This document shows positions 1 to 64,000 of a stretch of DNA of 64,000 bases, piece after piece. How positions within the stretch are numbered: position 1 is the stretch's first letter; each line of letters begins with the position of its first letter. Under the pieces are notes generated by a model. That model had not been told where the DNA came from. It made no database searches and saw only the letters and a program-made list of their open reading frames with translations. The DNA is from Propionicicella superfundia DSM 22317. GTDB lineage: Bacteria; Actinomycetota; Actinomycetes; Propionibacteriales; Propionibacteriaceae. The position numbers and the translations under genes are program-made. The stretch spans positions 737,671 through 801,670 of the forward strand of contig NZ_KE384020.1 of NCBI RefSeq assembly GCF_000423465.1, read 5' to 3'.

Positions 1-528
1 GCGGCGTTCAGCAAGACCGCGGCCGCGGTGCAGCCCAGCATCGCCAAGCAGATCAACGCCGAGGTCGCCGCGCTCGAGCCCGCCGACGGCGAGTTCTCGC
101 TGACCAACCTCAGCGGCGACACCGTGACCCTCGCCGATCCGGCGATCGTGAACGGCCAGTCCGTCTCCTCCGGTGCGCTGGGTCAGTTCAAGGTCACCGA
201 CCTGCGTCAGGTCTCCAAGCCGGGCTGGACGCTCGGCACCACCGTGCAGCAGTTCACGCTGTCCGGTGGCACCGAGACCATCGAGAACAGCGCCCTCGGC
301 ATTGCGCCGCAGAGCGTCAACCAGTCGGGCGGCACCGCCGAGGCTCCGGCGCTCAGCGCAGCGCAGGTGTCCGGGAGCGCCACCTACCCGTGGAACTTCG
401 CCACCCTGGCGGCGGGGAAGTACTCCGGCGTGACGACGTTCGACGCCGACCTGCAGTTCACCGCCCCGCAGGGCAAGCCGGCCGGTACCTACACCTCGAC
501 GCTCACGCTGACGCTCATCTCCGAATGA
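1..528 (+). CDS. WxL-like domain surface protein, C-terminal part (5' end outside window)
   Basis: The frame is open from base 1, so only the last 175 residues are seen and the start lies upstream. The visible part carries a WxL-type signature: a W-T-L triplet (codons 226-234) followed by a short beta-rich stretch, and a C-terminal TYTSTLTLTL segment where classical WxL domains end in a TLTWTL-like motif. The second tryptophan is therefore leucine here. WxL domains of Firmicutes bind the cell wall non-covalently and are co-encoded with DUF916 proteins; the next gene is of that type, which supports the reading. No membrane segment is visible in this part, so the product is probably exported and held by wall or partner proteins. 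The missing N-terminus could carry another domain, for example a solute-binding domain, given the PstB-like ATPase downstream; that is a guess. Confidence 0.6.
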   Translation, partial: AAFSKTAAAVQPSIAKQINAEVAALEPADGEFSLTNLSGDTVTLADPAIVNGQSVSSGALGQFKVTDLRQVSKPGWTLGTTVQQFTLSGGTETIENSALGIAPQSVNQSGGTAEAPALSAAQVSGSATYPWNFATLAAGKYSGVTTFDADLQFTAPQGKPAGTYTSTLTLTLISE

Positions 529-607
529 GCCAGGGCCGGATGAACTCGTGCCGGTCGTCGCACTCGACCACATGACCGCATCCGGCTGAGCGGACCATCG
601 ACAAGGG

Positions 608-643
608 TCGTTCGCGCCCGGACCATCTCCCGGGCGCGAACGA
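608..643 (+). terminator. Strong hairpin after the WxL-like gene
   Basis: A perfect 14-bp inverted repeat (608-621 with 630-643, eight-base loop) lies 79 bases after the stop codon, inside the 224-bp gap before the DUF916-type gene. The stem is very GC-rich, but no T-run follows it. It could be a terminator or attenuator setting the stoichiometry of the first gene against the rest, or an mRNA-stabilising structure. The rest of the gap shows no gene. Confidence 0.5.
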
Positions 644-752
644 TCTGCGTCGCCGTCCCGTCATCACGCCGTCTCCTCCTCGTTCGCCATTGTTCAGCCG
701 GTGGCCACCCAACGACCATCCGCTCCTCTCTTCGAGACCACAAGGTGAAGCC

Positions 753-1907
753 ATGAACCTCCTGCGTGTCGTCCGCCTTGTCAGGACGCTGTTGACCACC
801 GCGATCCTCGTGCTGTGCGCCGTCGTCGCGCTCCCGGCCGCCTCCGCGCGAGCCGACGACACCACCGGCATCGCCATCGCTCCGGTCAGCGCCAAGGGCG
901 TGACCGATGGACGCAGTCGCTTCACCTACCAGGTCGACCCCGGGCAGAAGCTCACCGATCACGTCCGGGTCAGCAACGCCGGCACGACGTCGATCAAGGT
1001 CACCGTCTTCGCCACGGACGCCTACAACGCCGACAACGGCGACTTCGCCCTGCGCGACACGGCCGAGAAGGCGACCGGCGCCGGGTCGTGGGTCAGCTTC
1101 GGCGGAAAGCCGAAGCTGACGCTCACCCTCACCCGCGGCCAGAGCAGAGTCATCCCGTTCACCGTCACCGTGCCCAAGGACGCGACACCCGGTGACCACC
1201 CCGGCGGCGTCGTGGCATCGGCCACCCAGGTGGGCGACATCACCGTCGAGCGGCGCATCGCGAACCGGATGTACGTGCGGGTGTCCGGCGACCTCCAGCC
1301 CAACCTCACCATCAGCAGCCTCTCCGGCGCCCACAAGAGCGGCCTCAACCCCGCCGACGGCTCGGTGACCGTGACCGCCACCATCACCAACAGCGGCAAC
1401 GTGGCGCTCGAAGGCGTCCTCACCCTGTCGGCGAGCACCTGGTTCGGGATCGGTGTCGGGGAGACCACGCGTCAGCCGCTCTCGGAGATCCTGCCCGGCA
1501 ACACCAGAACGGTGGTCGTCGAACTGGCCGGAGTACCACAGGCCGGCTACGCCCAGGTCAAGCTGCTGCTCCAGTCCGGCATCTCCGGAGACGCCCCCGA
1601 CCCCGGGCCGCTCCCAGTGGTCGAACGAGACGTCTTCGTGTTCGCCGTACCGTGGATCGTCCTCGGCGTGCTGGCACTGGCCGTCGCCGTATGGCTGGTG
1701 CTGCGCTGGCGTCGCCGCCGCGACGCGAAGCGCGCCGCCGAATGGCTCGCCTACACCGAGGCCGAGGCGAGACGGCAGGCAACCCAGGCAGCCTCGGCCG
1801 CCCCCGAGGCACCTCCGGGGCAGAGTCCCCCGGACACCGGACAGCCCCCGTCCCCGCACGACATCCCTTCCGACCCGTACGGAAGCGGCCGGGAGGGCAC
1901 GCGTTGA
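753..1907 (+). CDS. DUF916-type (WxL-associated) membrane-anchored surface protein
   Basis: 384 residues. The ATG at 753 is chosen because AAGGTGAAG lies just upstream and it opens directly onto a signal peptide (residues 1-34, cut near ASARA/DD). Residues about 38-180 resemble the DUF916/WxL-partner fold: a PGQ turn, NAG and an A-T-DA motif, and a late VPKDATPGDHPGG segment typical of the family. Residues about 190-280 form a second Ig-like domain. A hydrophobic helix (about 295-315) followed by RWRRRRD anchors the C-terminus, leaving a Pro-rich cytoplasmic tail of about 65 residues. In Firmicutes such proteins act with WxL proteins on peptidoglycan; here it probably displays the upstream WxL-like protein. 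Its stop overlaps the next start. Confidence 0.75.
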   Translation: MNLLRVVRLVRTLLTTAILVLCAVVALPAASARADDTTGIAIAPVSAKGVTDGRSRFTYQVDPGQKLTDHVRVSNAGTTSIKVTVFATDAYNADNGDFALRDTAEKATGAGSWVSFGGKPKLTLTLTRGQSRVIPFTVTVPKDATPGDHPGGVVASATQVGDITVERRIANRMYVRVSGDLQPNLTISSLSGAHKSGLNPADGSVTVTATITNSGNVALEGVLTLSASTWFGIGVGETTRQPLSEILPGNTRTVVVELAGVPQAGYAQVKLLLQSGISGDAPDPGPLPVVERDVFVFAVPWIVLGVLALAVAVWLVLRWRRRRDAKRAAEWLAYTEAEARRQATQAASAAPEAPPGQSPPDTGQPPSPHDIPSDPYGSGREGTR

Positions 1908-2764
1908 CGCGCCGATGGACGACAGCGCCCCTGACAGCGTCGCTGGCCATTCTCGTGGCCGCGGCGCTGCCGGTCCTCGCACCGAAGGCGCAGGCCGATG
2001 AGGCGGACAGAGAAGGCGGCGGTCGCGGCGTCGGCGTCTCGGTGATCGTCGCGAGCACGAGCCCCACGCCGACCGTCACCGCGACCGGCACTCCCCGGCC
2101 GAGCCCGGGCACATCGTCCGCGCGGCCCGGGAACGGCGACGACAACGACGACCAGGGCAATGGCGGCCAGGGGGGCAACAGCCAGGGCGGAAACCAGAAC
2201 GACCAGGGCGGCGGCCAGCCGAGCACGCCCGACCCGTCGGCGTCGCAGACGTCCACGCCCGTCGCCGAACCCGACGGCGCCGGGGGGCTGTCGGAGGACG
2301 GGACGCTCTATGTGAGCGGGCTGATCCTCGTCCACAAAGCCTCGCTGAACCCGCTACGCGGGACGCTCCTGCTGCGCCTCACCGTTCGCAACGTCAGCGC
2401 CAAGCCCGCCGATGCGACCGCCGTCTTCTGGGTGACCCAGATCTTCGGGGGCACGATCGGCTCGCCGATCACCGTCGAGATCCCGGGTCTTCAGCCCGAC
2501 GAGACGCGGCCCGTCGAGGTCACGATCGACGGCGTCGGCCAGTGGACCTTCGTCACCGGCCACGCCACGCTCACCAAGAAGACCGGGGACGGTGAGACGC
2601 CCGTCGCACCGGTGAACCGTGACATGGCGACGTTCACCCCACCGTGGTTCGTCCTGGTGCTCGCGGCACTCGGCGGTGTCGCCGCCCTCGTCCACCGGCA
2701 GCGCAGGTCCGCTCGGCGTACGCACACCTCCAAGCCCGCCGCCGTGGTCAGGACGCCCAAGTGA
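1904..2764 (+). CDS. Membrane-anchored surface protein with one Ig-like domain, WxL/DUF916 cluster
   Basis: 286 residues from a TTG start that shares bases with the previous stop (TTGA). GGGAGGG lies eight bases upstream and the signal peptide (residues 1-32, ending AQA) begins exactly here, so I prefer it to longer alternatives. Residues about 33-125 are a low-complexity linker rich in Gly, Asn, Gln, Asp, Pro and Ser/Thr, likely a wall-spanning spacer. Residues about 130-235 form a beta domain that aligns with the second domain of the preceding DUF916-type protein (HKASLNP here, HKSGLNP there; FGGTIG against FGIGVG; both with a P..TR.V.V...GV turn). A C-terminal helix (about 246-264) and an RQRRSARR stop-transfer anchor it. 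Its exact role is unknown. Confidence 0.65.
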   Translation: MTRRWTTAPLTASLAILVAAALPVLAPKAQADEADREGGGRGVGVSVIVASTSPTPTVTATGTPRPSPGTSSARPGNGDDNDDQGNGGQGGNSQGGNQNDQGGGQPSTPDPSASQTSTPVAEPDGAGGLSEDGTLYVSGLILVHKASLNPLRGTLLLRLTVRNVSAKPADATAVFWVTQIFGGTIGSPITVEIPGLQPDETRPVEVTIDGVGQWTFVTGHATLTKKTGDGETPVAPVNRDMATFTPPWFVLVLAALGGVAALVHRQRRSARRTHTSKPAAVVRTPK

Positions 2765-3888
2765 CCGATGGCACTCACCTCTCAGGCCGGCCATCGCCCC
2801 ACCCCGGCACAGATCCCCGCCGCCTGGCGGGGCCCGGCCTTCCCACGGCCGACGGCGACCTCGGCCGCACCGGCCCACCCCCGCCGTCCGCACCGCCGGG
2901 AACGCCCGGACCACCGAAGACAGCCAAGCCCCCAAAACCACCGAGAGCGCCCAAGAAGTCCCGCTCCCCGGGCGCGGCGGCCCCGCGTCCGCCGCGGCTG
3001 CCCGGAAGGCTCCCGCACACGCTCCCTCCTCCTGTGCCCCTGAGCCCCCGCCTGCTCCTCATCCGCGGGAGCCTGACGATGATCGGCGTCATCGCGGCCG
3101 GGTTCCTGCTGAACCTGCTGATCCTCAGCCATCTCCAATACGCCGTCTCCCAACAGCAGTTGCGGGCGACCTACACCGACCAACTGGCCGCCGGCACCGC
3201 CCCGGTCAGCGAGGGAAACTTCGAGGACGTCCTGCTGCAGGACGGCGAGCCCGTCGCCCGCATCGAGATCCCCGCCATCGGTGTGGACGCCATCGTGGTG
3301 GAGGGAACCTCGTCGGGCACGCTCACCGCGGGGCCCGGCCATCGCCGCGACACGGGGCTTCCGGGGCAGGCCGGCGCCAGCGTCCTGATGGGGCGAGCTG
3401 CCGCCTACGGAGGACCGTTCAGCCGGATCCAGGAACTGGCGCCCGGAGAGACCATCAGCGTGGTCACCGGACAGGGCGAGCACATCTACGAGGTCATCGG
3501 CGTCCGCTACGCGGGAGATCCCTCGCCGGCACCGCTCACCGCGGGCGAAGGACGCCTCGTCCTCGAGACCGCGCGGGGGTTCCCCTACATGCCGAACGGC
3601 GTGGTGCGGGTCGACGCGCAACTCGTGTCCACGACGCAGCCGGCGGGACTGCGCGAGACCACGCGACGCACCCTCGCGCCCGAGGACAAGGAACTGGCCG
3701 GCGACACGACCTCCGTGTGGGCGTTGGTCTTCGCCCTGCAGTTCCTGGTGATCGCCGAGATCGCCGGCGTGTACTCGCTGCGCACCTTCGGCGCCGCGAA
3801 GGCCTGGGTCGTCTTCGTGCCCGTGCTGGTCCTCAGCGGACTGCTCGTGGCCGATCAGGTGACACGACTGCTGCCCAATCTCATGTGA
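2761..3888 (+). CDS. Sortase-fold membrane protein lacking catalytic His and Cys
   Basis: 375 residues from a GTG overlapping the previous stop (GTGA). Residues 1-100 are a Pro/Arg-rich cytoplasmic segment; a membrane helix (about 103-125) is followed by an extracellular domain with clear sortase features (ARIEIPAIGVDAIVVEG, GPGHRRDTGLPGQ, YGGPFSRI). The positions that should be catalytic are changed: the usual GHR is GRA (Arg 212 replaces His), and the usual TLTTC is LVLETA (Ala 271 replaces Cys). The catalytic Arg also cannot be matched in the NGVVRVDA strand. Two more helices (about 317-335 and 343-363) end the protein. Transpeptidation is therefore unlikely; it may be a binding or scaffolding relative working with the anchored proteins upstream. 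Family membership is clear; function is inferred. Confidence 0.75.
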   Translation: MTDGTHLSGRPSPHPGTDPRRLAGPGLPTADGDLGRTGPPPPSAPPGTPGPPKTAKPPKPPRAPKKSRSPGAAAPRPPRLPGRLPHTLPPPVPLSPRLLLIRGSLTMIGVIAAGFLLNLLILSHLQYAVSQQQLRATYTDQLAAGTAPVSEGNFEDVLLQDGEPVARIEIPAIGVDAIVVEGTSSGTLTAGPGHRRDTGLPGQAGASVLMGRAAAYGGPFSRIQELAPGETISVVTGQGEHIYEVIGVRYAGDPSPAPLTAGEGRLVLETARGFPYMPNGVVRVDAQLVSTTQPAGLRETTRRTLAPEDKELAGDTTSVWALVFALQFLVIAEIAGVYSLRTFGAAKAWVVFVPVLVLSGLLVADQVTRLLPNLM

Positions 3889-3934
3889 CCTTGACGCGTC
3901 CGAGGCCCCGGACATCGACATGACAGGAGGAACG

Positions 3935-4789
3935 ATGGCCATCATCGTCCAGCCGCAAGACCCCACAGAGGTCCTGCACACCGCCCGCAGGCCGGCACCT
4001 GAGGCCGCTCCCCCACTGGCCGGTCTCGAAGCCCGCAGCATCTCCGCCTGGTTCGGGGATCACAAGGTTCTCGACAGGGTGTCGCTGACCATGCCGGCCG
4101 GCGTCGTCACCTCGCTCATCGGGCCGTCGGGGTGCGGCAAGTCGACCTTCCTGCGGATCCTCAACCGGATGCACGAGCTCGTGCCGTCCGCCTCGCTGGC
4201 GGGTGAGGTGCTGCTCGACGGCGACGACATCTACGACCGCAGCCACCGGCTGGTCGACGCCCGCAAGAAGATCGGCATGGTGTTCCAGAAACCGAATCCG
4301 TTCCCGGCCATGTCGATCTACGACAACGTGGTCGCGGGACTCAGGCTCACCGGGGTCAGGCCCGCCCGCCAGGAGAAGGACGAACTGGTGGAGTCCTGCC
4401 TGATACGCGCCGGTCTGTGGTCCGAGGTCAAGAACAGGCTCCGCGAGCCCGGCGGCGGCCTGTCGGGCGGCCAGCAGCAACGCCTCTGCATCGCGCGGTC
4501 CCTCGCCGTCAGGCCACGGATCCTGCTGATGGACGAACCCTGCTCGGCGCTGGACCCGACCTCGACCAGGGTGATCGAGGAGACGATGCTGGAGCTGCGT
4601 CACGAGGTGACCATCGTCATCGTGACCCACAACATGCAGCAGGCGCAGCGGGTGTCCCAGCAGTGCGCCTTCTTCCTGGCCTCCCAGGGCACGCCGGGGA
4701 TCATCGTCGAGCACGGCGACACGGCGGCGATGTTCGACTCCCCTCAGGACCAGCGCACCTACGACTACGTCACCGGCCGGTTCGGATGA
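3935..4789 (+). CDS. PstB-like phosphate-type ABC transporter ATP-binding protein
   Basis: 284 residues. AGGAGG at 3925-3930 places the start at ATG 3935 rather than the in-frame ATG at 3920. All ATPase motifs are intact: Walker A GPSGCGKST (63-71), Q-loop Q118, LSGGQ (176-180), Walker B ILLMDEP (196-202) and H232. The closest family by feel is PstB, which drives PstCA phosphate import, but no permease gene lies in the window. The first 30 residues are an unusual Pro/Ala-rich extension. It sits inside the envelope operon, 46 bases after the sortase-fold gene and overlapping the transglycosylase gene by ATGA, so it may energise a membrane complex of this cluster rather than phosphate uptake. 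Permeases upstream of the window or elsewhere remain possible. Confidence 0.8.
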   Translation: MAIIVQPQDPTEVLHTARRPAPEAAPPLAGLEARSISAWFGDHKVLDRVSLTMPAGVVTSLIGPSGCGKSTFLRILNRMHELVPSASLAGEVLLDGDDIYDRSHRLVDARKKIGMVFQKPNPFPAMSIYDNVVAGLRLTGVRPARQEKDELVESCLIRAGLWSEVKNRLREPGGGLSGGQQQRLCIARSLAVRPRILLMDEPCSALDPTSTRVIEETMLELRHEVTIVIVTHNMQQAQRVSQQCAFFLASQGTPGIIVEHGDTAAMFDSPQDQRTYDYVTGRFG

Positions 4790-5691
4790 CCGGCGCGATC
4801 CGGGCCGCGTCTCCGGCCGCGGCGCCCGGCACCCCCACACCGTCCCCGGCGGAGGACACCGGTCCGGGGCGGCGCTACGCCGACGCCGATCCGGCAGGTC
4901 CCACCGGCGGCCGGGTCGCCCGTCGCGGACGGGCGTGGGGACACGTCCTGTCGGGTCTCGCGGTCCTCGCGACCTGCGCCGCGGTCGCGGTCGTCGTCCT
5001 CGCCGTCAGCGGTGCCCGCGCCGCCGACGGCGAGACGGGCACCGTCGAGGCCGCGCCGGTGGCGGCCGGGACGCAGCGAGCCGGGCCCGCCCCGACGAGC
5101 GCCGCGAGCCGCTCGGCGGGCTCGCCCGTCCGGCGCGTCGACCCGACGTGGGCGCGACGCACCGCCGACGCGACAGGCATCCCCCGGCGCGCGCTGCTCG
5201 CGTACGCGGCCGCCGATCTGACCATCACCGCCGAGCAACCCTCCTGCGGCCTCTCGTGGAACACGCTGGCGGCGATCGGCGAGGTCGAGTCGTCCCACGC
5301 GCGCGAGGGCGGCGCGACCCTGCTGGAGTCCGGCACGACCGACACGCCGATTCTCGGCCCCGTCCTCGACGGGCAGGGGTTCGCCGCGATCAGGGACACC
5401 GACGACGGGGTCTGGGACGGCCACACCACCTGGGACAGGGCCGTCGGGCCCATGCAGTTCATCCCGTCCACGTGGCGGCAGTGGGCGGCGGACGGAAACG
5501 GCGACGGCACGGCGGACCCCAACTCGATCGACGACGCCGGTCTCGCCGCCGCGCGCTACCTGTGCGCGTCGGGGCCGGTGACGAGCCCCGCGGGCTGGAG
5601 GGCCGCCGTGTACTCCTACAACCACTCCGACGCGTACGTCGACAAGGTCGCGGCGATCGCCAACCGCTACGCGGCGCTGACGCCCCGATGA
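4786..5691 (+). CDS. Membrane-anchored lytic murein transglycosylase-like protein
   Basis: 301 residues; the ATG at 4786 overlaps the preceding stop (ATGA). A Pro/Ala-rich cytoplasmic head (1-49) precedes one membrane helix (about 50-75), then an Ala/Ser/Thr-rich linker and a soluble transglycosylase domain (about 125-301). The catalytic motif IGEVESSHA fits the SLT2/MltB-like group in actinobacteria; Glu168 is the likely catalytic acid by alignment with VESxHG. AVGPMQFIPSTWRQW and the YSYNHSDAYV stretch are further family hallmarks. The enzyme would cut the glycan strand of peptidoglycan from the outer membrane face. Its place between an ATPase gene and a PASTA kinase gene, coupled by overlaps, suggests local wall opening under control of the kinase. 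Confidence 0.82.
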   Translation: MTGAIRAASPAAAPGTPTPSPAEDTGPGRRYADADPAGPTGGRVARRGRAWGHVLSGLAVLATCAAVAVVVLAVSGARAADGETGTVEAAPVAAGTQRAGPAPTSAASRSAGSPVRRVDPTWARRTADATGIPRRALLAYAAADLTITAEQPSCGLSWNTLAAIGEVESSHAREGGATLLESGTTDTPILGPVLDGQGFAAIRDTDDGVWDGHTTWDRAVGPMQFIPSTWRQWAADGNGDGTADPNSIDDAGLAAARYLCASGPVTSPAGWRAAVYSYNHSDAYVDKVAAIANRYAALTPR

Positions 5692-7541
5692 CGCCGGGAC
5701 CGCCGCCGCACCCCTCTCGGGACGAGGCGGACGCGGTCCGGCAGCCGATGGGCGAGCTGTTCGGCGGCCGTTATGTGATCGGCGGACTGCTGGGAGTCGG
5801 CGGCTCGGCGGCCGTGTACGAGGCCGAGGACGCGCAGGCCTCACCTGCCGAGGACGATCGGGTGGCCGTGAAGGTGCTGCACCCTCAGTTGTGCGCCCGG
5901 GTCGAGACCAGGGAGGCGTTCCTCCGCGAGGCCCGGCTCGCGCAGGGGCTGCGCCACCCCAACGTCGTCGCGGTACGCGGCTCCGGCGTGTACGACGCGG
6001 GCGGCGTGACCCTCGCCTGGATCGCCCTCGAACTCGTCACCGGTCCGACACTCGCGGAATGGGTCGGGAAGGCCGGACCGGCGCCGCCGGCCGTCGCGGT
6101 GGGCGTGATGGACGGCGTCCTGGCGGGATTGGCCGCAGCCCACGCGCATGGCCTGGTGCACCGGGACGTGTCGCCCCGCAACGTCCTGCTGGCGGGGTCA
6201 TCCGCCGTTCTGCCCCGGGGACGCGCGTCTCCCGGCCGTGCGAAGCTGGTGGACTTCGGGCTGGCCGACGCCGCCGGGCGGACCACCGTCGGCGGTGACG
6301 TGCTGTTGACCCACGACGGCGGCGGGGACACCGTGGTGGGAAGCGCGCAGTACATGTCCCCCGAGCAGGCCCGCGGCAGGCCGGTCTCGGCGTCCGGCGA
6401 CCTCTACCAGGCGGGCGCCCTGTTGTACTTCCTGCTGACAGGACAGCCGCCCTATCCGCGCGGCACCGCCGACCAGGTGCTGCAGGCGCACCTGTCGGCA
6501 CCGCCTCCCGTGCCGTCGGTGGTCGTTCCCGCCGCGCATCCCCTGGACCGGGTGGTCACGACAGCGATGGCGAAGGATCCCTCCCGCCGGTTCCGCGACG
6601 CCGACGAGTTCCGCCACGCCCTCCACCACGCGCTGGAGGCGGCGACGGGGACGCCCCGGACGCGCGTCCTGCCGCTCGGGACCGGCGCGCCCACCGAGGC
6701 GGTCGCGAGCATCCCCGGACCGGGCCACCAACCCTCCGCGGCCGCGCCCGTCGTCTCCGATGTCTCGCCGGCCGTGCCTCCGGCTGCAGCGACGAGTTCC
6801 CCGTTGAGCTATCTCGGCCCGCCGGTCGAGCCTCGGTCCGCAGCGGAGCCGCTCGCGTCGGAGTGGGGGGACGATCGCAGTTCCGGAGGGTTGGTCGCGG
6901 CCGGGGTCGTCGTCGTCACCGGGCTGGCGGTCTGGGCCGTCGTGGCCGCGTTCGCGAGCCCGGCGCCGAGCGTGCTCCCCACCGCGCCTGCTCCGCGGAC
7001 CGCGAGCCTGTCGCCTGCCGCGGCACCGTCCCCCTCGGCGTCGCGGACGTCCGCCCCGTCGCCGTCACAGACCCCGACGGTGCGCACTGTGGCAGTTCCC
7101 TCCCTCGCAGGCTCGCTCGCCGAGGCAGAGGCGGCACTGCGGCGGGCGGGTCTGACGCTCGGCGCGGTGTCCCGTGTCCAGTCCGCGAGTGCGGAGGGGC
7201 AGGTGCTGGGCCAGTCGCCGGACGCCGGCGAACCGGCCGCGCCGGGAAGCACGGTGGACGTCGTGGTGGCGAGCGGCTTCAATGCGGTCCCCAGCGTCGC
7301 CGGGCTCACGCTCGCGGCCGCGACCGCGGTCGTCGAATCGGCCGGGCTCACCGCCGTCCCCGATTCCCCGGACGCCGCCGCCGCGCGAACCGTCACCGGA
7401 TCGCTGCCCGCGGCCGGCGTCGTCGTGCGCCTCGGCACGCGCGTCGCCCTGCTGGTCGCACCGGAGGCGACGACGCCGAGCCCGGACGCGACATCCGGCG
7501 GATCGCCGCCGTCCTCGGCGCCGCCGCCGAGCGGCCCGTGA
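5688..7541 (+). CDS. Transmembrane Ser/Thr protein kinase with two PASTA domains
   Basis: 617 residues; the ATG at 5688 overlaps the transglycosylase stop (ATGA). The kinase domain spans about 28-318: Gly-rich loop GLLGVGGSAAVY, ATP-anchoring Lys62 in VAVKV, HRD at 158-160, DFG at 189-191 and SPEQ in the activation region. After HRD comes VSPRN instead of the usual LKPxN, so the catalytic-loop lysine is serine. A Pro/Ala-rich juxtamembrane region leads to one membrane helix (401-423), then two PASTA repeats (about 466-528 and 532-592) and a Pro/Ser tail. PASTA kinases sense wall fragments or lipid II and phosphorylate division and wall proteins. This is not the usual PknB locus with FtsW and PBP genes, so it is probably a dedicated kinase for this cluster. 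Confidence 0.88.
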   Translation: MTPGPPPHPSRDEADAVRQPMGELFGGRYVIGGLLGVGGSAAVYEAEDAQASPAEDDRVAVKVLHPQLCARVETREAFLREARLAQGLRHPNVVAVRGSGVYDAGGVTLAWIALELVTGPTLAEWVGKAGPAPPAVAVGVMDGVLAGLAAAHAHGLVHRDVSPRNVLLAGSSAVLPRGRASPGRAKLVDFGLADAAGRTTVGGDVLLTHDGGGDTVVGSAQYMSPEQARGRPVSASGDLYQAGALLYFLLTGQPPYPRGTADQVLQAHLSAPPPVPSVVVPAAHPLDRVVTTAMAKDPSRRFRDADEFRHALHHALEAATGTPRTRVLPLGTGAPTEAVASIPGPGHQPSAAAPVVSDVSPAVPPAAATSSPLSYLGPPVEPRSAAEPLASEWGDDRSSGGLVAAGVVVVTGLAVWAVVAAFASPAPSVLPTAPAPRTASLSPAAAPSPSASRTSAPSPSQTPTVRTVAVPSLAGSLAEAEAALRRAGLTLGAVSRVQSASAEGQVLGQSPDAGEPAAPGSTVDVVVASGFNAVPSVAGLTLAAATAVVESAGLTAVPDSPDAAAARTVTGSLPAAGVVVRLGTRVALLVAPEATTPSPDATSGGSPPSSAPPPSGP

Positions 7542-7545
7542 CCTC

Positions 7546-7610
7546 GCGCCGAACGCTCCGAAACCGCCGGATTCGCGCCGAATTCCGGCAGAACCGGAGC
7601 ACTCGACGCG
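7546..7610. repeat. Palindromic intergenic element, copy A
   Basis: This 65-base stretch lies between two convergent genes and matches 29932-29996, also between convergent genes. It contains an imperfect hairpin (7555-7571 with 7584-7600, 13 of 17 pairs). A second, perfect 13-bp pair of arms, CGCCGAACGCTCC at 7547-7559 and its complement at 7627-7639, encloses it. It may act as a two-way transcription stop or be a REP-like mobile repeat. Confidence 0.6.
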
Positions 7611-7652
7611 AACGGACGGCGGAAGGGGAGCGTTCGGCGCAGGCCGGAGCGG

Positions 7653-9143
7653 TCAGGACAGCCGCGTCAGGATCAGCTCGCGCACCTTCGCCGCGTCGGC
7701 TTTGCCGCCCATCGTCCGCATCACCGCGCCGATCAACGCCCCGGCTGCCTGCACCTTGCCGGCGCGGATCTTGTCGGCCACGTCGGGATTCGCCTCGATC
7801 GCGGCGTCCACGGCCACGCCCAGCGCACCGTCGTCCGACACGACCGCGAGGCCCCGCGCCGCCACCACGGCCGCCGGATCGCCCTCCCCTGCCAGGACGC
7901 CGTCGATGACCTGCCGGGCGAGCTTGTCGTTGACCGTCCCGGCGTCGACCAGCGCCTGCACGGCCGCGACCTGGGCGGGCGTGATCGGCAGGCCGTCCAG
8001 ATCCGTACCCGTCTCGTTGGCCCGCCGTGCCAACTCGGCCACCCACCACTTGCGGGCCGCCGCGGGCGGGGCACCCGCCACGACGGTGGCGAGCACGAGG
8101 TCGAGCGCGCCCGCACCCTGGACGTCCCTCATCTCCGCCTCGGTGAAGCCCCACTCGGTGGTGAGGCGCCGGCGCCGCTCGGCCGGTGGCTCGGGCAGGG
8201 TCGCCCGCAACTCGGCGACCCATTCCCGGCTGGGCGCCACCGGGACGAGGTCGGGCTCCGGGAAGTAGCGGTAGTCCTCGGCCTGTTCCTTGCTCCGGCC
8301 CGACGTCGTGTACCCGCCGGCCTCGTTCCAGTGCCGCGTCTCCTGCGTGACCCGGCCCCCGGCGGCCAGGACGGCTCCCTGACGGCGGATCTCGTACCGC
8401 AGCGCCCGCTCGATCGACCGCAGCGAGTTCAGGTTCTTCGTCTCCGTCCGCGTGCCGAGAGTGTCCGACCCCTTCGGCATGAGCGACACGTTCGCGTCGC
8501 ACCGCAGCGAGCCCTGTTCCATCCGGACGTCCGAGACACCCAGGGCCCGGACCATGTCCCGCAGATCGGCCACGTACTCGCGGGCCACCTCGGGGGCACG
8601 GTCGCCGGTGCCGAACACGGGCTTGGTGACGATCTCGATGAGGGGCACCCCGGCCCGGTTGTAGTCGAGCAGCGAGTACTCCGCGCCCTCGATGCGGCCG
8701 GTCGCCCCGCCCACATGGACGAGCTTCCCGGCATCCTCCTCCATGTGCGCCCGTTCGATCGGGACCTCGTAGACGACTCCCCCGGTCTCCACGCTCACAT
8801 GCCCCTCGTAGGCGATCGGCTCGTCGTACTGGGACGTCTGGAAGTCCTTCGTCATGTCGGGGTAGAAGTAGTTCTTCCGCGCGAACCGGCACCAGGACGC
8901 GATCTCGCAGTTGAGTGCGAGCCCGATGCGGATCGCCGACTCGACCGCCTTCCCGTTGAGCACCGGCAGCGTGCCCGGCAGGCCGAGGCACACCGGGCAG
9001 GTCTGCGTGTTGGGCGCCGCACCGAAGGCGGTCGCGCAGCCGCAGAACATCTTGGACGCGGTGTTCAACTCGACGTGGACCTCCAGCCCGAGGACCGGGT
9101 CGAACCGTTCGAGGACCTCGGCGAAGTCCATCAGCTCGTCCAT
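7653..9143 (-). CDS. gatB: Asp-tRNA(Asn)/Glu-tRNA(Gln) amidotransferase subunit B
   Basis: 496 residues from ATG 9143, which overlaps the gatA stop (ATGA); longer upstream readings in the same frame lie inside gatA. GatB binds the mischarged tRNA and activates its acyl group by ATP-dependent phosphorylation before ammonia from GatA attacks. The N-terminal catalytic module shows family hallmarks: [20 protein letters not shown], the CxxC-like pair in [21 protein letters not shown] and [13 protein letters not shown]. The C-terminal helical/YqeY-like tail ends in [11 protein letters not shown]. With gatA and gatC it makes the GatCAB complex, which implies that Gln-tRNA and perhaps Asn-tRNA are made by transamidation in this organism. 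Confidence 0.96.
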
Positions 9144-10681
9144 CACAGGACCCCTTCCCGGGAGACGCCCAAGTAGTCGCCCGCCGTGCTGTCCGCAAGC
9201 TGGTCGATCACCGTCCCGCCCCAGATCGCCGACAGTTCCCGCTCCAGCGCCGCGCCGACCCGGTACACGCGGTCGTCGGCCATGGCCGGAGCCATCACCT
9301 GCAGGCCGACCGGCAGGCCGTCCTCGGGGGCCAGGCCGCACGGGAACGATCCCGAGGCGTTGCCCGCCAGGTTGCTCGGGATCGTGCACAGGTCGTTCTT
9401 GTACATGGCCATCGGGTCGTCGATTCGCTCACCGATCCGGAACGCGGTCGTGGGCGTCGTCGGGGACACGAGGACGTCCGCCTCGGCGAACGCCCGCTCG
9501 AAGTCCTGCCTGATGAGGGTGCGCACCTTCTGCGCCGACCCGTAGTACGCGTCGTAGTACCCGCTGGACAGAGCGTAGGTGCCGATGATGATCCGCCGCT
9601 TCACCTCTTCGCCGAACCCGGCCCCGCGCGAGGCCGACATCACCTCCTCGGCGCTGTGCGTCCCGTCGTCCCCGATCCTGAGCCCGTACCGCATGGCGTC
9701 GAACCGGGCCAGGTTGGAGCTGCACTCGGCGGGCAGGATGAGGTAATAGGCCGCGAGCGCATAGGCGAAGTGCGGACACGACACCTCGACGAGCTCGGCA
9801 CCGGCCTTCTGCAGCAGCACCAGCGCCTCGTTGAAGCGCACCTCCACGCCGTCCTGGTAGCCCTCGCCGCCGAGTTCGGAGACGACGCCGATCCGCATTC
9901 CCGACACGTCACCGGATCGAGCCGCCGCCACCACGGGCGGCACCGGGGCCGGGATGGAGGTCGAGTCTCGCGGGTCGTGCCCCGCGACCGCCTCGTGGAG
10001 CAGCGCCGCGTCGAGCACGGTGCGGGCGCACGGACCGCCCTGGTCGAGGCTGGAGGCCAGCGCCACCAGCCCGAAGCGGGACACCCCTCCGTACGTCGGC
10101 TTGACTCCGACCGTCCCGGTGACCGCCGCGGGCTGCCGGATCGACCCGCCCGTGTCGGTCCCCATGGCCAGCGGCGCCATGAAGGACGCCACCGCGGCGG
10201 CCGACCCTCCGCCGGAGCCGCCGGGGATGCGGTCGAGATCCCACGGGTTGTGGGTGGGCCCGAACGCCGAGTTCTCGGTCGACGAGCCCATGGCGAACTC
10301 GTCCATATTGGTCTTGCCGAGGATGATCAGGCCGGCGTCGGCGAGGCGTCGTGTCACGGTCGCGTCGTACGGCGGCACCCAGTTCTCCAGGGTGCGCGAC
10401 CCGCAGGTCGTCGGCAGCCCCCGGTAGGCGAAGACGTCCTTCAGCGCGAGCGGGACGCCCGCCAGAGGACCGAGCGCCTCGCCGGCCGCGCGGGCCGCGT
10501 CGATGTGCCGGGCCCGGTCGAGCGCGCGTCCGGCGTCGAGGCTGAGGAACGCGTGGACGTCCTCGTCGATCCGCGTGATCTGGTCCAGGTGTGCGGTGAC
10601 GACCTCGACGGAACTGACATTGCCGGCAGCCAGCTCGCTGCTCAGTTCCGCAGCGGTGGCGCGCAGGATGTCGGCGCTCAC
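9143..10681 (-). CDS. gatA: Asp-tRNA(Asn)/Glu-tRNA(Gln) amidotransferase subunit A
   Basis: 512 residues from GTG 10681, whose bases overlap the gatC stop. GatA is the amidase-signature subunit that releases ammonia from glutamine or asparagine. The Ser-cisSer-Lys triad is visible: Lys81 in LALKD, Ser156 in GGSGGGS and Ser180 in [11 protein letters not shown]. The substrate and tunnel region ([19 protein letters not shown]) is standard, and the length is slightly above the usual 480-490. It is translationally coupled on both sides, so gatC, gatA and gatB form one operon read leftward from about 10974. Confidence 0.96.
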
Positions 10682-10974
10682 TGCTCCTCCTCCAGGATGC
10701 GCGGCACGCGGAACCGGTCCTCCTCGGCGGCCGGTGCCATCGCCAGCGCATCGGCGACCGGCAGGGAGGCGACGACCTCGTCGGAGCGGAAGACGTTGGT
10801 CAGCGGCAGCGGATGGGACGTCGGCGTGACGTCGGCTGTCGCGACCTCGGACACCAGCCGGTTCGACGCGATGATGACGTCCAACTGCGGGGCGAGTTTG
10901 GTCAGTTCCTCGACCGTCAGGTCGATTCGCGCCAGGCGCGCCAGCCGCGCGACGTCGTCGGGGGTCAGGGTCAC
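10678..10974 (-). CDS. gatC: Asp-tRNA(Asn)/Glu-tRNA(Gln) amidotransferase subunit C
   Basis: 98 residues from a GTG at 10974 preceded by GAGGAGGGAAC. GatC is the small subunit that wraps between GatA and GatB and stabilises the complex. The typical N-terminal helix ([17 protein letters not shown]) and the C-terminal FRVPRIL segment are present. It is the first gene of the operon; a TAGGAT hexamer about 40 bases upstream in the divergent gap could be its -10 box. Unlike many first genes in this window it has a clear Shine-Dalgarno. Confidence 0.95.
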
Positions 10975-11102
10975 GTTCCCTCCTCAGGATTGCCACACCG
11001 CTGGCCATCCTATTGGGCCCGCCGCCGACACGCCTCCCGGTGGGCCGTCCTGGCTCGTGGAACTGACATGCGGACGTAACAGCCGATGAGAAATGATGAG
11101 GT

Positions 11103-11720
11103 GTGTTCCTGCTACGAGTCGCCATCCCCGATCGCCCCGGCTCCCTCGGTGCCGTGGCGACGGCTCTCGGCACCATCTTCGCCGACATCTCTGCCGTGGA
11201 GATCGTCGAGAAGCACGACGACCTGGTGGTCGACGACTTCATGATCGAGGTTCCGCCGGGGACGCCGCCCGACATGCTCGTGACCGCCTGCTCGGCGCTG
11301 CCGGGCGTCCGGGTGCTGTGGGTCTCCCACTATCCCGAGCACTGGGGGCTGCATTCCGACATCGAGGTCGTCGAGGCCATGAGCGAGGCGCCCGCCGAGG
11401 CGCACGAGATCCTCACCGACACGACGCCGGCCACCTTCCGCTGCCATTGGGCGCTGCTCATCGACCGCGACACGAGGCATGTTGCCCGGGCCACCGATGT
11501 CGCCCCCGTGCTGGACGGCGACCACGGCGACGTGTTCGGGGATCTGGTGACGGCCCGCATCGACATCCTGCCCGACGGATGGCTGGACGGGTGGAGCGAG
11601 ACGGAGATCGCGCTCGCGCCACTGCGCGAGAGGTACACGATCGTCGCCGCCCGCCGGGGCGGCCCGCCGTTCATGGTCTCCGAACTCGCCCGGCTGCGTC
11701 ATCTGGCCACCATCGCCTGA
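11103..11720 (+). CDS. ACT-domain amino-acid-binding protein
   Basis: 205 residues from GTG 11103. The N-terminus ([22 protein letters not shown]) is a clear ACT domain, the small-molecule regulatory fold found in amino-acid enzymes and sensors. The C-terminal half (about 75-205) has no motif I recognise. It is divergent from gatC, an arrangement known in other actinobacteria such as mycobacteria, where its job is also undefined. Because ACT domains bind amino acids, a regulatory link to Gln/Asn-tRNA formation is possible but only inferred from position. No good Shine-Dalgarno is visible. It converges with the small membrane protein gene at 11787. Confidence 0.7.
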
Positions 11721-11786
11721 GGGCGAGCCGGGACCGCGGGTCCGGCGGACCGGGCGCCCACGCGACCTCGCGCGATCGACCCGGTG

Positions 11787-12014
11787 TCAGCCTTTCAGCG
11801 CCATGAAGAACTGGTAGCCGACAAAGATCACGACGGCCGCCATGATGACGAAGCCGATCGGGACGAGCACCCGCATCAGCTTCTTCATAAAGGTGGAGGG
11901 CACACGCTCGGGCCCCCACTCGCGGTTGCGCCGCCGAAACGTCTTCGCCTTGGCGCGCTCGGGGACGCCCCCGTCCAGGTTGAGGCCGGAATACAGTCCG
12001 TCGAGCTTGCTCAT
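11787..12014 (-). CDS. Small single-pass membrane protein, unknown function
   Basis: 75 residues from ATG 12014. A charged N-terminal half (RAKAKTFRRRNREWGPERV) is followed by one membrane helix (about 48-72) and ends ALKG. I do not recognise a family. A TAGAAT hexamer at 12023-12028 lies eight bases before the start, and no Shine-Dalgarno is present, so the mRNA is probably leaderless or nearly so. The hexamer overlaps the ligA stop codon, so this gene can be transcribed alone, though it follows ligA on the same strand by 11 bases. Conserved small proteins of this kind are common in actinobacteria. Confidence 0.6.
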   Translation of the reverse strand: MSKLDGLYSGLNLDGGVPERAKAKTFRRRNREWGPERVPSTFMKKLMRVLVPIGFVIMAAVVIFVGYQFFMALKG

Positions 12015-12025
12015 CGCGGACGATT

Positions 12026-14089
<2,064 letters not shown>

Positions 14090-14126
14090 CCGGGTGTCGC
14101 CGACGGACCGGCGTGGCGCGTACGGC

Positions 14127-15101
14127 TCAGCCGGCGAGGCGTTCCTCCATGTGCTTGGCAACCTCGCGGAGCGTCCGCCAGACCTGCCGCACGTCGGCGG
14201 GGCGCCACGACGCGAGACCGCACGCGGGGGTGACCCCCAGACGCTCCCCCGCCTCCGGTCCGGCCCCGAGCTCGCGCAGCACCGACCAGGCGCGCGCGAC
14301 CGCCGTGGGGACATCGGTGGCGGCGTCGCCGACCACGCCGAGCAGCATCTCGCGCCCGGCGTCGACGGCGGCGGCCAGGTCGTCGAGGTCACTGCTCGTC
14401 AGCGTGGAGACGTCCACCGACACGCCCGTGAGACCCGTTGCCTGCAGCAGCGGCCAGATCGGCAGTCCGGGCGCGCAGGAGTGCACGACCGTGGCCACGG
14501 CGTCCTCCCCGCCCGACCACGTGGCCAGGACGCCGAACGCCTCGGATCGGTCGACGGCCCGCACCCGGAAGAAGCCCCCCGGGGTCGGGATCCCCCCGGC
14601 GAGCACGGCCGGAAGCGACGGCTCGTCGAGCTGCAGTCGCGGCTCGACGCCGGGCAGGCGCCGGGCCACCTCGCGCAACAGGTCGGCCGTGCCCTGCCGC
14701 AGCGACGCCGCCACGTCGCGACGTGCGCCCGAGTCGGCCAGTGCCCGCCCGCCGCGCGGAAGGTCGAGGGAGGCGATCAGTGTCCACGGCCCCGCCACGG
14801 GGATGCGCAACGGACCGGCATAGTCGGGGACCGATTCCGCGAGCATGTCCAGGTCGTCGCGCAGGAGCGCGCGGGCGCGACGCAGGTCGGGACCGGGCGT
14901 GGCGGAGAGCTGCCAGCCCGACGTGGTGAGCTCGGCGTCGAGCCCGCTGAGGACGGCGGCTCCGCGCGCGATCATCGTCGCGTGCGGTCCGCGGGCCGGC
15001 AGTTCGGGGAGGTACGGGACGGGCACGTCCTCGAAGGTCATCGCGACGGCACCCGGGTAGTCGGTGCCGGGCAGCGAGCCCAATCCGGTCACGGCGACCA
15101 T
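14127..15101 (-). CDS. MetE-like (cobalamin-independent methionine synthase family) protein
   Basis: 324 residues from ATG 15101, overlapping the mnmA stop (ATGA). The protein is about half the size of full MetE and corresponds to the C-terminal barrel. Possible zinc ligands are kept: His207 and Cys209 in VVHSCAP and Cys294 in TPACGL. The N-terminus (VTGLGSLPGTDYPGAV) matches short MetE-like proteins common next to mnmA and ligA in actinobacteria. Without the N-terminal folate-binding half it may use another methyl donor or act in a different thiol methylation; the real substrate is unknown. Coupling to mnmA suggests a link to sulfur or tRNA thiolation but does not prove one. Confidence 0.75.
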   Translation of the reverse strand: MVAVTGLGSLPGTDYPGAVAMTFEDVPVPYLPELPARGPHATMIARGAAVLSGLDAELTTSGWQLSATPGPDLRRARALLRDDLDMLAESVPDYAGPLRIPVAGPWTLIASLDLPRGGRALADSGARRDVAASLRQGTADLLREVARRLPGVEPRLQLDEPSLPAVLAGGIPTPGGFFRVRAVDRSEAFGVLATWSGGEDAVATVVHSCAPGLPIWPLLQATGLTGVSVDVSTLTSSDLDDLAAAVDAGREMLLGVVGDAATDVPTAVARAWSVLRELGAGPEAGERLGVTPACGLASWRPADVRQVWRTLREVAKHMEERLAG

Positions 15102-16186
15102 CAGGCGGGCACCGCCATCGCGTCCGTCGCGGCGATCGTCGCGCTCCCGACCACGCGCGTCCCGGAGTAGAACACGGCCCCTTGTCCGGGCGCGACCCCG
15201 ACGAGCGGCTCGTCGAGCACGACCTCGGCCCCGGCACCGATCTCGATCGTCGCGCCGACGGGAGCCCCGTGGGCGCGCACCTGCACCGCGCCCCTCCACG
15301 GTCCGTCTCGCCGCGGCCCGGCCCAGGTGGGCCGGATGCAGGACAGCCGCGACACGCGGAGATGATCGTGCGGGCCGACCGTGACGGTGTTCGTCACCGG
15401 TGAGATGTCCAGGACGTAGCGCGGGCGGCCGTCGTCGGCCGGGCGGCCCAGCCGCAGCCCGCGGCGCTGACCGACGGTGAACTGGTGCGCGCCGTCGTGC
15501 TCGCCCACGACCGTGCCGTCCTCGTCGAGGATCGGGCCCTGCGTGGAACCCAGGTGCGAGCGGAGATAGCCGGCCGTGTCCCCGTCGGGGATGAAGCAGA
15601 TGTCGTGGGAGTCGGGCTTGCGAGCCACGCCGAGCCCGCGAGCCTCCGCCTCGGCGCGGACGTCCGTCTTCAGGTCGCCGCCCAGCGGGAAGAGGGATCG
15701 CGCGACCTGTCCGGCGGTGAGGACGCCGAGCACGTACGACTGGTCCTTCGAGTCGTCGGCCGCCCGGTGGAGCTCCACACCGGCGGGGCCGTCCTCCAGG
15801 CGCGCGTAGTGACCTGTCGCGATCGCGTCGAAGCCCAGGGCGACGCCGCGGTCGAGAACGGCGGCGAACTTGATGCGCTCGTTGCAGCGCAGGCAGGGGT
15901 TGGGCGTCCGGCCCGCCCGGTACTCGGCCACGAAGTCGTCGACCACCTCGGCGGCGAACCGGTCGGAGAAGTCCCACACGTAGAAGGGGATGCCGAGCCG
16001 GTCGGCGGCTCTCCGCGCGTCGTGGGAGTCCTCCAGGGAGCAGCATCCCCGCGCGCCGCTGCGGAACGTCCGGGGGTTGCGCGACAGCGCGAGATGGACG
16101 CCGGTCACGTCATGACCGGCGTCGACCATCCGGGCGGCGGCGACAGCGGAATCGACCCCGCCCGACATCGCTGCCAGGACTCGCAC
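15101..16186 (-). CDS. mnmA: tRNA-specific 2-thiouridylase
   Basis: 361 residues from GTG 16186, chosen because TACAAT lies six bases upstream and the PP-loop follows at once. MnmA puts sulfur on U34 of tRNA Lys, Glu and Gln. The ATP PP-loop SGGVDS is at residues 8-13; the two catalytic cysteines are Cys98 (TPNPCLRC) and Cys197 (DSHDICFIP); ATGHYARL and KDQSYVLG are standard. It follows the cysteine desulfurase gene by about 40 bases on the same strand; that enzyme can supply the persulfide sulfur. It also has its own apparent leaderless promoter. Its stop overlaps the MetE-like start. Confidence 0.95.
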
Positions 16187-16192
16187 CCCGAC

Positions 16193-16198
16193 ATTGTA
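16193..16198 (-). promoter_or_regulatory. -10 box (TACAAT) for mnmA
   Basis: TACAAT on the minus strand ends six bases before GTG 16186, with no Shine-Dalgarno. It is the closest to consensus of the leaderless-type -10 boxes in this window. Confidence 0.55.
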
Positions 16199-16226
16199 GG
16201 TGCTGCGGCGGGAGCGGGGTGGTTCG

Positions 16227-17381
16227 TCAGGCCGCGTCGCGCGCGCGCTCCACGAGGGTGGGGAGGGCGCGCAGCAGAGCGGTGACATCGTCGGGCGCCG
16301 TGGTCCATCCGAGCGAGAATCGCAGCGTCGCGCTCGCGTCGGCCCGCGAGCGTCCCATCGCCAGCAGGACGTCGCTCGGTTGCACGACGCCGGCGTGGCA
16401 GGCCGATCCCGTCGAGCAGTCGAACCCCTCCCGGTCGAGCAGGAACTGCAGGTCGGATGCCCGCAGGCCGGTGAAGGTGACGCTGCAGACGCCGGGGCTG
16501 ACCGGGTCGGTGCCGTTCACGCGCGTTCCCGGCACCGAGGTGAGGATGCCCGACGCCAGGGCCGTGCGCAGCGCCGTCAGCCGGGCGCTCTCGGCGTCGA
16601 GCCCGCGCACCGCGTGCGCGACCGCCGCGGCGAACGCGGCGGCCAGCGGCGCAGACAGCGTGCCCGAGCGGAGGCTGCGCTCCTGGCCGCCGCCGAACGA
16701 CGAGGGGGCTGGCGCGATGTCCCGCGAGACGAGGAGGGCGCCGATGCCCACCGGTCCGCCGACCTTGTGGGCCGCGACGGTCAGCATGTCGAGCCCGCTG
16801 GCGGCGAACGACACCGGGACGTGCCCCACGGCCTGGGCGGCGTCGCTGTGCGACCAGGCCCCCACTGCCGCCGCGGCGGACGCGATCGCGCCGATCGGCT
16901 GCACGGTTCCGACCTCGTTGTTGACCCATTGCACCGTCACGAGAGCGGTGTCGGGCCCGGCGGTGGCGGCCACGGCCGCCGGATCGACGTGCCCGCCCGG
17001 TGTCACCGGCAGGATGTCCGTCGCCGCGGCATCGCCGCGCACATGCTCGAAGGCCCGCGCCACGGCGGGGTGTTCGATCGCCGAGGTCAGGATGCGCGGG
17101 CGTCCCTCTCGTCCCGCGGCGCCGAGGACGGCCAGGTTGTCCGCCTCGGTCCCGCCCGCGGTGAACACGACCTCCATCGGGTGGGCGTCCAGCGCGTCGG
17201 CCAGCAGCTCACGGGCCTCGTCGACCACTGCCCGTGCACGCCGTCCGGCCGTGTGGACCGCGTGCGGATTCCCCACGAGATCGAGGGTGTCGAGGAGCGC
17301 CGCCCGGGCGGCCGGGAGCAGCGGCGTCGTCGCGGCATGGTCCAGGTAGACCCGTCGGGTCGGTCGCGCGTTGTCCCCCAT
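16227..17381 (-). CDS. Cysteine desulfurase (IscS/NifS family)
   Basis: 384 residues from ATG 17381; a GTG two codons upstream is an alternative. The PLP enzyme converts cysteine to alanine and an enzyme-bound persulfide. Lys206 in [10 protein letters not shown] carries PLP; the catalytic cysteine is Cys328 in STGSACHAG; the N-terminal YLDHAATTP and the [10 protein letters not shown] motif are family marks. It probably feeds sulfur to mnmA immediately downstream, as in other actinobacteria, and possibly to Fe-S assembly. A TAGGCT hexamer lies eight bases before the ATG and no Shine-Dalgarno is visible, so its mRNA is probably leaderless or has a one- to two-base leader. Confidence 0.93.
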
Positions 17382-17483
17382 ATGCACACAGCCTAGTCGT
17401 GAGCGATTCGGCTACCCTTGATCAGGAATCGCGCGAACGGGAGAGCTTCTGGTGCGGGGATCTGGGCACCTGACAGGCGACCG

Positions 17484-18440
17484 ATGAGCAGGCAAAGCGC
17501 CGGGCTGCTGGAAGAGTTCCGGCAGTCCTGGAGGACCACGCTCATCGTCGCGGTCGTGTCATGCCTGCTCGGCGCCACGACCGGGTTCGGCTACGTGCAA
17601 CTGCGCTTCATCGGCGTGACCGGCAGCCCCACCGAGACGGTGCAGCGCTATCTGCTCGCCATCGCCCAGAACGACTCGGTGCGCGCCCTGCAGGAGGTCG
17701 CGCACCGACCCGCCGACACCTCCCTGCTGACCGACGAGGCGCTACGTTCCGCCCACCTGGACAACCCCATGTCGGGCATCGCGGTGACGCAGACCCGCAG
17801 CCCCCGGGTCCCCGTCAGCTTCCTGCTCGGCACGACCCGCGTCGAGACGGTCATCACCGTGACGGCTGTCGAGGGTGTGTTCCTCGTCGATCAGGGATTG
17901 GCCACGGCCGATCTGACGCAGGCCCGGTCGCTGGGCGTCGGCATCCAGGCCGGCGGGCGCGGGGTGACGGCCGACGCCGTCCCGGTGTTCCCGGGGATCT
18001 ATCCCGTGACGACCGGCGACAGCCGGCTCGCGCTGAAGCCCGGCGGATACGTGAAGGCGGTCGATGTCGGGGGGACGGCGGCGCCGCCGGCGCAGGAGCT
18101 CGCCCTGACGGATTCGGGTCTGACCTCCATCCGCGGCGCCGCGCAGGCCCAGATCGCGGCCTGCGCCGAGGTTTCGAACCCCGCGCCGGCCGGATGCCCG
18201 TTCAGCGCCGACGACTCGACCACGTACCGCTCCGGAACCGCGACGTGGGTGAGCCTCTCGGATCCGAGCGTCTCGGCCGAGGTGGTCGCGGAGGCGAGTG
18301 CCGACATCACGGTCAGTGGCCGGATGCGGTTCACCGCTGTCGTGGCCGCCACCGGGAAGAACCACTCCGAGCAGGTGTCGTTCACGTCGCCCGGGAAGGT
18401 CGACCTGCGGAATCGTGACTGGCGGATCACCTGGGAGTAG
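17484..18440 (+). CDS. Unknown single-pass membrane protein with extracytoplasmic domain
   Basis: 318 residues from ATG 17484; longer in-frame readings lack a ribosome site and start with an unlikely Arg-rich stretch. An amphipathic head (1-16) precedes one membrane helix (about 18-37), then about 280 residues outside the membrane. That part begins TGSPTETVQRYLLAIAQND, the pattern of an N-terminal helical or NTF2-like segment seen in actinobacterial secreted proteins, followed by repeated beta-rich sections. Two cysteines (in IAACAEVSNPAPAGCPF) could form a disulfide. I cannot name a family. It is divergent from the cysteine desulfurase gene and precedes glgX, which has its own promoter. Confidence 0.6.
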   Translation: MSRQSAGLLEEFRQSWRTTLIVAVVSCLLGATTGFGYVQLRFIGVTGSPTETVQRYLLAIAQNDSVRALQEVAHRPADTSLLTDEALRSAHLDNPMSGIAVTQTRSPRVPVSFLLGTTRVETVITVTAVEGVFLVDQGLATADLTQARSLGVGIQAGGRGVTADAVPVFPGIYPVTTGDSRLALKPGGYVKAVDVGGTAAPPAQELALTDSGLTSIRGAAQAQIAACAEVSNPAPAGCPFSADDSTTYRSGTATWVSLSDPSVSAEVVAEASADITVSGRMRFTAVVAATGKNHSEQVSFTSPGKVDLRNRDWRITWE

Positions 18441-18467
18441 TGTCCCGGGATCGCTGTCAGATACCTC

Positions 18468-18473
18468 TATAGT
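18468..18473 (+). promoter_or_regulatory. -10 box (TATAGT) for glgX
   Basis: TATAGT lies 35 bases before the glgX ATG in the 68-bp gap after the preceding gene. It would give a leader of about 28 bases containing AGGAGAG at 18494-18500. No convincing -35 box is seen. Confidence 0.5.
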
Positions 18474-18508
18474 TGTTACCCACTCAGGCCATCAGGAGAG
18501 AACAACAC

Positions 18509-20638
18509 ATGTCGCCAGTTCCGCAGCCCCCGTCGCTGGGGGCGCGGCTCCGCGGTGGGGGCGCCGAATTCGCGGTGTGGGCCCCGCGCGCAGAATCCGT
18601 AGACCTCGTGCTGGTCACGGCCGATCTCTCGCAGCGCAGCTTTCCGCTGACCGCCGGGGACGGCGGCGTCTGGCACGCGTTCGTCCCGGGGGTCGCCGCC
18701 GGCCAGCTCTACGGTTACCGGGTCGGCGGGTCCTGGGATCCTGGCGCCGGCGCACGCTTCAATCCCCGCAAGCTCCTTCTCGATCCCTACGCCCGCGCGA
18801 TCTTCGGCGGCGTCGACTACAGCGGCCCGCTGAGCGACCACAGCCCCGCGTCGGAGAACAGCCCCGACGACCAGGACTCGTTCGGGTACGTCCCGCTCTC
18901 GGTCGTCGTCGCCGACACTCCCCCGCCACGGCCGTTGAGGCGGCGCAGACCGCTGGACGAGTGGGTGATCTACGAGACCCACCTGCGCGGGTACACCCGG
19001 GCCCACCCTGCCGTCCCCGAGCATCTGCGCGGCACGTTCGCCGGCCTGGCGTACCCGGCCGTCATCGAGTCCCTGGTGGACCTCGGCGTCAACGCGGTGG
19101 AACTGCTGCCCGTCCAACACTTCTGTTCCGAGCCGTTCGTCCACGGCCGGGGCATGAGCAACTACTGGGGATACAACACCCTCGGTTTCTTCGCCCCGCA
19201 TGCGCACTACGCGGCCGGTGGGACCGCGGGCCAGCAGGTCGCGGAGTTCAAGCACATGGTGAGCGCACTGCACGACGCGGGCGTCGCGGTGATCCTCGAC
19301 GTCGTCTACAACCACACCGCCGAGGGCGCCGGTGACGGTCCGACGCTGAGCTTCCGCGGTATCGACCAGGGCGCGTACTACCGTCTCAGCCACGACAACC
19401 AGCAGGACTACGACGTCACCGGATGCGGCAACGCGGTCAACACCGCCAGTTCGGGAGTGCTGCGGCTGGTTCTGGACTCGCTGCGCTACTGGGTCACCGA
19501 GATGGGCGTGGACGGCTTCCGCTTCGACCTCGCGACGACGCTCATTCGCGACGGATCCCACCACGTCGACCAGAACCACGCGTTCAAGCAGGCGATCGCC
19601 GAGGACCCGGTCCTCCAGGGGATCGCCATGATCGCCGAGCCGTGGGATCTCGGTCCGTACGGGTACCAGGTGGGCGCGTGGGGCGACCGCTGGGCCGAGT
19701 GGAACGACCACTACCGCGGCTACGTCCGCGACTTCTGGCGCGGCGCCACTCACGGCGTCCAGGAACTCGCCACCCGGTTGTCGGGGTCGGCCGACATCTA
19801 CGACCACGGCCGTCCGATCACGGCATCGGTGAACTTCATCACCGCCCACGACGGGTTCACTCTGCGCGACGTCGTCACCTACGACCTCAAGCACAACGAG
19901 GCGAACGGGGAGCGCAACCGCGACGGCACCGACGACAACCGGTCGTGGAACCACGGCTATGAGGGCGAGACGACCGACCGCGCCGTCAACGCGGCCCGCC
20001 GCCGTACCGCCCGCAACATGCTCGCGACGCTGTTGCTGTCCTGGGGGACGCCGATGATGCTCGCCGGCGACGAGCGTGGCCGCACCCAGCGGGGCAACAA
20101 CAACGCCTACTGTCAGGACAACGCGATCTCGTGGCTGGACTGGTCGGAGGACCAGGAGTGGGCCGACACCCGGAAGCTCGTGCGCACCATCACCCGGCTG
20201 CGGGCGAAGCATCCGGTGCTGCGCCCCGCCGAATACCGTCACGGGGACGAGGTGCTCGACGCCGCGGGTGCGGGTCTGGGCCGCAAGGACATCGCCTGGT
20301 TCCGCCCGTCCGGCGAGCAGATGCGCGTCGAGGACTGGCACAACGGGGCGCTGCGCACACTCGGCATGTACGTGTCGGATGTGAACGACGCGTTCCTCAT
20401 GTACTTCCACGGCGACGCCGACCCGATCGAGGTGACGCTCCCGGGCCGCCCCTGGAGCACCGCCTACACCGTCTCGGCCCACACGGGGAACTCGGGCGAG
20501 ATCCTTCGTCGCGGGCTGGTTCCCGACTCGACGTTCTCCATTCCGGGTCGCACCGTCGTCGTCCTGAAGGCGACCGTGGCCCGCCGGCGGCGGCGCGAGC
20601 AGCACGTCGCGCCCAGCCACAACCTGGAACTGTCGTAA
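18509..20638 (+). CDS. glgX: Glycogen debranching enzyme GlgX-type (isoamylase family)
   Basis: 709 residues from ATG 18509 behind AGGAGAG. The enzyme removes alpha-1,6 branches from phosphorylase-trimmed glycogen. An N-terminal CBM48-like domain (GGAEFAVWAPRAESVDLVL) precedes the GH13 barrel. The usual regions are present: LDVVYNHTAEG, nucleophile Asp340 in DGFRFDLATTL, acid Glu377 in AMIAEPWDLG, and NFITAHDGF. The GYNTLGFFAP and RNMLATLLLSWGTPM stretches are typical of GlgX/TreX. It stands convergent to the ROK kinase gene and near glgE-mak-glgB, so alpha-glucan turnover and synthesis genes are gathered here. GlgX proteins of some actinobacteria act on malto-oligosaccharides as well. Confidence 0.93.
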   Translation: MSPVPQPPSLGARLRGGGAEFAVWAPRAESVDLVLVTADLSQRSFPLTAGDGGVWHAFVPGVAAGQLYGYRVGGSWDPGAGARFNPRKLLLDPYARAIFGGVDYSGPLSDHSPASENSPDDQDSFGYVPLSVVVADTPPPRPLRRRRPLDEWVIYETHLRGYTRAHPAVPEHLRGTFAGLAYPAVIESLVDLGVNAVELLPVQHFCSEPFVHGRGMSNYWGYNTLGFFAPHAHYAAGGTAGQQVAEFKHMVSALHDAGVAVILDVVYNHTAEGAGDGPTLSFRGIDQGAYYRLSHDNQQDYDVTGCGNAVNTASSGVLRLVLDSLRYWVTEMGVDGFRFDLATTLIRDGSHHVDQNHAFKQAIAEDPVLQGIAMIAEPWDLGPYGYQVGAWGDRWAEWNDHYRGYVRDFWRGATHGVQELATRLSGSADIYDHGRPITASVNFITAHDGFTLRDVVTYDLKHNEANGERNRDGTDDNRSWNHGYEGETTDRAVNAARRRTARNMLATLLLSWGTPMMLAGDERGRTQRGNNNAYCQDNAISWLDWSEDQEWADTRKLVRTITRLRAKHPVLRPAEYRHGDEVLDAAGAGLGRKDIAWFRPSGEQMRVEDWHNGALRTLGMYVSDVNDAFLMYFHGDADPIEVTLPGRPWSTAYTVSAHTGNSGEILRRGLVPDSTFSIPGRTVVVLKATVARRRRREQHVAPSHNLELS

Positions 20639-20757
20639 TGCTCCGTTCTCGTCTTGAGCGTCTCTCCATTGTCCGCGAACGTCGCCGTCGCCCCCTCCAC
20701 CGACGGCGCCGGCAACGTCACACCCCAACCAGAACGGGCCCCGTCCTTGGGGGCAGG

Positions 20758-20774
20758 CGCCACTAGCTGTGGCG
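20758..20774. repeat. Small inverted repeat between convergent glgX and ROK kinase genes
   Basis: CGCCAC (20758-20763) and GTGGCG (20769-20774) form a perfect six-bp stem with a five-base loop. It lies in a 213-bp gap with no gene I can support. It could be a weak two-way terminator; no T-run follows. Confidence 0.3.
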
Positions 20775-20851
20775 AACCTCCAGCGACGGCGAATCGAATC
20801 AGCGGATCGTCACCAAACCGAGACCACCCACGAGGGGCGCATGACCGTCTC

Positions 20852-21802
20852 CTAGCCCTCCCGGGCGAGATCGGCGGCCCCGATGATGCCCGCCGGGTTA
20901 CCGAGGACCGACAGCCGGACCTTCGGCGGCCGCGGGCGCAACGCCCGCGGGCTGAGGTGACGCAGGAACGAGTCCTTCGCGGGTTTCAGCAGCAGCTTGC
21001 CCGCCTCGCTCACCCCGCCCGCCAGGACGAACACCTCCGGGTCCAGCACGGCGGCCAGAGACGCCATGCCCGCGCCCAGATGCTCCCCGAGATCGGCGAA
21101 GCAGCCGAGCGCCGCCGCGTCGCCCTCCTGCGCGGCGACCGTCACATGCTGCCCCGTCAGCGCGGCCGGGTCTCCCCCCGCCAGATGCAGAAGCCGCCGG
21201 GCCCGGTCGGGGGACGTCTGCACGAACTCGCGCGCGTCGCGCACCAGCGCGGATCCGCTCGCGTACTGCTCCCAGCAGCCGCGCTGCCCGCAGCCGCACA
21301 GGTGCCCGCCCGGCACGAGACGGAGGTGCCCGATCTCCCCCGCCATGCCCGTGCCGCCGCGGAGCAGCCGCCCGTCGAAGATGATGCCGCCACCGATCCC
21401 CGTGCCGACCGTCACGACGACGACGGACCGCGCACCGTGGCCCGCACCGAACCGCGCCTCGGCCCACGCCGCCGCGTTCGCGTCGTTCTCGATGCGCACC
21501 GGGATCCCGACAACCCCCTCCACCCGCTCGCGCAACGGTTCGTCGCGCCAGGCCAGGTTGGGGGCGAACACGACGGTCGTCCGCGCCGCGTCGACGAACC
21601 CCGCGGCGCCGATTCCCACCGCGCCCACCTCGGCGTCGCTCTCGTCCCGGAGGGTCTGGATCGCCTCCACGATCACCTCGGCCGTGCGGGTCGGGTTCCC
21701 CGCCGGCGTCGGGCGGCGGACCGCCCGCACGATCGTGCCCTCCTCGTCCACCACGCCGGCCGCGATCTTCGTCCCGCCGACGTCCACCCCGATGGCGTGC
21801 AT
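20852..21802 (-). CDS. ROK-family sugar kinase, probable glucokinase
   Basis: 316 residues from ATG 21802 behind AAAGGGGAACGGC. It would phosphorylate glucose or a related hexose in the cytoplasm. The N-terminal phosphate-binding loop is GVDVGGTKIAAGVVD; catalytic Asp lies in ENDANAAAWAE; the ROK signature GEIGHLRLV is followed by a zinc site with CGCGQRGCWEQ. No N-terminal DNA-binding domain is present, so it is a kinase and not a ROK repressor. Its neighbours suggest it feeds glucose released from glycogen back into metabolism. Specificity for glucose over other sugars is inferred from the family. Confidence 0.85.
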   Translation of the reverse strand: MHAIGVDVGGTKIAAGVVDEEGTIVRAVRRPTPAGNPTRTAEVIVEAIQTLRDESDAEVGAVGIGAAGFVDAARTTVVFAPNLAWRDEPLRERVEGVVGIPVRIENDANAAAWAEARFGAGHGARSVVVVTVGTGIGGGIIFDGRLLRGGTGMAGEIGHLRLVPGGHLCGCGQRGCWEQYASGSALVRDAREFVQTSPDRARRLLHLAGGDPAALTGQHVTVAAQEGDAAALGCFADLGEHLGAGMASLAAVLDPEVFVLAGGVSEAGKLLLKPAKDSFLRHLSPRALRPRPPKVRLSVLGNPAGIIGAADLAREG

Positions 21803-21927
21803 GCCGTTCCCCTTTGTCCCGTTGGCGCCGCTGCGTCGCGTGCAGCCTCATCATGCCCGCCGCGCAGTCCGTCCGCAGGCAGCGACGCGGCTCCGCCGCA
21901 GCGGTTCCGCGGCCGCGACGCCTTCGC

Positions 21928-21933
21928 TAGGTT
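21928..21933 (+). promoter_or_regulatory. -10 box (TAGGTT) for glgE
   Basis: TAGGTT touches the ATG at 21934 and lies six bases before the in-frame GTG at 21940. Transcription should start at about 21940, so a leaderless GTG start is preferred for glgE. Confidence 0.5.
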
Positions 21934-21939
21934 ATGAGC

Positions 21940-23943
<2,004 letters not shown>

Positions 23944-23950
23944 GCGCACG

Positions 23951-25195
23951 ATGCCACAGCACTGGTGGAACTTCGTGACCCAGGCACGATGGTTCACGGG
24001 ACGCGGCCGCAACGGTCGCATCTCCGACGTTCACCGGCTCCCCTGGTACACCCGACCGGGGGTCTGGCCCGCGATCCGCTCCGAGGTCGCGGTCGTGAGC
24101 TACCCCGAGGGCGACAGCGAGTACTACCACCTGCTCGTCGGCTATCTCGACGACACCGACCCCGGACGCGACATCGCGCAGCATCCCGGCCTGCTGCGGC
24201 TGCTGTGGCAGGCGTGGCACGTGGACGGACCGGGCACCCTGACCCCCTACTGGGACACCGACCTGCCCGCGGACCTGCCCGCCGCCCCGTTCACCGGGGA
24301 GCAGTCCAACTCGAGCGTCCGCTTCGGCGACACGGTGATGGTCAAGTTCTTCCGGCGGTTGCAGGGCAACGCCGAGGTGAGCCTGCTGCGTACCCTCGCG
24401 GCGAACGACTCCGGGCGCGTACCGCGACTCCACGGCTCGGTGTCCTGCGTCGTCCCCGAACTGGGCCCCACGGACCTCGCGATGATCGTGGAGAACGTCC
24501 CGGCCGCTCGCGACGGCTGGGACGCCGCCCGCGCCTGTGCGGCGGAGGGGACGTCCTTCGCCCCCGCGGCACGGCAGCTCGGCACCGACCTGCGGTCCCT
24601 CCACGCCCAGCTCGCCACGGCCTTCCCGACCTCGTCCGTCGCAGGTGCCGACCTGGTCGGCGAGCTGGCGGAATCGGCCACCCGGCTGGCGGCGGACACC
24701 GAGCCCGCCGCAGCGGCCGCCCGGCTCGTCCGCGCCGCGAGCGAACGGACCTGGCCTGCGATCGCCGTCCAGCGCATCCACGCCGACCTCCACCTCGGCC
24801 AGTGCCTGGAGAGCCCCCGCGGCTGGGTCTTCGTCGATTTCGAGGGTGAACCCCTGCGCGGCGAGGATGATCGCCGTGTCGAAGACTCGGTGTGGCGCGA
24901 CATCGCGGGAATGCTGCGATCATTTGACTACGCGTCCCACGCTGGACCGGCAGGCGACGCCAAGGCGTGGATCGGGGAATGCAGGGACGCATTCCTGGAG
25001 GGCTACCGAGGATCGTCCCGGCTCACCGAACTGGGTCAGTTGTACGAGCTGGAGAAGGTCATCTATGAAGTGGCCTACGAGAGGAAGTACCGTCCGGAGT
25101 GGGCGTCGATCCCGCTCGGGGCGGTCGTCGACATCGCGGTGGACGTGGCGGCGTGGGTCGCCCCGGGACAGGAGTGGAAATGGCACACGATCTAG
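23951..25195 (+). CDS. Maltokinase (Pep2/Mak type)
   Basis: 414 residues starting seven bases after the glgE stop. The enzyme phosphorylates maltose to maltose-1-phosphate with ATP, giving GlgE its donor. The fold is aminoglycoside-phosphotransferase-like: phosphate loop region FTGEQSNSSVRFGDTVMVKFFRR, catalytic HADLHLGQ and metal-binding VFVDFEGEP. The C-terminal WASIPLGAV segment and Trp-rich end are common in this group. It is a free-standing kinase here, while in several actinobacteria it is fused or adjacent to trehalose synthase (treS); no treS lies in the window. Its last 16 bases overlap the start of glgB. Confidence 0.92.
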   Translation: MPQHWWNFVTQARWFTGRGRNGRISDVHRLPWYTRPGVWPAIRSEVAVVSYPEGDSEYYHLLVGYLDDTDPGRDIAQHPGLLRLLWQAWHVDGPGTLTPYWDTDLPADLPAAPFTGEQSNSSVRFGDTVMVKFFRRLQGNAEVSLLRTLAANDSGRVPRLHGSVSCVVPELGPTDLAMIVENVPAARDGWDAARACAAEGTSFAPAARQLGTDLRSLHAQLATAFPTSSVAGADLVGELAESATRLAADTEPAAAAARLVRAASERTWPAIAVQRIHADLHLGQCLESPRGWVFVDFEGEPLRGEDDRRVEDSVWRDIAGMLRSFDYASHAGPAGDAKAWIGECRDAFLEGYRGSSRLTELGQLYELEKVIYEVAYERKYRPEWASIPLGAVVDIAVDVAAWVAPGQEWKWHTI

Positions 25196-27195
25196 CTGGG
25201 GGGCTCACCGGCTGGGACCTCGAGGGATTCCACAACGGTGGCGACACGGAGTGCTGGCGACGACTCGGGGCGCACCGGGTGACCGTGTGGGACGACGACC
25301 GGGGCAGCATCTCCGGCACACGCTTCGCCGTCTGGGCACCGAACGCCCGCCAGGTCCGCGTGAACGCCGACTTCAACTGGTGGACGGGCGATCAGATGGA
25401 GCTCATCGCAGGCTCGGGCGTCTGGGGCCTGTTCGTCGAGGGCGTGGGTGACGGCGCCCTGTACAAGTTCTCGATCCAGGACCAGAACGGAGAGTGGCAC
25501 GAGAAGGTCGACCCGATGGCGTTCTTCGCCGAGCAGGCGCCGTCCAACGCGTCCATCGTGTACACGAGCCGGTACGCGTGGGGCGACGACGACTGGATGC
25601 GGCGCCGCGCCGAGGCCACGCCCCACGCCTCACCGATGTCGGTCTACGAGGTCCATCTCGGCTCGTGGAAGCGGGGGAAGACCTACCTCGAGCTCGCCGA
25701 GGAGCTGGTCGAGTACGTGACCTACATGGGCTACACCCACGTCGAGCTCCTGCCCGTCACCGAGCATCCGTTCGAGCCGTCCTGGGGCTACCAGGTCACC
25801 AACTACTTCGCCCCGCAGAGCCGCCTCGGCCGTCCCGATGAGTTCCGTCACCTCGTCGACCGGCTCCATCAGGCCGGCATCGGCGTCATCCTCGACTGGG
25901 TCCCCGGGCATTTCCCGAAGGACGACTGGGCGCTGGGCCGCTTCGACGGCACCGCCCTCTACGAGCACGCCGACCCCCGTCAGGGCGAGCACAAGGACTG
26001 GGGCACCTACATCTTCAACTACGGCCGCAACGAGGTGAAGTCCTTCCTCGTGTCCAACGCCCTCTACTGGGTGACCGAGTTCCACATCGACGCGCTCCGG
26101 GTCGACGCCGTGGCCTCCATGCTCTACCTCGACTACAGCCGCGAGGAGGGAGAGTGGGTGCCCAACGTGTACGGCGGTCGCGAGAACCTCGAGGCCATCG
26201 ACTTCCTCCGGTACGTCAACCGCCACCTGTACGCGCGGGTCCCGGGCGTCGTCATGATCGCCGAGGAGTCGACGTCCTTCGCCGGTGTCACCAAGCCCGT
26301 GGACGCGGGCGGGCTCGGCTTCGGGTTCAAATGGAACATGGGGTGGATGAACGACTCGCTGCGCTACATCGAGCACGAGCCGATCCACCGCCAGTATCAC
26401 CACAACCTGATGACGTTCGCGATGGTCTACGCCTACAGCGAGAACTTCATCCTCCCGATCAGCCACGACGAGGTCGTCCACGGCAAGGGATCGATGATCA
26501 ACAAGGTGCCGCAGGACGACTGGCGCAAGTTCGCGACGCTGCGGGCCTTCTACTCGTACATGTGGAGCTTCCCGGGCAAGAACCTGCTGTTCATGGGCTG
26601 CGACTTCGGCCAGCGGCGCGAGTTCACCGAGTCCGAGAGCCTGGAGTGGTGGGTGTGCGATCTGTGGGGGCACAACGGTCTCCAGAGCCTCGTCCGCGAC
26701 CTCAACGAGATCTACCGCGCGCATCCCGCGCTCTGGAGTCTCGACTCCGATCCGGCCGGCTTCGAGTGGATCAACGCCGACGATGCGGGGCAGAACACGT
26801 TCTCGTTCGTGCGCAAGGACGCCTCCGGGCAGATGATCGCGTGTGTGTCGAACTTCTCGTCCGAGCCCTGGGAGAAGCTGCGTATCGGCCTGCCGAAGGC
26901 CGGTGTGTGGAGCGAGATCCTGAACACGGACTCGGCGCTGTACGACGGGTCGGGCGCGTTCGGCAACCTCGGCAGGATCGTCGCCGTCGCCGATCCGTAC
27001 CTCGGCAAGCCGGCCAGTGCGACCGTCGTCGCTCCCCCGTTGTCGTCGGTGTGGTTCCGCTATGAGGGGCCGGCGTCCGACGAGGAACTGGCCGCGGCCG
27101 CTGCGGCGGCCGACGAAGCCGACGAGACGGTGGTTCCGTCTCCGGTGTCGCCCCTGGTGATCGAGCATCCCCGCCCGACGGGCGTGCTGGTCTGA
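25180..27195 (+). CDS. glgB: 1,4-alpha-glucan branching enzyme
   Basis: 671 residues from ATG 25180, behind GGACAGGAG, inside the end of the maltokinase gene. GlgB cuts alpha-1,4 chains and rejoins them as alpha-1,6 branches. A CBM48 domain (GTRFAVWAPNARQVRVNADF) leads to the GH13_9 barrel: LDWVPGHFPKDDW, nucleophile Asp309 in LRVDAVASMLYLDY, acid Glu362 in MIAEESTSF, and ISHDEVVHGKGSM. It lacks the extra N1 domain of some longer enzymes, and an Ala/Glu-rich tail of about 40 residues ends it. As third gene of glgE-mak-glgB it completes the GlgE route to branched alpha-glucan. Confidence 0.96.
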   Translation: MAHDLAGGLTGWDLEGFHNGGDTECWRRLGAHRVTVWDDDRGSISGTRFAVWAPNARQVRVNADFNWWTGDQMELIAGSGVWGLFVEGVGDGALYKFSIQDQNGEWHEKVDPMAFFAEQAPSNASIVYTSRYAWGDDDWMRRRAEATPHASPMSVYEVHLGSWKRGKTYLELAEELVEYVTYMGYTHVELLPVTEHPFEPSWGYQVTNYFAPQSRLGRPDEFRHLVDRLHQAGIGVILDWVPGHFPKDDWALGRFDGTALYEHADPRQGEHKDWGTYIFNYGRNEVKSFLVSNALYWVTEFHIDALRVDAVASMLYLDYSREEGEWVPNVYGGRENLEAIDFLRYVNRHLYARVPGVVMIAEESTSFAGVTKPVDAGGLGFGFKWNMGWMNDSLRYIEHEPIHRQYHHNLMTFAMVYAYSENFILPISHDEVVHGKGSMINKVPQDDWRKFATLRAFYSYMWSFPGKNLLFMGCDFGQRREFTESESLEWWVCDLWGHNGLQSLVRDLNEIYRAHPALWSLDSDPAGFEWINADDAGQNTFSFVRKDASGQMIACVSNFSSEPWEKLRIGLPKAGVWSEILNTDSALYDGSGAFGNLGRIVAVADPYLGKPASATVVAPPLSSVWFRYEGPASDEELAAAAAAADEADETVVPSPVSPLVIEHPRPTGVLV

Positions 27196-27207
27196 GACGG
27201 TCAGCAG

Positions 27208-27252
27208 CATGCCGAGGGGCGGTCCGGGCTTTCCCGGCCGCCCCTCGGCATG
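27208..27252. terminator. Large bidirectional hairpin after glgB
   Basis: Outer arms 27208-27222 and 27238-27252 form a perfect 15-bp stem (CATGCCGAGGGGCGG and its complement); an inner CCGGG/CCCGG pair with a CTTT loop extends it. It starts 12 bases after the glgB stop and 33 bases before the end of the convergent YbbN-like gene. Position and symmetry suggest a terminator for both, though T-runs are absent. Confidence 0.75.
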
Positions 27253-27285
27253 TCTCCCGCGGCTCCCGCGACGGGCGTCAGCGGC

Positions 27286-28173
27286 TCAGTACAGCGCAGT
27301 GGCCAGGTCCCGCCGGGCCTTCAGGACGAGCGGGTCGGCCGGGTCCATGGTGTCGAACAGTTCGAGCAACCGCAGGCGCACACGCTCCCGGTCGTCGCCC
27401 ACCGTGGCGCGCACGAGGTCGACGATGCGTCCGAACGCCGCCTCGATCTGACCGGCCATCATCTCGATGTCGGCGGCCTGCAACTGGGTGTCGACGCTCT
27501 CCGGATGCGATCGGATGCCTTCGATCACAGCCTGCTGGTCGAGCTTGCTCACGCGGGCCAGCAGCCCTGCCTGCGCCTTGCCCGCGAGCGCCGTGCGGTC
27601 GCCCGGGGTCTGCTGCAGCACCTTCTCGAACTCGGTGACGGCGCCCTCGAAGTCCCCGGACTCCAGCAACGCGTCCGCCGCCTCGAAGCGCGGGTCTGCG
27701 GGCGGGGACTCCTCGCTCCCCTCCTCGGGCGTGACCGCGACAGGCTCGGCCCGACCGACGATGCCGTTGGAGGCCGCCAACTGGACCAACTGGTCGATCA
27801 CGGCAGCGATCTCAGGCCGCGGACGCGTGCCCTGGAACAGCGGGGCGACCTGCCCGCCGATCACCCCGACGACGGTCGGCACGGCCTGGACGCCGAACGC
27901 GGCGGCGATCTGGGGCTGCGCGTCGACGTCCACGCGCGCGAGCAGGAAGGCGCCGGTGGCCTCGGCGGCAAGGCCCTCGAGGTCGTCGGAGATCGTGGAG
28001 TCCTCCACGCGCGGCGACCAGAACTCGACCACGATCGGGTGTCGCATCGACTTCTGGATGACCTGCTCGAGGTTCTGTTCGGTGAGTGCCATGACGAACG
28101 ACGTACCTGGAGGCGCAGGAGGACGCGGGGCCAGCGTCGAGAGGTCGACGATGCCGGAAGTGCGATAAGCCAT
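27286..28173 (-). CDS. YbbN-like thioredoxin-fold/TPR co-chaperone, no CxxC
   Basis: 295 residues from ATG 28173; GGGGGC and a CAGAAT hexamer lie immediately upstream. Residues about 30-140 have the thioredoxin fold (HPIVVEFWSPRVEDS, then VDVDAQPQIAAAFGVQAVPTVVGV), but where WCGPC is expected the sequence is WSPRV (residues 52-56), so it has no redox cysteine pair. Residues about 165-295 are TPR-like helices (ADALLESGDFEGAVTEFEKVLQ, then GDRTALAGKAQAGLL). E. coli YbbN/CnoX binds unfolded proteins; actinobacterial homologues near glgB/glgE also lack the motif. It converges with glgB and is divergent from pgm. Confidence 0.85.
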   Translation of the reverse strand: MAYRTSGIVDLSTLAPRPPAPPGTSFVMALTEQNLEQVIQKSMRHPIVVEFWSPRVEDSTISDDLEGLAAEATGAFLLARVDVDAQPQIAAAFGVQAVPTVVGVIGGQVAPLFQGTRPRPEIAAVIDQLVQLAASNGIVGRAEPVAVTPEEGSEESPPADPRFEAADALLESGDFEGAVTEFEKVLQQTPGDRTALAGKAQAGLLARVSKLDQQAVIEGIRSHPESVDTQLQAADIEMMAGQIEAAFGRIVDLVRATVGDDRERVRLRLLELFDTMDPADPLVLKARRDLATALY

Positions 28174-28282
28174 GCCCCCATTCTGGCAGTTCGCACCACA
28201 CCCGCGGGCCGTGCGGACGCGCTGACCGCGGATGCCCCGTCCGGGGTTACACGGTGCCCCCGGGCACGGCAAGATGTCAGGC

Positions 28283-29911
28283 ATGGTCCACGAACGTGCA
28301 GGGCAGCGCGCACTGCCCACCGATCTCATCGACGTCTCCGCCACCATCGACGCCTATTACGACCTCACGCCCGATCCGGACAATCCCGATCAGCAGGTCG
28401 TCTTCGGCACCTCCGGGCACCGCGGGTCCAGTCTCGATGCCGCCTTCAACGACGCTCACATCGCGGCGACGACGCAGGCGATCGTCGAGTACCGCGCGTC
28501 GCAGGGGATCACGGGGCCGCTGTTCATCGGCAAGGACACCCATGCACTGTCGGGCCCGGCGTGGAGAACCGCCATCGAGGTGCTGCACGCCAACGGCGTG
28601 GCGGTCCGGGCCGAGCGGGAGGATCAGTTCACGCCCACACCGGCCGTGTCGAGGGCCATCATCGTGTACAACCGGCAGGCCGCCGATCACGAGGCCGACG
28701 GCATCGTCGTGACGCCGTCCCACAACCCGCCGCGCGACGGCGGCTTCAAGTACAACCCGCCCCACGGCGGACCGGCCGACACCGATGCGACGAAGGTCAT
28801 CGCCGCCAGGGCCAACGAGCTGCTGGCCGATCCGTCCGGCATCCGCCGTTCCGCGTACGACAGGGCCGCCGCCGAGGTGACGACGGTCGACTATCTCGGC
28901 GCCTACTGCGAGGATCTCGCCACCGCGCTCGATCTCGCGGCGATCCGCGAGGCCGGCGTCCACATCGGCGCCGATCCGCTCGGCGGCGCCTCCGTCGAGT
29001 ACTGGCAGTACATCTCCGAGCACCTGGGGCTCGATCTCACGGTCATCAACCCGACGGTCGATCCGGCGTGGCCGTTCATGACGCTCGACTGGGACGGCAA
29101 GATCCGCATGGACTGCTCGTCGCCGTATGCGATGGCCGGGCTGATCGCGAACAAGTCCTCCTACGACATCGCCACGGGCAACGACGCCGACTCCGACAGG
29201 CACGGCATCGTGACTCCGGACTGCGGGCTCATGAACCCGAACGCCTACCTGGCCGTCGCCATCTCGTACCTGTACCGGCATCGCGATGGGTGGCCGGCCG
29301 GCGCGGGCGTCGGGAAGACGCTCGTGTCGAGTTCGCTGATCGACAAGGTCGCCGCCGACCTCGGCCGTCGTCTCGTGGAGGTGCCCGTCGGCTTCAAGTG
29401 GTTCGTCCCGGGTCTCATGTCGGGCGATCTCGGGTTCGGCGGCGAGGAGTCGGCCGGCGCGTCGTTCCTCGCCAAGGACGGCTCCACGTGGACCACCGAC
29501 AAGGACGGCATCCTGCTGGCCCTGCTCGCCTCCGAGATCAAGGCCGTCACAGGCAGTTCGCCCAGTGAGCTGTACGCCGAGTTGGAGGAACGGTACGGCA
29601 GGTCGTCCTACGCCCGGGTGGACGCCCCCGCGACACGCGAGCAGAAGGCGACGCTGGCGCGGCTGTCCCCCAGCGACGTCACCGCCACCGAGCTGGCCGG
29701 CGAGCCGATCCTCCAGACCCTCACCAACGCCCCCGGGAACAATGCGCCGATCGGAGGCCTGAAGGTCGTCACCGAGCACGCCTGGTTCGCCGCACGTCCG
29801 TCCGGGACGGAGAACGTCTACAAGATCTACGCGGAGTCGCTGAAGGGCCCCGAGCACCTGGCGCAGGTGCAGGACGCCGCCCGTGAGGTGGTGAACGCCG
29901 CCCTCGGCTGA
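28283..29911 (+). CDS. pgm: Phosphoglucomutase, alpha-D-glucose phosphate-specific
   Basis: 542 residues from ATG 28283 (an ATG three codons earlier is possible). The enzyme interconverts glucose-1-phosphate and glucose-6-phosphate, linking glycogen genes upstream to central metabolism. The phosphoserine is Ser146 in TPSHNPPRDGG; the metal loop is GNDADSDRHG; the sugar-binding loop is GGEESAG; the phosphate-binding end is ARPSGTENVYKIYAES. The substrate loop FGTSGHRGSS and N-terminal ERAGQRALPTDLIDV match the alpha-PGM class rather than phosphomannomutase. No Shine-Dalgarno is present; CAAGAT lies seven bases before the ATG, an imperfect leaderless-type -10. Confidence 0.95.
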   Translation: MVHERAGQRALPTDLIDVSATIDAYYDLTPDPDNPDQQVVFGTSGHRGSSLDAAFNDAHIAATTQAIVEYRASQGITGPLFIGKDTHALSGPAWRTAIEVLHANGVAVRAEREDQFTPTPAVSRAIIVYNRQAADHEADGIVVTPSHNPPRDGGFKYNPPHGGPADTDATKVIAARANELLADPSGIRRSAYDRAAAEVTTVDYLGAYCEDLATALDLAAIREAGVHIGADPLGGASVEYWQYISEHLGLDLTVINPTVDPAWPFMTLDWDGKIRMDCSSPYAMAGLIANKSSYDIATGNDADSDRHGIVTPDCGLMNPNAYLAVAISYLYRHRDGWPAGAGVGKTLVSSSLIDKVAADLGRRLVEVPVGFKWFVPGLMSGDLGFGGEESAGASFLAKDGSTWTTDKDGILLALLASEIKAVTGSSPSELYAELEERYGRSSYARVDAPATREQKATLARLSPSDVTATELAGEPILQTLTNAPGNNAPIGGLKVVTEHAWFAARPSGTENVYKIYAESLKGPEHLAQVQDAAREVVNAALG

Positions 29912-29931
29912 CCACGTTCGACCCCGCAGAC

Positions 29932-29996
29932 GCGCCGAGCGCTCCAGAACTGCCGGAAACTCGCTCCAATTCGGCAGTTCGGGAGCGCTCGGTGCG
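29932..29996. repeat. Palindromic intergenic element, copy B
   Basis: This copy is almost perfectly palindromic: arms 29935-29955 and 29972-29992 pair at 20 of 21 positions around a 16-base loop. It lies between the convergent pgm and alcohol dehydrogenase genes and is homologous over about 65 bases to 7546-7610. A following GTGCGTTCGGCG (30002-30013) echoes the outer arm of copy A. It may terminate both genes or be a dispersed repeat. Confidence 0.65.
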
Positions 29997-30045
29997 GTCC
30001 GAGTGCGTTCGGCGTGGGCGATCCGGGACCGCCCACGCCGCAGGC

Positions 30046-31086
30046 TCACTCGGGAACGACGGCGATCTTGATGCCCTCACCCGACGAGACGAACTCGATC
30101 GCCTCGACCGCCTTCTCGAGCGGGAAGGTATGACTCACGATCACGTCCGCGGGGATGAGCCCGCTCTCGATGAGGTGAATCGCCTCCTCGGTGTGGCGCC
30201 GCTTCGAGTTGGACGTCCCGGTGACGGTGATCTCGTTGTAGTGGATGACGTTGGGATCCACGCCGGTGGAGCCCCCCTTGGGGAAGCCCGCGAACGCGCA
30301 GACCCGCCCGCCCAGGCGCACGAGGTCGAGCGCCTGCGCGAAGAGCTCGAGCCGGCCGATGGCGATCACGCAGACATCGGCGCCGCGGCCGGACGTCGCA
30401 TCCTTGACGACCTGCAACAGGTCTTCGTTCAGCGGGTCGACGACGATGTCCGCGCCGAGCGCCTTCGCCGTCGCGCGGCGGCTCTCGGACGGATCGGACA
30501 TGATGATCTGCGTCGCACCCGCCAGCCGGCAGACCGTCAGGTGGAGCAGGCCGATCGGACCGGCGCCGAGGATGACCGCCGTGTCGCCGAGGAACACCTT
30601 GTAGTTCGTGAGACCGTTCAGGACGCAGCCGAGCGGCTCCACCAAGGAGAGTGCCGTGAGCGGCGTCCCCGGCTTGGCGACGGTGACGTTCTTGCGCTTG
30701 ACCACGAACTCGGGGGCGAGGCAGTACTCGGCCAGACCGCCGTCGAGCGCGTAGCCGTAATAGATCGACTTCTCGCAGAAGTGCTCCAGCTCCCGCAGGC
30801 AGAACCAGCAGTTGCCGCAGGTCACGACGGGCGTGATCACCGCGAGATCGCCCACCGCGTACCCGGTGACGCCCTCGCCGACGGCCGCGATCGTCCCTGC
30901 GATCTCGTGCCCGAGCACGACACCGGGGCGCACGCCCGTGGTCTTCTCACCCTTGAGGATGCGCAGGTCGGTTCCGCAGACGGTGTTGGATCCGACCTTC
31001 AACAAGAGCTCACCCGGCCCCGGTTCGGGAGTCGGGACCTCCATCACGTCCAGTTGCCCAGGACCCTTCATCACAGCTGCCAACAT
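30046..31086 (-). CDS. Zinc-dependent medium-chain alcohol/polyol dehydrogenase
   Basis: 346 residues from ATG 31086 behind GGGAGCAACGC. The catalytic zinc site is Cys37 (CGTDLRI), His60 and Glu61 (GHEIAG), and the structural zinc site has CGNCWFC followed by a fourth cysteine in EHFC. The Rossmann segment is VILGAGPIGLLHLTVCRLAG. Overall it resembles the sorbitol/threonine dehydrogenase branch, including the NSKRRHTEEAIHLIESG stretch near the end. The substrate cannot be told from sequence; a polyol or sugar alcohol is my best guess. It ends the convergent pair with pgm and appears to be a single-gene unit with its own promoter. Confidence 0.85.
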   Translation of the reverse strand: MLAAVMKGPGQLDVMEVPTPEPGPGELLLKVGSNTVCGTDLRILKGEKTTGVRPGVVLGHEIAGTIAAVGEGVTGYAVGDLAVITPVVTCGNCWFCLRELEHFCEKSIYYGYALDGGLAEYCLAPEFVVKRKNVTVAKPGTPLTALSLVEPLGCVLNGLTNYKVFLGDTAVILGAGPIGLLHLTVCRLAGATQIIMSDPSESRRATAKALGADIVVDPLNEDLLQVVKDATSGRGADVCVIAIGRLELFAQALDLVRLGGRVCAFAGFPKGGSTGVDPNVIHYNEITVTGTSNSKRRHTEEAIHLIESGLIPADVIVSHTFPLEKAVEAIEFVSSGEGIKIAVVPE

Positions 31087-31156
31087 GCGTTGCTCCCATG
31101 CACCGTGCGCGTCCTCCGCGCGCGCCGGATCGGCGGCGGAGGGTTCCGCGACCACT

Positions 31157-31184
31157 CGTATACGGCGACTCTACCGGCGGACAA
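31157..31184 (-). promoter_or_regulatory. Promoter for the alcohol dehydrogenase gene
   Basis: On the minus strand TTGTCC (31184-31179) and TATACG (31162-31157) are separated by 16 bases, a fair match to -35 and -10 boxes. The transcript would begin near 31150, giving a leader of about 65 bases with a good Shine-Dalgarno. Confidence 0.5.
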
Positions 31185-31234
31185 GGAGCCGGACCGTTCG
31201 CCGCGGGGACGTTGCTCACACGCGCGAACGACCC

Positions 31235-31780
31235 TCAGATGCCGTCGCCGGAGTCGGGGTCGACGGGCATCCGCGCCCGGATTCCGGAGCGCTGGATCAC
31301 CCGCTGGATGGTGAGGTCGCGCTCCTCGGGATCGCCGACGAACCGGATGACACGCAACCCCTGGTCCTGCGCAGCCGACTCGAACACGAAATGCCCGTAG
31401 CCGAGGAAACGGCCCACCAGCGGCCGATCGACCGAGATGTCGAGGATGCGCGCGATGGGCATCGTCGCCAGGTGCTGGGAGAGGATCCCGTTCACCCGGA
31501 ACACCCGCATGTTGGTGATCACGAACCGGTCCATGAACTCCTGGTGGATGCGGATCATGCCGTAGACCCACAGCGAGAGCCCCGCCAGCAGCGGCACCCA
31601 GAACAGCGCTCCCGCGAACGGGATGAAGACAAAGAACGCGGCGCCCACGCAGATCACGCACACCGGCAGGGCGTTGACCACCCAGTGCTTGCGGACCTCG
31701 TCGATCACCACCTCACCCTCGGAGACGAGCAGACGCCGCTCCACATCGGGTGCGACGAACTGCCTGAGCACCCCGGCCAT
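31235..31780 (-). CDS. Membrane protein with bacterial PH-like (DUF304) domain
   Basis: 181 residues from ATG 31780. A short cytoplasmic head (RQFVAPDVERRLLVSEGEVV) precedes two membrane helices (about 33-53 and 56-76), then a PH-like domain containing DRFVITNMRVFRVNGILSQHLATMPIARILDISVDRP, which is the pattern of YdbT/DUF304 proteins. These small membrane PH-like proteins are widespread and largely uncharacterised. The C-terminus is polar and ends in an acidic PDSGDGI. It follows the 51-residue membrane protein gene by only five bases on the same strand, so the two are probably one transcript. Confidence 0.75.
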   Translation of the reverse strand: MAGVLRQFVAPDVERRLLVSEGEVVIDEVRKHWVVNALPVCVICVGAAFFVFIPFAGALFWVPLLAGLSLWVYGMIRIHQEFMDRFVITNMRVFRVNGILSQHLATMPIARILDISVDRPLVGRFLGYGHFVFESAAQDQGLRVIRFVGDPEERDLTIQRVIQRSGIRARMPVDPDSGDGI

Positions 31781-31785
31781 GGGGA

Positions 31786-31941
31786 TCAGGAGGCGAGCGA
31801 GGAGAAGAAGGTGAAGATCGAGCCGAACGCGCCGAAGAAGGTCTTCACGGCGGCGGCCGCCGCTTCGGGCTGCGTGAACAGGTAGAACAGCGCGAACCCG
31901 ATGACGAGCACCAGGATCGCCGTCTTGATCCACTTCTGCAT
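31786..31941 (-). CDS. 51-residue membrane protein
   Basis: 51 residues from ATG 31941, behind GGGGAGG. It has one N-terminal membrane helix (about 5-24), a small Ala-rich stretch and a Phe-rich second hydrophobic stretch (TFFGAFGSIFTFFSSL). No family is recognised. It lies five bases upstream of the PH-domain gene and probably makes a small partner of it. The gap toward the epimerase gene (173 bp) must hold its promoter; I see no clear box. Confidence 0.55.
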   Translation of the reverse strand: MQKWIKTAILVLVIGFALFYLFTQPEAAAAAVKTFFGAFGSIFTFFSSLAS

Positions 31942-32114
31942 GCACTGCCTCCCCGCGAGATGCGACACCTCATTGTGGACCGCGGGGTCTGCGGGCGCCG
32001 GTCGGCGCGCCGGGAGCACGCCCATCCTGGCACAACGACCATGCCCCACGAGGCGCGGGTTCGCAGATCGCGAAGCCGGGAACGCCGCAGGGCGGAGTGT
32101 GACAGGCTGGAGGC

Positions 32115-32552
32115 ATGGAGAACGACGATCTGTTTATCTGCATCGATCACGTCGGCCTGGCGGTTCCCAGCCTGGACGACGCCATCGAGTTCCACACGAA
32201 GGTGATGGGCTGGCGGGTGCTGCATCGGGAGAAGAACGAAGAGCAGGGCGTCGAGGAGGCGATGATCGGCACCGGCGATCAGCTCGCCGAGAACGCTCAG
32301 ATCCAGCTCCTCGCCCCCCTCAGCGACGAGTCCACCATCGCGAAGTTCATCGGTCGCAACGGCCCGGGCATGCAGCAGCTCGCCTACCGCGTGCGCGATC
32401 TGGACAAGGTCATGGCGACCCTCAAGGAGCGCGGCGTCCGCCTGCTCTACCCGGAGCCGCGACGTGGCACGGCAGGCTCGCGCATCAACTTCTGCCACCC
32501 GAAGGACACCGGCGGCGTCCTCCTCGAGTTGGTCGAACCCGCCGCTCACTGA
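32115..32552 (+). CDS. Methylmalonyl-CoA epimerase
   Basis: 145 residues from ATG 32115. The enzyme interconverts the (2R) and (2S) forms of methylmalonyl-CoA between propionyl-CoA carboxylase or transcarboxylase and the B12-dependent mutase. It is a VOC-fold protein: metal ligand His12 in IDHVGLAV, a Gln in AQIQLLAP and a C-terminal Glu in LLELVEP; GPGMQQLAYRV and GSRINFCHPKDTGGVLLE are hallmark stretches. The GGAGG before the ATG is too close (one base) to act normally, whereas CAGGCT lies six bases upstream, so a leaderless start is likely. With PduO in this window it supports propionate metabolism through cobalamin enzymes. Confidence 0.93.
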   Translation: MENDDLFICIDHVGLAVPSLDDAIEFHTKVMGWRVLHREKNEEQGVEEAMIGTGDQLAENAQIQLLAPLSDESTIAKFIGRNGPGMQQLAYRVRDLDKVMATLKERGVRLLYPEPRRGTAGSRINFCHPKDTGGVLLELVEPAAH

Positions 32553-32563
32553 CGACCGGCCGC

Positions 32564-32585
32564 GCCGGCGGAGCCATCCGCCGGC
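32564..32585 (+). terminator. Hairpin after the epimerase gene
   Basis: GCCGGCGGA (32564-32572) and TCCGCCGGC (32577-32585) form a perfect nine-bp stem with a four-base loop, 11 bases past the stop codon. No T-run follows. Confidence 0.55.
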
Positions 32586-32741
32586 CTCCGGCCACCGCCC
32601 CATCACCGCCCCTACGCCCCGCACCCGCCCCGGACTTCCCACGACGCAGCGGCTGTGACCTCGTTGTCCCGCTTCCGGTGCGCCCTCACCGGTTGCCCTT
32701 TGGAGTCAAGGTAATTTCGTGGGTGGCGAGAGGAATGATCC

Positions 32742-34094
32742 ATGACCGAACCCGGCACCGAGGAAACCGGCCTCAACCTCATCCACGACACAGCGAGCGC
32801 GGCGGGCAGCTTCCCGCACTCCGTGTGGGGCTACGACCGGCAGACCGTCGACAGCTACGTGCAGGAGTTGGAGCAGCAGCTCAGCGCCGCGAAGCAGCTC
32901 ATCCGGCACATGCAACGCGAGGTCGTGGAGGCCAAGCGCCTCTCGGAGGCGTCCGACTTCACAAAGCTCGGTGGTCACACGACGCAGATGCTGCAGGCTG
33001 CCGAGGCGCAGAGTCGGGAGCTGCTCGACCAGGCCAATCAGGAAGCCGAGCGCATCAAGGCCGAAGGACGCCGGCTGGCGGCCGAGGCGCGTGCGTCCGG
33101 TGAGCAGGAGGCCGACGACATCCGGCTCAACGCACAGGCCACGTTCAAGAAGATGCGTGCCGAGGTCGACATTCAGTGCGCCCGCGAGCTCGACCGAGCA
33201 CGCGACCAGGCGACGAGCATCCTCGCCTCGGCCAAGGCTCAGGTCGACCACCAGCTCGGCGAGGCGGAGCGTGCCGCGAAGGCGCTGGCCGAAGGCGCGG
33301 GGGTCGAGGCGGACAGGATCGCGCAGGCCGCCACGACCCAGGCTCTGCGGACGAAGCTCGCCGCCGAGCAGGAGCGCGAGGAGCTTCTCACGCGGCTGGC
33401 CGAGGAGCACACGGCGGCCAGCACCCGCATCGCCACCCTGCTGGAGAACTCCCGTGCCGAGACGGAGTCGGCATCCCAGCGGTTGCAGGACGAGGTGACG
33501 CAGGCCGCCGAGCTGCGCCGCAAGGCGCTCGCCGAGGGCGAGGAGATCAAGGTCACCGCCGTCCGCGAGGCCGAGGTGCAGATCGCGAAGGCCCATGCCC
33601 AGGCATCCCTGCTGCGCGACCGGGCCGAGGAGCAGTTCGGGTGGCGCAAGGAGCAGTTGGAGCGCGAGACGAACCGGTTGCTGCACCGCAAGCAGGCGAT
33701 CATGGCGCAACTGGCGAATCTGTCGGCCATGGCCGAACACAGCCTCGCGGAGTTCCCCGACCTGCTGGCGGCGTCCGAACCCGAGGTCGTGGTCCCCGAC
33801 ACATCGGCCAACGAGCCCACGACGGCGGTGCCGTTCGTCCCCGCCTCCGCGCGGCCCGTCGACCCCGACGCGACGGTCTCGCTGCCCGTGACCCCGGCCC
33901 CGACCGACGACGAGATCGGCGAGCCGGAGTCGGCGGCGGACGAGGCTGCCGCCGAACCGGCCATCGCCGAGGCGACCGACGTGACCGAACCGGCCACGGC
34001 CGAGACCACCGAACCGACGCCGCAGACCAGCGGGGCCGAGCCCGTCTCGGCCACCGCCCGGACCGCCGACGCCGCCTCGCGGGATCGGGGATGA
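32742..34094 (+). CDS. DivIVA-like coiled-coil protein
   Basis: 450 residues from ATG 32742 with GAGAGGA upstream. The N-terminus has the DivIVA signature (SVWGYDRQTVDSYVQELEQQL). Residues about 40-340 are nearly continuous heptad-like, Ala/Glu/Arg-rich coiled coil (for example RIKAEGRRLAAEARASGEQE), comparable to actinobacterial polar filament proteins of the Wag31/Scy/FilP kind, though not identifiable as one of them. Residues about 345-450 are a disordered Pro/Thr/Glu/Ala tail of low pI. It probably binds curved membrane and organises polar or septal machinery. It is coupled to the AI-2E family permease by an ATGA overlap. TAATTT at 32712-32717 may be its -10 box. Confidence 0.75.
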   Translation: MTEPGTEETGLNLIHDTASAAGSFPHSVWGYDRQTVDSYVQELEQQLSAAKQLIRHMQREVVEAKRLSEASDFTKLGGHTTQMLQAAEAQSRELLDQANQEAERIKAEGRRLAAEARASGEQEADDIRLNAQATFKKMRAEVDIQCARELDRARDQATSILASAKAQVDHQLGEAERAAKALAEGAGVEADRIAQAATTQALRTKLAAEQEREELLTRLAEEHTAASTRIATLLENSRAETESASQRLQDEVTQAAELRRKALAEGEEIKVTAVREAEVQIAKAHAQASLLRDRAEEQFGWRKEQLERETNRLLHRKQAIMAQLANLSAMAEHSLAEFPDLLAASEPEVVVPDTSANEPTTAVPFVPASARPVDPDATVSLPVTPAPTDDEIGEPESAADEAAAEPAIAEATDVTEPATAETTEPTPQTSGAEPVSATARTADAASRDRG

Positions 34095-35236
34095 CCGAAC
34101 CGCCGGCACGTGATGTGAGGGCGGTCATCCGGCGGATCTTCCTACGGCCCGAGACCCCGTCGGCCGTGACCCCCGACGACACCGGCGATGTCGAGCCGCC
34201 GCCTCCGCCCGGACCGCGGTCCACCGTGCAGCTCGGCTTCGGGCTCGGAATCGGTCTCCTTCTCGCCGCGGTCGTCGGTGTCGTGGCGTACTCCCTGCAG
34301 CAGCTCGTACTGATGATCGTCGCCGCATTGTTCGTGGCGCTCGGGCTCAATCCGGCCGTGGAGTGGCTGGCGTCGCACCGACTCCCCCGTGCCGTGGCCG
34401 TGCTGATCGTGGTGCTCGGCATGATCATCCTCATCGGCCTGGGCCTCTGGGCGATCGCTCCGGTCGCGGCCGAGCAGATCCAGCTCCTCATGCTCAACGC
34501 GCCGACCTATCTCAACGAGCTACGGGCCAACGATCAGATCGCCGACCTCGACGAGCGCTACCACATCATCTCCCAGCTCACCTCGTTGCTCACATCCAGC
34601 AGCCTCATCACCTCCCTTTTCGGGGGCATCCTGGGCGCCAGCCAGATCCTCGTCAACGCGCTCGCGTCGATCATCATCACGATGGTGCTGACGATCTACT
34701 TCCTCGCCTCCATGCCAAGTGTCAAGCAGGTCGTCTACCGGCTGGCGCCGGCCTCGCGCCGCGCGCGCGTCCGCTATCTCGCCGACGAGATGTTCGCGCG
34801 CCTGGGCGGCTACCTCAGCGGGGTCTTCATCGTCGTGCTCTGCGTGAGTGCCTTCGCGTTCGTCTACATGTCGATCATCGGCCTCGGGCGGTACGCGCTG
34901 GCGCTCACGGTCGTCGTCGCGATCTTCGCGCTCATCCCGTTGGTGGGCAACACGATCTCCATGATCGTCATCTCGATCGTCGCGTTCTCGCAGTCGCCCG
35001 TGATGGGCCTGGTGACGATCATCGTGTTCCTGCTGTACCAGCAGTTCGACGCCTACTTCATTCAGCCGCGCGTGTTCGCCCGGTCGATGAACGTGCCCGG
35101 GCCGCTCGTCATCATCGCGGTCCTCGCGGGTGGGACGCTGCTCGGTGTCGTGGGCGCACTGCTCGCGGTCCCGATGGCCGCCGTCCTGCTCCTGCTGTAT
35201 CGCGAGGTGGTCATCCCCGCGCTCGACCGGCGGTGA
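34091..35236 (+). CDS. AI-2E family transporter (PerM/YdiK-like)
   Basis: 381 residues; ATG 34091 overlaps the previous stop (ATGA). A cytoplasmic Pro-rich head (1-45) precedes about eight membrane helices, arranged as in the family: three N-terminal helices, a long cytoplasmic or external loop with NELRANDQIADLDERYHIIS, and a C-terminal bundle with the typical LIPLVGNTISMIV and FDAYFIQPRVFARSMN motifs. Members export AI-2, act as Na+/H+ exchangers or have unknown cargo, so no substrate is claimed. Coupling to a DivIVA-like scaffold suggests polar or septal placement. It converges with the VOC protein gene 15 bases away. Confidence 0.85.
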   Translation: MTEPPARDVRAVIRRIFLRPETPSAVTPDDTGDVEPPPPPGPRSTVQLGFGLGIGLLLAAVVGVVAYSLQQLVLMIVAALFVALGLNPAVEWLASHRLPRAVAVLIVVLGMIILIGLGLWAIAPVAAEQIQLLMLNAPTYLNELRANDQIADLDERYHIISQLTSLLTSSSLITSLFGGILGASQILVNALASIIITMVLTIYFLASMPSVKQVVYRLAPASRRARVRYLADEMFARLGGYLSGVFIVVLCVSAFAFVYMSIIGLGRYALALTVVVAIFALIPLVGNTISMIVISIVAFSQSPVMGLVTIIVFLLYQQFDAYFIQPRVFARSMNVPGPLVIIAVLAGGTLLGVVGALLAVPMAAVLLLLYREVVIPALDRR

Positions 35237-35251
35237 CGACGCGCGCGGAGA

Positions 35252-35653
35252 TCACTCTCCCGCCGCGACGTCGAACATCCACTCCAGCCCGTACTTGTCG
35301 GTGAGGATCCCGTAGACATCCCCCCAGACCTGTTTCTCCAACGGCATCCCCACCGTGCCCTCCGCCGCCAGCGCGGTGAACCAGCCGGTGAGGGTCTCCA
35401 GGTCGTCACCGGTGAACGCCAGGTAGACCCGGGTCCCGCCCCAGGTCTGCTCCGCTCCCGGCATCGCGTCGGAGGCCATCACGGTGAAGTCCGGATGGGC
35501 CAACGACGCGTGCATGGTGGCCTCGGGGGGCTCCATCCCGTACTCGCCGTACGTGCTGATCGTGAGCTCGCCGCCGAAGACCCCCTGGTAGTACGTCATG
35601 GCCTCGCGCGTGTTGCCCGGGAAGTTGAGATAGGGGTTCAACCGAATGGACAT
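35252..35653 (-). CDS. VOC-family protein (PhnB/glyoxalase-like)
   Basis: 133 residues from ATG 35653 behind AAAGGAACC. The N-terminus (SIRLNPYLNFPGNTREAMTYYQ) and the DFTVMASDAMPG and YGLEWMFDVAA segments match the PhnB-like group of the vicinal oxygen chelate fold, many of which are small antibiotic- or metabolite-binding proteins rather than enzymes. It is divergent from the TetR gene and likely repressed by it. A TTACAT hexamer in the shared gap may be its -10 box. Function beyond fold is not known. Confidence 0.8.
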   Translation of the reverse strand: MSIRLNPYLNFPGNTREAMTYYQGVFGGELTISTYGEYGMEPPEATMHASLAHPDFTVMASDAMPGAEQTWGGTRVYLAFTGDDLETLTGWFTALAAEGTVGMPLEKQVWGDVYGILTDKYGLEWMFDVAAGE

Positions 35654-35689
35654 GCCGGTTCCTTTCGTCGTTTCGCACCCTCGGGGGAT

Positions 35690-35708
35690 GTAAACACCGT
35701 AAACTTAC
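35690..35708. promoter_or_regulatory. Candidate TetR operator and overlapping -10 boxes
   Basis: GTAAAC (35690-35695) is repeated directly at 35699-35704, nine bases apart, followed by TTAC. The stretch overlaps TAAACT (35700-35705), seven bases before the TetR ATG, and TTACAT on the other strand for the VOC gene. A repressor bound here would block both promoters. Confidence 0.45.
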
Positions 35709-35712
35709 CGCC

Positions 35713-36405
35713 ATGGAGGACGCAACCCCCAAGGGCGGGTATCACCACGGCGATCTCCGCCGCGCCCTGTGCCACGCCGGGTACGCCCTCGCCCGCGAAG
35801 GTGGGCTCCCGGCCGTGACGCTCCGGGAGACGACCCGCCGGGCCGGCGTCACGGCGGCCGCCGCCTACCGGCACTTCGACGGCCTGGACGATCTGCTGCT
35901 CGCCGTCGCGAGCCTGGGCATGGGTGACCTCGCGCGCGCGATCGAACGGCGGCAGGCCCTCGTCACCGCCACCGACCCGGCGGACCGCGCGGTCGGGCTG
36001 CTGGAGGCGGTCGGCCTCGGCTACATCGACTTCGCACTCGACGAACCCGGTGCGTTCGACGTGGCGCTCTCCGGCCTGCTGACCATGGAGCACGCCGAGG
36101 ACGACGGTTCCACCGGCACCTCGGGACGCACCCCCTACCAACTGCTGACCGACGCGATCGCCGTCGTCGTCGCGGAAGGGCTCCTCTCCCCCGGGCGAGC
36201 CGAACCCGCCACCGTCCTGTGCTGGTCCGCCGTCCACGGGTTCGCGACCCTCGCCGTGCACGGCCCCATCCGGACCTACCCGCGCGACGCGCTCGACACG
36301 CTGGCCGCAGAACTCGTCAGCGGGGTCGTCCGGGGAGTGCGGAACGGGCCCGCCGATCAGAACAGCCGGTCTGCGGAATCGTCCATCCCGCGCAATGCGT
36401 CGTAG
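35713..36405 (+). CDS. TetR-family transcriptional regulator
   Basis: 230 residues from ATG 35713. The N-terminal HTH is clear ([20 protein letters not shown], then [20 protein letters not shown]). The ligand-binding C-terminal domain is Ala/Leu-rich with [15 protein letters not shown], common in TetR_C_33-like members. It probably represses itself and the divergent VOC gene through the GTAAAC repeats. TAAACT seven bases before the ATG and lack of a Shine-Dalgarno suggest a leaderless mRNA. Its last 49 bases overlap the end of nucS on the other strand. Confidence 0.85.
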
Positions 36406-37064
36406 TCGACCGCCAGGCAGTCGATCCCCCGGGTTGCCGCCAGCACCTTGGCCTGCGGCTTGATGAGCTGCGCGGCGAAGACGCCGCGCACCGGCGACAA
36501 CTGCGGATCCGCGTTCATGAGATCGAGATAACGGGTGAGCTGCTCGACGCCGTCGACCTCGCCCCGCCGCTTCACCTCGACCGCCACCAGAGCACCCGCA
36601 TCGTCGCGGAACAGCAGATCGACCGGGCCGATCGGCGTGTAGTACTCGCGCTGCACCAGCCGCCAGGCATCGCCGAAGACCTCGGGATGCTCCGCCAGCA
36701 GCACCTGCAGGTGGGCCTCGACGCCGTCCTTCTGCAGCCCCGGATCCACACCCAGCTCGTGGTGCGAATCGTGCAGCACGCCGGAGATGGCGATCTGCAG
36801 GGTGTCGCCGTCCTTGTTGCTGACCTCCCACACCTCGAGCAGATCGTCGTCGGAACCGATGGTGGCGGCCAGGCCGGCGGGCGGTTCCGACACGCGCAAC
36901 GTGCACGGCGGGGTCATCCAGTTCAGGGGCTTGTACGCGCCGCCGTCGGCGTGGATGGAGATCGAGCCGTCGGCCTTCACCATGATGAGTCGCTCCGCCA
37001 TCGGGAGGTGCGCGGTCAGCTTTCCCGCGTAGTCCACCTGGCATCGGGCGATCAGCAAACGCAC
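36357..37064 (-). CDS. nucS: Mismatch-specific endonuclease NucS/EndoMS
   Basis: 235 residues from GTG 37064, seven bases after a TATCGT hexamer; the in-frame GTG at 37073 overlaps that hexamer and is less likely. NucS replaces MutS-MutL in most actinobacteria, cutting DNA at mismatches. The N-terminal [20 protein letters not shown] is characteristic, and the catalytic triad Asp149 (GPVDLLF), Glu163 and Lys165 (VAVEVKRRG) has the expected spacing. The C-terminal DRLF is a plausible beta-clamp binding motif. Its end overlaps tetR convergently by 49 bases, so the two mRNAs can pair. Confidence 0.95.
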
Positions 37065-37071
37065 GGGCGTC

Positions 37072-37077
37072 ACGATA
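37072..37077 (-). promoter_or_regulatory. -10 box (TATCGT) for nucS
   Basis: TATCGT on the minus strand lies seven bases before GTG 37064. There is no Shine-Dalgarno; the mRNA is probably leaderless. It decides the nucS start. Confidence 0.5.
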
Positions 37078-37135
37078 CCTCAGCCTCCCGCCGCCGCGAC
37101 CGTGACCGCAGCGCGGAGGGCGGTGTGGAAGCACC

Positions 37136-37141
37136 TAGGAT
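37136..37141 (+). promoter_or_regulatory. -10 box (TAGGAT) for the 90-residue zinc-binding protein
   Basis: TAGGAT lies seven bases before ATG 37149 and overlaps the alternative ATG at 37140, so the downstream ATG is preferred and a leaderless mRNA is implied. Confidence 0.5.
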
Positions 37142-37148
37142 GTCGGGC

Positions 37149-37421
37149 ATGGCTCGTCGACCCAGCAAGCACCTGCGCCCCGCGCGGCCGCTGCGAGCCG
37201 GGTACGCCGAATCGGAGACGAAGGCAGACGGCCGCTGGGTCGTGCGCCACGTGCCCGCGCCCCAGGCCGTGAAGACCTACCGCTGCCCCGGCTGCAACCA
37301 GCCCATCCTGCCCGGGACGCCGCACATCGTCGCGTGGCCTCACAACCCCGTGATCGGCTCGTCGTCCCCGGTCGAGGAGCGCCGCCACTGGCACACCACC
37401 TGCTGGAGCCGCCGCCCATGA
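37149..37421 (+). CDS. Small zinc-ribbon-like conserved protein
   Basis: 90 residues from ATG 37149. A basic N-terminus (MARRPSKHLRPARPLR) precedes a likely zinc site: Cys46 and Cys49 (YRCPGCNQPI), with His80/His82 and Cys85 near the end (RRHWHTTCWSRR). This architecture recurs as a short conserved protein in actinobacteria, sometimes labelled ATP/GTP-binding without evidence. A nucleic-acid or protein-binding role is plausible, and the HWHTTCW end resembles HNH-related ribbons. It is coupled by ATGA overlap to the hydrolase gene and is divergent from nucS. Confidence 0.7.
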   Translation: MARRPSKHLRPARPLRAGYAESETKADGRWVVRHVPAPQAVKTYRCPGCNQPILPGTPHIVAWPHNPVIGSSSPVEERRHWHTTCWSRRP

Positions 37422-38218
37422 CCGACAGACTCGCTCACCGCATCCTCGGCGACCCGCCCGCCGACATCGTCTTCTGCCACGGACTGCTCGGTCGCGGCGC
37501 CAATCTCACCACGATCGCCAAAGGGCTTCTGCCGCACTCCAGCCTGCTTCTCGACCTGCCCAACCACGGCCGCAGCGGCTGGACGTCGGCCTTCGACTAC
37601 CTCGACATGGCCGACGCCGTCGCCGCCGAGATCACACGCTCCTGCGACGCACCGGTCACACTCGTCGGGCACTCCATGGGCGGCAAGGTCGCCATGCTCA
37701 CCGCACTCGGGCACCCCGACACGGTCGCCCGGCTCTGCGTCATCGACATCTCGCCGCGGGCCAGCGACGTGCGACCCCGCTTCGAACCGCTCCTGACCGC
37801 CCTGCGGGCCATGGACCTGACGACGCTGAGAGACCGCGCCGACGCCGATGCCCGCCTCGCCAGGGCCGTCCCCGACGCGGCGACCCGCGCCTTCCTGCTG
37901 CAGAACCTGCAACACAGCGGGTCGGGCTGGCGCTGGCAGCCCAACCTCGACCTTCTCGCCGACGAACTCCCCGCCATCGGTGGATGGCCGGAGCTGGGGC
38001 TGCCGCCGAACACCTGCCCCGTCACGTGGATCCGCGGTGAGCGCTCCCCCTACGTCAGCGATCAGGACCTTCCGGTCATGCGGGACTGCTTTCCCAACGT
38101 CCGGCTGCTCACCGTGCCGGGGGCGGGCCACTGGGTGCACGCCGACGCCCCCCAGGTCGTCGTCCAGGCGATCGCCGACCTGCTGGCCGAGCCGGTGGAG
38201 GACCTCAGCCGGCCGTGA
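37418..38218 (+). CDS. Alpha/beta-fold hydrolase
   Basis: 266 residues; ATG 37418 overlaps the preceding stop (ATGA). The nucleophile elbow is GHSMGGK, the oxyanion region is VFCHGLLGRG, and the catalytic His is in VPGAGHWVHADAP; DLPNHGRSGW is typical of the YbfF/EphD-like esterase group. Substrate is unknown. It overlaps the end of the cyclophilin gene by 14 bases in convergent orientation. Its link to the small zinc protein is only positional. Confidence 0.82.
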   Translation: MTDRLAHRILGDPPADIVFCHGLLGRGANLTTIAKGLLPHSSLLLDLPNHGRSGWTSAFDYLDMADAVAAEITRSCDAPVTLVGHSMGGKVAMLTALGHPDTVARLCVIDISPRASDVRPRFEPLLTALRAMDLTTLRDRADADARLARAVPDAATRAFLLQNLQHSGSGWRWQPNLDLLADELPAIGGWPELGLPPNTCPVTWIRGERSPYVSDQDLPVMRDCFPNVRLLTVPGAGHWVHADAPQVVVQAIADLLAEPVEDLSRP

Positions 38219-38858
38219 CCGAGAGGATCTCGGCGTCGGCGTTCGGCCGGCCCGAACCGTCGCTGAAGGACCCGTCCTGGCCCTGGGAGGCGATGCCCTC
38301 CACCACCTGTCGGCCCTCGTCGTCGAATGTCCCCAGGATCGTGTACTCCGCGGGCAGGTCGCTGTCGCGGTACACCAGGAAGAACTGCGAGCCGTTCGTG
38401 TTCGGCCCGGCGTTGGCCATGGCCACCGTGCCCTCGGGGTAGGTCTCCCGCCCGGTCAGCTCGTCGGGGAAGGTGTAGCCGGGCCCGCCGTTGCCCGTGC
38501 CGGTCGGGTCCCCGCACTGGAGCAGGAAATCACCCGAGTCGACGAGCCGGTGGCACGCCGTGTCTGCGAAGTAGTTCTGCTGCACCAGCGACTCGAACGA
38601 GTTCACCGCGCACGGCGCGTTCGCCCGGTCCATCGTGACCGTGACCTTGCCACCGGAGAAAGCCAGCGCGAACTGGACGGTCCCCTCGTCGGGAACGTGC
38701 TCCGACTGGGGCGGATCGACCTGCGTGGCGGCGGCGCCCGTCACGTCGTAGGTGCAGGACACACCGCCCGTCGGGGACGGCTCCACCGAGGCGGAGCGGG
38801 CGCAACCTGTCCCGAGCAGCGCCAACAGGACGAACGGGGCGATGTGAACCGGTCGCAT
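38205..38858 (-). CDS. Cyclophilin-type peptidyl-prolyl isomerase lipoprotein
   Basis: 217 residues from ATG 38858. The N-terminus is a lipoprotein signal with lipobox LLGTGC, so the mature protein is tethered outside the membrane after a short Ser/Pro linker. The cyclophilin core follows: FALAFSGGKVTVTMDRANAPCAVNSFESL, then NTNGSQFFLVYRDSDLP and the YTILGTF stretch. It would speed proline isomerisation of exported proteins. Extra cysteines (CTYDV, APCAV, ACHRL, LQCGD) may pair in disulfides. The gene is upstream-divergent from pduO. Confidence 0.87.
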   Translation of the reverse strand: MRPVHIAPFVLLALLGTGCARSASVEPSPTGGVSCTYDVTGAAATQVDPPQSEHVPDEGTVQFALAFSGGKVTVTMDRANAPCAVNSFESLVQQNYFADTACHRLVDSGDFLLQCGDPTGTGNGGPGYTFPDELTGRETYPEGTVAMANAGPNTNGSQFFLVYRDSDLPAEYTILGTFDDEGRQVVEGIASQGQDGSFSDGSGRPNADAEILSVTAG

Positions 38859-38905
38859 GCCCCTACCCTCCCACAGCGCCCCTCCGGAGGCCCGCAACGG
38901 CGCGG

Positions 38906-38911
38906 TAGGGT
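38906..38911 (+). promoter_or_regulatory. -10 box (TAGGGT) for the cobalamin adenosyltransferase
   Basis: TAGGGT lies seven bases before ATG 38919 and there is no Shine-Dalgarno; a leaderless mRNA is likely. Confidence 0.5.
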
Positions 38912-38918
38912 GGGCGCC

Positions 38919-39596
38919 ATGGTGACCCTGACGCGCATCTACACCCGCAACGGGGACGCCGGGCAGACCCGGCTGTCCGACATGTCGCTCGCCTCCAAGA
39001 CCGATCCTCGTGTCGAGGCCTACGGAGCCGTCGACGAGGCGAACTCGGTGATCGGCCTCGCCCTGGCCACGGGCGACCTCCGCGCGGACATGGCCACGAC
39101 GCTGCGCGAGATCCAAAACGAGCTGTTCGACGTGGGTGCCGACCTCTCGAACCCACTCGCGCGCGCGCCCAAGTGGGAACCGCTGCGCATCGTGCAGTCC
39201 TCCGTCGACCGGCTCGAGGCGTGGTGCGATTCCTTCGCCGAGGAACTCCCGGCCCTCACCTCGTTCATCCTCCCGGGCGGCACTCCCGCCGCCGCCACCC
39301 TCCACCTGGCCCGGACGGTCGTCCGGAGAGCCGAGCGGGCCGCCTGGGCCGCAGTCGAGGTGTACGGCACCGACGAAGGCACCGACGACGTCCCGGGCGG
39401 GATCAGCGTGCTCGCGATCGCATACCTGAATCGACTGTCCGACCTGCTGTTCATCCTCGCGCGGGTCGCGGCGGACGGAGCCGAGACGCTGTGGGTGCCC
39501 GGCAAGGACCGCGAGCCCACCACGGCCAAGGCCAGACGGCAACGCGAGCGGATCGTCGCGCAGCAGGCCGAGCAGCCCGCCCCCGAGGACGCCTGA
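38919..39596 (+). CDS. Cob(I)alamin adenosyltransferase, PduO type
   Basis: 225 residues from ATG 38919. The enzyme transfers adenosyl from ATP to cob(I)alamin to make coenzyme B12. The ATP-binding N-terminus IYTRNGDAGQT and the central VEAYGAVDEANSVIG, RRAERAAWA and YLNRLSDLLFILAR motifs are all family hallmarks; a charged tail of about 30 residues ends it. In other actinobacteria it also sits near DUF2550 and the atp operon. Coenzyme B12 made by it would serve methylmalonyl-CoA mutase, consistent with the epimerase in this window. Confidence 0.94.
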   Translation: MVTLTRIYTRNGDAGQTRLSDMSLASKTDPRVEAYGAVDEANSVIGLALATGDLRADMATTLREIQNELFDVGADLSNPLARAPKWEPLRIVQSSVDRLEAWCDSFAEELPALTSFILPGGTPAAATLHLARTVVRRAERAAWAAVEVYGTDEGTDDVPGGISVLAIAYLNRLSDLLFILARVAADGAETLWVPGKDREPTTAKARRQRERIVAQQAEQPAPEDA

Positions 39597-39606
39597 ATCC
39601 GGGCAC

Positions 39607-39628
39607 AAAAAAACCGGCCGGGGGCCGG
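39607..39628 (-). terminator. Intrinsic terminator of the atp-DUF2550 block
   Basis: Read leftward, CCGGCC-CCC-GGCCGG is followed by seven Ts (39613-39607). It starts six bases after the DUF2550 stop codon and is the only textbook intrinsic terminator in the window. Confidence 0.9.
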
Positions 39629-39633
39629 CGGGC

Positions 39634-40095
39634 TCAGAACTCGGAGCGGTGGTCCTCTGCGGAATGCTGATAACGCAGGCCCGGAGGTGCCGACTCCAGC
39701 CAACTCATCAGCCCGGTGAGGGACGGGCGTGACATGGCAAGCTCACAGTCCTCGTCGGCGCTCAGCCGCAGCGTGACGATCTGCGAGCCCTCGTAGAGAG
39801 AGGCCGCCTCGTCGTACTCGGGACGCCGCTGGCTGCGCACCTGCGCCGCCGAACGGTAGACGCGGACCCGGGGCCGGAACGACAGGCTGAAGACCGGAAA
39901 CCACTCGAGGAACTCGCCCGTGTAGCGTGCGACCCCCAGAACCCACCCGGACGGACCGCGTCCGCTCCTGCGCATGCTGCAGTCGAAGAGCCCGCCCTGC
40001 CGCGTCAGCCATCGCCGCCGCCCGAGGAGCCACGCCAGAGGTGCGATGAGGACGACGACCAGCAACACGAGATCGATGACCGGCCACCAGCCCAT
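39634..40095 (-). CDS. DUF2550 family membrane protein
   Basis: 153 residues from ATG 40095. One N-terminal membrane helix (about 3-24) is followed by a soluble domain with CSMRRSGRGPSGWVLGVARYTG and EWFPVFSLSFRP; DUF2550 proteins next to atpC are common in actinobacteria. Function is unknown. TAGAGT at 40103-40108 lies seven bases before the ATG and no Shine-Dalgarno is seen, so this gene can be transcribed separately from atpC, 47 bases upstream. It is the last gene before the intrinsic terminator. Confidence 0.85.
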   Translation of the reverse strand: MGWWPVIDLVLLVVVLIAPLAWLLGRRRWLTRQGGLFDCSMRRSGRGPSGWVLGVARYTGEFLEWFPVFSLSFRPRVRVYRSAAQVRSQRRPEYDEAASLYEGSQIVTLRLSADEDCELAMSRPSLTGLMSWLESAPPGLRYQHSAEDHRSEF

Positions 40096-40102
40096 GCGCG
40101 AA

Positions 40103-40108
40103 ACTCTA
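40103..40108 (-). promoter_or_regulatory. -10 box (TAGAGT) for the DUF2550 gene
   Basis: TAGAGT on the minus strand lies seven bases before ATG 40095, in the 47-base gap after atpC. It implies a separate leaderless mRNA inside the block. Confidence 0.55.
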
Positions 40109-40142
40109 ATCCTTCCCGGGGCGGGCCGCGAACCGTCCCGTC

Positions 40143-40556
40143 CTACTCGCCGTTGGCCTCGCGATAGCGCCGCGCCGCGGCCTCCTGCGCCTTCGCGCGG
40201 TGGTAGCGGTGCAGGATCTCGTCATCGGCGTCCCCGGCGTCGACGATCCGCTTCACCGCCGCCAGTTCGTGTTCGGCCTCGTCAAGGCTGATCTCATGTC
40301 CCAACTGCACGTACTGGCTGAGCAGGGACACCCGGTTGCCGGCCACCGAGAGGAAACCGCCGTCGACGAGGAAGATCTCCGCACGACCGTCCTCGGCCAG
40401 TGCCTCGGCGGCCCACGGAACGAGGCTCGCCAGCAGCGGCTCGTGATTGGCCATGATGCCGATGTCCCCCTCGGTCGTGCGGGCGATCAGGCGCTCGGCG
40501 TGGCCCTCCCACACCATCCGGGTGGCCGAGACGACCTCCAACTGGAAGGTCGCCAT
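40143..40556 (-). CDS. atpC: F1F0 ATP synthase subunit epsilon
   Basis: 137 residues. Epsilon sits in the central stalk and couples rotation to catalysis, with a regulatory C-terminal arm. The beta-sandwich half (FQLEVVSATRMVWEGHAERLIA, GDIGIMANHEPLLA, VDGGFLSVAGNRVSLL) is followed by two helices ending in RRYREANGE. It lies one base after the atpD stop. Last of the eight structural atp genes. Confidence 0.96.
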   Translation of the reverse strand: MATFQLEVVSATRMVWEGHAERLIARTTEGDIGIMANHEPLLASLVPWAAEALAEDGRAEIFLVDGGFLSVAGNRVSLLSQYVQLGHEISLDEAEHELAAVKRIVDAGDADDEILHRYHRAKAQEAAARRYREANGE

Positions 40557-40557
40557 G

Positions 40558-42000
<1,443 letters not shown>

Positions 42001-42909
42001 TTACTCGCTCTCGCTGCTCTCGGCGAGCGCGCCGGCGCCGCCGACGATCTCGCTGATTTCCTGGGTGATCTCGGCCTGCCGGGCCTGGTTTGCCTCGCGT
42101 GTGAGCTCCTGGATGAGCTGTTCCGCGTTGTCGGTCGCGGACTTCATCGCCTTCTGCTGGCTCGCGAGCTGTGACGCCGACGCCTGCAGCAGGTAGAACC
42201 ACACGCGGTTGCGAATGTACAGCGGCAGCAGATCGTCGAGGACCGTCTCGACGTCGGGCTCGAACTCGTAGATCGGCAGGATCTCGTCCTCCGACGGGGG
42301 CGCGACGCCCTCGACGACCTCCAGCGGCAGGATCCGCCGCACCCGCGGCACCTGGCTGAGCATCGACTCCATCCGCGTGTACACGACGTAGATCGCCGAG
42401 TACCCGCCTTCGTCGTCGGGCCTGAGGAAGCCCTCGATGAGCCGGTCCGCGATCTCGTGGGCGTGTGCGTACGAGGGCTTGTCCGAGAAACCCTCCCACG
42501 ACTGCTCGATGGGAAGACCGCGGAACGACAGCCAACTGATCCCCTTGCGCCCGATCGGGAACCGGACGACCTCCAGCCCGTCCTCGTGGAGGCGCTCGGT
42601 GACCCGCTGAGCCATCTTGATCACGTTGGACGAGTACGCCCCGGCGAGCCCGCGGTCCGACGTCAGCATGACGAGCGCGGCGCGCTTCGGGTTCTCCGCG
42701 TCGGTGATGAGCGGATGGTCCACCTCGGCGTGGGTGGCCAGGGCGGAGACCGCCCGGTTCAGCTCACGCGTGAACGGCAACGCAGCGGACGCGGCCTGCT
42801 GGGCCTTGATGATCCGCGAGGCCGCGATGAGTTCCATCGCGCGCGTGATCTTCTTCGTCGCCGCGACGGACTGTCGTCGCTGGCGGAGTTCGCGGAGACT
42901 CGCCGGCAT
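42001..42909 (-). CDS. atpG: F1F0 ATP synthase subunit gamma
   Basis: 302 residues. Gamma forms the rotor shaft. The N-terminal coiled-coil helix (SLRELRQRRQSVAATKKITRAMELIAASR) and the C-terminal helix (KSATDNAEQLIQELTREANQARQAEITQEISEIVGGA) are as expected; TSDRGLAGAYSSNVIK lies in the Rossmann-like part. It starts three bases after atpA. Confidence 0.97.
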   Translation of the reverse strand: MPASLRELRQRRQSVAATKKITRAMELIAASRIIKAQQAASAALPFTRELNRAVSALATHAEVDHPLITDAENPKRAALVMLTSDRGLAGAYSSNVIKMAQRVTERLHEDGLEVVRFPIGRKGISWLSFRGLPIEQSWEGFSDKPSYAHAHEIADRLIEGFLRPDDEGGYSAIYVVYTRMESMLSQVPRVRRILPLEVVEGVAPPSEDEILPIYEFEPDVETVLDDLLPLYIRNRVWFYLLQASASQLASQQKAMKSATDNAEQLIQELTREANQARQAEITQEISEIVGGAGALAESSESE

Positions 42910-42912
42910 GGA

Positions 42913-44553
<1,641 letters not shown>

Positions 44554-44608
44554 TGATGCTCCTAGGTGTCCAGTGGTGTCGAGAGGTTCGTGCTCCGGGA
44601 ACCAGTGC

Positions 44609-45403
44609 TTAGGTGAAGGCGCGGCGTGCCGCTTCCAGACGGGAGGACACCGTTCCCTCGATGACCTCGTCGCCGATGGTGACCCGGACGCCGCCGAGGA
44701 CGTCGGGGTCGACCGTGACTTCCAGCGTGAGGGGACGTCCGGCCTGCGCCGTGAGCGCTGCGCGCAGCCTCGCGTACTGCACCTCGCTCAGCGGTTTGGC
44801 GACGCGGACATGCGCGATCCCGCGTTCCCGTTGCGCGGCGGCGAGGCCGAGGTAACCCTCCACTGTGAGCTCGAACGTCCGCCGCCTGGCCGCCACGGCG
44901 CGCTCGGCCAGTGTGCCGACGACGGGCAGGACCCTGTCGGCGAGCAGCCCGCGCAGGAGGGCCCTGCGATCGGCCAGCGACCGGGAGCGGTCGGCCAGCG
45001 CCGCGCTGAGCTCCGTGGATCCCCGCACGGTCAGCAGGACGCCGAAGAGCTGATCCTCGAGGTCGTCGAGCCGGCCGGCCTCGTCCGCGTCGGCCATGAT
45101 CGCCCGGATCGCCTGCCGTTCCAGGGCGCCGGCGAGCGTCTCGCCGTCGCCCCACCGCAGCGAACTCGCCGCGACGAGCACCGCCAGCGCACCCCTGCCG
45201 ACCCTGCCGCCGAACAGCCCGTCGATGAGCTGCCTGCGGGACTGCTCCGGACTGGACGGGTCGCTCAGGTGGCGGCGCAGAGCGGGCTCCGCCTCGATGA
45301 CCTCGACCAGCGCGAACAGGTCGTCGGCAAGGCGCGGATCGGCACCGGCGGCATTCGCCGCGCCGTCCAACTCCCGCAACCGGGCGGTCTGCGTCTCGTT
45401 CAT
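44609..45403 (-). CDS. atpH: F1F0 ATP synthase subunit delta
   Basis: 264 residues; its ATG overlaps the atpF stop (ATGA). Delta joins F1 to the peripheral stalk. The conserved C-terminal half ([29 protein letters not shown], then [27 protein letters not shown]) is clear; the N-terminal half is diverged. It is longer than the 177-residue E. coli subunit, as is usual in actinobacteria, but is not fused to a second b-type segment as it is in mycobacteria. Confidence 0.94.
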
Positions 45404-45930
45404 GCTCGTCCGGTCTGACCTTCCAATTCGCTGATGAACCGGTCGACGCTGCGCTTGGCGCGCTCGTCGTCGGTGAGCGACTCACCGACGATCTGACCCG
45501 CGAGCTGCGTGGCAAGACCGCCGATCTCGTTCTTCAGTTCGGTGACCGCCTGCGTCCGCTCGGCCGTGATCTGGGCCGCCGCCGCCTCGCGCAGCCGCGT
45601 CGCGTCGACCGTTCCCTGCTCGCGCATCTCGGCGACGATCTGCGAGCCCTGGTTCTTGGCATCCTCGCGAATGCGGGCCGCCTCCTCCCGGGCTCCGGCG
45701 AGCTGCGCGTTGTAACGGTCGAGGGCGTCCTGCGCCTCGCGCTGCTTCGCCTCGGCCCTTTCGATGCCGCCCTGAATCGCCGCCGTGCGTTCCGCATAGG
45801 TCTTCTCGAAGGCCGGGACGACCTTCCACGCCATGACGGCCCACACGAGCAGGAACAGGACGATGCCAACGATGATCTCGGACAGGTGCTCGGGCACCAG
45901 CGGTCCGAAATCGATCTCGAACGGCACCAT
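45400..45930 (-). CDS. atpF: F1F0 ATP synthase subunit b
   Basis: 176 residues from ATG 45930, ten bases after atpE. One N-terminal membrane helix (about 18-38, IIVGIVLFLLVWAVMAWKVV) is followed by a long charged helix (about 40-160, for example ERAEAKQREAQDALDRYNAQ) that forms the peripheral stalk dimer. Length and layout are normal. Confidence 0.95.
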   Translation of the reverse strand: MVPFEIDFGPLVPEHLSEIIVGIVLFLLVWAVMAWKVVPAFEKTYAERTAAIQGGIERAEAKQREAQDALDRYNAQLAGAREEAARIREDAKNQGSQIVAEMREQGTVDATRLREAAAAQITAERTQAVTELKNEIGGLATQLAGQIVGESLTDDERAKRSVDRFISELEGQTGRA

Positions 45931-45940
45931 GACCCGGGCC

Positions 45941-46171
45941 TCAGTTCAGGACGAAGGCGAGGGCGATGCCGATGATGGCAAGCGCCTCGACCACGGCGAA
46001 ACCGATCCAGGCCGTGCCCATCATGGCGCCCCGCGCCTCGGGCTGCCGCGCGGTGCCGTTGATCACCGACGAGAAGATCCAGGCCACACCGATGGCCGGG
46101 CCCAAGGTGGCGAGGGCGTAGCCGATCATGTTGATCGAGCCGTTGATGGTGATCTCCAGGATGGGGAGCAT
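45941..46171 (-). CDS. atpE: F1F0 ATP synthase subunit c
   Basis: 76 residues from ATG 46171 behind GAAAGGAAACGC. Two membrane helices form the hairpin of the rotor ring, with loop ARQPEARG. The ion-binding carboxylate is Glu62 in GFAVVEALAIIG. The polar residues that mark Na+ binding are missing around it, so protons are the expected coupling ion. Subunit c is made in many copies, and this gene has one of the best Shine-Dalgarno sequences in the operon. Confidence 0.97.
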   Translation of the reverse strand: MLPILEITINGSINMIGYALATLGPAIGVAWIFSSVINGTARQPEARGAMMGTAWIGFAVVEALAIIGIALAFVLN

Positions 46172-46215
46172 TGCGTTTCCTTTCGGATTCTGTGCCGTGC
46201 GAGGTCGAGCTGGTG

Positions 46216-47055
46216 TCAGTGTTCGTCGGCGATGGCGGAAGAGACGTACTGGGCCGTCAGGACGGTGAAGATGTAGGCCTGCAGCGCCCCGACGAGCAGT
46301 TCCAGGGCGAAGATGGCGAAGCTGAACAGGATCGAGACGCCGCCCGCGATCCCGTAGAACAGGACCCCGGAGGTGAGCAGCATGCCACCGCCGACGACGA
46401 ACACCATGATGACCAGGTGTCCTGCGAACAGGTTTGCGAACAGACGGAGCGCGAGCGTGACCGGCCGGGCGATGAAGTTGGAGATGAACTCCAACGGGAT
46501 GATGACCGGCCACAGGGCCCACGGAACCCCGTGCGGGATCGTCATGTTCCTCAGGTACCGCAGCGGGCCGTGCTTGATCATCCCGGCCGCGTTGTACAGC
46601 ACGAAGGTGCACAGGGCCAGGCCGTACGCGTACCCGATCTTGGAGAAGGTCGGGAACATGAACAGGAAGAACTCGCCGAACAGGTTGTTCACGAGGATGA
46701 ACGAGAACAAGGCGACGAGGTAGGGAAGATAGCGGCGGTACTCGTGACCGAGGATGTCTCGCGCGATGCCGTTGCGCAGCAGGTTGTACAGTGCCTCGCC
46801 GACCGCCTGCTTCTTCGTCGGGACGACCTTCTGATTGTGAGCCATCCACAGCCAGAACACGATCACGAGGGCGGCGCCGATGACCGCCTGGACGAGGTGG
46901 TTGTTGAGCCACTCCAGACCGGGGGTGTCGAACAGCGGCCGGGAGTTGAAGCTGTCGACGCTGGGCGGCCATCCATGGTCGCCCCCGCCCTCCTCGCTGC
47001 CGTCGAAGGGCAGCGGTACCAGGGGCGTCACGATCTGCAGCAGTACTGGAATCAT
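46216..47055 (-). CDS. atpB: F1F0 ATP synthase subunit a
   Basis: 279 residues from ATG 47055, overlapping the atpI stop (ATGA); longer in-frame readings run inside atpI. Subunit a forms the two half-channels against the c-ring. The essential arginine lies in LALRLFANLFAGH, and ALQAYIFTVLTAQYVSSA forms the last helix. The N-terminal tail is acidic (FDGSEEGGGDHG), as in many actinobacteria. Confidence 0.97.
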   Translation of the reverse strand: MIPVLLQIVTPLVPLPFDGSEEGGGDHGWPPSVDSFNSRPLFDTPGLEWLNNHLVQAVIGAALVIVFWLWMAHNQKVVPTKKQAVGEALYNLLRNGIARDILGHEYRRYLPYLVALFSFILVNNLFGEFFLFMFPTFSKIGYAYGLALCTFVLYNAAGMIKHGPLRYLRNMTIPHGVPWALWPVIIPLEFISNFIARPVTLALRLFANLFAGHLVIMVFVVGGGMLLTSGVLFYGIAGGVSILFSFAIFALELLVGALQAYIFTVLTAQYVSSAIADEH

Positions 47056-47246
47056 GTGACCCGCCCGTATCGCTTGATGATCATGTACATCGCCGCGATG
47101 GTGCCGAAGATGATGCCCACGGGCAGCAGGAAGGACGTGTGGAACCACGTGTCCGCCAGCCAGCCGAGGGCGCCGTAGAAGCCGATCCCGGAGACGAGGT
47201 AGGACAGCACCCGGATCCCCTGGTCCATTCCATCCCGCTTGTCCAT
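47052..47246 (-). CDS. AtpI/AtpZ-like small membrane protein
   Basis: 64 residues with two membrane helices (about 10-30 and 38-58; VLSYLVSGIGFYGALGWLAD, then LPVGIIFGTIAAMYMII). Proteins of this kind at the head of atp operons help c-ring assembly or carry divalent cations. Its start is at 47246; a TAAAGT hexamer ten bases upstream lies within an inverted repeat (47254-47270) and may be an operon promoter. It is coupled to atpB by ATGA overlap. Confidence 0.8.
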   Translation of the reverse strand: MDKRDGMDQGIRVLSYLVSGIGFYGALGWLADTWFHTSFLLPVGIIFGTIAAMYMIIKRYGRVT

Positions 47247-47253
47247 CGCGGTT

Positions 47254-47270
47254 CGGACTTTAGCAGTCCG
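47254..47270. promoter_or_regulatory. Inverted repeat with possible -10 box before the atp operon
   Basis: CGGACT (47254-47259) and AGTCCG (47265-47270) pair perfectly. On the minus strand the repeat contains TAAAGT (47262-47257), ten bases before the AtpI-like ATG. It could be an operator-promoter for the atp genes or only a stem. Confidence 0.35.
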
Positions 47271-47300
47271 GGACGGCTCAAGCCACCTGCGGCACCCCTG

Positions 47301-47735
47301 TCACTCACCCGGGGGACGGGGCGTGTCGAACGCCGGAATCCGCAGCCGCCGGTACGCGCGGAACTCGGCCAGGAGCCACCCGTGGACGACGAGAACCGTT
47401 GTCACGATCGCCGCCGGCGGGTCGATCCAGCCGAACCGATCGCGTTGCGCGAGCACGAGCCACAACACGGCCCCGAGCAGGGTCACACGTGCCGTGTAGG
47501 ACGCGAGCGCGGCCACGAGGACGACCTTCGGCGGACGCTCGGCGACCCGGATCTGCACGGCCTGGCCGATCGTGAAGAACGCGATCACGAGCACGGCGGA
47601 GACGGCGGCGGTGACGGCCGGGCCCATCCCGCCCCCGAGCGCGAAGCCGACCACGCACACGAGCGCGACGATGTGCGCTCCGGCGATCCCCGCGCGGAGC
47701 AGTCTGCGTGCACGGTCGGTCAGCTCACCGGTCAT
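47301..47735 (-). CDS. Four-helix membrane protein upstream of the atp operon
   Basis: 144 residues from ATG 47735, overlapping the end of wecA by 11 bases. Four membrane helices are visible (about 16-36, 40-60, 72-92, 101-121), ending in a basic/Pro-rich tail. Proteins in this place in actinobacteria are annotated as ATP synthase protein I-like; similarity is in topology more than in motif. A role in assembly of the F0 part is reasonable but unproven. Confidence 0.65.
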   Translation of the reverse strand: MTGELTDRARRLLRAGIAGAHIVALVCVVGFALGGGMGPAVTAAVSAVLVIAFFTIGQAVQIRVAERPPKVVLVAALASYTARVTLLGAVLWLVLAQRDRFGWIDPPAAIVTTVLVVHGWLLAEFRAYRRLRIPAFDTPRPPGE

Positions 47736-48828
47736 CGAGAACACCCCGGCGCGGGCGGAACGTGAGCCAGAGCGCGAGCACCAGGGCCACCGCGACCACC
47801 GCCCCGGACACCCACCCGGGCCACAGCACGAGCACGATCACCCCGTAGGCCAGGACAGCCGACCACAGCCACATCAGCAGCACCGCCGAGCGGTGGGAGT
47901 GCCCCCCGCGAAGCAGTCTGTGGTGGATGTGCTGTTTGTCGGGCTTGTACCAGGGCTTCCCGGCCAGCATCCGCCGCGTGTACGCCATGATCATGTCGAC
48001 CAGCGGCAGCGCCAGAGCCGCGAAGGGCAGGATCAGCGGAGTGTAGGCGGGCAGCAGGTTGCCGCCGTCGGCATGCAACTGCGACGGGTCGATCTGCCCG
48101 GTCAGGGTGACGGTCATGGTGGCCATCAGCAGACCGAGCAGCATCGAGCCCGAGTCGCCCATGAACATCTTCGCCTTGTGGAAGTTGTGCGGCACGAACC
48201 CGATGCAGATGCCGAGCGTGGCCACCGAGATGAGGCTGGCCGGCGTGGCGCGCACGAGGTCCTGCTCGTAGGACAGCAGATAGGCGTACAGGAAGAACGC
48301 GCCGGCGCCGATGGCGACCACCCCTGCGGCGAGCCCGTCGAGTCCGTCGACGAGGTTGATCGCGTTGACGCACGCGAAGACGACCACCACGGTGAGGAAG
48401 ATCGCCGATCCGTCGTCGAGGGAGATGATCGAGTCGGGCAGCGGGATCCAGTACACGCGGACGCCGTTGACGACGACGACGCCGGCGGCCAGCACCTGGC
48501 CGGAGGCCTTCGCGACCGCCGGCAGGTCGAAGATGTCGTCGAGGATGCCGACCACACAGATGACCGCGGCCCCGAGCAGGACCGCCCTCGTGTCGTGCGC
48601 GACGATCTCGTTGCGGCCCAGCCACGGCAGCGCCTCGGCGGCGATGAACGCCGCGACCAGCCCGCCCAGCATCGCCAGTCCGCCGAAGTACGGGATCGGA
48701 ACGGTGTGGACGTCCCGGTCACGGACGAGCGCGACCGCCCCGAACCGGACCGCGACCTTGCGCGCCAGCCCGCTCAGCAGGTAGGTCGTCGCCGCCGCGA
48801 TGAGCAGCACCAGCAGGTACTCGCGCAT
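47725..48828 (-). CDS. Undecaprenyl-phosphate GlcNAc-1-phosphate transferase (WecA/Rfe-like)
   Basis: 367 residues, about 11 membrane helices. The enzyme loads a sugar-1-phosphate from a UDP-sugar onto polyprenyl phosphate; in actinobacteria this primes the arabinogalactan or other wall polymer linkage unit. Motifs of the MraY/WecA superfamily are present: TVPIPYFGGLAML, the catalytic DDIFDLP, NAINLVDGLDGLA, FMGDSGSMLLG and DKQHIHHRLL. The last is the WecA-type HIHH motif. Four-base gap to tsaC; overlaps the next gene. Confidence 0.9.
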   Translation of the reverse strand: MREYLLVLLIAAATTYLLSGLARKVAVRFGAVALVRDRDVHTVPIPYFGGLAMLGGLVAAFIAAEALPWLGRNEIVAHDTRAVLLGAAVICVVGILDDIFDLPAVAKASGQVLAAGVVVVNGVRVYWIPLPDSIISLDDGSAIFLTVVVVFACVNAINLVDGLDGLAAGVVAIGAGAFFLYAYLLSYEQDLVRATPASLISVATLGICIGFVPHNFHKAKMFMGDSGSMLLGLLMATMTVTLTGQIDPSQLHADGGNLLPAYTPLILPFAALALPLVDMIMAYTRRMLAGKPWYKPDKQHIHHRLLRGGHSHRSAVLLMWLWSAVLAYGVIVLVLWPGWVSGAVVAVALVLALWLTFRPRRGVLDDR

Positions 48829-48831
48829 TCG

Positions 48832-49557
48832 TCAGCCCTCGCCCGGCGCCTTCTCGCCGGCCGTCCCCGAGGCGCCGTCCTCGCCGTCGGCGGCGGATAC
48901 GTCGTCGAGGAACTCGATCCCGGGGACCACGGTGCGCAGCTCGGCCGGAGTGAGCCGCCCGGGTCGCAGCACGACCGCGCCGTCACCGCTCACGTCGACG
49001 ATCGTCGATGGTGTCTGAGCGTCACACGCCCCGCCGTCGATGTACACCGCGACGCTCACGCCGAGCTGTTCCGCGGCCGCGGCGGCGGTCAGGGCGGCGG
49101 GCCGCCCGCTGAGATTGGCGCTGGAGACCGCCAGCGGCCCGGTCCGACGCAGCAGGCGACGTGTGAAGTCGTGGTCGGGGACGCGCACCGCGATCGTCTG
49201 CCCGCGGTCTCCGAGCTCCATCCGCAGGGCGTGCTGGGCGCGGACGATCAGGGTGAGCGCGCCCGGCCAGAACGCCGCCGCCAGCGCCTCGGCGGCAGGA
49301 CTGATCTCGGCCGTCAGGGACGGCAGCAGCGCCGGCTCGGCGATCAGCACCGGCGGGGGCATGTCGCGACCCCGGCGCTTCGCGTCCAGGAGCCGCTGGA
49401 CGGCCTCGGCATCGAGCGCGTTCGCGCCGATGCCGTAGACGGTGTCGGTGGGCAGGACGATGCACTCCCCTGCCTCCACGGCCGCGGCGGCGGCGGCGAT
49501 CGCCGCAGCCGGGTCGGCGGCAGCGTCGACCGTCACCGGCTGCGCGTCTCTCGTCAC
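48832..49557 (-). CDS. L-threonylcarbamoyladenylate synthase (Sua5/TsaC family)
   Basis: 241 residues from GTG 49557. The enzyme makes threonylcarbamoyl-AMP from threonine, bicarbonate and ATP for t6A37 in ANN-decoding tRNAs. The YrdC core shows IVLPTDTVYGIGANALD, LLDAKRRGRDMPPPVLIA and SSANLSGRPA, with KR and SxN positions as expected. It has only a short C-terminal extension (VVLRPGRLTPAELRTVVPG), so it is nearer TsaC than full Sua5. The operon place between prmC and wecA is typical of actinobacteria. Confidence 0.92.
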   Translation of the reverse strand: MTRDAQPVTVDAAADPAAAIAAAAAAVEAGECIVLPTDTVYGIGANALDAEAVQRLLDAKRRGRDMPPPVLIAEPALLPSLTAEISPAAEALAAAFWPGALTLIVRAQHALRMELGDRGQTIAVRVPDHDFTRRLLRRTGPLAVSSANLSGRPAALTAAAAAEQLGVSVAVYIDGGACDAQTPSTIVDVSGDGAVVLRPGRLTPAELRTVVPGIEFLDDVSAADGEDGASGTAGEKAPGEG

Positions 49558-49600
49558 ATGGGCGAGGATAGCGGCCGCGACGGGATCCGCCCTGGCCGGG

Positions 49601-50431
49601 TCAGGATCGGCGCGCGGTGACGAACCGGGGCCGCCCCGCGAGGTCGCGGTGGTCGGAGATGTCGGTGAACGCGTTCGTCGCAGCGAACACGGCCGGGGCC
49701 GAGGACTCCTGCGCGTCGTCGTGCTCGCACGCCAGCCACCCGCCGGGCCGCAGCAGCCGGGCCGAGACATCGGCGACGCTGCGGATCGCGTCGAGCCCGT
49801 CGATCCCCGAGAACACGGCCTGAGGCGGGTCGTGGGCCACCTCGACGGGTATCGAGCTCGCGCTGGAGAGCGGCACATAGGGCGGGTTCACGACGACGGC
49901 GTCCACCGTGCCGTCGAGCTCGTGCAGCGCGACGGACATGTCGGCAGCGACGAGGGTCACCGGCGTTCCCGCCAGGTTGCGCCGCGCCCACGCGAGAGCG
50001 GCCGCGTCCTGCTCGACGGCCCAGATCCGCGCCCCGGGAAGCTCACCCGACAGCGCCAGGCTGATGGCGCCGCTCCCGGCGCACAGTTCGACCACACGCG
50101 CGTCGCTCGCGCCGAGCAGCCGGTCGATCAGCCATCCCGTCATCACCTCGGTCTCCGGACGCGGGACGAACACTCCCGGACCGACGCGCACGACGACGTG
50201 TCGGAACGCCGCCTCGCCGGTCAGGTGCTGCAGGGGCTCCCCGGCCGCACGCCGTCCGACGAGGACGGCGAACCGGGCCGCCGCCTCGGCTTCGACCACC
50301 TCGACGAGCGGCAGCCGCGACGGTGGGATGCGCAGCACATGCGCCAGGAGCAGCCGCGCGTCGACGCCCGGCGACGCGAGATGGCCCAGCGACGCCGCGG
50401 CGTCCCGCAGCAGCCGATCAGGACGGGGCAC
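49601..50431 (-). CDS. prmC: Peptide chain release factor N5-glutamine methyltransferase
   Basis: 276 residues from GTG 50431, overlapping the end of prfA by 14 bases. PrmC methylates the Gln of the GGQ motif in RF1 and RF2, encoded just upstream. The SAM-binding motif [16 protein letters not shown] and the catalytic NPPYVP are clear, and the N-terminal helical domain ([11 protein letters not shown]) binds the release factor. Confidence 0.95.
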
Positions 50432-51491
50432 GGGAGAGCCGCTCGGCGAGGTCGGCCTCCTGCAGCGCGGTGACGATCGCGCTCATGTCGCCGGCGAGGA
50501 CCTGGTCGAGGTTGTAGGCCTTGAACCCGATCCGGTGGTCGGCGATCCGGTTCTCGGGGAAGTTGTAGGTGCGGATGCGTTCCGACCGGTCGACCGTGCG
50601 CACCTGGGACCGGCGGGCCTCGGCCGCGGCCGAGGCGGCGGCCTCCTCGGCGGCCTGGACGAGCCGGGCGCGCAGCATCCGCATGGCCTGCTCCTTGTTC
50701 TGGAGCTGGCTGCGCTCGTTCTGGCACGAGACGACGATGCCGGTGGGCAGGTGGGTGATCCGCACCGCCGAGTCGGTCGTGTTGACACCCTGGCCGCCCG
50801 GACCGGACGACCGGTACACGTCGATGCGCAGGTCCTCGTCGTTGATCTCGACCTCGGCGTCCTCGACGTCGGGCATGACGAGCACACCGGCGGCGGACGT
50901 GTGGATCCGTCCCTGCGACTCGGTGACGGGCACCCGCTGCACCCGGTGCACCCCGCCTTCGAACTTCATGACCCCGTACGGCATCTGGTCGGGGTCGCCC
51001 GCCTTCGTCGACGTCACCTCGAACGTGACGGACTTGTACCCGCCGAGGTCGGTCTCCTGCGAGTCCAGCACCTCGACCTTCCAGCCGCGCGCCTCGGCGT
51101 ACTTGGCGTACATCCGGAACAGGTCGCCGGCGAACAAGGCCGACTCCTCGCCGCCCTCGCCCGACTTGATCTCGACGATCGCGTCGGCCGAGTCGTTGGG
51201 ATCGCGCGGGGCGAGCAGCCGGGCGAGCCGCTCCATGAGGACGCCCTGCCTCTCCTCCAGTTCGGCGGCTTCCACGGCGAACGACGGGTCCTCGGACGCC
51301 AGCTCTCGGGCCGCTCCCAGATCGCCGGTCACCGCGTCGTACTCGTTCAATGCCGCGACGACCGGCGTCAGCTCGGCGTACCGGCGGCCCACACGCCGCG
51401 CCGTGGCGATGTCGGAGTGCGTCCGAGGGTCGGCGAGGACACGCTCCAGCTCGGCGAACTCTTCACGCAGACCCGCCGCTGCCTCGAACAC
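50418..51491 (-). CDS. prfA: Peptide chain release factor 1
   Basis: 357 residues from GTG 51491. RF1 recognises UAA and UAG. The GGQ loop is in [38 protein letters not shown] and [13 protein letters not shown] are standard. It precedes prmC, which modifies it. The gap to rpmE is 77 bases. Confidence 0.96.
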
Positions 51492-51568
51492 CAGACCAGC
51501 TCCTCACCCGTTCCCGTCCCGGACATGGCAACACCGGGCCCCGAGACCGGGACCCGGTGCCAAGCCGG

Positions 51569-51778
51569 CTACTTCTTCTTCGCGTACCGCTTCTCGAAGC
51601 GGGCCACCCGACCGCCCGTGTCGAGGATCTTCTGCCGACCCGTGTAGAAGGGGTGGCAGGCCGCGCACACGTCGGCGTTGATGACGCCGCTCTTGGCGGT
51701 GCTCCGCGTGGTGAACGTGTTGCCACAGGTGCAGGTCACCGTGGTCTCCACGTAATCGGGATGGATCCCTTGCTTCAT
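51569..51778 (-). CDS. rpmE: 50S ribosomal protein L31, zinc-binding type
   Basis: 69 residues from ATG 51778 behind AGGAGAGACGA. All four zinc cysteines are present: Cys16 and Cys18 (TCTCGNTF), Cys38 and Cys41 ([11 protein letters not shown]). It is thus the C+ form, normally used in zinc-replete cells. The gene follows rho with a 114-bp gap that probably holds its promoter; CAGAAT in that gap is a possible -10 box. Confidence 0.97.
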
Positions 51779-51892
51779 TCGTCTCTCCTCATCTCAGGCG
51801 CCGGGTCGCCATCGAAGCCCCGAAGGGCGGCGTGAACCGGCACCGACCGACCATTCTGCCAAACGCGCGCCGCCGCGCAAAACTTCCCCGGA

Positions 51893-53704
51893 TCAGGGCG
51901 TGGTCCGCGAGATCACCATGAGGAACTCGTGGTTGCTCTGCGTCTTCCGCATCCGGTTGAGCAGCGTCTCCAGGGCCTGCTGATCCTCCAGCCCCGACAG
52001 CACACGGCGCAGCTTCCAGATGATCTGCACCTCTTCGCGTCCGAGCAGCAGCTCCTCGCGCCGGGTGCCCGACGCGTCCACGTCGATCGCCGGGAAGATG
52101 CGCTTGTCGGCGAGCTCCCGGCGGAGCCGCAACTCCATGTTGCCGGTGCCCTTGAACTCCTCGAAGATGACCTCGTCCATCTTCGAGCCCGTCTCGATGA
52201 GCGCCGTCGCGAGGATCGTCAGCGAACCGCCGTCCTCGATGTTGCGGGCGGCGCCGAAGAACTTCTTCGGCGGGTACAGCGCCGCGGAGTCCACGCCGCC
52301 GGACAGGATCCGGCCCGACGCGGGGGCCGCCAGGTTGTAGGCCCGGCCCAGACGGGTGATGCCGTCGAGGAGGATCACGACGTCCTGGCCCAGCTCGACC
52401 AGCCGCTTGGCCCGCTCGATCGCCAGCTCGGCCACCGTCGTGTGGTCCTCGGCGGGACGGTCGAACGTCGACGCGATGACCTCGCCGGTCACGGTCCGCT
52501 GGAAGTCGGTGACCTCTTCGGGACGCTCGTCGACGAGCACCACCATGAGGTGCACCTCGGGGTTGTTGGTCGTGATCGCGTTGGCGATGTTCTGCATGAT
52601 GAGCGTCTTGCCCGCCTTCGGCGGGGAGACGATGAGCCCGCGCTGCCCCTTGCCCACCGGCGAGACGAGGTCGATGATCCGACCCGTCATGTTCGTGGGG
52701 GTCGTCTCGAGACGCAGCCGCTCCTGCGGGTACAACGGCGTCAGCTTGTTGAAGTCGGGGCGATTGCGCGCCTTCTCGGGCGCGTCGCCGTTGACCGTGT
52801 CGAGGCGGACGAGCGGGTTGAACTTCTCGCGCCGCTCCCCCTCGCGCGGCTGCCGGATCGCACCGGTCACCACGTCGCCCTTGCGGAGGCCGAACTTCTT
52901 CACCATCGACAGCGACACGTACGCGTCGTCGGATCCGGGAAGGTAGCCCGACGTCCGCACGAACGCGTAGTTGTCGAGGACGTCCAGGATGCCGGAGACG
53001 TTCAGCAGGACGTCGTCCTCTCCGACGACCGGTTCGGCGTCCAGGCCGCTCATCCCCCCGTTGCCACCACGGTTGCGGCGGTTCTGGCGATCACGGTTGC
53101 GGCGGCGCCGGTTGCGGCGCCCTCCGGAGTACTCGTCGTTGTCGTCGGACGGCGCCGGACGGGTCTCGCGCGGGGCGTCCTCGGTGACGGTCTCGCCGCC
53201 CTGCCGGGCCTGGCCGCCCTTCAGCGCGTCGAGCCGGGCCGCCACATCGTCCGCGACGACGGAGTCGGCGGGGGCGTCCGCGACGGCGTGCGCCCGGTCG
53301 CCACCTCCGGAGCGGGTCTCGCCGCCGGATTGCTGCCCCTGCTGCCGGGAGCGCTTGCGTGCGGGACGCTCGCCGTCGTTCGCCGGGCGCTGCTCAGCGG
53401 TTCGCGCTTCGGGCGTCTCGGAAACCGGCGGCGTCGCCGTGGCCGGTTCGGTTCTGCTCTGCACGACCCTGGTGTCGGCACCGTCCTTCGAGCCTTCGCC
53501 GCGGGCGCCGTTCCGCGCCCCGGCCGGGGCGGGCGACTGTCCGCGGGCCGTGCTGATCGCCTCGATGAGCTGGCCCTTGCGCATGGCTGCGGTGCCTTTG
53601 AGACCGAGTTCGGCCGCGAGCTTCTTCAACTCGGGCAGCACCATGGCCTCGAGACCGGAACCCTTCGACGTACGCCGAGAGGTCGCGGTTGTCGTTTCGG
53701 TCAC
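51893..53704 (-). CDS. rho: Transcription termination factor Rho
   Basis: 603 residues from GTG 53704 behind GAAAGGAAATCA. After an N-terminal SAP-like helix pair ([28 protein letters not shown]) comes a long charged insert (about 60-240) with a run of Arg/Asn ([19 protein letters not shown]), typical of actinobacteria and thought to bind RNA. The cold-shock RNA-binding and RecA-like ATPase domains follow; Walker A is [12 protein letters not shown]. The 217-bp leader region upstream, toward thrB, may carry autoregulatory RNA, as rho is autoregulated in several bacteria; I see no defined element in it. Confidence 0.97.
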
Positions 53705-53921
53705 TGATTTCCTTTCGGACGCCGTCCGTGTGTCACGCCAGGGTGGGTTCATGGCTTCTGGATTCCCTGCACACCGCGAGAGGAAGAATTTGGGTTTCTG
53801 CGGATCGCAGCCTGCCTCGCCACCGAGGCCGCGCTTCACATGCGCTTGGCCCAGAGTAGCAGGCCGTGGTCCGGAATCGCGACACGGCCTCGCGTGGCGG
53901 TGTGGCGCGCCGGACGTCCGG

Positions 53922-54818
53922 TCAGATCACGGCCGCCGCGGCACCGACGTGCAGCGCGTGGCGGCGGAAGCCTTCGGCGTTCACATCCGACAGCGCGTCC
54001 AGGTGGCGGTCGGACCCGAGCACCAGCACCGAGGGGCCCGCGCCGGACAGCGTCGCGGCATAGCCCTCGGACCGCAACGACTTCATCAGCGTGTACGACT
54101 CGGGCATCAGCTCCGCGCGGTAGTCCTGGTGGAGTTTGTCGGCGGTGGCCGCCCACAGCAGGCCGAGGTCGTCCTGCACCGCATGTACGAGCAGCGCGGC
54201 GCGACTCGCATTGTCGATGGCGTCGGCACGCGGGACCCGGTCGGGCAGGATCGAGCGGGCGCGGGCGGTCGACACGGGGGTCTCGGGGACGAACATCATC
54301 ACCCGCAGTCGCGGGTGCACGCGCAGCATGACGTGGGCCTGGTTCTCGTACTGCCCCCAGGCCAGCGTCAGTCCGCCGTACATGCAGGCCGTCGCGTTGT
54401 CGGCGTGGCCTTCGAAGTCGACGGCCATCAGGGAGAGCCTGCGGCGGTCGGGCTCCTGCACGGGATGGGCCAGCTTCCAGGCGGCGAGCGCTCCGCCCAC
54501 CACGGCGGCCGCCGACGATCCGAGGCCGCGGCCGTGCGGGATCGAGTTGTAGGCCGTGAGCTTCAGTCCGGGCACGGAGGCGTCGAGTTCCTCCAGCCCG
54601 CGCAGCACCGCATTGAGGATGAGGTTGGATTCGTCGGTCGGCACCACGTCGGCGCTCTCCCCCTCGACCTCGACCTCGAAGCCCGACTCGGTCACCTCGA
54701 CGGTGATCTCATCGGTCCAGTCGAGGGCGATGCCGAGACTGTCGAACCCCGGCCCGAGGTTGGCGGACGTGGCGGGCATGCGGACCTTGGCTGTCGTGCC
54801 GACGTTGAGCCTGGGCAT
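53922..54818 (-). CDS. thrB: Homoserine kinase
   Basis: 298 residues from ATG 54818 behind GAGGAGGAACC. It phosphorylates homoserine for threonine synthase. GHMP kinase motifs are present: MPATSANLGPGFDSLGIALD and PHGRGLGSSAAAVVGG (ATP-binding), with GYAATLSGAGPSVLVL near the end. It follows hom by 20 bases; threonine synthase (thrC), which often lies between them, is absent from the window. Confidence 0.95.
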   Translation of the reverse strand: MPRLNVGTTAKVRMPATSANLGPGFDSLGIALDWTDEITVEVTESGFEVEVEGESADVVPTDESNLILNAVLRGLEELDASVPGLKLTAYNSIPHGRGLGSSAAAVVGGALAAWKLAHPVQEPDRRRLSLMAVDFEGHADNATACMYGGLTLAWGQYENQAHVMLRVHPRLRVMMFVPETPVSTARARSILPDRVPRADAIDNASRAALLVHAVQDDLGLLWAATADKLHQDYRAELMPESYTLMKSLRSEGYAATLSGAGPSVLVLGSDRHLDALSDVNAEGFRRHALHVGAAAAVI

Positions 54819-54838
54819 GGTTCCTCCTCGGTGACGCG

Positions 54839-56134
54839 TCACATCCCTGCGACGCGCAGAATCTTCACTCGGCTGCGGACGTCCGTCATCGCCTCCAGGT
54901 CGGCGACGGTCGCCGTGATCGCCGCGGTCGCAGCGACGTGGGTCATGATGCCGAGCCGGGCGCTCTCGCCCGTGCCCTCCTGGCGGACGATCTGCAACGA
55001 GACCTGATGATCGGCGAACGCACGGGCGACCTTGGCGAGCACACCGGGCACGTCCACGACCTCCAGCGAGACGTAGAAGCGGCTCGTCACCTCTCCGGCC
55101 GGCATCAGCGATCGCGCGGCGTAGGTGGACTCGCCGGGACCGGGAACGCCACGGAGCCGGTTGCGCGCCGCCGTCACCAGGTCGCCCAGGACGGCCGACG
55201 CCGTCGGCGTGCCACCGGCGCCGGGCCCCATGAACATGAGGCGCCCGGCGGATCGCGATTCGATGAACACGGCGTTGTAGGCGCCCCGGATGCTGGCCAG
55301 CGGGTGACTGTTCGGGACGAGTGCCGGGTAGACGCCCAGCGAGATGCGGTCGTCCTCGGACAGCGAGCACACCGCCACCAGCTTGATGGTGCAGTTCAGC
55401 GCCTTCGCGGCGGCGACGTCGTCGGCCGTGATGTCGCTGATGCCCGCGCGGGGGACGTCGCTGCCCCGGACCCGGGTGTGGAACGCGAGGCTGGCCAGCA
55501 AGGCGGCCTTGGCCGCCGCGTCGTCGCCCTCCACGTCGGCGGTCGGGTCGGCCTCGGCGAACCCGAGCCGCTGCGCCTCGGCGAGCGCGCCGGCGAAGTC
55601 GGTGCCCTCGGCCGTCATCTGGTCGAGGATGTAGTTCGTCGTCCCGTTGACGATGCCCATGATCGTCGTGATCTCGTCGCCGACGAGGGATTCGCGCAAC
55701 GGCCGGATGATCGGGATCGCTCCGGCGACCGCGGCCTCGAAGTAGAGGTCGACGCGGGCGGCGGCGGCCGCCTGGAAGAGCTCGTGAGAGTGGTCGGCCA
55801 GCAACGCCTTGTTGGCGGTGACGACGGATTTCCCCGCCGACAGCGCCGCCAGCAGGAGCGTCCGCGCGGGCTCGATGCCGCCGATGAGTTCGATGACGAT
55901 GTCCACATCGGGCCGCGACACCAGCGACTCCAGGTCGGAGGTGAACAAGGCGGGGTCGATGCCGGGACGCTCGATGCCCGTGCGACGCACACCGACCCCG
56001 ACCAGTTCGATCGCGCGGCCCACGCGGGCGCGCAGATCGTCGCTGTTCTCGGTCAGCAGGCGGGCGACCTGGCTGCCGACGACGCCGGCACCCAGCAGGG
56101 CGACGCGCACCGGCGCGGACTCATCGAGTGTCAT
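54839..56134 (-). CDS. hom: Homoserine dehydrogenase
   Basis: 431 residues from ATG 56134 behind AAGGGAATCTGC. It reduces aspartate semialdehyde to homoserine. The NAD(P)-binding ALLGAGVVGSQVARLL is at the N-terminus; catalytic segment GIVNGTTNYILDQM and DPTADVEGDDAAAKAALLASLAF follow; a C-terminal ACT domain (RFYVSLEVVDVPGVLAKVARAF) should give threonine feedback. It overlaps lysA by 14 bases, so lysine and threonine branches are co-transcribed. Confidence 0.96.
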   Translation of the reverse strand: MTLDESAPVRVALLGAGVVGSQVARLLTENSDDLRARVGRAIELVGVGVRRTGIERPGIDPALFTSDLESLVSRPDVDIVIELIGGIEPARTLLLAALSAGKSVVTANKALLADHSHELFQAAAAARVDLYFEAAVAGAIPIIRPLRESLVGDEITTIMGIVNGTTNYILDQMTAEGTDFAGALAEAQRLGFAEADPTADVEGDDAAAKAALLASLAFHTRVRGSDVPRAGISDITADDVAAAKALNCTIKLVAVCSLSEDDRISLGVYPALVPNSHPLASIRGAYNAVFIESRSAGRLMFMGPGAGGTPTASAVLGDLVTAARNRLRGVPGPGESTYAARSLMPAGEVTSRFYVSLEVVDVPGVLAKVARAFADHQVSLQIVRQEGTGESARLGIMTHVAATAAITATVADLEAMTDVRSRVKILRVAGM

Positions 56135-57551
56135 GCAGATTCCCTTCGCGTACGCCCTGATCGAGCCCGAGGAGATCGTCCAACGTCTCGCGTCGCAGGA
56201 GCACTTGTACGTTACCGTCTTCGACCGCCACCACAGGCGGACGAGGGGTCATGTTGTAGTTCGACGCCATCATCCGGCTGTAGGCACCCGATGCCGGGAC
56301 CGCGATGAGGTCGCCGGGCTGGACGTCGTCGGGAAGGAAGTCGTCACGCACGAGGATGTCGCCGCCCTCGCAGTGCACACCGACGACCCGCGACAGGACC
56401 GGCTCGGCCGCCGACTCCCTGTTCGCCAGCGCCGCCGAGTACTCGGCTGCGTAGAGGGCGGGCCGGATGTTGTCGCTCATGCCGCCGTCCACCGACACGT
56501 AGCGGCGCGACTGGCCGCCGCCCAGCTCGACCGGCTTCACGGTTCCGACCGTGTACAGGGCGGTTCCGGGCGGCCCGCTGATCGCCCGTCCCGGCTCGAC
56601 GGCGACGAGCGGAACGGAGAGGTTGAAACCGCGGCATTCGTGCTCGACGATCTCCTTCAGCCCCGCCGCCAGATCGGTGACGGGCTCGGGGGTGTCCGCA
56701 CGTGTGTAGGCGATCCCGAAGCCGCCGCCGAGGACCAGCTCGGGGAGCTCCACGCCGGTCGCCTCACGGAACTGCGAGATGAGGCGCAACGTCCGCCGGG
56801 CCGCGATCTCGAACCCGTTGGTGTCGAAGATCTGCGACCCGATATGCGAGTGGATTCCCACCAGGTCGAGGACGCGGCTGTGGAAGCAGCGCACCATCCC
56901 GACCAGTGCCTGCCCCCCGGCGATGGAGAAGCCGAACTTCTGATCCTCGTGGGCCGTCGCGATGTACTCGTGGGTGTGGGCCTCGACACCGGTCGTGACC
57001 CGGATCATGACCTCGGCCCTGGTCCCGAGTTCACGGCACAGCTTCTCCAGCCGCGTGATCTCGTCGGCGGAGTCGATGATGATCCGGCCCACCCCGGCCG
57101 TCAGCGCGAGACGCAGTTCCGAGACGGACTTGTTGTTGCCGTGCAGGGCGATCCGCTCCGGAGGCATCCCCGCCAGCAGGGCGACGGCGAGCTCCCCTTC
57201 CGAGGCCACGTCGACGTTGAGCCCTTCGTCACGGATCCAGCGCACGACGTCGAGGGTGAGGAGCGACTTGCCCGCGTAGTACACCTGCCACGGGCCGAAC
57301 GCGTCACGCCACAGCCGCGCGCGATCGGTGAAGTCGGCCTTGTCGATCACGTACACCGGCGTTCCGGTCCGCGCCACGAGATCGTCGACGCGCAGGCCGC
57401 CGATCGACATCATCCCGTCGCTGTCGCGGCGCACCCCCGCGCTCCACAGACCGTCGGCCAGGTCGTTCACGTCGTCGGGCTTCGACAGCCACACCGGAGC
57501 CGCGGAGACCGCGTCGGCGTGGATGGTCCCGGCCACGTGCATGTGCGTCAT
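56121..57551 (-). CDS. lysA: Diaminopimelate decarboxylase
   Basis: 476 residues from ATG 57551 (an ATG three codons later is possible). It decarboxylates meso-diaminopimelate to lysine. PLP binds Lys95 in QVYYAGKSLL; HSHIGSQIF, GGGFGIAYTR and the active-site CEGGDIL are standard. An N-terminal extension of about 45 residues is common in actinobacteria. No convincing Shine-Dalgarno is seen. It is the first gene of the leftward block; argS, often upstream in relatives, is not here. Confidence 0.95.
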   Translation of the reverse strand: MTHMHVAGTIHADAVSAAPVWLSKPDDVNDLADGLWSAGVRRDSDGMMSIGGLRVDDLVARTGTPVYVIDKADFTDRARLWRDAFGPWQVYYAGKSLLTLDVVRWIRDEGLNVDVASEGELAVALLAGMPPERIALHGNNKSVSELRLALTAGVGRIIIDSADEITRLEKLCRELGTRAEVMIRVTTGVEAHTHEYIATAHEDQKFGFSIAGGQALVGMVRCFHSRVLDLVGIHSHIGSQIFDTNGFEIAARRTLRLISQFREATGVELPELVLGGGFGIAYTRADTPEPVTDLAAGLKEIVEHECRGFNLSVPLVAVEPGRAISGPPGTALYTVGTVKPVELGGGQSRRYVSVDGGMSDNIRPALYAAEYSAALANRESAAEPVLSRVVGVHCEGGDILVRDDFLPDDVQPGDLIAVPASGAYSRMMASNYNMTPRPPVVAVEDGNVQVLLRRETLDDLLGLDQGVREGNLHDTR

Positions 57552-57711
57552 GCGCCGTACTGTGCCACCTTGTTCTCCACGTCCCCGGCCGCTTTCACCG
57601 ACTGGACCCGCCGTGCGAACCGTCGACCGTGTGTGTGCGGCGGACGGGACCGACCGCCGCGGCACGGACGCCGGGGCCGACGACCGATCGGCGACGATCG
57701 TCGCGATGCGC

Positions 57712-57717
57712 TAGAGT
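57712..57717 (+). promoter_or_regulatory. -10 box (TAGAGT) for tRNA-Arg
   Basis: TAGAGT lies 16 bases before the tRNA 5' end, a suitable distance for a short leader. No clear -35 box. Confidence 0.45.
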
Positions 57718-57733
57718 GGCCTCCGGCCCATCG

Positions 57734-57805
57734 GCCCCCGTAGCTCAGGGGATAGAGCACCGCCCTCCGGAGGCGGGAGCGCAGGTTCGAATCCTGCCGG
57801 GGGCG
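57734..57805 (+). tRNA. tRNA-Arg (anticodon CCG)
   Basis: A full cloverleaf folds: acceptor GCCCCCG with CGGGGGC; D-arm GCTC/GAGC; anticodon stem CCGCC/GGCGG with loop CTCCGGA, giving anticodon CCG; T-arm GCAGG-TTCGAAT-CCTGC. The discriminator is G and the CCA end is not encoded. It reads CGG, a frequent Arg codon in this GC-rich genome. Confidence 0.95.
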
Positions 57806-57972
57806 CCGACGACATCGCCTCTTCCTACGAGACTCATGCGGCGCACAGCGCGGGCATCGGACCCGCACAGGTGCCGTCCCTAGCCTGCCGATGGTTGTCC
57901 CCCGGCTTCGTCGAGGCAGGTTCCGGCGCAACCTCCCGATGTGGGGCGCCCGCTCCTCTCGCCCAACGGAGC

Positions 57973-59271
57973 ATGGGGGATCACGTGCCGCGTCCCGCAG
58001 GACTCAGGATCGTGCCCGTCGCGCTCGCCGCCGCATGGATCGCGAGCAGGGCCTACCTGTTCAAGCTCGTGCGCTGGTCGACCTTCCCGCCCGGCGACCT
58101 CTCCTACTACGTCTCGGCGCTGAAGCGCGGCACCGGCGGGGACCTCACGAGCCTGCTTCCCGAGTACCCGACGCCGGTCGCGGCCGCCCTGCGCGGTCTG
58201 TGGCTCGTGGCCGGCGGCGACCAGGTGGTGTTCACCTTCGCGTTCATCGCCGTGATGGTGCTCCTCGACGCCGCGTTCGCCGTCGGCCTGTGGCGGCATG
58301 CGCGTCCGGCGAGACGGGTGGCGGCGACCGTCCTCTGGATCCTGCTCGTTCCCCTCATCGGCTCGCTCGCCTACCTCCGCTTCGATCTCGTGCCGACCGT
58401 CCTCGCCGGCGCCGCGATCCTGCTCGTGAGGCGACGTCCCTCCTCCGCGGGCGCCTTCGTCGGTCTCGGCGCCGCGATCAAGCTCACCCCCGCGCTGCTG
58501 GTCCTGCCGCTCCTCGGGCGACGCGCCGACCGGCGCCGGGTGCTGACCGGCTTCGTGGCCGTCGGCGGTGGACTGGCCCTCCTCGGCCTCGCCGTCGGCG
58601 GGTGGGACCGCCTCGTGTCCCCGCTCGGGTTCCAGTCGGGCCGAGGCGTGCAGATCGAGTCGATCGCCGCGACCGTCCCGATGCTGGTGTGGGCGGCCGG
58701 ATCGAGCCGGTACAGCCTGGCGATCAGCCCTCACCACGCCTGGGAGATCACCGGGCCGCTCGTCGGTGCCCTGGGAACGGTCAGTTCCGTCGCCTTCGCG
58801 GCGGGCCTCGTCTTCGTCGCCTGGCTCGGGTATCGCGTCGTGCGGCACCGGATCGACGATGCCGGCTCCGTCGCGCTCGTGAGCCTCGCCACCGTGGCGG
58901 TTCTCATCGTGACGAACAAGGTGCTCAGCCCGCAATACGTGCTGTGGCTGGCCGGACCGCTGACCGCCCTCGTCGCCCTGCAGGAGCCGACGGCCTCGCC
59001 CCGGCCGGCCCTCTCCCCGTTCGCCGAGCGCAACCTGATCCTCGGGATGCTCATGATCGCCGTCCTGACCCAGGTCGTCTACCCCGTCACGTACGCGCAC
59101 ATCACCCGCCACACGCCTCTCGCATTGCGAGCGGTTCTCGTGCTGTCGGTGCGCAACGTCCTCCTGCTCGGCTGGGCGGGCGCGGCGGCGTGGCTCGCGA
59201 TCCGGGTGACGCGACGTCCGTCGGGCGGCCTCATCCCCACCGTGACCGTCGAGCCGGCCGCCACCGGCTGA
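57973..59271 (+). CDS. GT87-like polyprenyl-phosphate-sugar transferase, copy 1
   Basis: 432 residues from ATG 57973 with GGAG just upstream; longer readings have no membrane or family features. About ten membrane helices form a GT-C type fold. Shared motifs with the next gene include PPGDLSYYVSAL, EYPTP, YLRFDLVPTVLAG, SPLGFQSGRGVQIES and NKVLSPQYVLWL; the RG.QIES stretch is typical of DUF2029/GT87 proteins. Family members such as the mycobacterial PimE/mannosyltransferases move mannose from polyprenyl-phosphate-mannose to lipids on the outer face. Donor and acceptor here are unknown. Confidence 0.78.
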   Translation: MGDHVPRPAGLRIVPVALAAAWIASRAYLFKLVRWSTFPPGDLSYYVSALKRGTGGDLTSLLPEYPTPVAAALRGLWLVAGGDQVVFTFAFIAVMVLLDAAFAVGLWRHARPARRVAATVLWILLVPLIGSLAYLRFDLVPTVLAGAAILLVRRRPSSAGAFVGLGAAIKLTPALLVLPLLGRRADRRRVLTGFVAVGGGLALLGLAVGGWDRLVSPLGFQSGRGVQIESIAATVPMLVWAAGSSRYSLAISPHHAWEITGPLVGALGTVSSVAFAAGLVFVAWLGYRVVRHRIDDAGSVALVSLATVAVLIVTNKVLSPQYVLWLAGPLTALVALQEPTASPRPALSPFAERNLILGMLMIAVLTQVVYPVTYAHITRHTPLALRAVLVLSVRNVLLLGWAGAAAWLAIRVTRRPSGGLIPTVTVEPAATG

Positions 59272-59416
59272 CGGCCGCTCGGCCGCACTCCGTCACAGCA
59301 CGTTCCCAGCCACGGACAGTACTTTCTGGTCGGCAGCCCGAACCGCATCGACCCGGGTGCCTCGCGGCAGACCGCCCGATCTGCGGCCGATCGCCCCGGC
59401 GACACAGGAGGTGCGC

Positions 59417-60691
59417 GTGCGGAGACGCCCAGCGGTCGGATCCGTGCCGTCGGTAGCCATGGTCCTGGCCTGGATCGGGACGCGCGTCGCGCTCGGCGCC
59501 GAGGCGATCCGCCGGATCGTACCGCCGGGGGACCTGTCCTACTTCGTCTCCGTGATGCAGCGATGGGACACGCTCGGGATTCAGGGGGCGCTGCGCGAAT
59601 ACCCCACGCCCGCGGCCTACCTGTTCCGGGCCCTCTGGCTCGCGGGCGGCGGCCACCGTATCGCCTTCGGAGTCCTGTTCGTCTGCGTCATGGGCCTCCT
59701 CGACACCGTGTTCACCATCGTCCTGTGGCGCACCGCAAGACCGGCCAATCGCCAGTCGGCCGTCGGGGTGTGGATCCTCTTCGCGCCGCTGCTCGGCGCC
59801 ATCGTCTACCTGCGATTCGACCTCGTCCCGGCCGTCCTCGCCGCGGTGGCCGTGCTGGTGTTCGCGCGCCGGCCGGCGCTCTCGGGGGCCGCGGTGGGTG
59901 TCGGGGCCGCCGTCAAGCTCTGGCCGGCCCTGCTGGTCCTCCCGCTCGTGGGTCGCCGCGCCTCCCGCCGACGCGTGCTCGTGGCGTTCCTCGCCACCGG
60001 CGTCGGCCTGGCGGTGGCGAGCGTGCTGACCGGTGGGCTGTCCCGTCTCGTGTCGCCGCTGGGGTATCAGAGCGACCGCGGGCTGCACATCGAATCGGTC
60101 TTCGCGACGCCCGTCATGCTGCTGTGGGCGGCGGGATCCACGTCGTACGAGGTCGCCTTGACGACGTACCACGCCTACGAGATCACCGGCCCCTACGTCG
60201 GGGTGCTCGAGGCCGCGTCCACGGCCGCGAGCGCTGCCGCGTTGTTGTTCATCGCATGGCTGGCGTACCGCGCCATTCGCGCTGCGGTGTCCGATCCGGC
60301 CGCGATCGCCCTGCTGGCGCTCGTGACCACCAGCGTCATGATGGTCTCCAACAAGGTGCTCAGCCCGCAGTACATGCTGTGGCTCGGGCCCGTCCTCGTC
60401 GCGCTGCTCGCCGTCCACGAACCCGCGGCGGCGCCGAGCCGCCGGGAGTTGTCGTCGGCCGCCCTGCGGCACCTCACGCTGCTCATCCTCGTCGCGACCA
60501 CGCTCACACACGTCTTCTTCCCGCTCAGCTACGGTCACCTCTTCCGCCATTCCGCGTCGTCGCTCGGCATCACCGGCCTGCTCGCCGCCCGGAATGCGAT
60601 CCTCGTCGGCCTCACCGGATACGCGTCCTTCCTTGCGGTACGGGTGACTCGCCCCGGCGCGCGAGTCGCCCTCGCAGGCGTTGCGAAGTAG
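59417..60691 (+). CDS. GT87-like polyprenyl-phosphate-sugar transferase, copy 2
   Basis: 424 residues from GTG 59417, placed by CAGGAGG at 59405-59411. It is a paralogue of the preceding gene with matching segments in the same order (PPGDLSYFVSVM, EYPTP, YLRFDLVPAVLAA, SPLGYQSDRGLHIES, NKVLSPQYMLWL), so the pair arose by tandem duplication and has since diverged. About ten membrane helices. The two could act one after the other on the same glycolipid, but that is inference. The gene ends 44 bases before kgd, which has its own Shine-Dalgarno. Confidence 0.78.
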   Translation: MRRRPAVGSVPSVAMVLAWIGTRVALGAEAIRRIVPPGDLSYFVSVMQRWDTLGIQGALREYPTPAAYLFRALWLAGGGHRIAFGVLFVCVMGLLDTVFTIVLWRTARPANRQSAVGVWILFAPLLGAIVYLRFDLVPAVLAAVAVLVFARRPALSGAAVGVGAAVKLWPALLVLPLVGRRASRRRVLVAFLATGVGLAVASVLTGGLSRLVSPLGYQSDRGLHIESVFATPVMLLWAAGSTSYEVALTTYHAYEITGPYVGVLEAASTAASAAALLFIAWLAYRAIRAAVSDPAAIALLALVTTSVMMVSNKVLSPQYMLWLGPVLVALLAVHEPAAAPSRRELSSAALRHLTLLILVATTLTHVFFPLSYGHLFRHSASSLGITGLLAARNAILVGLTGYASFLAVRVTRPGARVALAGVAK

Positions 60692-60694
60692 CAT
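60689..60694 (+). promoter_or_regulatory. Possible -10 box (TAGCAT) for kgd
   Basis: TAGCAT overlaps the preceding stop codon and lies 41 bases before the kgd GTG, which would give a leader of about 35 bases. GGGAGGA (60724-60730) is the Shine-Dalgarno. Confidence 0.4.
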
Positions 60695-60735
60695 CGAAGG
60701 CGTCAGCGTTGCCGTTAGCCAGCGGGAGGAATGCA

Positions 60736-63700
60736 GTGACTGCCCTCGAACACTCGTCAGGGGCCGAGCTAGAGTTCGGCGCCAACGAGTGGCTCATCGC
60801 CGAGATGCTCGCTCGGTACCAGCAAGACCCCGACTCCGTGGGCCCGGCCTGGGCGAAGTACTTCGCCGACGGCTCGGTCGCCGAATCACTCGCCGCAGAG
60901 ACACCTGCACCGGCCGCACCGGGGGGCGAGGCGGCTCCCGCGGCACCGGTCACGGCCTCCGCCGCAGAGCCCGTGGCGGCTCCCGCGCCCGCGACCCCCG
61001 TTGGGCCGGCTGCGGTCCCCGCCCATCCCAAGCCCGAACCGGCCGTCATCCTGGCGCCGGCCGCGCCGGCGACCGCTCCCCCCGACGTGCAGGCCCCTCC
61101 CGCAGCGCCCCCTCGCCCCACGCCTGTTGCCCGCGACGCCGAACGGCACCCGGCTGCGCCCACGCGCGCCACGGAGTCGCCGACCAAGCCCCAGCCCGCG
61201 CAGCCCCGGCCCGAGCCTGCGCACGCCGTCCTGCGGGGTGCCGCCATGCGCACCGCCCAGAACATGGACTCGTCGCTGTCGATGCCGACCGCCACAAGTG
61301 TCCGCATCGTCCCGATGAAGCTCGCGATCGAGCAGCGGACGATCGTCAACGCGTACCTGCGCCGTTCCAGCGGCGGCAAGATCTCGTTCACCCACCTCAT
61401 CGGGTACGCGATGGTCCAGGCCATCAAGGCCATCCCCGAGATGAACAACTCCTACGCGAGCATCGACGGCAAGCCCAACGTCGTGACCCCGACGGGCATC
61501 AACCTCGGCATCGCCATCGACCTGCAGAAGCCCGACGGCACGCGGCAGTTGTTCGTGCCGTGCATCCGGAACGCGCAGGACATGGACTTCGCGCAGTACT
61601 GGCGCGCCTACGAGGACATCGTGAAGCGGGCCCGTTCCGGCCAGCTCACCGTCGACGACTTCGCCGGGACGACCGTCAGCCTCACCAACCCCGGCGGCAT
61701 CGGCACGTCCCACTCCGTCCCGCGGCTGATGCCCGGCCAGAGCCTCATCCTCGGCGTGGGCTCCATCGAGTACCCGCCCGAGTTCGCCGGCATGAGCCCC
61801 TACCGGGTGAACGAGCTGGGCGTGTCCAAGGTGACGACGCTCACGTCCACCTATGACCACCGGGTCATCCAGGGTGCGCAGTCCGGCGAGTTCCTGCGCC
61901 GGATGCACGAGCTCCTCATCGGATCGGAGGGTTTCTACGACGAGATCTTCCACTCGCTGCGAGTCCCGTACAACCCGGTGCGGTGGGCGACCGACATCAG
62001 CACGCACCGCCCCGATCAGTTGTCCAAGCAGGCACGCGTGGTGGAGCTCATCAACGCCTACCGCTCGCTCGGGCACCTGATGGCCGACATCGACCCCCTG
62101 GAGTACCGCCAGCGGACGCACCCCGAACTGGAGATCGAGCATCACGGGCTGACCCTGTGGGATCTCGACCGCGAGTTCGCGGTCGGCAGCTTCGGGCAGG
62201 CGAAGAACCAGACGCTGGCCCTGCGCGACATCTTGTCGATGCTCCGTGAGTCGTACTGCCGGACGATGGGCGTGGAGTTCATGCACATCCAGGACTACGA
62301 GCAGCGCCGCTGGTTCCAGGAGCGGTTCGAGAAGCCTCACGTCAACTGGACCCGCGACGAGCACATGCGCATCCTCGACAAGCTGAACGAGGCCGAGGTC
62401 TTCGAGACGTTCCTGCAGACCAAGTACGTCGGCCAGAAGCGGTTCAGCCTCGAAGGCGGCGAGTCGGCGATCGTGGCGCTCGACGAGATCTGCGACTCGG
62501 CGGCCGATGCCGGGTTGTCCGAGGTGTGCATCGGGATGCCTCACCGCGGCAGGCTCAACGTGCTGGCGAATGTGGTCGGCAAGTCGTACAGCCAGATCTT
62601 CCGCGAGTTCGACGGCGTCCTCGACCCGCGCAACTCCCAGGGCACGGGCGACGTCAAGTACCACCTGGGCGCCGAGGGCGAGTTCACGGCCCTGTCGGGG
62701 GCGACGGTGAAGACATCCGTCGCCGCCAACCCGAGCCACCTCGAGGCCGTCGATCCGGTGCTCGAGGGGATCGCTCGCGCGAAGATGGACCGGCTCGGCG
62801 TCGTCGACGAGTACCCGGTGCTGCCGGTCCTGCTGCACGGCGACGCGGCGTTCGCCGGGCAGGGCGTCGTGTACGAGACGCTGCAGATGAGCCAGCTCCG
62901 CGCCTACCGCACGGGCGGCACGATCCATGTCGTCGTGAACAACCAGGTCGGGTTCACCACGGCCCCGGCCGATTCCCGCTCGTCTGTGTACTGCACCGAC
63001 GTGGCGAAGGCGATCCAGTCCCCCGTGTTCCACGTGAACGGTGACGATCCCGAGGCTGTGGCCCGCACCGCGCGGATGGCCTTCGACTTCCGCGAGGCGT
63101 TCCACAAGGACGTCATCATCGACCTCGTCTGCTACCGCCGGCGTGGTCACAACGAGGGCGACGACCCCAGCTTCACCCAGCCGCTCATGTACAACCTGAT
63201 CGAGCAGAAGCGCAGCACGCGACGCCGGTACACCGAGCAGCTCATCGGTCGCGGCGACATCTCCCCAGCGGACGCCGACGAGGTGACGTCGCGGTTCCGC
63301 GACCGCCTGGAGGCGGTGTTCAAGGAGGTTCGCGAAGAGACCGACGTCGAGTTCGAGTACCACAAGTCGCCGTACTACCCGGCGAAGCGTCCGGGCGCCG
63401 AGGGCACCGCGATCACGCCCGCCCAGATGCAGGCCGTCGCCGACGCCCACGTGACGTTCCCCGACGGCTTCACCGTGCATCCGAAGGTCCTCCAGCAGCT
63501 CGAGCGGCGGGCGAAGGCGATCCAGGAGGGCCCGATCGACTGGGCGACGGCCGAGCTGCTCGCGTTCGGGTCGCTGCTCATGGAGGGACGCCCGGTGCGG
63601 CTCGTCGGGCAGGACACGCGTCGCGGGACGTTCTCGCAGCGGTTCGCGGCCGTCATCGACCGCAAGACGAACGAGCCGTACGTCCCCCTCAAGCACCTGT

Positions 63701-64000
63701 CCTCGGATCAGGGACGCTTCCACGTGTTCGACTCGCTGCTCAGTGAGTACGCGGCGATGGGTTTCGAGTACGGCTACTCGGTCGCCGCTCCCGACGCGCT
63801 CGTGCTGTGGGAGGCACAGTTCGGGGACTTCGCCAACGGCGCCCAGAGCATCTCCGACGAGTTCATCTCGTCCGGCGATGCGAAGTGGTCGCAGAAGTCG
63901 GGCGTCGTCCTGCTTCTCCCCCACGGCTTCGAGGGGCAGGGTCCCGACCACTCGTCGGCGCGCATCGAGCGCTGGCTGCAGCTCTGCTCCGAGGGCGCGC
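60736..64000 (+). CDS. kgd: 2-oxoglutarate decarboxylase/dehydrogenase E1 with fused E2-like domain (3' end outside window)
   Basis: The first 1088 residues are visible, starting GTG 60736 behind GGGAGGA, and the frame is open to the window end; actinobacterial relatives are about 1200-1270 long. An N-terminal segment (FGANEWLIAEMLARYQQDPD) is followed by a Pro/Ala linker (about 55-165), an E2-like acyltransferase domain with catalytic His375 in STYDHRVIQGAQSGEF, then the ThDP-dependent E1 part (SLEGGESAIVALDEI, GMPHRGRLNVLANVVG, HGDAAFAGQGVVYET, RRRGHNEGDDPSFTQP). The enzyme handles 2-oxoglutarate at the TCA cycle branch. No lipoyl domain is present, as is usual in this class; GarA control is known in mycobacteria but no FHA partner is in the window. 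Confidence 0.95.
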   Translation, partial: MTALEHSSGAELEFGANEWLIAEMLARYQQDPDSVGPAWAKYFADGSVAESLAAETPAPAAPGGEAAPAAPVTASAAEPVAAPAPATPVGPAAVPAHPKPEPAVILAPAAPATAPPDVQAPPAAPPRPTPVARDAERHPAAPTRATESPTKPQPAQPRPEPAHAVLRGAAMRTAQNMDSSLSMPTATSVRIVPMKLAIEQRTIVNAYLRRSSGGKISFTHLIGYAMVQAIKAIPEMNNSYASIDGKPNVVTPTGINLGIAIDLQKPDGTRQLFVPCIRNAQDMDFAQYWRAYEDIVKRARSGQLTVDDFAGTTVSLTNPGGIGTSHSVPRLMPGQSLILGVGSIEYPPEFAGMSPYRVNELGVSKVTTLTSTYDHRVIQGAQSGEFLRRMHELLIGSEGFYDEIFHSLRVPYNPVRWATDISTHRPDQLSKQARVVELINAYRSLGHLMADIDPLEYRQRTHPELEIEHHGLTLWDLDREFAVGSFGQAKNQTLALRDILSMLRESYCRTMGVEFMHIQDYEQRRWFQERFEKPHVNWTRDEHMRILDKLNEAEVFETFLQTKYVGQKRFSLEGGESAIVALDEICDSAADAGLSEVCIGMPHRGRLNVLANVVGKSYSQIFREFDGVLDPRNSQGTGDVKYHLGAEGEFTALSGATVKTSVAANPSHLEAVDPVLEGIARAKMDRLGVVDEYPVLPVLLHGDAAFAGQGVVYETLQMSQLRAYRTGGTIHVVVNNQVGFTTAPADSRSSVYCTDVAKAIQSPVFHVNGDDPEAVARTARMAFDFREAFHKDVIIDLVCYRRRGHNEGDDPSFTQPLMYNLIEQKRSTRRRYTEQLIGRGDISPADADEVTSRFRDRLEAVFKEVREETDVEFEYHKSPYYPAKRPGAEGTAITPAQMQAVADAHVTFPDGFTVHPKVLQQLERRAKAIQEGPIDWATAELLAFGSLLMEGRPVRLVGQDTRRGTFSQRFAAVIDRKTNEPYVPLKHLSSDQGRFHVFDSLLSEYAAMGFEYGYSVAAPDALVLWEAQFGDFANGAQSISDEFISSGDAKWSQKSGVVLLLPHGFEGQGPDHSSARIERWLQLCSEGA

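Follow-up and report, generated by a model that had tools for sequence, protein, structure and literature searches.

What becomes of a sortase, an enzyme that fastens proteins to the wall of bacterial cells, once it has lost the residues of its own chemistry: is it a broken gene, or a working part of something else? The question is raised by an open reading frame near the start of the window analysed here (the whole stretch of 64,000 nucleotides from Propionicicella superfundia), whose GTG start overlaps the stop of the preceding gene. A first-pass annotation had described its product as a sortase-fold protein framed by three membrane helices, in which preservation of the fold around a dead centre pointed to selection for another function. 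The gene and the parts of its product are the following.

2761..3888, + strand: pseudosortase, 375 amino acids, with a proline-rich N-terminus, transmembrane helix 1, the sortase barrel and two C-terminal transmembrane helices
3070..3126, + strand: transmembrane helix 1, residues 104-122, from hydropathy and also a helix in the predicted model
3238..3630, + strand: sortase beta-barrel domain, about residues 160-290, from the Pfam match and the predicted model
3715..3849, + strand: transmembrane helices 2 and 3, about residues 319-337 and 345-363, from hydropathy and the predicted model

The Pfam Sortase family covers residues 168-250 with a score of 50.1 bits (cut-off 26.6), the match ending short of the Cys/Arg region, and the top NCBIfam model is that of class E sortases (NF033747), at 66.3 bits and below its cut-off of 160. 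An AlphaFold2 model built with 42 family sequences (mean pLDDT 90.4) superposes on solved class A, C, D and E sortases with Z scores of about 14-18 over 127-162 residues, and on peptide-bound SrtE1 of Streptomyces coelicolor (5cuw) with a Z score of 15.4 over 131 residues at 2.3 Å; the predicted fold is thus a sortase beta-barrel, in agreement with the first-pass annotation. Besides this fold, the protein shares with SrtE1 the GPGH and PGQ/PGE motifs and an N-terminal membrane anchor. The three helices framing the domain are indeed present by hydropathy, and the model agrees, but they are not special to this protein: the same arrangement, with the barrel preceded by one helix and followed by two, is found in the active class E relatives L138, L143 and L144, which rules out the topology as a mark of new function and suggests that it is probably older than the loss of activity.

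The GPGHRRDTGLPGQ and YGGPF motifs are kept and lie where they had been claimed to lie, and reading the open reading frame again gives the same replacements in the active site, GHR to GRA and TLTTC to LVLETA, as had been reported. Four positions matter here.

3343..3345, + strand: R195, at the position of the class E LAXTG-recognition Tyr (GPGHY to GPGHR)
3394..3396, + strand: R212, at the position of the catalytic His (GHR to GRA, G211-R212-A213; codon CGA)
3571..3573, + strand: A271, at the position of the catalytic Cys (TLTTC to LVLETA; codon GCG)
3601..3603, + strand: V281, at the position of the catalytic Arg, from alignment with intact class E sortases

These positions were followed through an alignment of 86 sequences, made up of the best 80 of 351 relatives, six loci from whole-genome searches and the protein itself, minus one duplicate. 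The 351 relatives came from a contig scan of a genome collection with a five-sequence alignment, single-sequence patterns being too specific and giving no match; the 80 retained loci are the most similar of them and heavily Microbacteriaceae, and several comparison sequences derive from metagenome-assembled genomes. Among the 86 distinct homologues, the best 80 of 351 included, position 212 is always Arg, position 271 holds Ala in 82 sequences and Ser in the other four, V, I, L, T and M predominate at position 281, where Arg never occurs, position 195 is Arg in 85, and no Cys occurs anywhere in the sortase domain; orthologues with the catalytic His or Cys are therefore absent from this set, and the suspected lack of a catalytic Arg is borne out by a column that reads V281. 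The spacing from catalytic Cys to catalytic Arg in class E sortases is about nine residues. A first alignment had put the Cys column at G273, an assignment given up when more active sequences moved it to A271; neither position is ever Cys. Tyr229 of SrtE1, in the beta-3/beta-4 loop, has been proposed to recognise LAXTG (PMC5148588). In our alignment it corresponds to the Tyr of the GPGHY motif, so that in contrast to a class E sortase the active-site His, Cys and Arg and the recognition Tyr are all replaced. As its residues read, the barrel cannot work as a sortase through known chemistry.

Sequencing error at the R212 and A271 codons, which had been named as a possible refutation, is excluded by an independent orthologue from the same family that is 60% identical and also reads GRA/LETA, together with fixation of the dead centre in 86 of 86 homologues (the best 80 of 351 among them). 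The dN/dS ratio is 0.04-0.14 for the closest pairs, with a median of 0.14 over 144 pairs, and such low values indicate strong purifying selection on the pseudosortase; with the fixed replacements, they also exclude a decaying gene. In small samples of whole genomes, clear copies were found in 2 of 14 from the family, 5 of 19 from the order and 3 of 23 from the phylum, the genome studied here being counted in each sample.

The phylum-level search also yielded two more distant Pst-linked copies, L137, with the motifs MARRSTFGAPF and LVTSDG, and L139, with AGRRTTYGAPF and LTTSNPEYLASERL. In L139 the His is replaced by Arg and the Cys by Ser with the catalytic Arg retained (GRR/LTTS). In a maximum-likelihood tree the sampled dead Pst-linked copies form a single clade (UFBoot 100) in which L139 branches first, and by its motifs and position L139 is a transitional form at the base of the dead clade. 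Every sampled Pst-linked homologue is dead, whereas nearly all of the Pst-unlinked sortases, for many of which no more than about 1.5 kb of flank was examined, retain the His and Cys where these were read. The five other sortases of this genome are among those that do, one of them an intact class E sortase with GHR/TLTTC, and judged from sequence the pseudosortase is class E-derived. Two exceptions lie outside the Pst-linked clade: a class E-like sortase (L021:1393-2004) in which GHR and TLTTC have become GYR and TLTTS, and which may have lost its activity independently, and a sortase-like domain at L146:9852-13832 (minus strand), placed outside the clade by the tree, that reads ANR and LFASARR, with His and Cys gone and Arg kept.

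The neighbours of the pseudosortase within the window are these.

1..528, + strand: Ig-repeat surface protein, C-terminal part with a WxL-like domain at its end; the remainder lies upstream of the window (locus L007)
753..1907, + strand: DUF916 / WxL-interacting protein with a C-terminal transmembrane helix (PF06030, 44 bits, cut-off 27.3)
1904..2764, + strand: small Ig-like protein with a membrane anchor and homology to the DUF916 protein's C-terminal half (BLASTP E 1e-8)
3920..4789, + strand: PstB-like ABC ATPase (TIGR00972, 336.8 bits, just below the cut-off of 343.2)
4786..5691, + strand: lytic-transglycosylase-like gene (PF13406, 36.2 bits)

Upstream of the window, L007 carries PstC, PstA, a C-terminally anchored PstS, a large PstS-fold protein (PBPlarge) and the Ig-repeat surface protein, and also a third secreted protein, which on visual inspection resembles PstS and has no Pfam match; two BPD_transp_1 permeases are present in the cluster. 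This company is strict. With the best 80 of 351 relatives included in each count, in 78 of the 83 homologous loci with room to see it the next family gene is PstB, in 72 of 79 the small Ig-like protein is the closest family gene on the upstream side, and PstS and PBPlarge lie upstream in 63 and 61, respectively, of the 65 loci for which 9 kb or more of upstream sequence is available. The partners that stay constant in the more distant members are PstC, PstA, PstB and an anchored PstS, joined in most cases by a second PstS-fold protein. L137 and L139 have the same core gene set in rearranged order, which supports a functional link better than conserved order alone would. A separate PstB, above its family cut-off, is encoded elsewhere in the genome, and the cluster thus looks like a second, Pst-like system. 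Known here from its genes, it shares with the Pst phosphate transporter (PstSCAB) two permeases, a PstB-like ATPase and a PstS with most phosphate ligands, and differs from it in the C-terminal transmembrane helices that anchor PstS and a second PstS-fold protein and in the addition of the pseudosortase and WxL/DUF916 proteins. A lytic-transglycosylase-like gene occurs near the pseudosortase in 14 of the 86 loci (best 80 of 351 included), distant ones among them (L034:12778-13533). A Microbacterium-like pseudosortase-PstB pair on a 3.4-kb contig (L090), deposited under the name Stenotrophomonas maltophilia P13, is probably contamination.

DUF916 and WxL-like proteins accompany most clusters, and the proposed DUF916-type partner is accordingly common beside the pseudosortase, but it falls outside the minimal set: DUF916 was not detected in L033-L037, L137 and L139, where the Pst linkage persists, and its standing as an essential partner is unsupported. 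The pairing of a DUF916 protein bearing a transmembrane helix with a protein ending in a WxL-like domain resembles the WxL / WxL-interacting-protein clusters of Firmicutes (PMC10599100), from which the present clusters differ by their association with a Pst-like ABC system and a pseudosortase. The WxL domain is here weakly recognised by Pfam, PF13731 matching in L116 only, at 21.9 bits and below the cut-off of 25. In three Cryobacterium clusters (L055:8357-9346, L060:8250-9119 and L062:8176-9168) the place of the Ig/WxL-like protein is taken by a low-complexity protein whose LASTG sorting signal is intact.

The PstS of the operon retains T, S, R and SGT of the phosphate-binding site, D56 being conservatively replaced by Glu. 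In the well-sampled clade its tail reads PFTL[AP]xxGWG and continues into a transmembrane helix and basic residues, which is the layout of a sorting signal. Across 65 PstS tails, from a set including the best 80 of 351 relatives, L is present in 54, A or P in 57 and G in 45, and the cleavage-site Thr in few, some tails retaining LADTG, LAETG, LPDTG or LPSTG. The Thr-less L[AP]xxG motif is a possible ligand of the pseudosortase; it is weak or absent in the most distant tails (L034-L037, L137, L139) and so cannot be the ancestral ligand everywhere. A model of the large PstS-fold protein from L042:2644-4770 (pLDDT 88.5) has a PstS fold over residues 243-702 (Z 29), and in L007:4601-7552 and its relatives the beta-rich N-terminal ~240 residues lie outside the structure matches. 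This protein seems to read AGSEL at the GATF motif of PstS, and its phosphate site may therefore be lost. Repeated SNLSKRPLSPST segments occupy its predicted N-terminus at L007:4601-4860, the true start probably lying further downstream. A candidate LPxTG signal in the operon's PBPlarge ('VPATG') is not conserved and was rejected.

That a fixed pseudosortase is linked to a Pst-like system is almost certain from these data. The same dead form, with the same Arg, is kept beside Pst genes across many actinobacteria, and the gene is thus probably a non-enzymatic part of a Pst-like membrane system rather than a broken gene; its strict Pst company suggests a structural role in the complex, and the conjecture that the fold was kept for another function is supported by the fold itself, fixation, the single clade, purifying selection and the Pst linkage. 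Our main reading, to which we give a probability of roughly 0.6, is that a fixed class E-derived pseudosortase forms part of a second Pst-type ABC system, as a membrane subunit without catalytic function, and docks PstS stalks. The former substrate groove would now bind without cutting, and would dock the membrane-proximal stalks of anchored PstS-fold proteins next to the PstCAB channel, a dead enzyme being matched with an uncleavable signal, the PstS stalk motif, which has almost always lost its cleavable Thr; attachment of the complex to peptidoglycan would fall to the WxL/DUF916 proteins. Taken by itself, docking of the PstS stalk is tentative, since distant PstS tails lack the motif and loss of the LAXTG-reading Tyr runs contrary to a simple retention of class E specificity; the score of PstB, a little short of its family cut-off, also counts against the main reading. 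Doubtful is the wider proposal that pseudoenzyme and former substrate changed together, so that across Actinomycetota a dead sortase grips an uncleavable PstS signal as a structural ABC subunit.

The replaced residues admit another account, the main rival and in our judgement an unlikely one, in which an arginine-lined putative pocket (R195, R196, R212 and perhaps R249 and R265) captures phosphate or a phosphate-bearing polymer, for example teichoic acid, and passes it to PstS. The conservation of these residues fits it, R212, R249 and R265 being invariant and R195 and R196 nearly so in the 86 homologues (best 80 of 351 included), as does a PstS that keeps most of its phosphate ligands; yet R195 is missing from the early-branching L137 and L139. 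Invariance of H194, R212 and D285 in the same 86 sequences, again with the best 80 of 351, could likewise be taken for a different catalytic set in a protein that is still an enzyme. We find this hardly credible, given that the H194 position is also His, and non-catalytic, in many intact class E sortases, that the domain is devoid of Cys, and that Ser stands at the nucleophile position in four sequences only.

Two further explanations turn on the neighbours. The barrel might bind the ectodomains of WxL/DUF916 proteins and organise a peptidoglycan-bound surface layer, as the presence of such proteins in most clusters and of a DUF916-protein homologue directly upstream in most loci would allow; the persistence of the Pst link in L033-L037, L137 and L139, where DUF916 goes undetected, makes this rather improbable. 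A role as decoy or guard, shielding PstS-like tails from the active housekeeping class E sortase or competing with it, draws on the intact GHR/TLTTC enzyme in the same genome and on the tails with complete signals, but it leaves the strict operon linkage without a reason, and most PstS tails, lacking a cleavable Thr, need no guard; we regard it as very unlikely. A non-catalytic, stalk-docking subunit of the Pst-type system stays our preferred reading.

In the literature searched, with subscription journals mostly outside its coverage, no description was found of a dead sortase in a Pst operon. If the preferred reading is right, an entire clade of proteins recognised by sortase families would not be sortases, and the Pst-type ABC system of many environmental actinobacteria would have an unrecognised extracytoplasmic subunit. 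The family would also offer a clean case of an enzyme whose chemistry was lost and whose fold was kept for binding, with a transitional form still extant.
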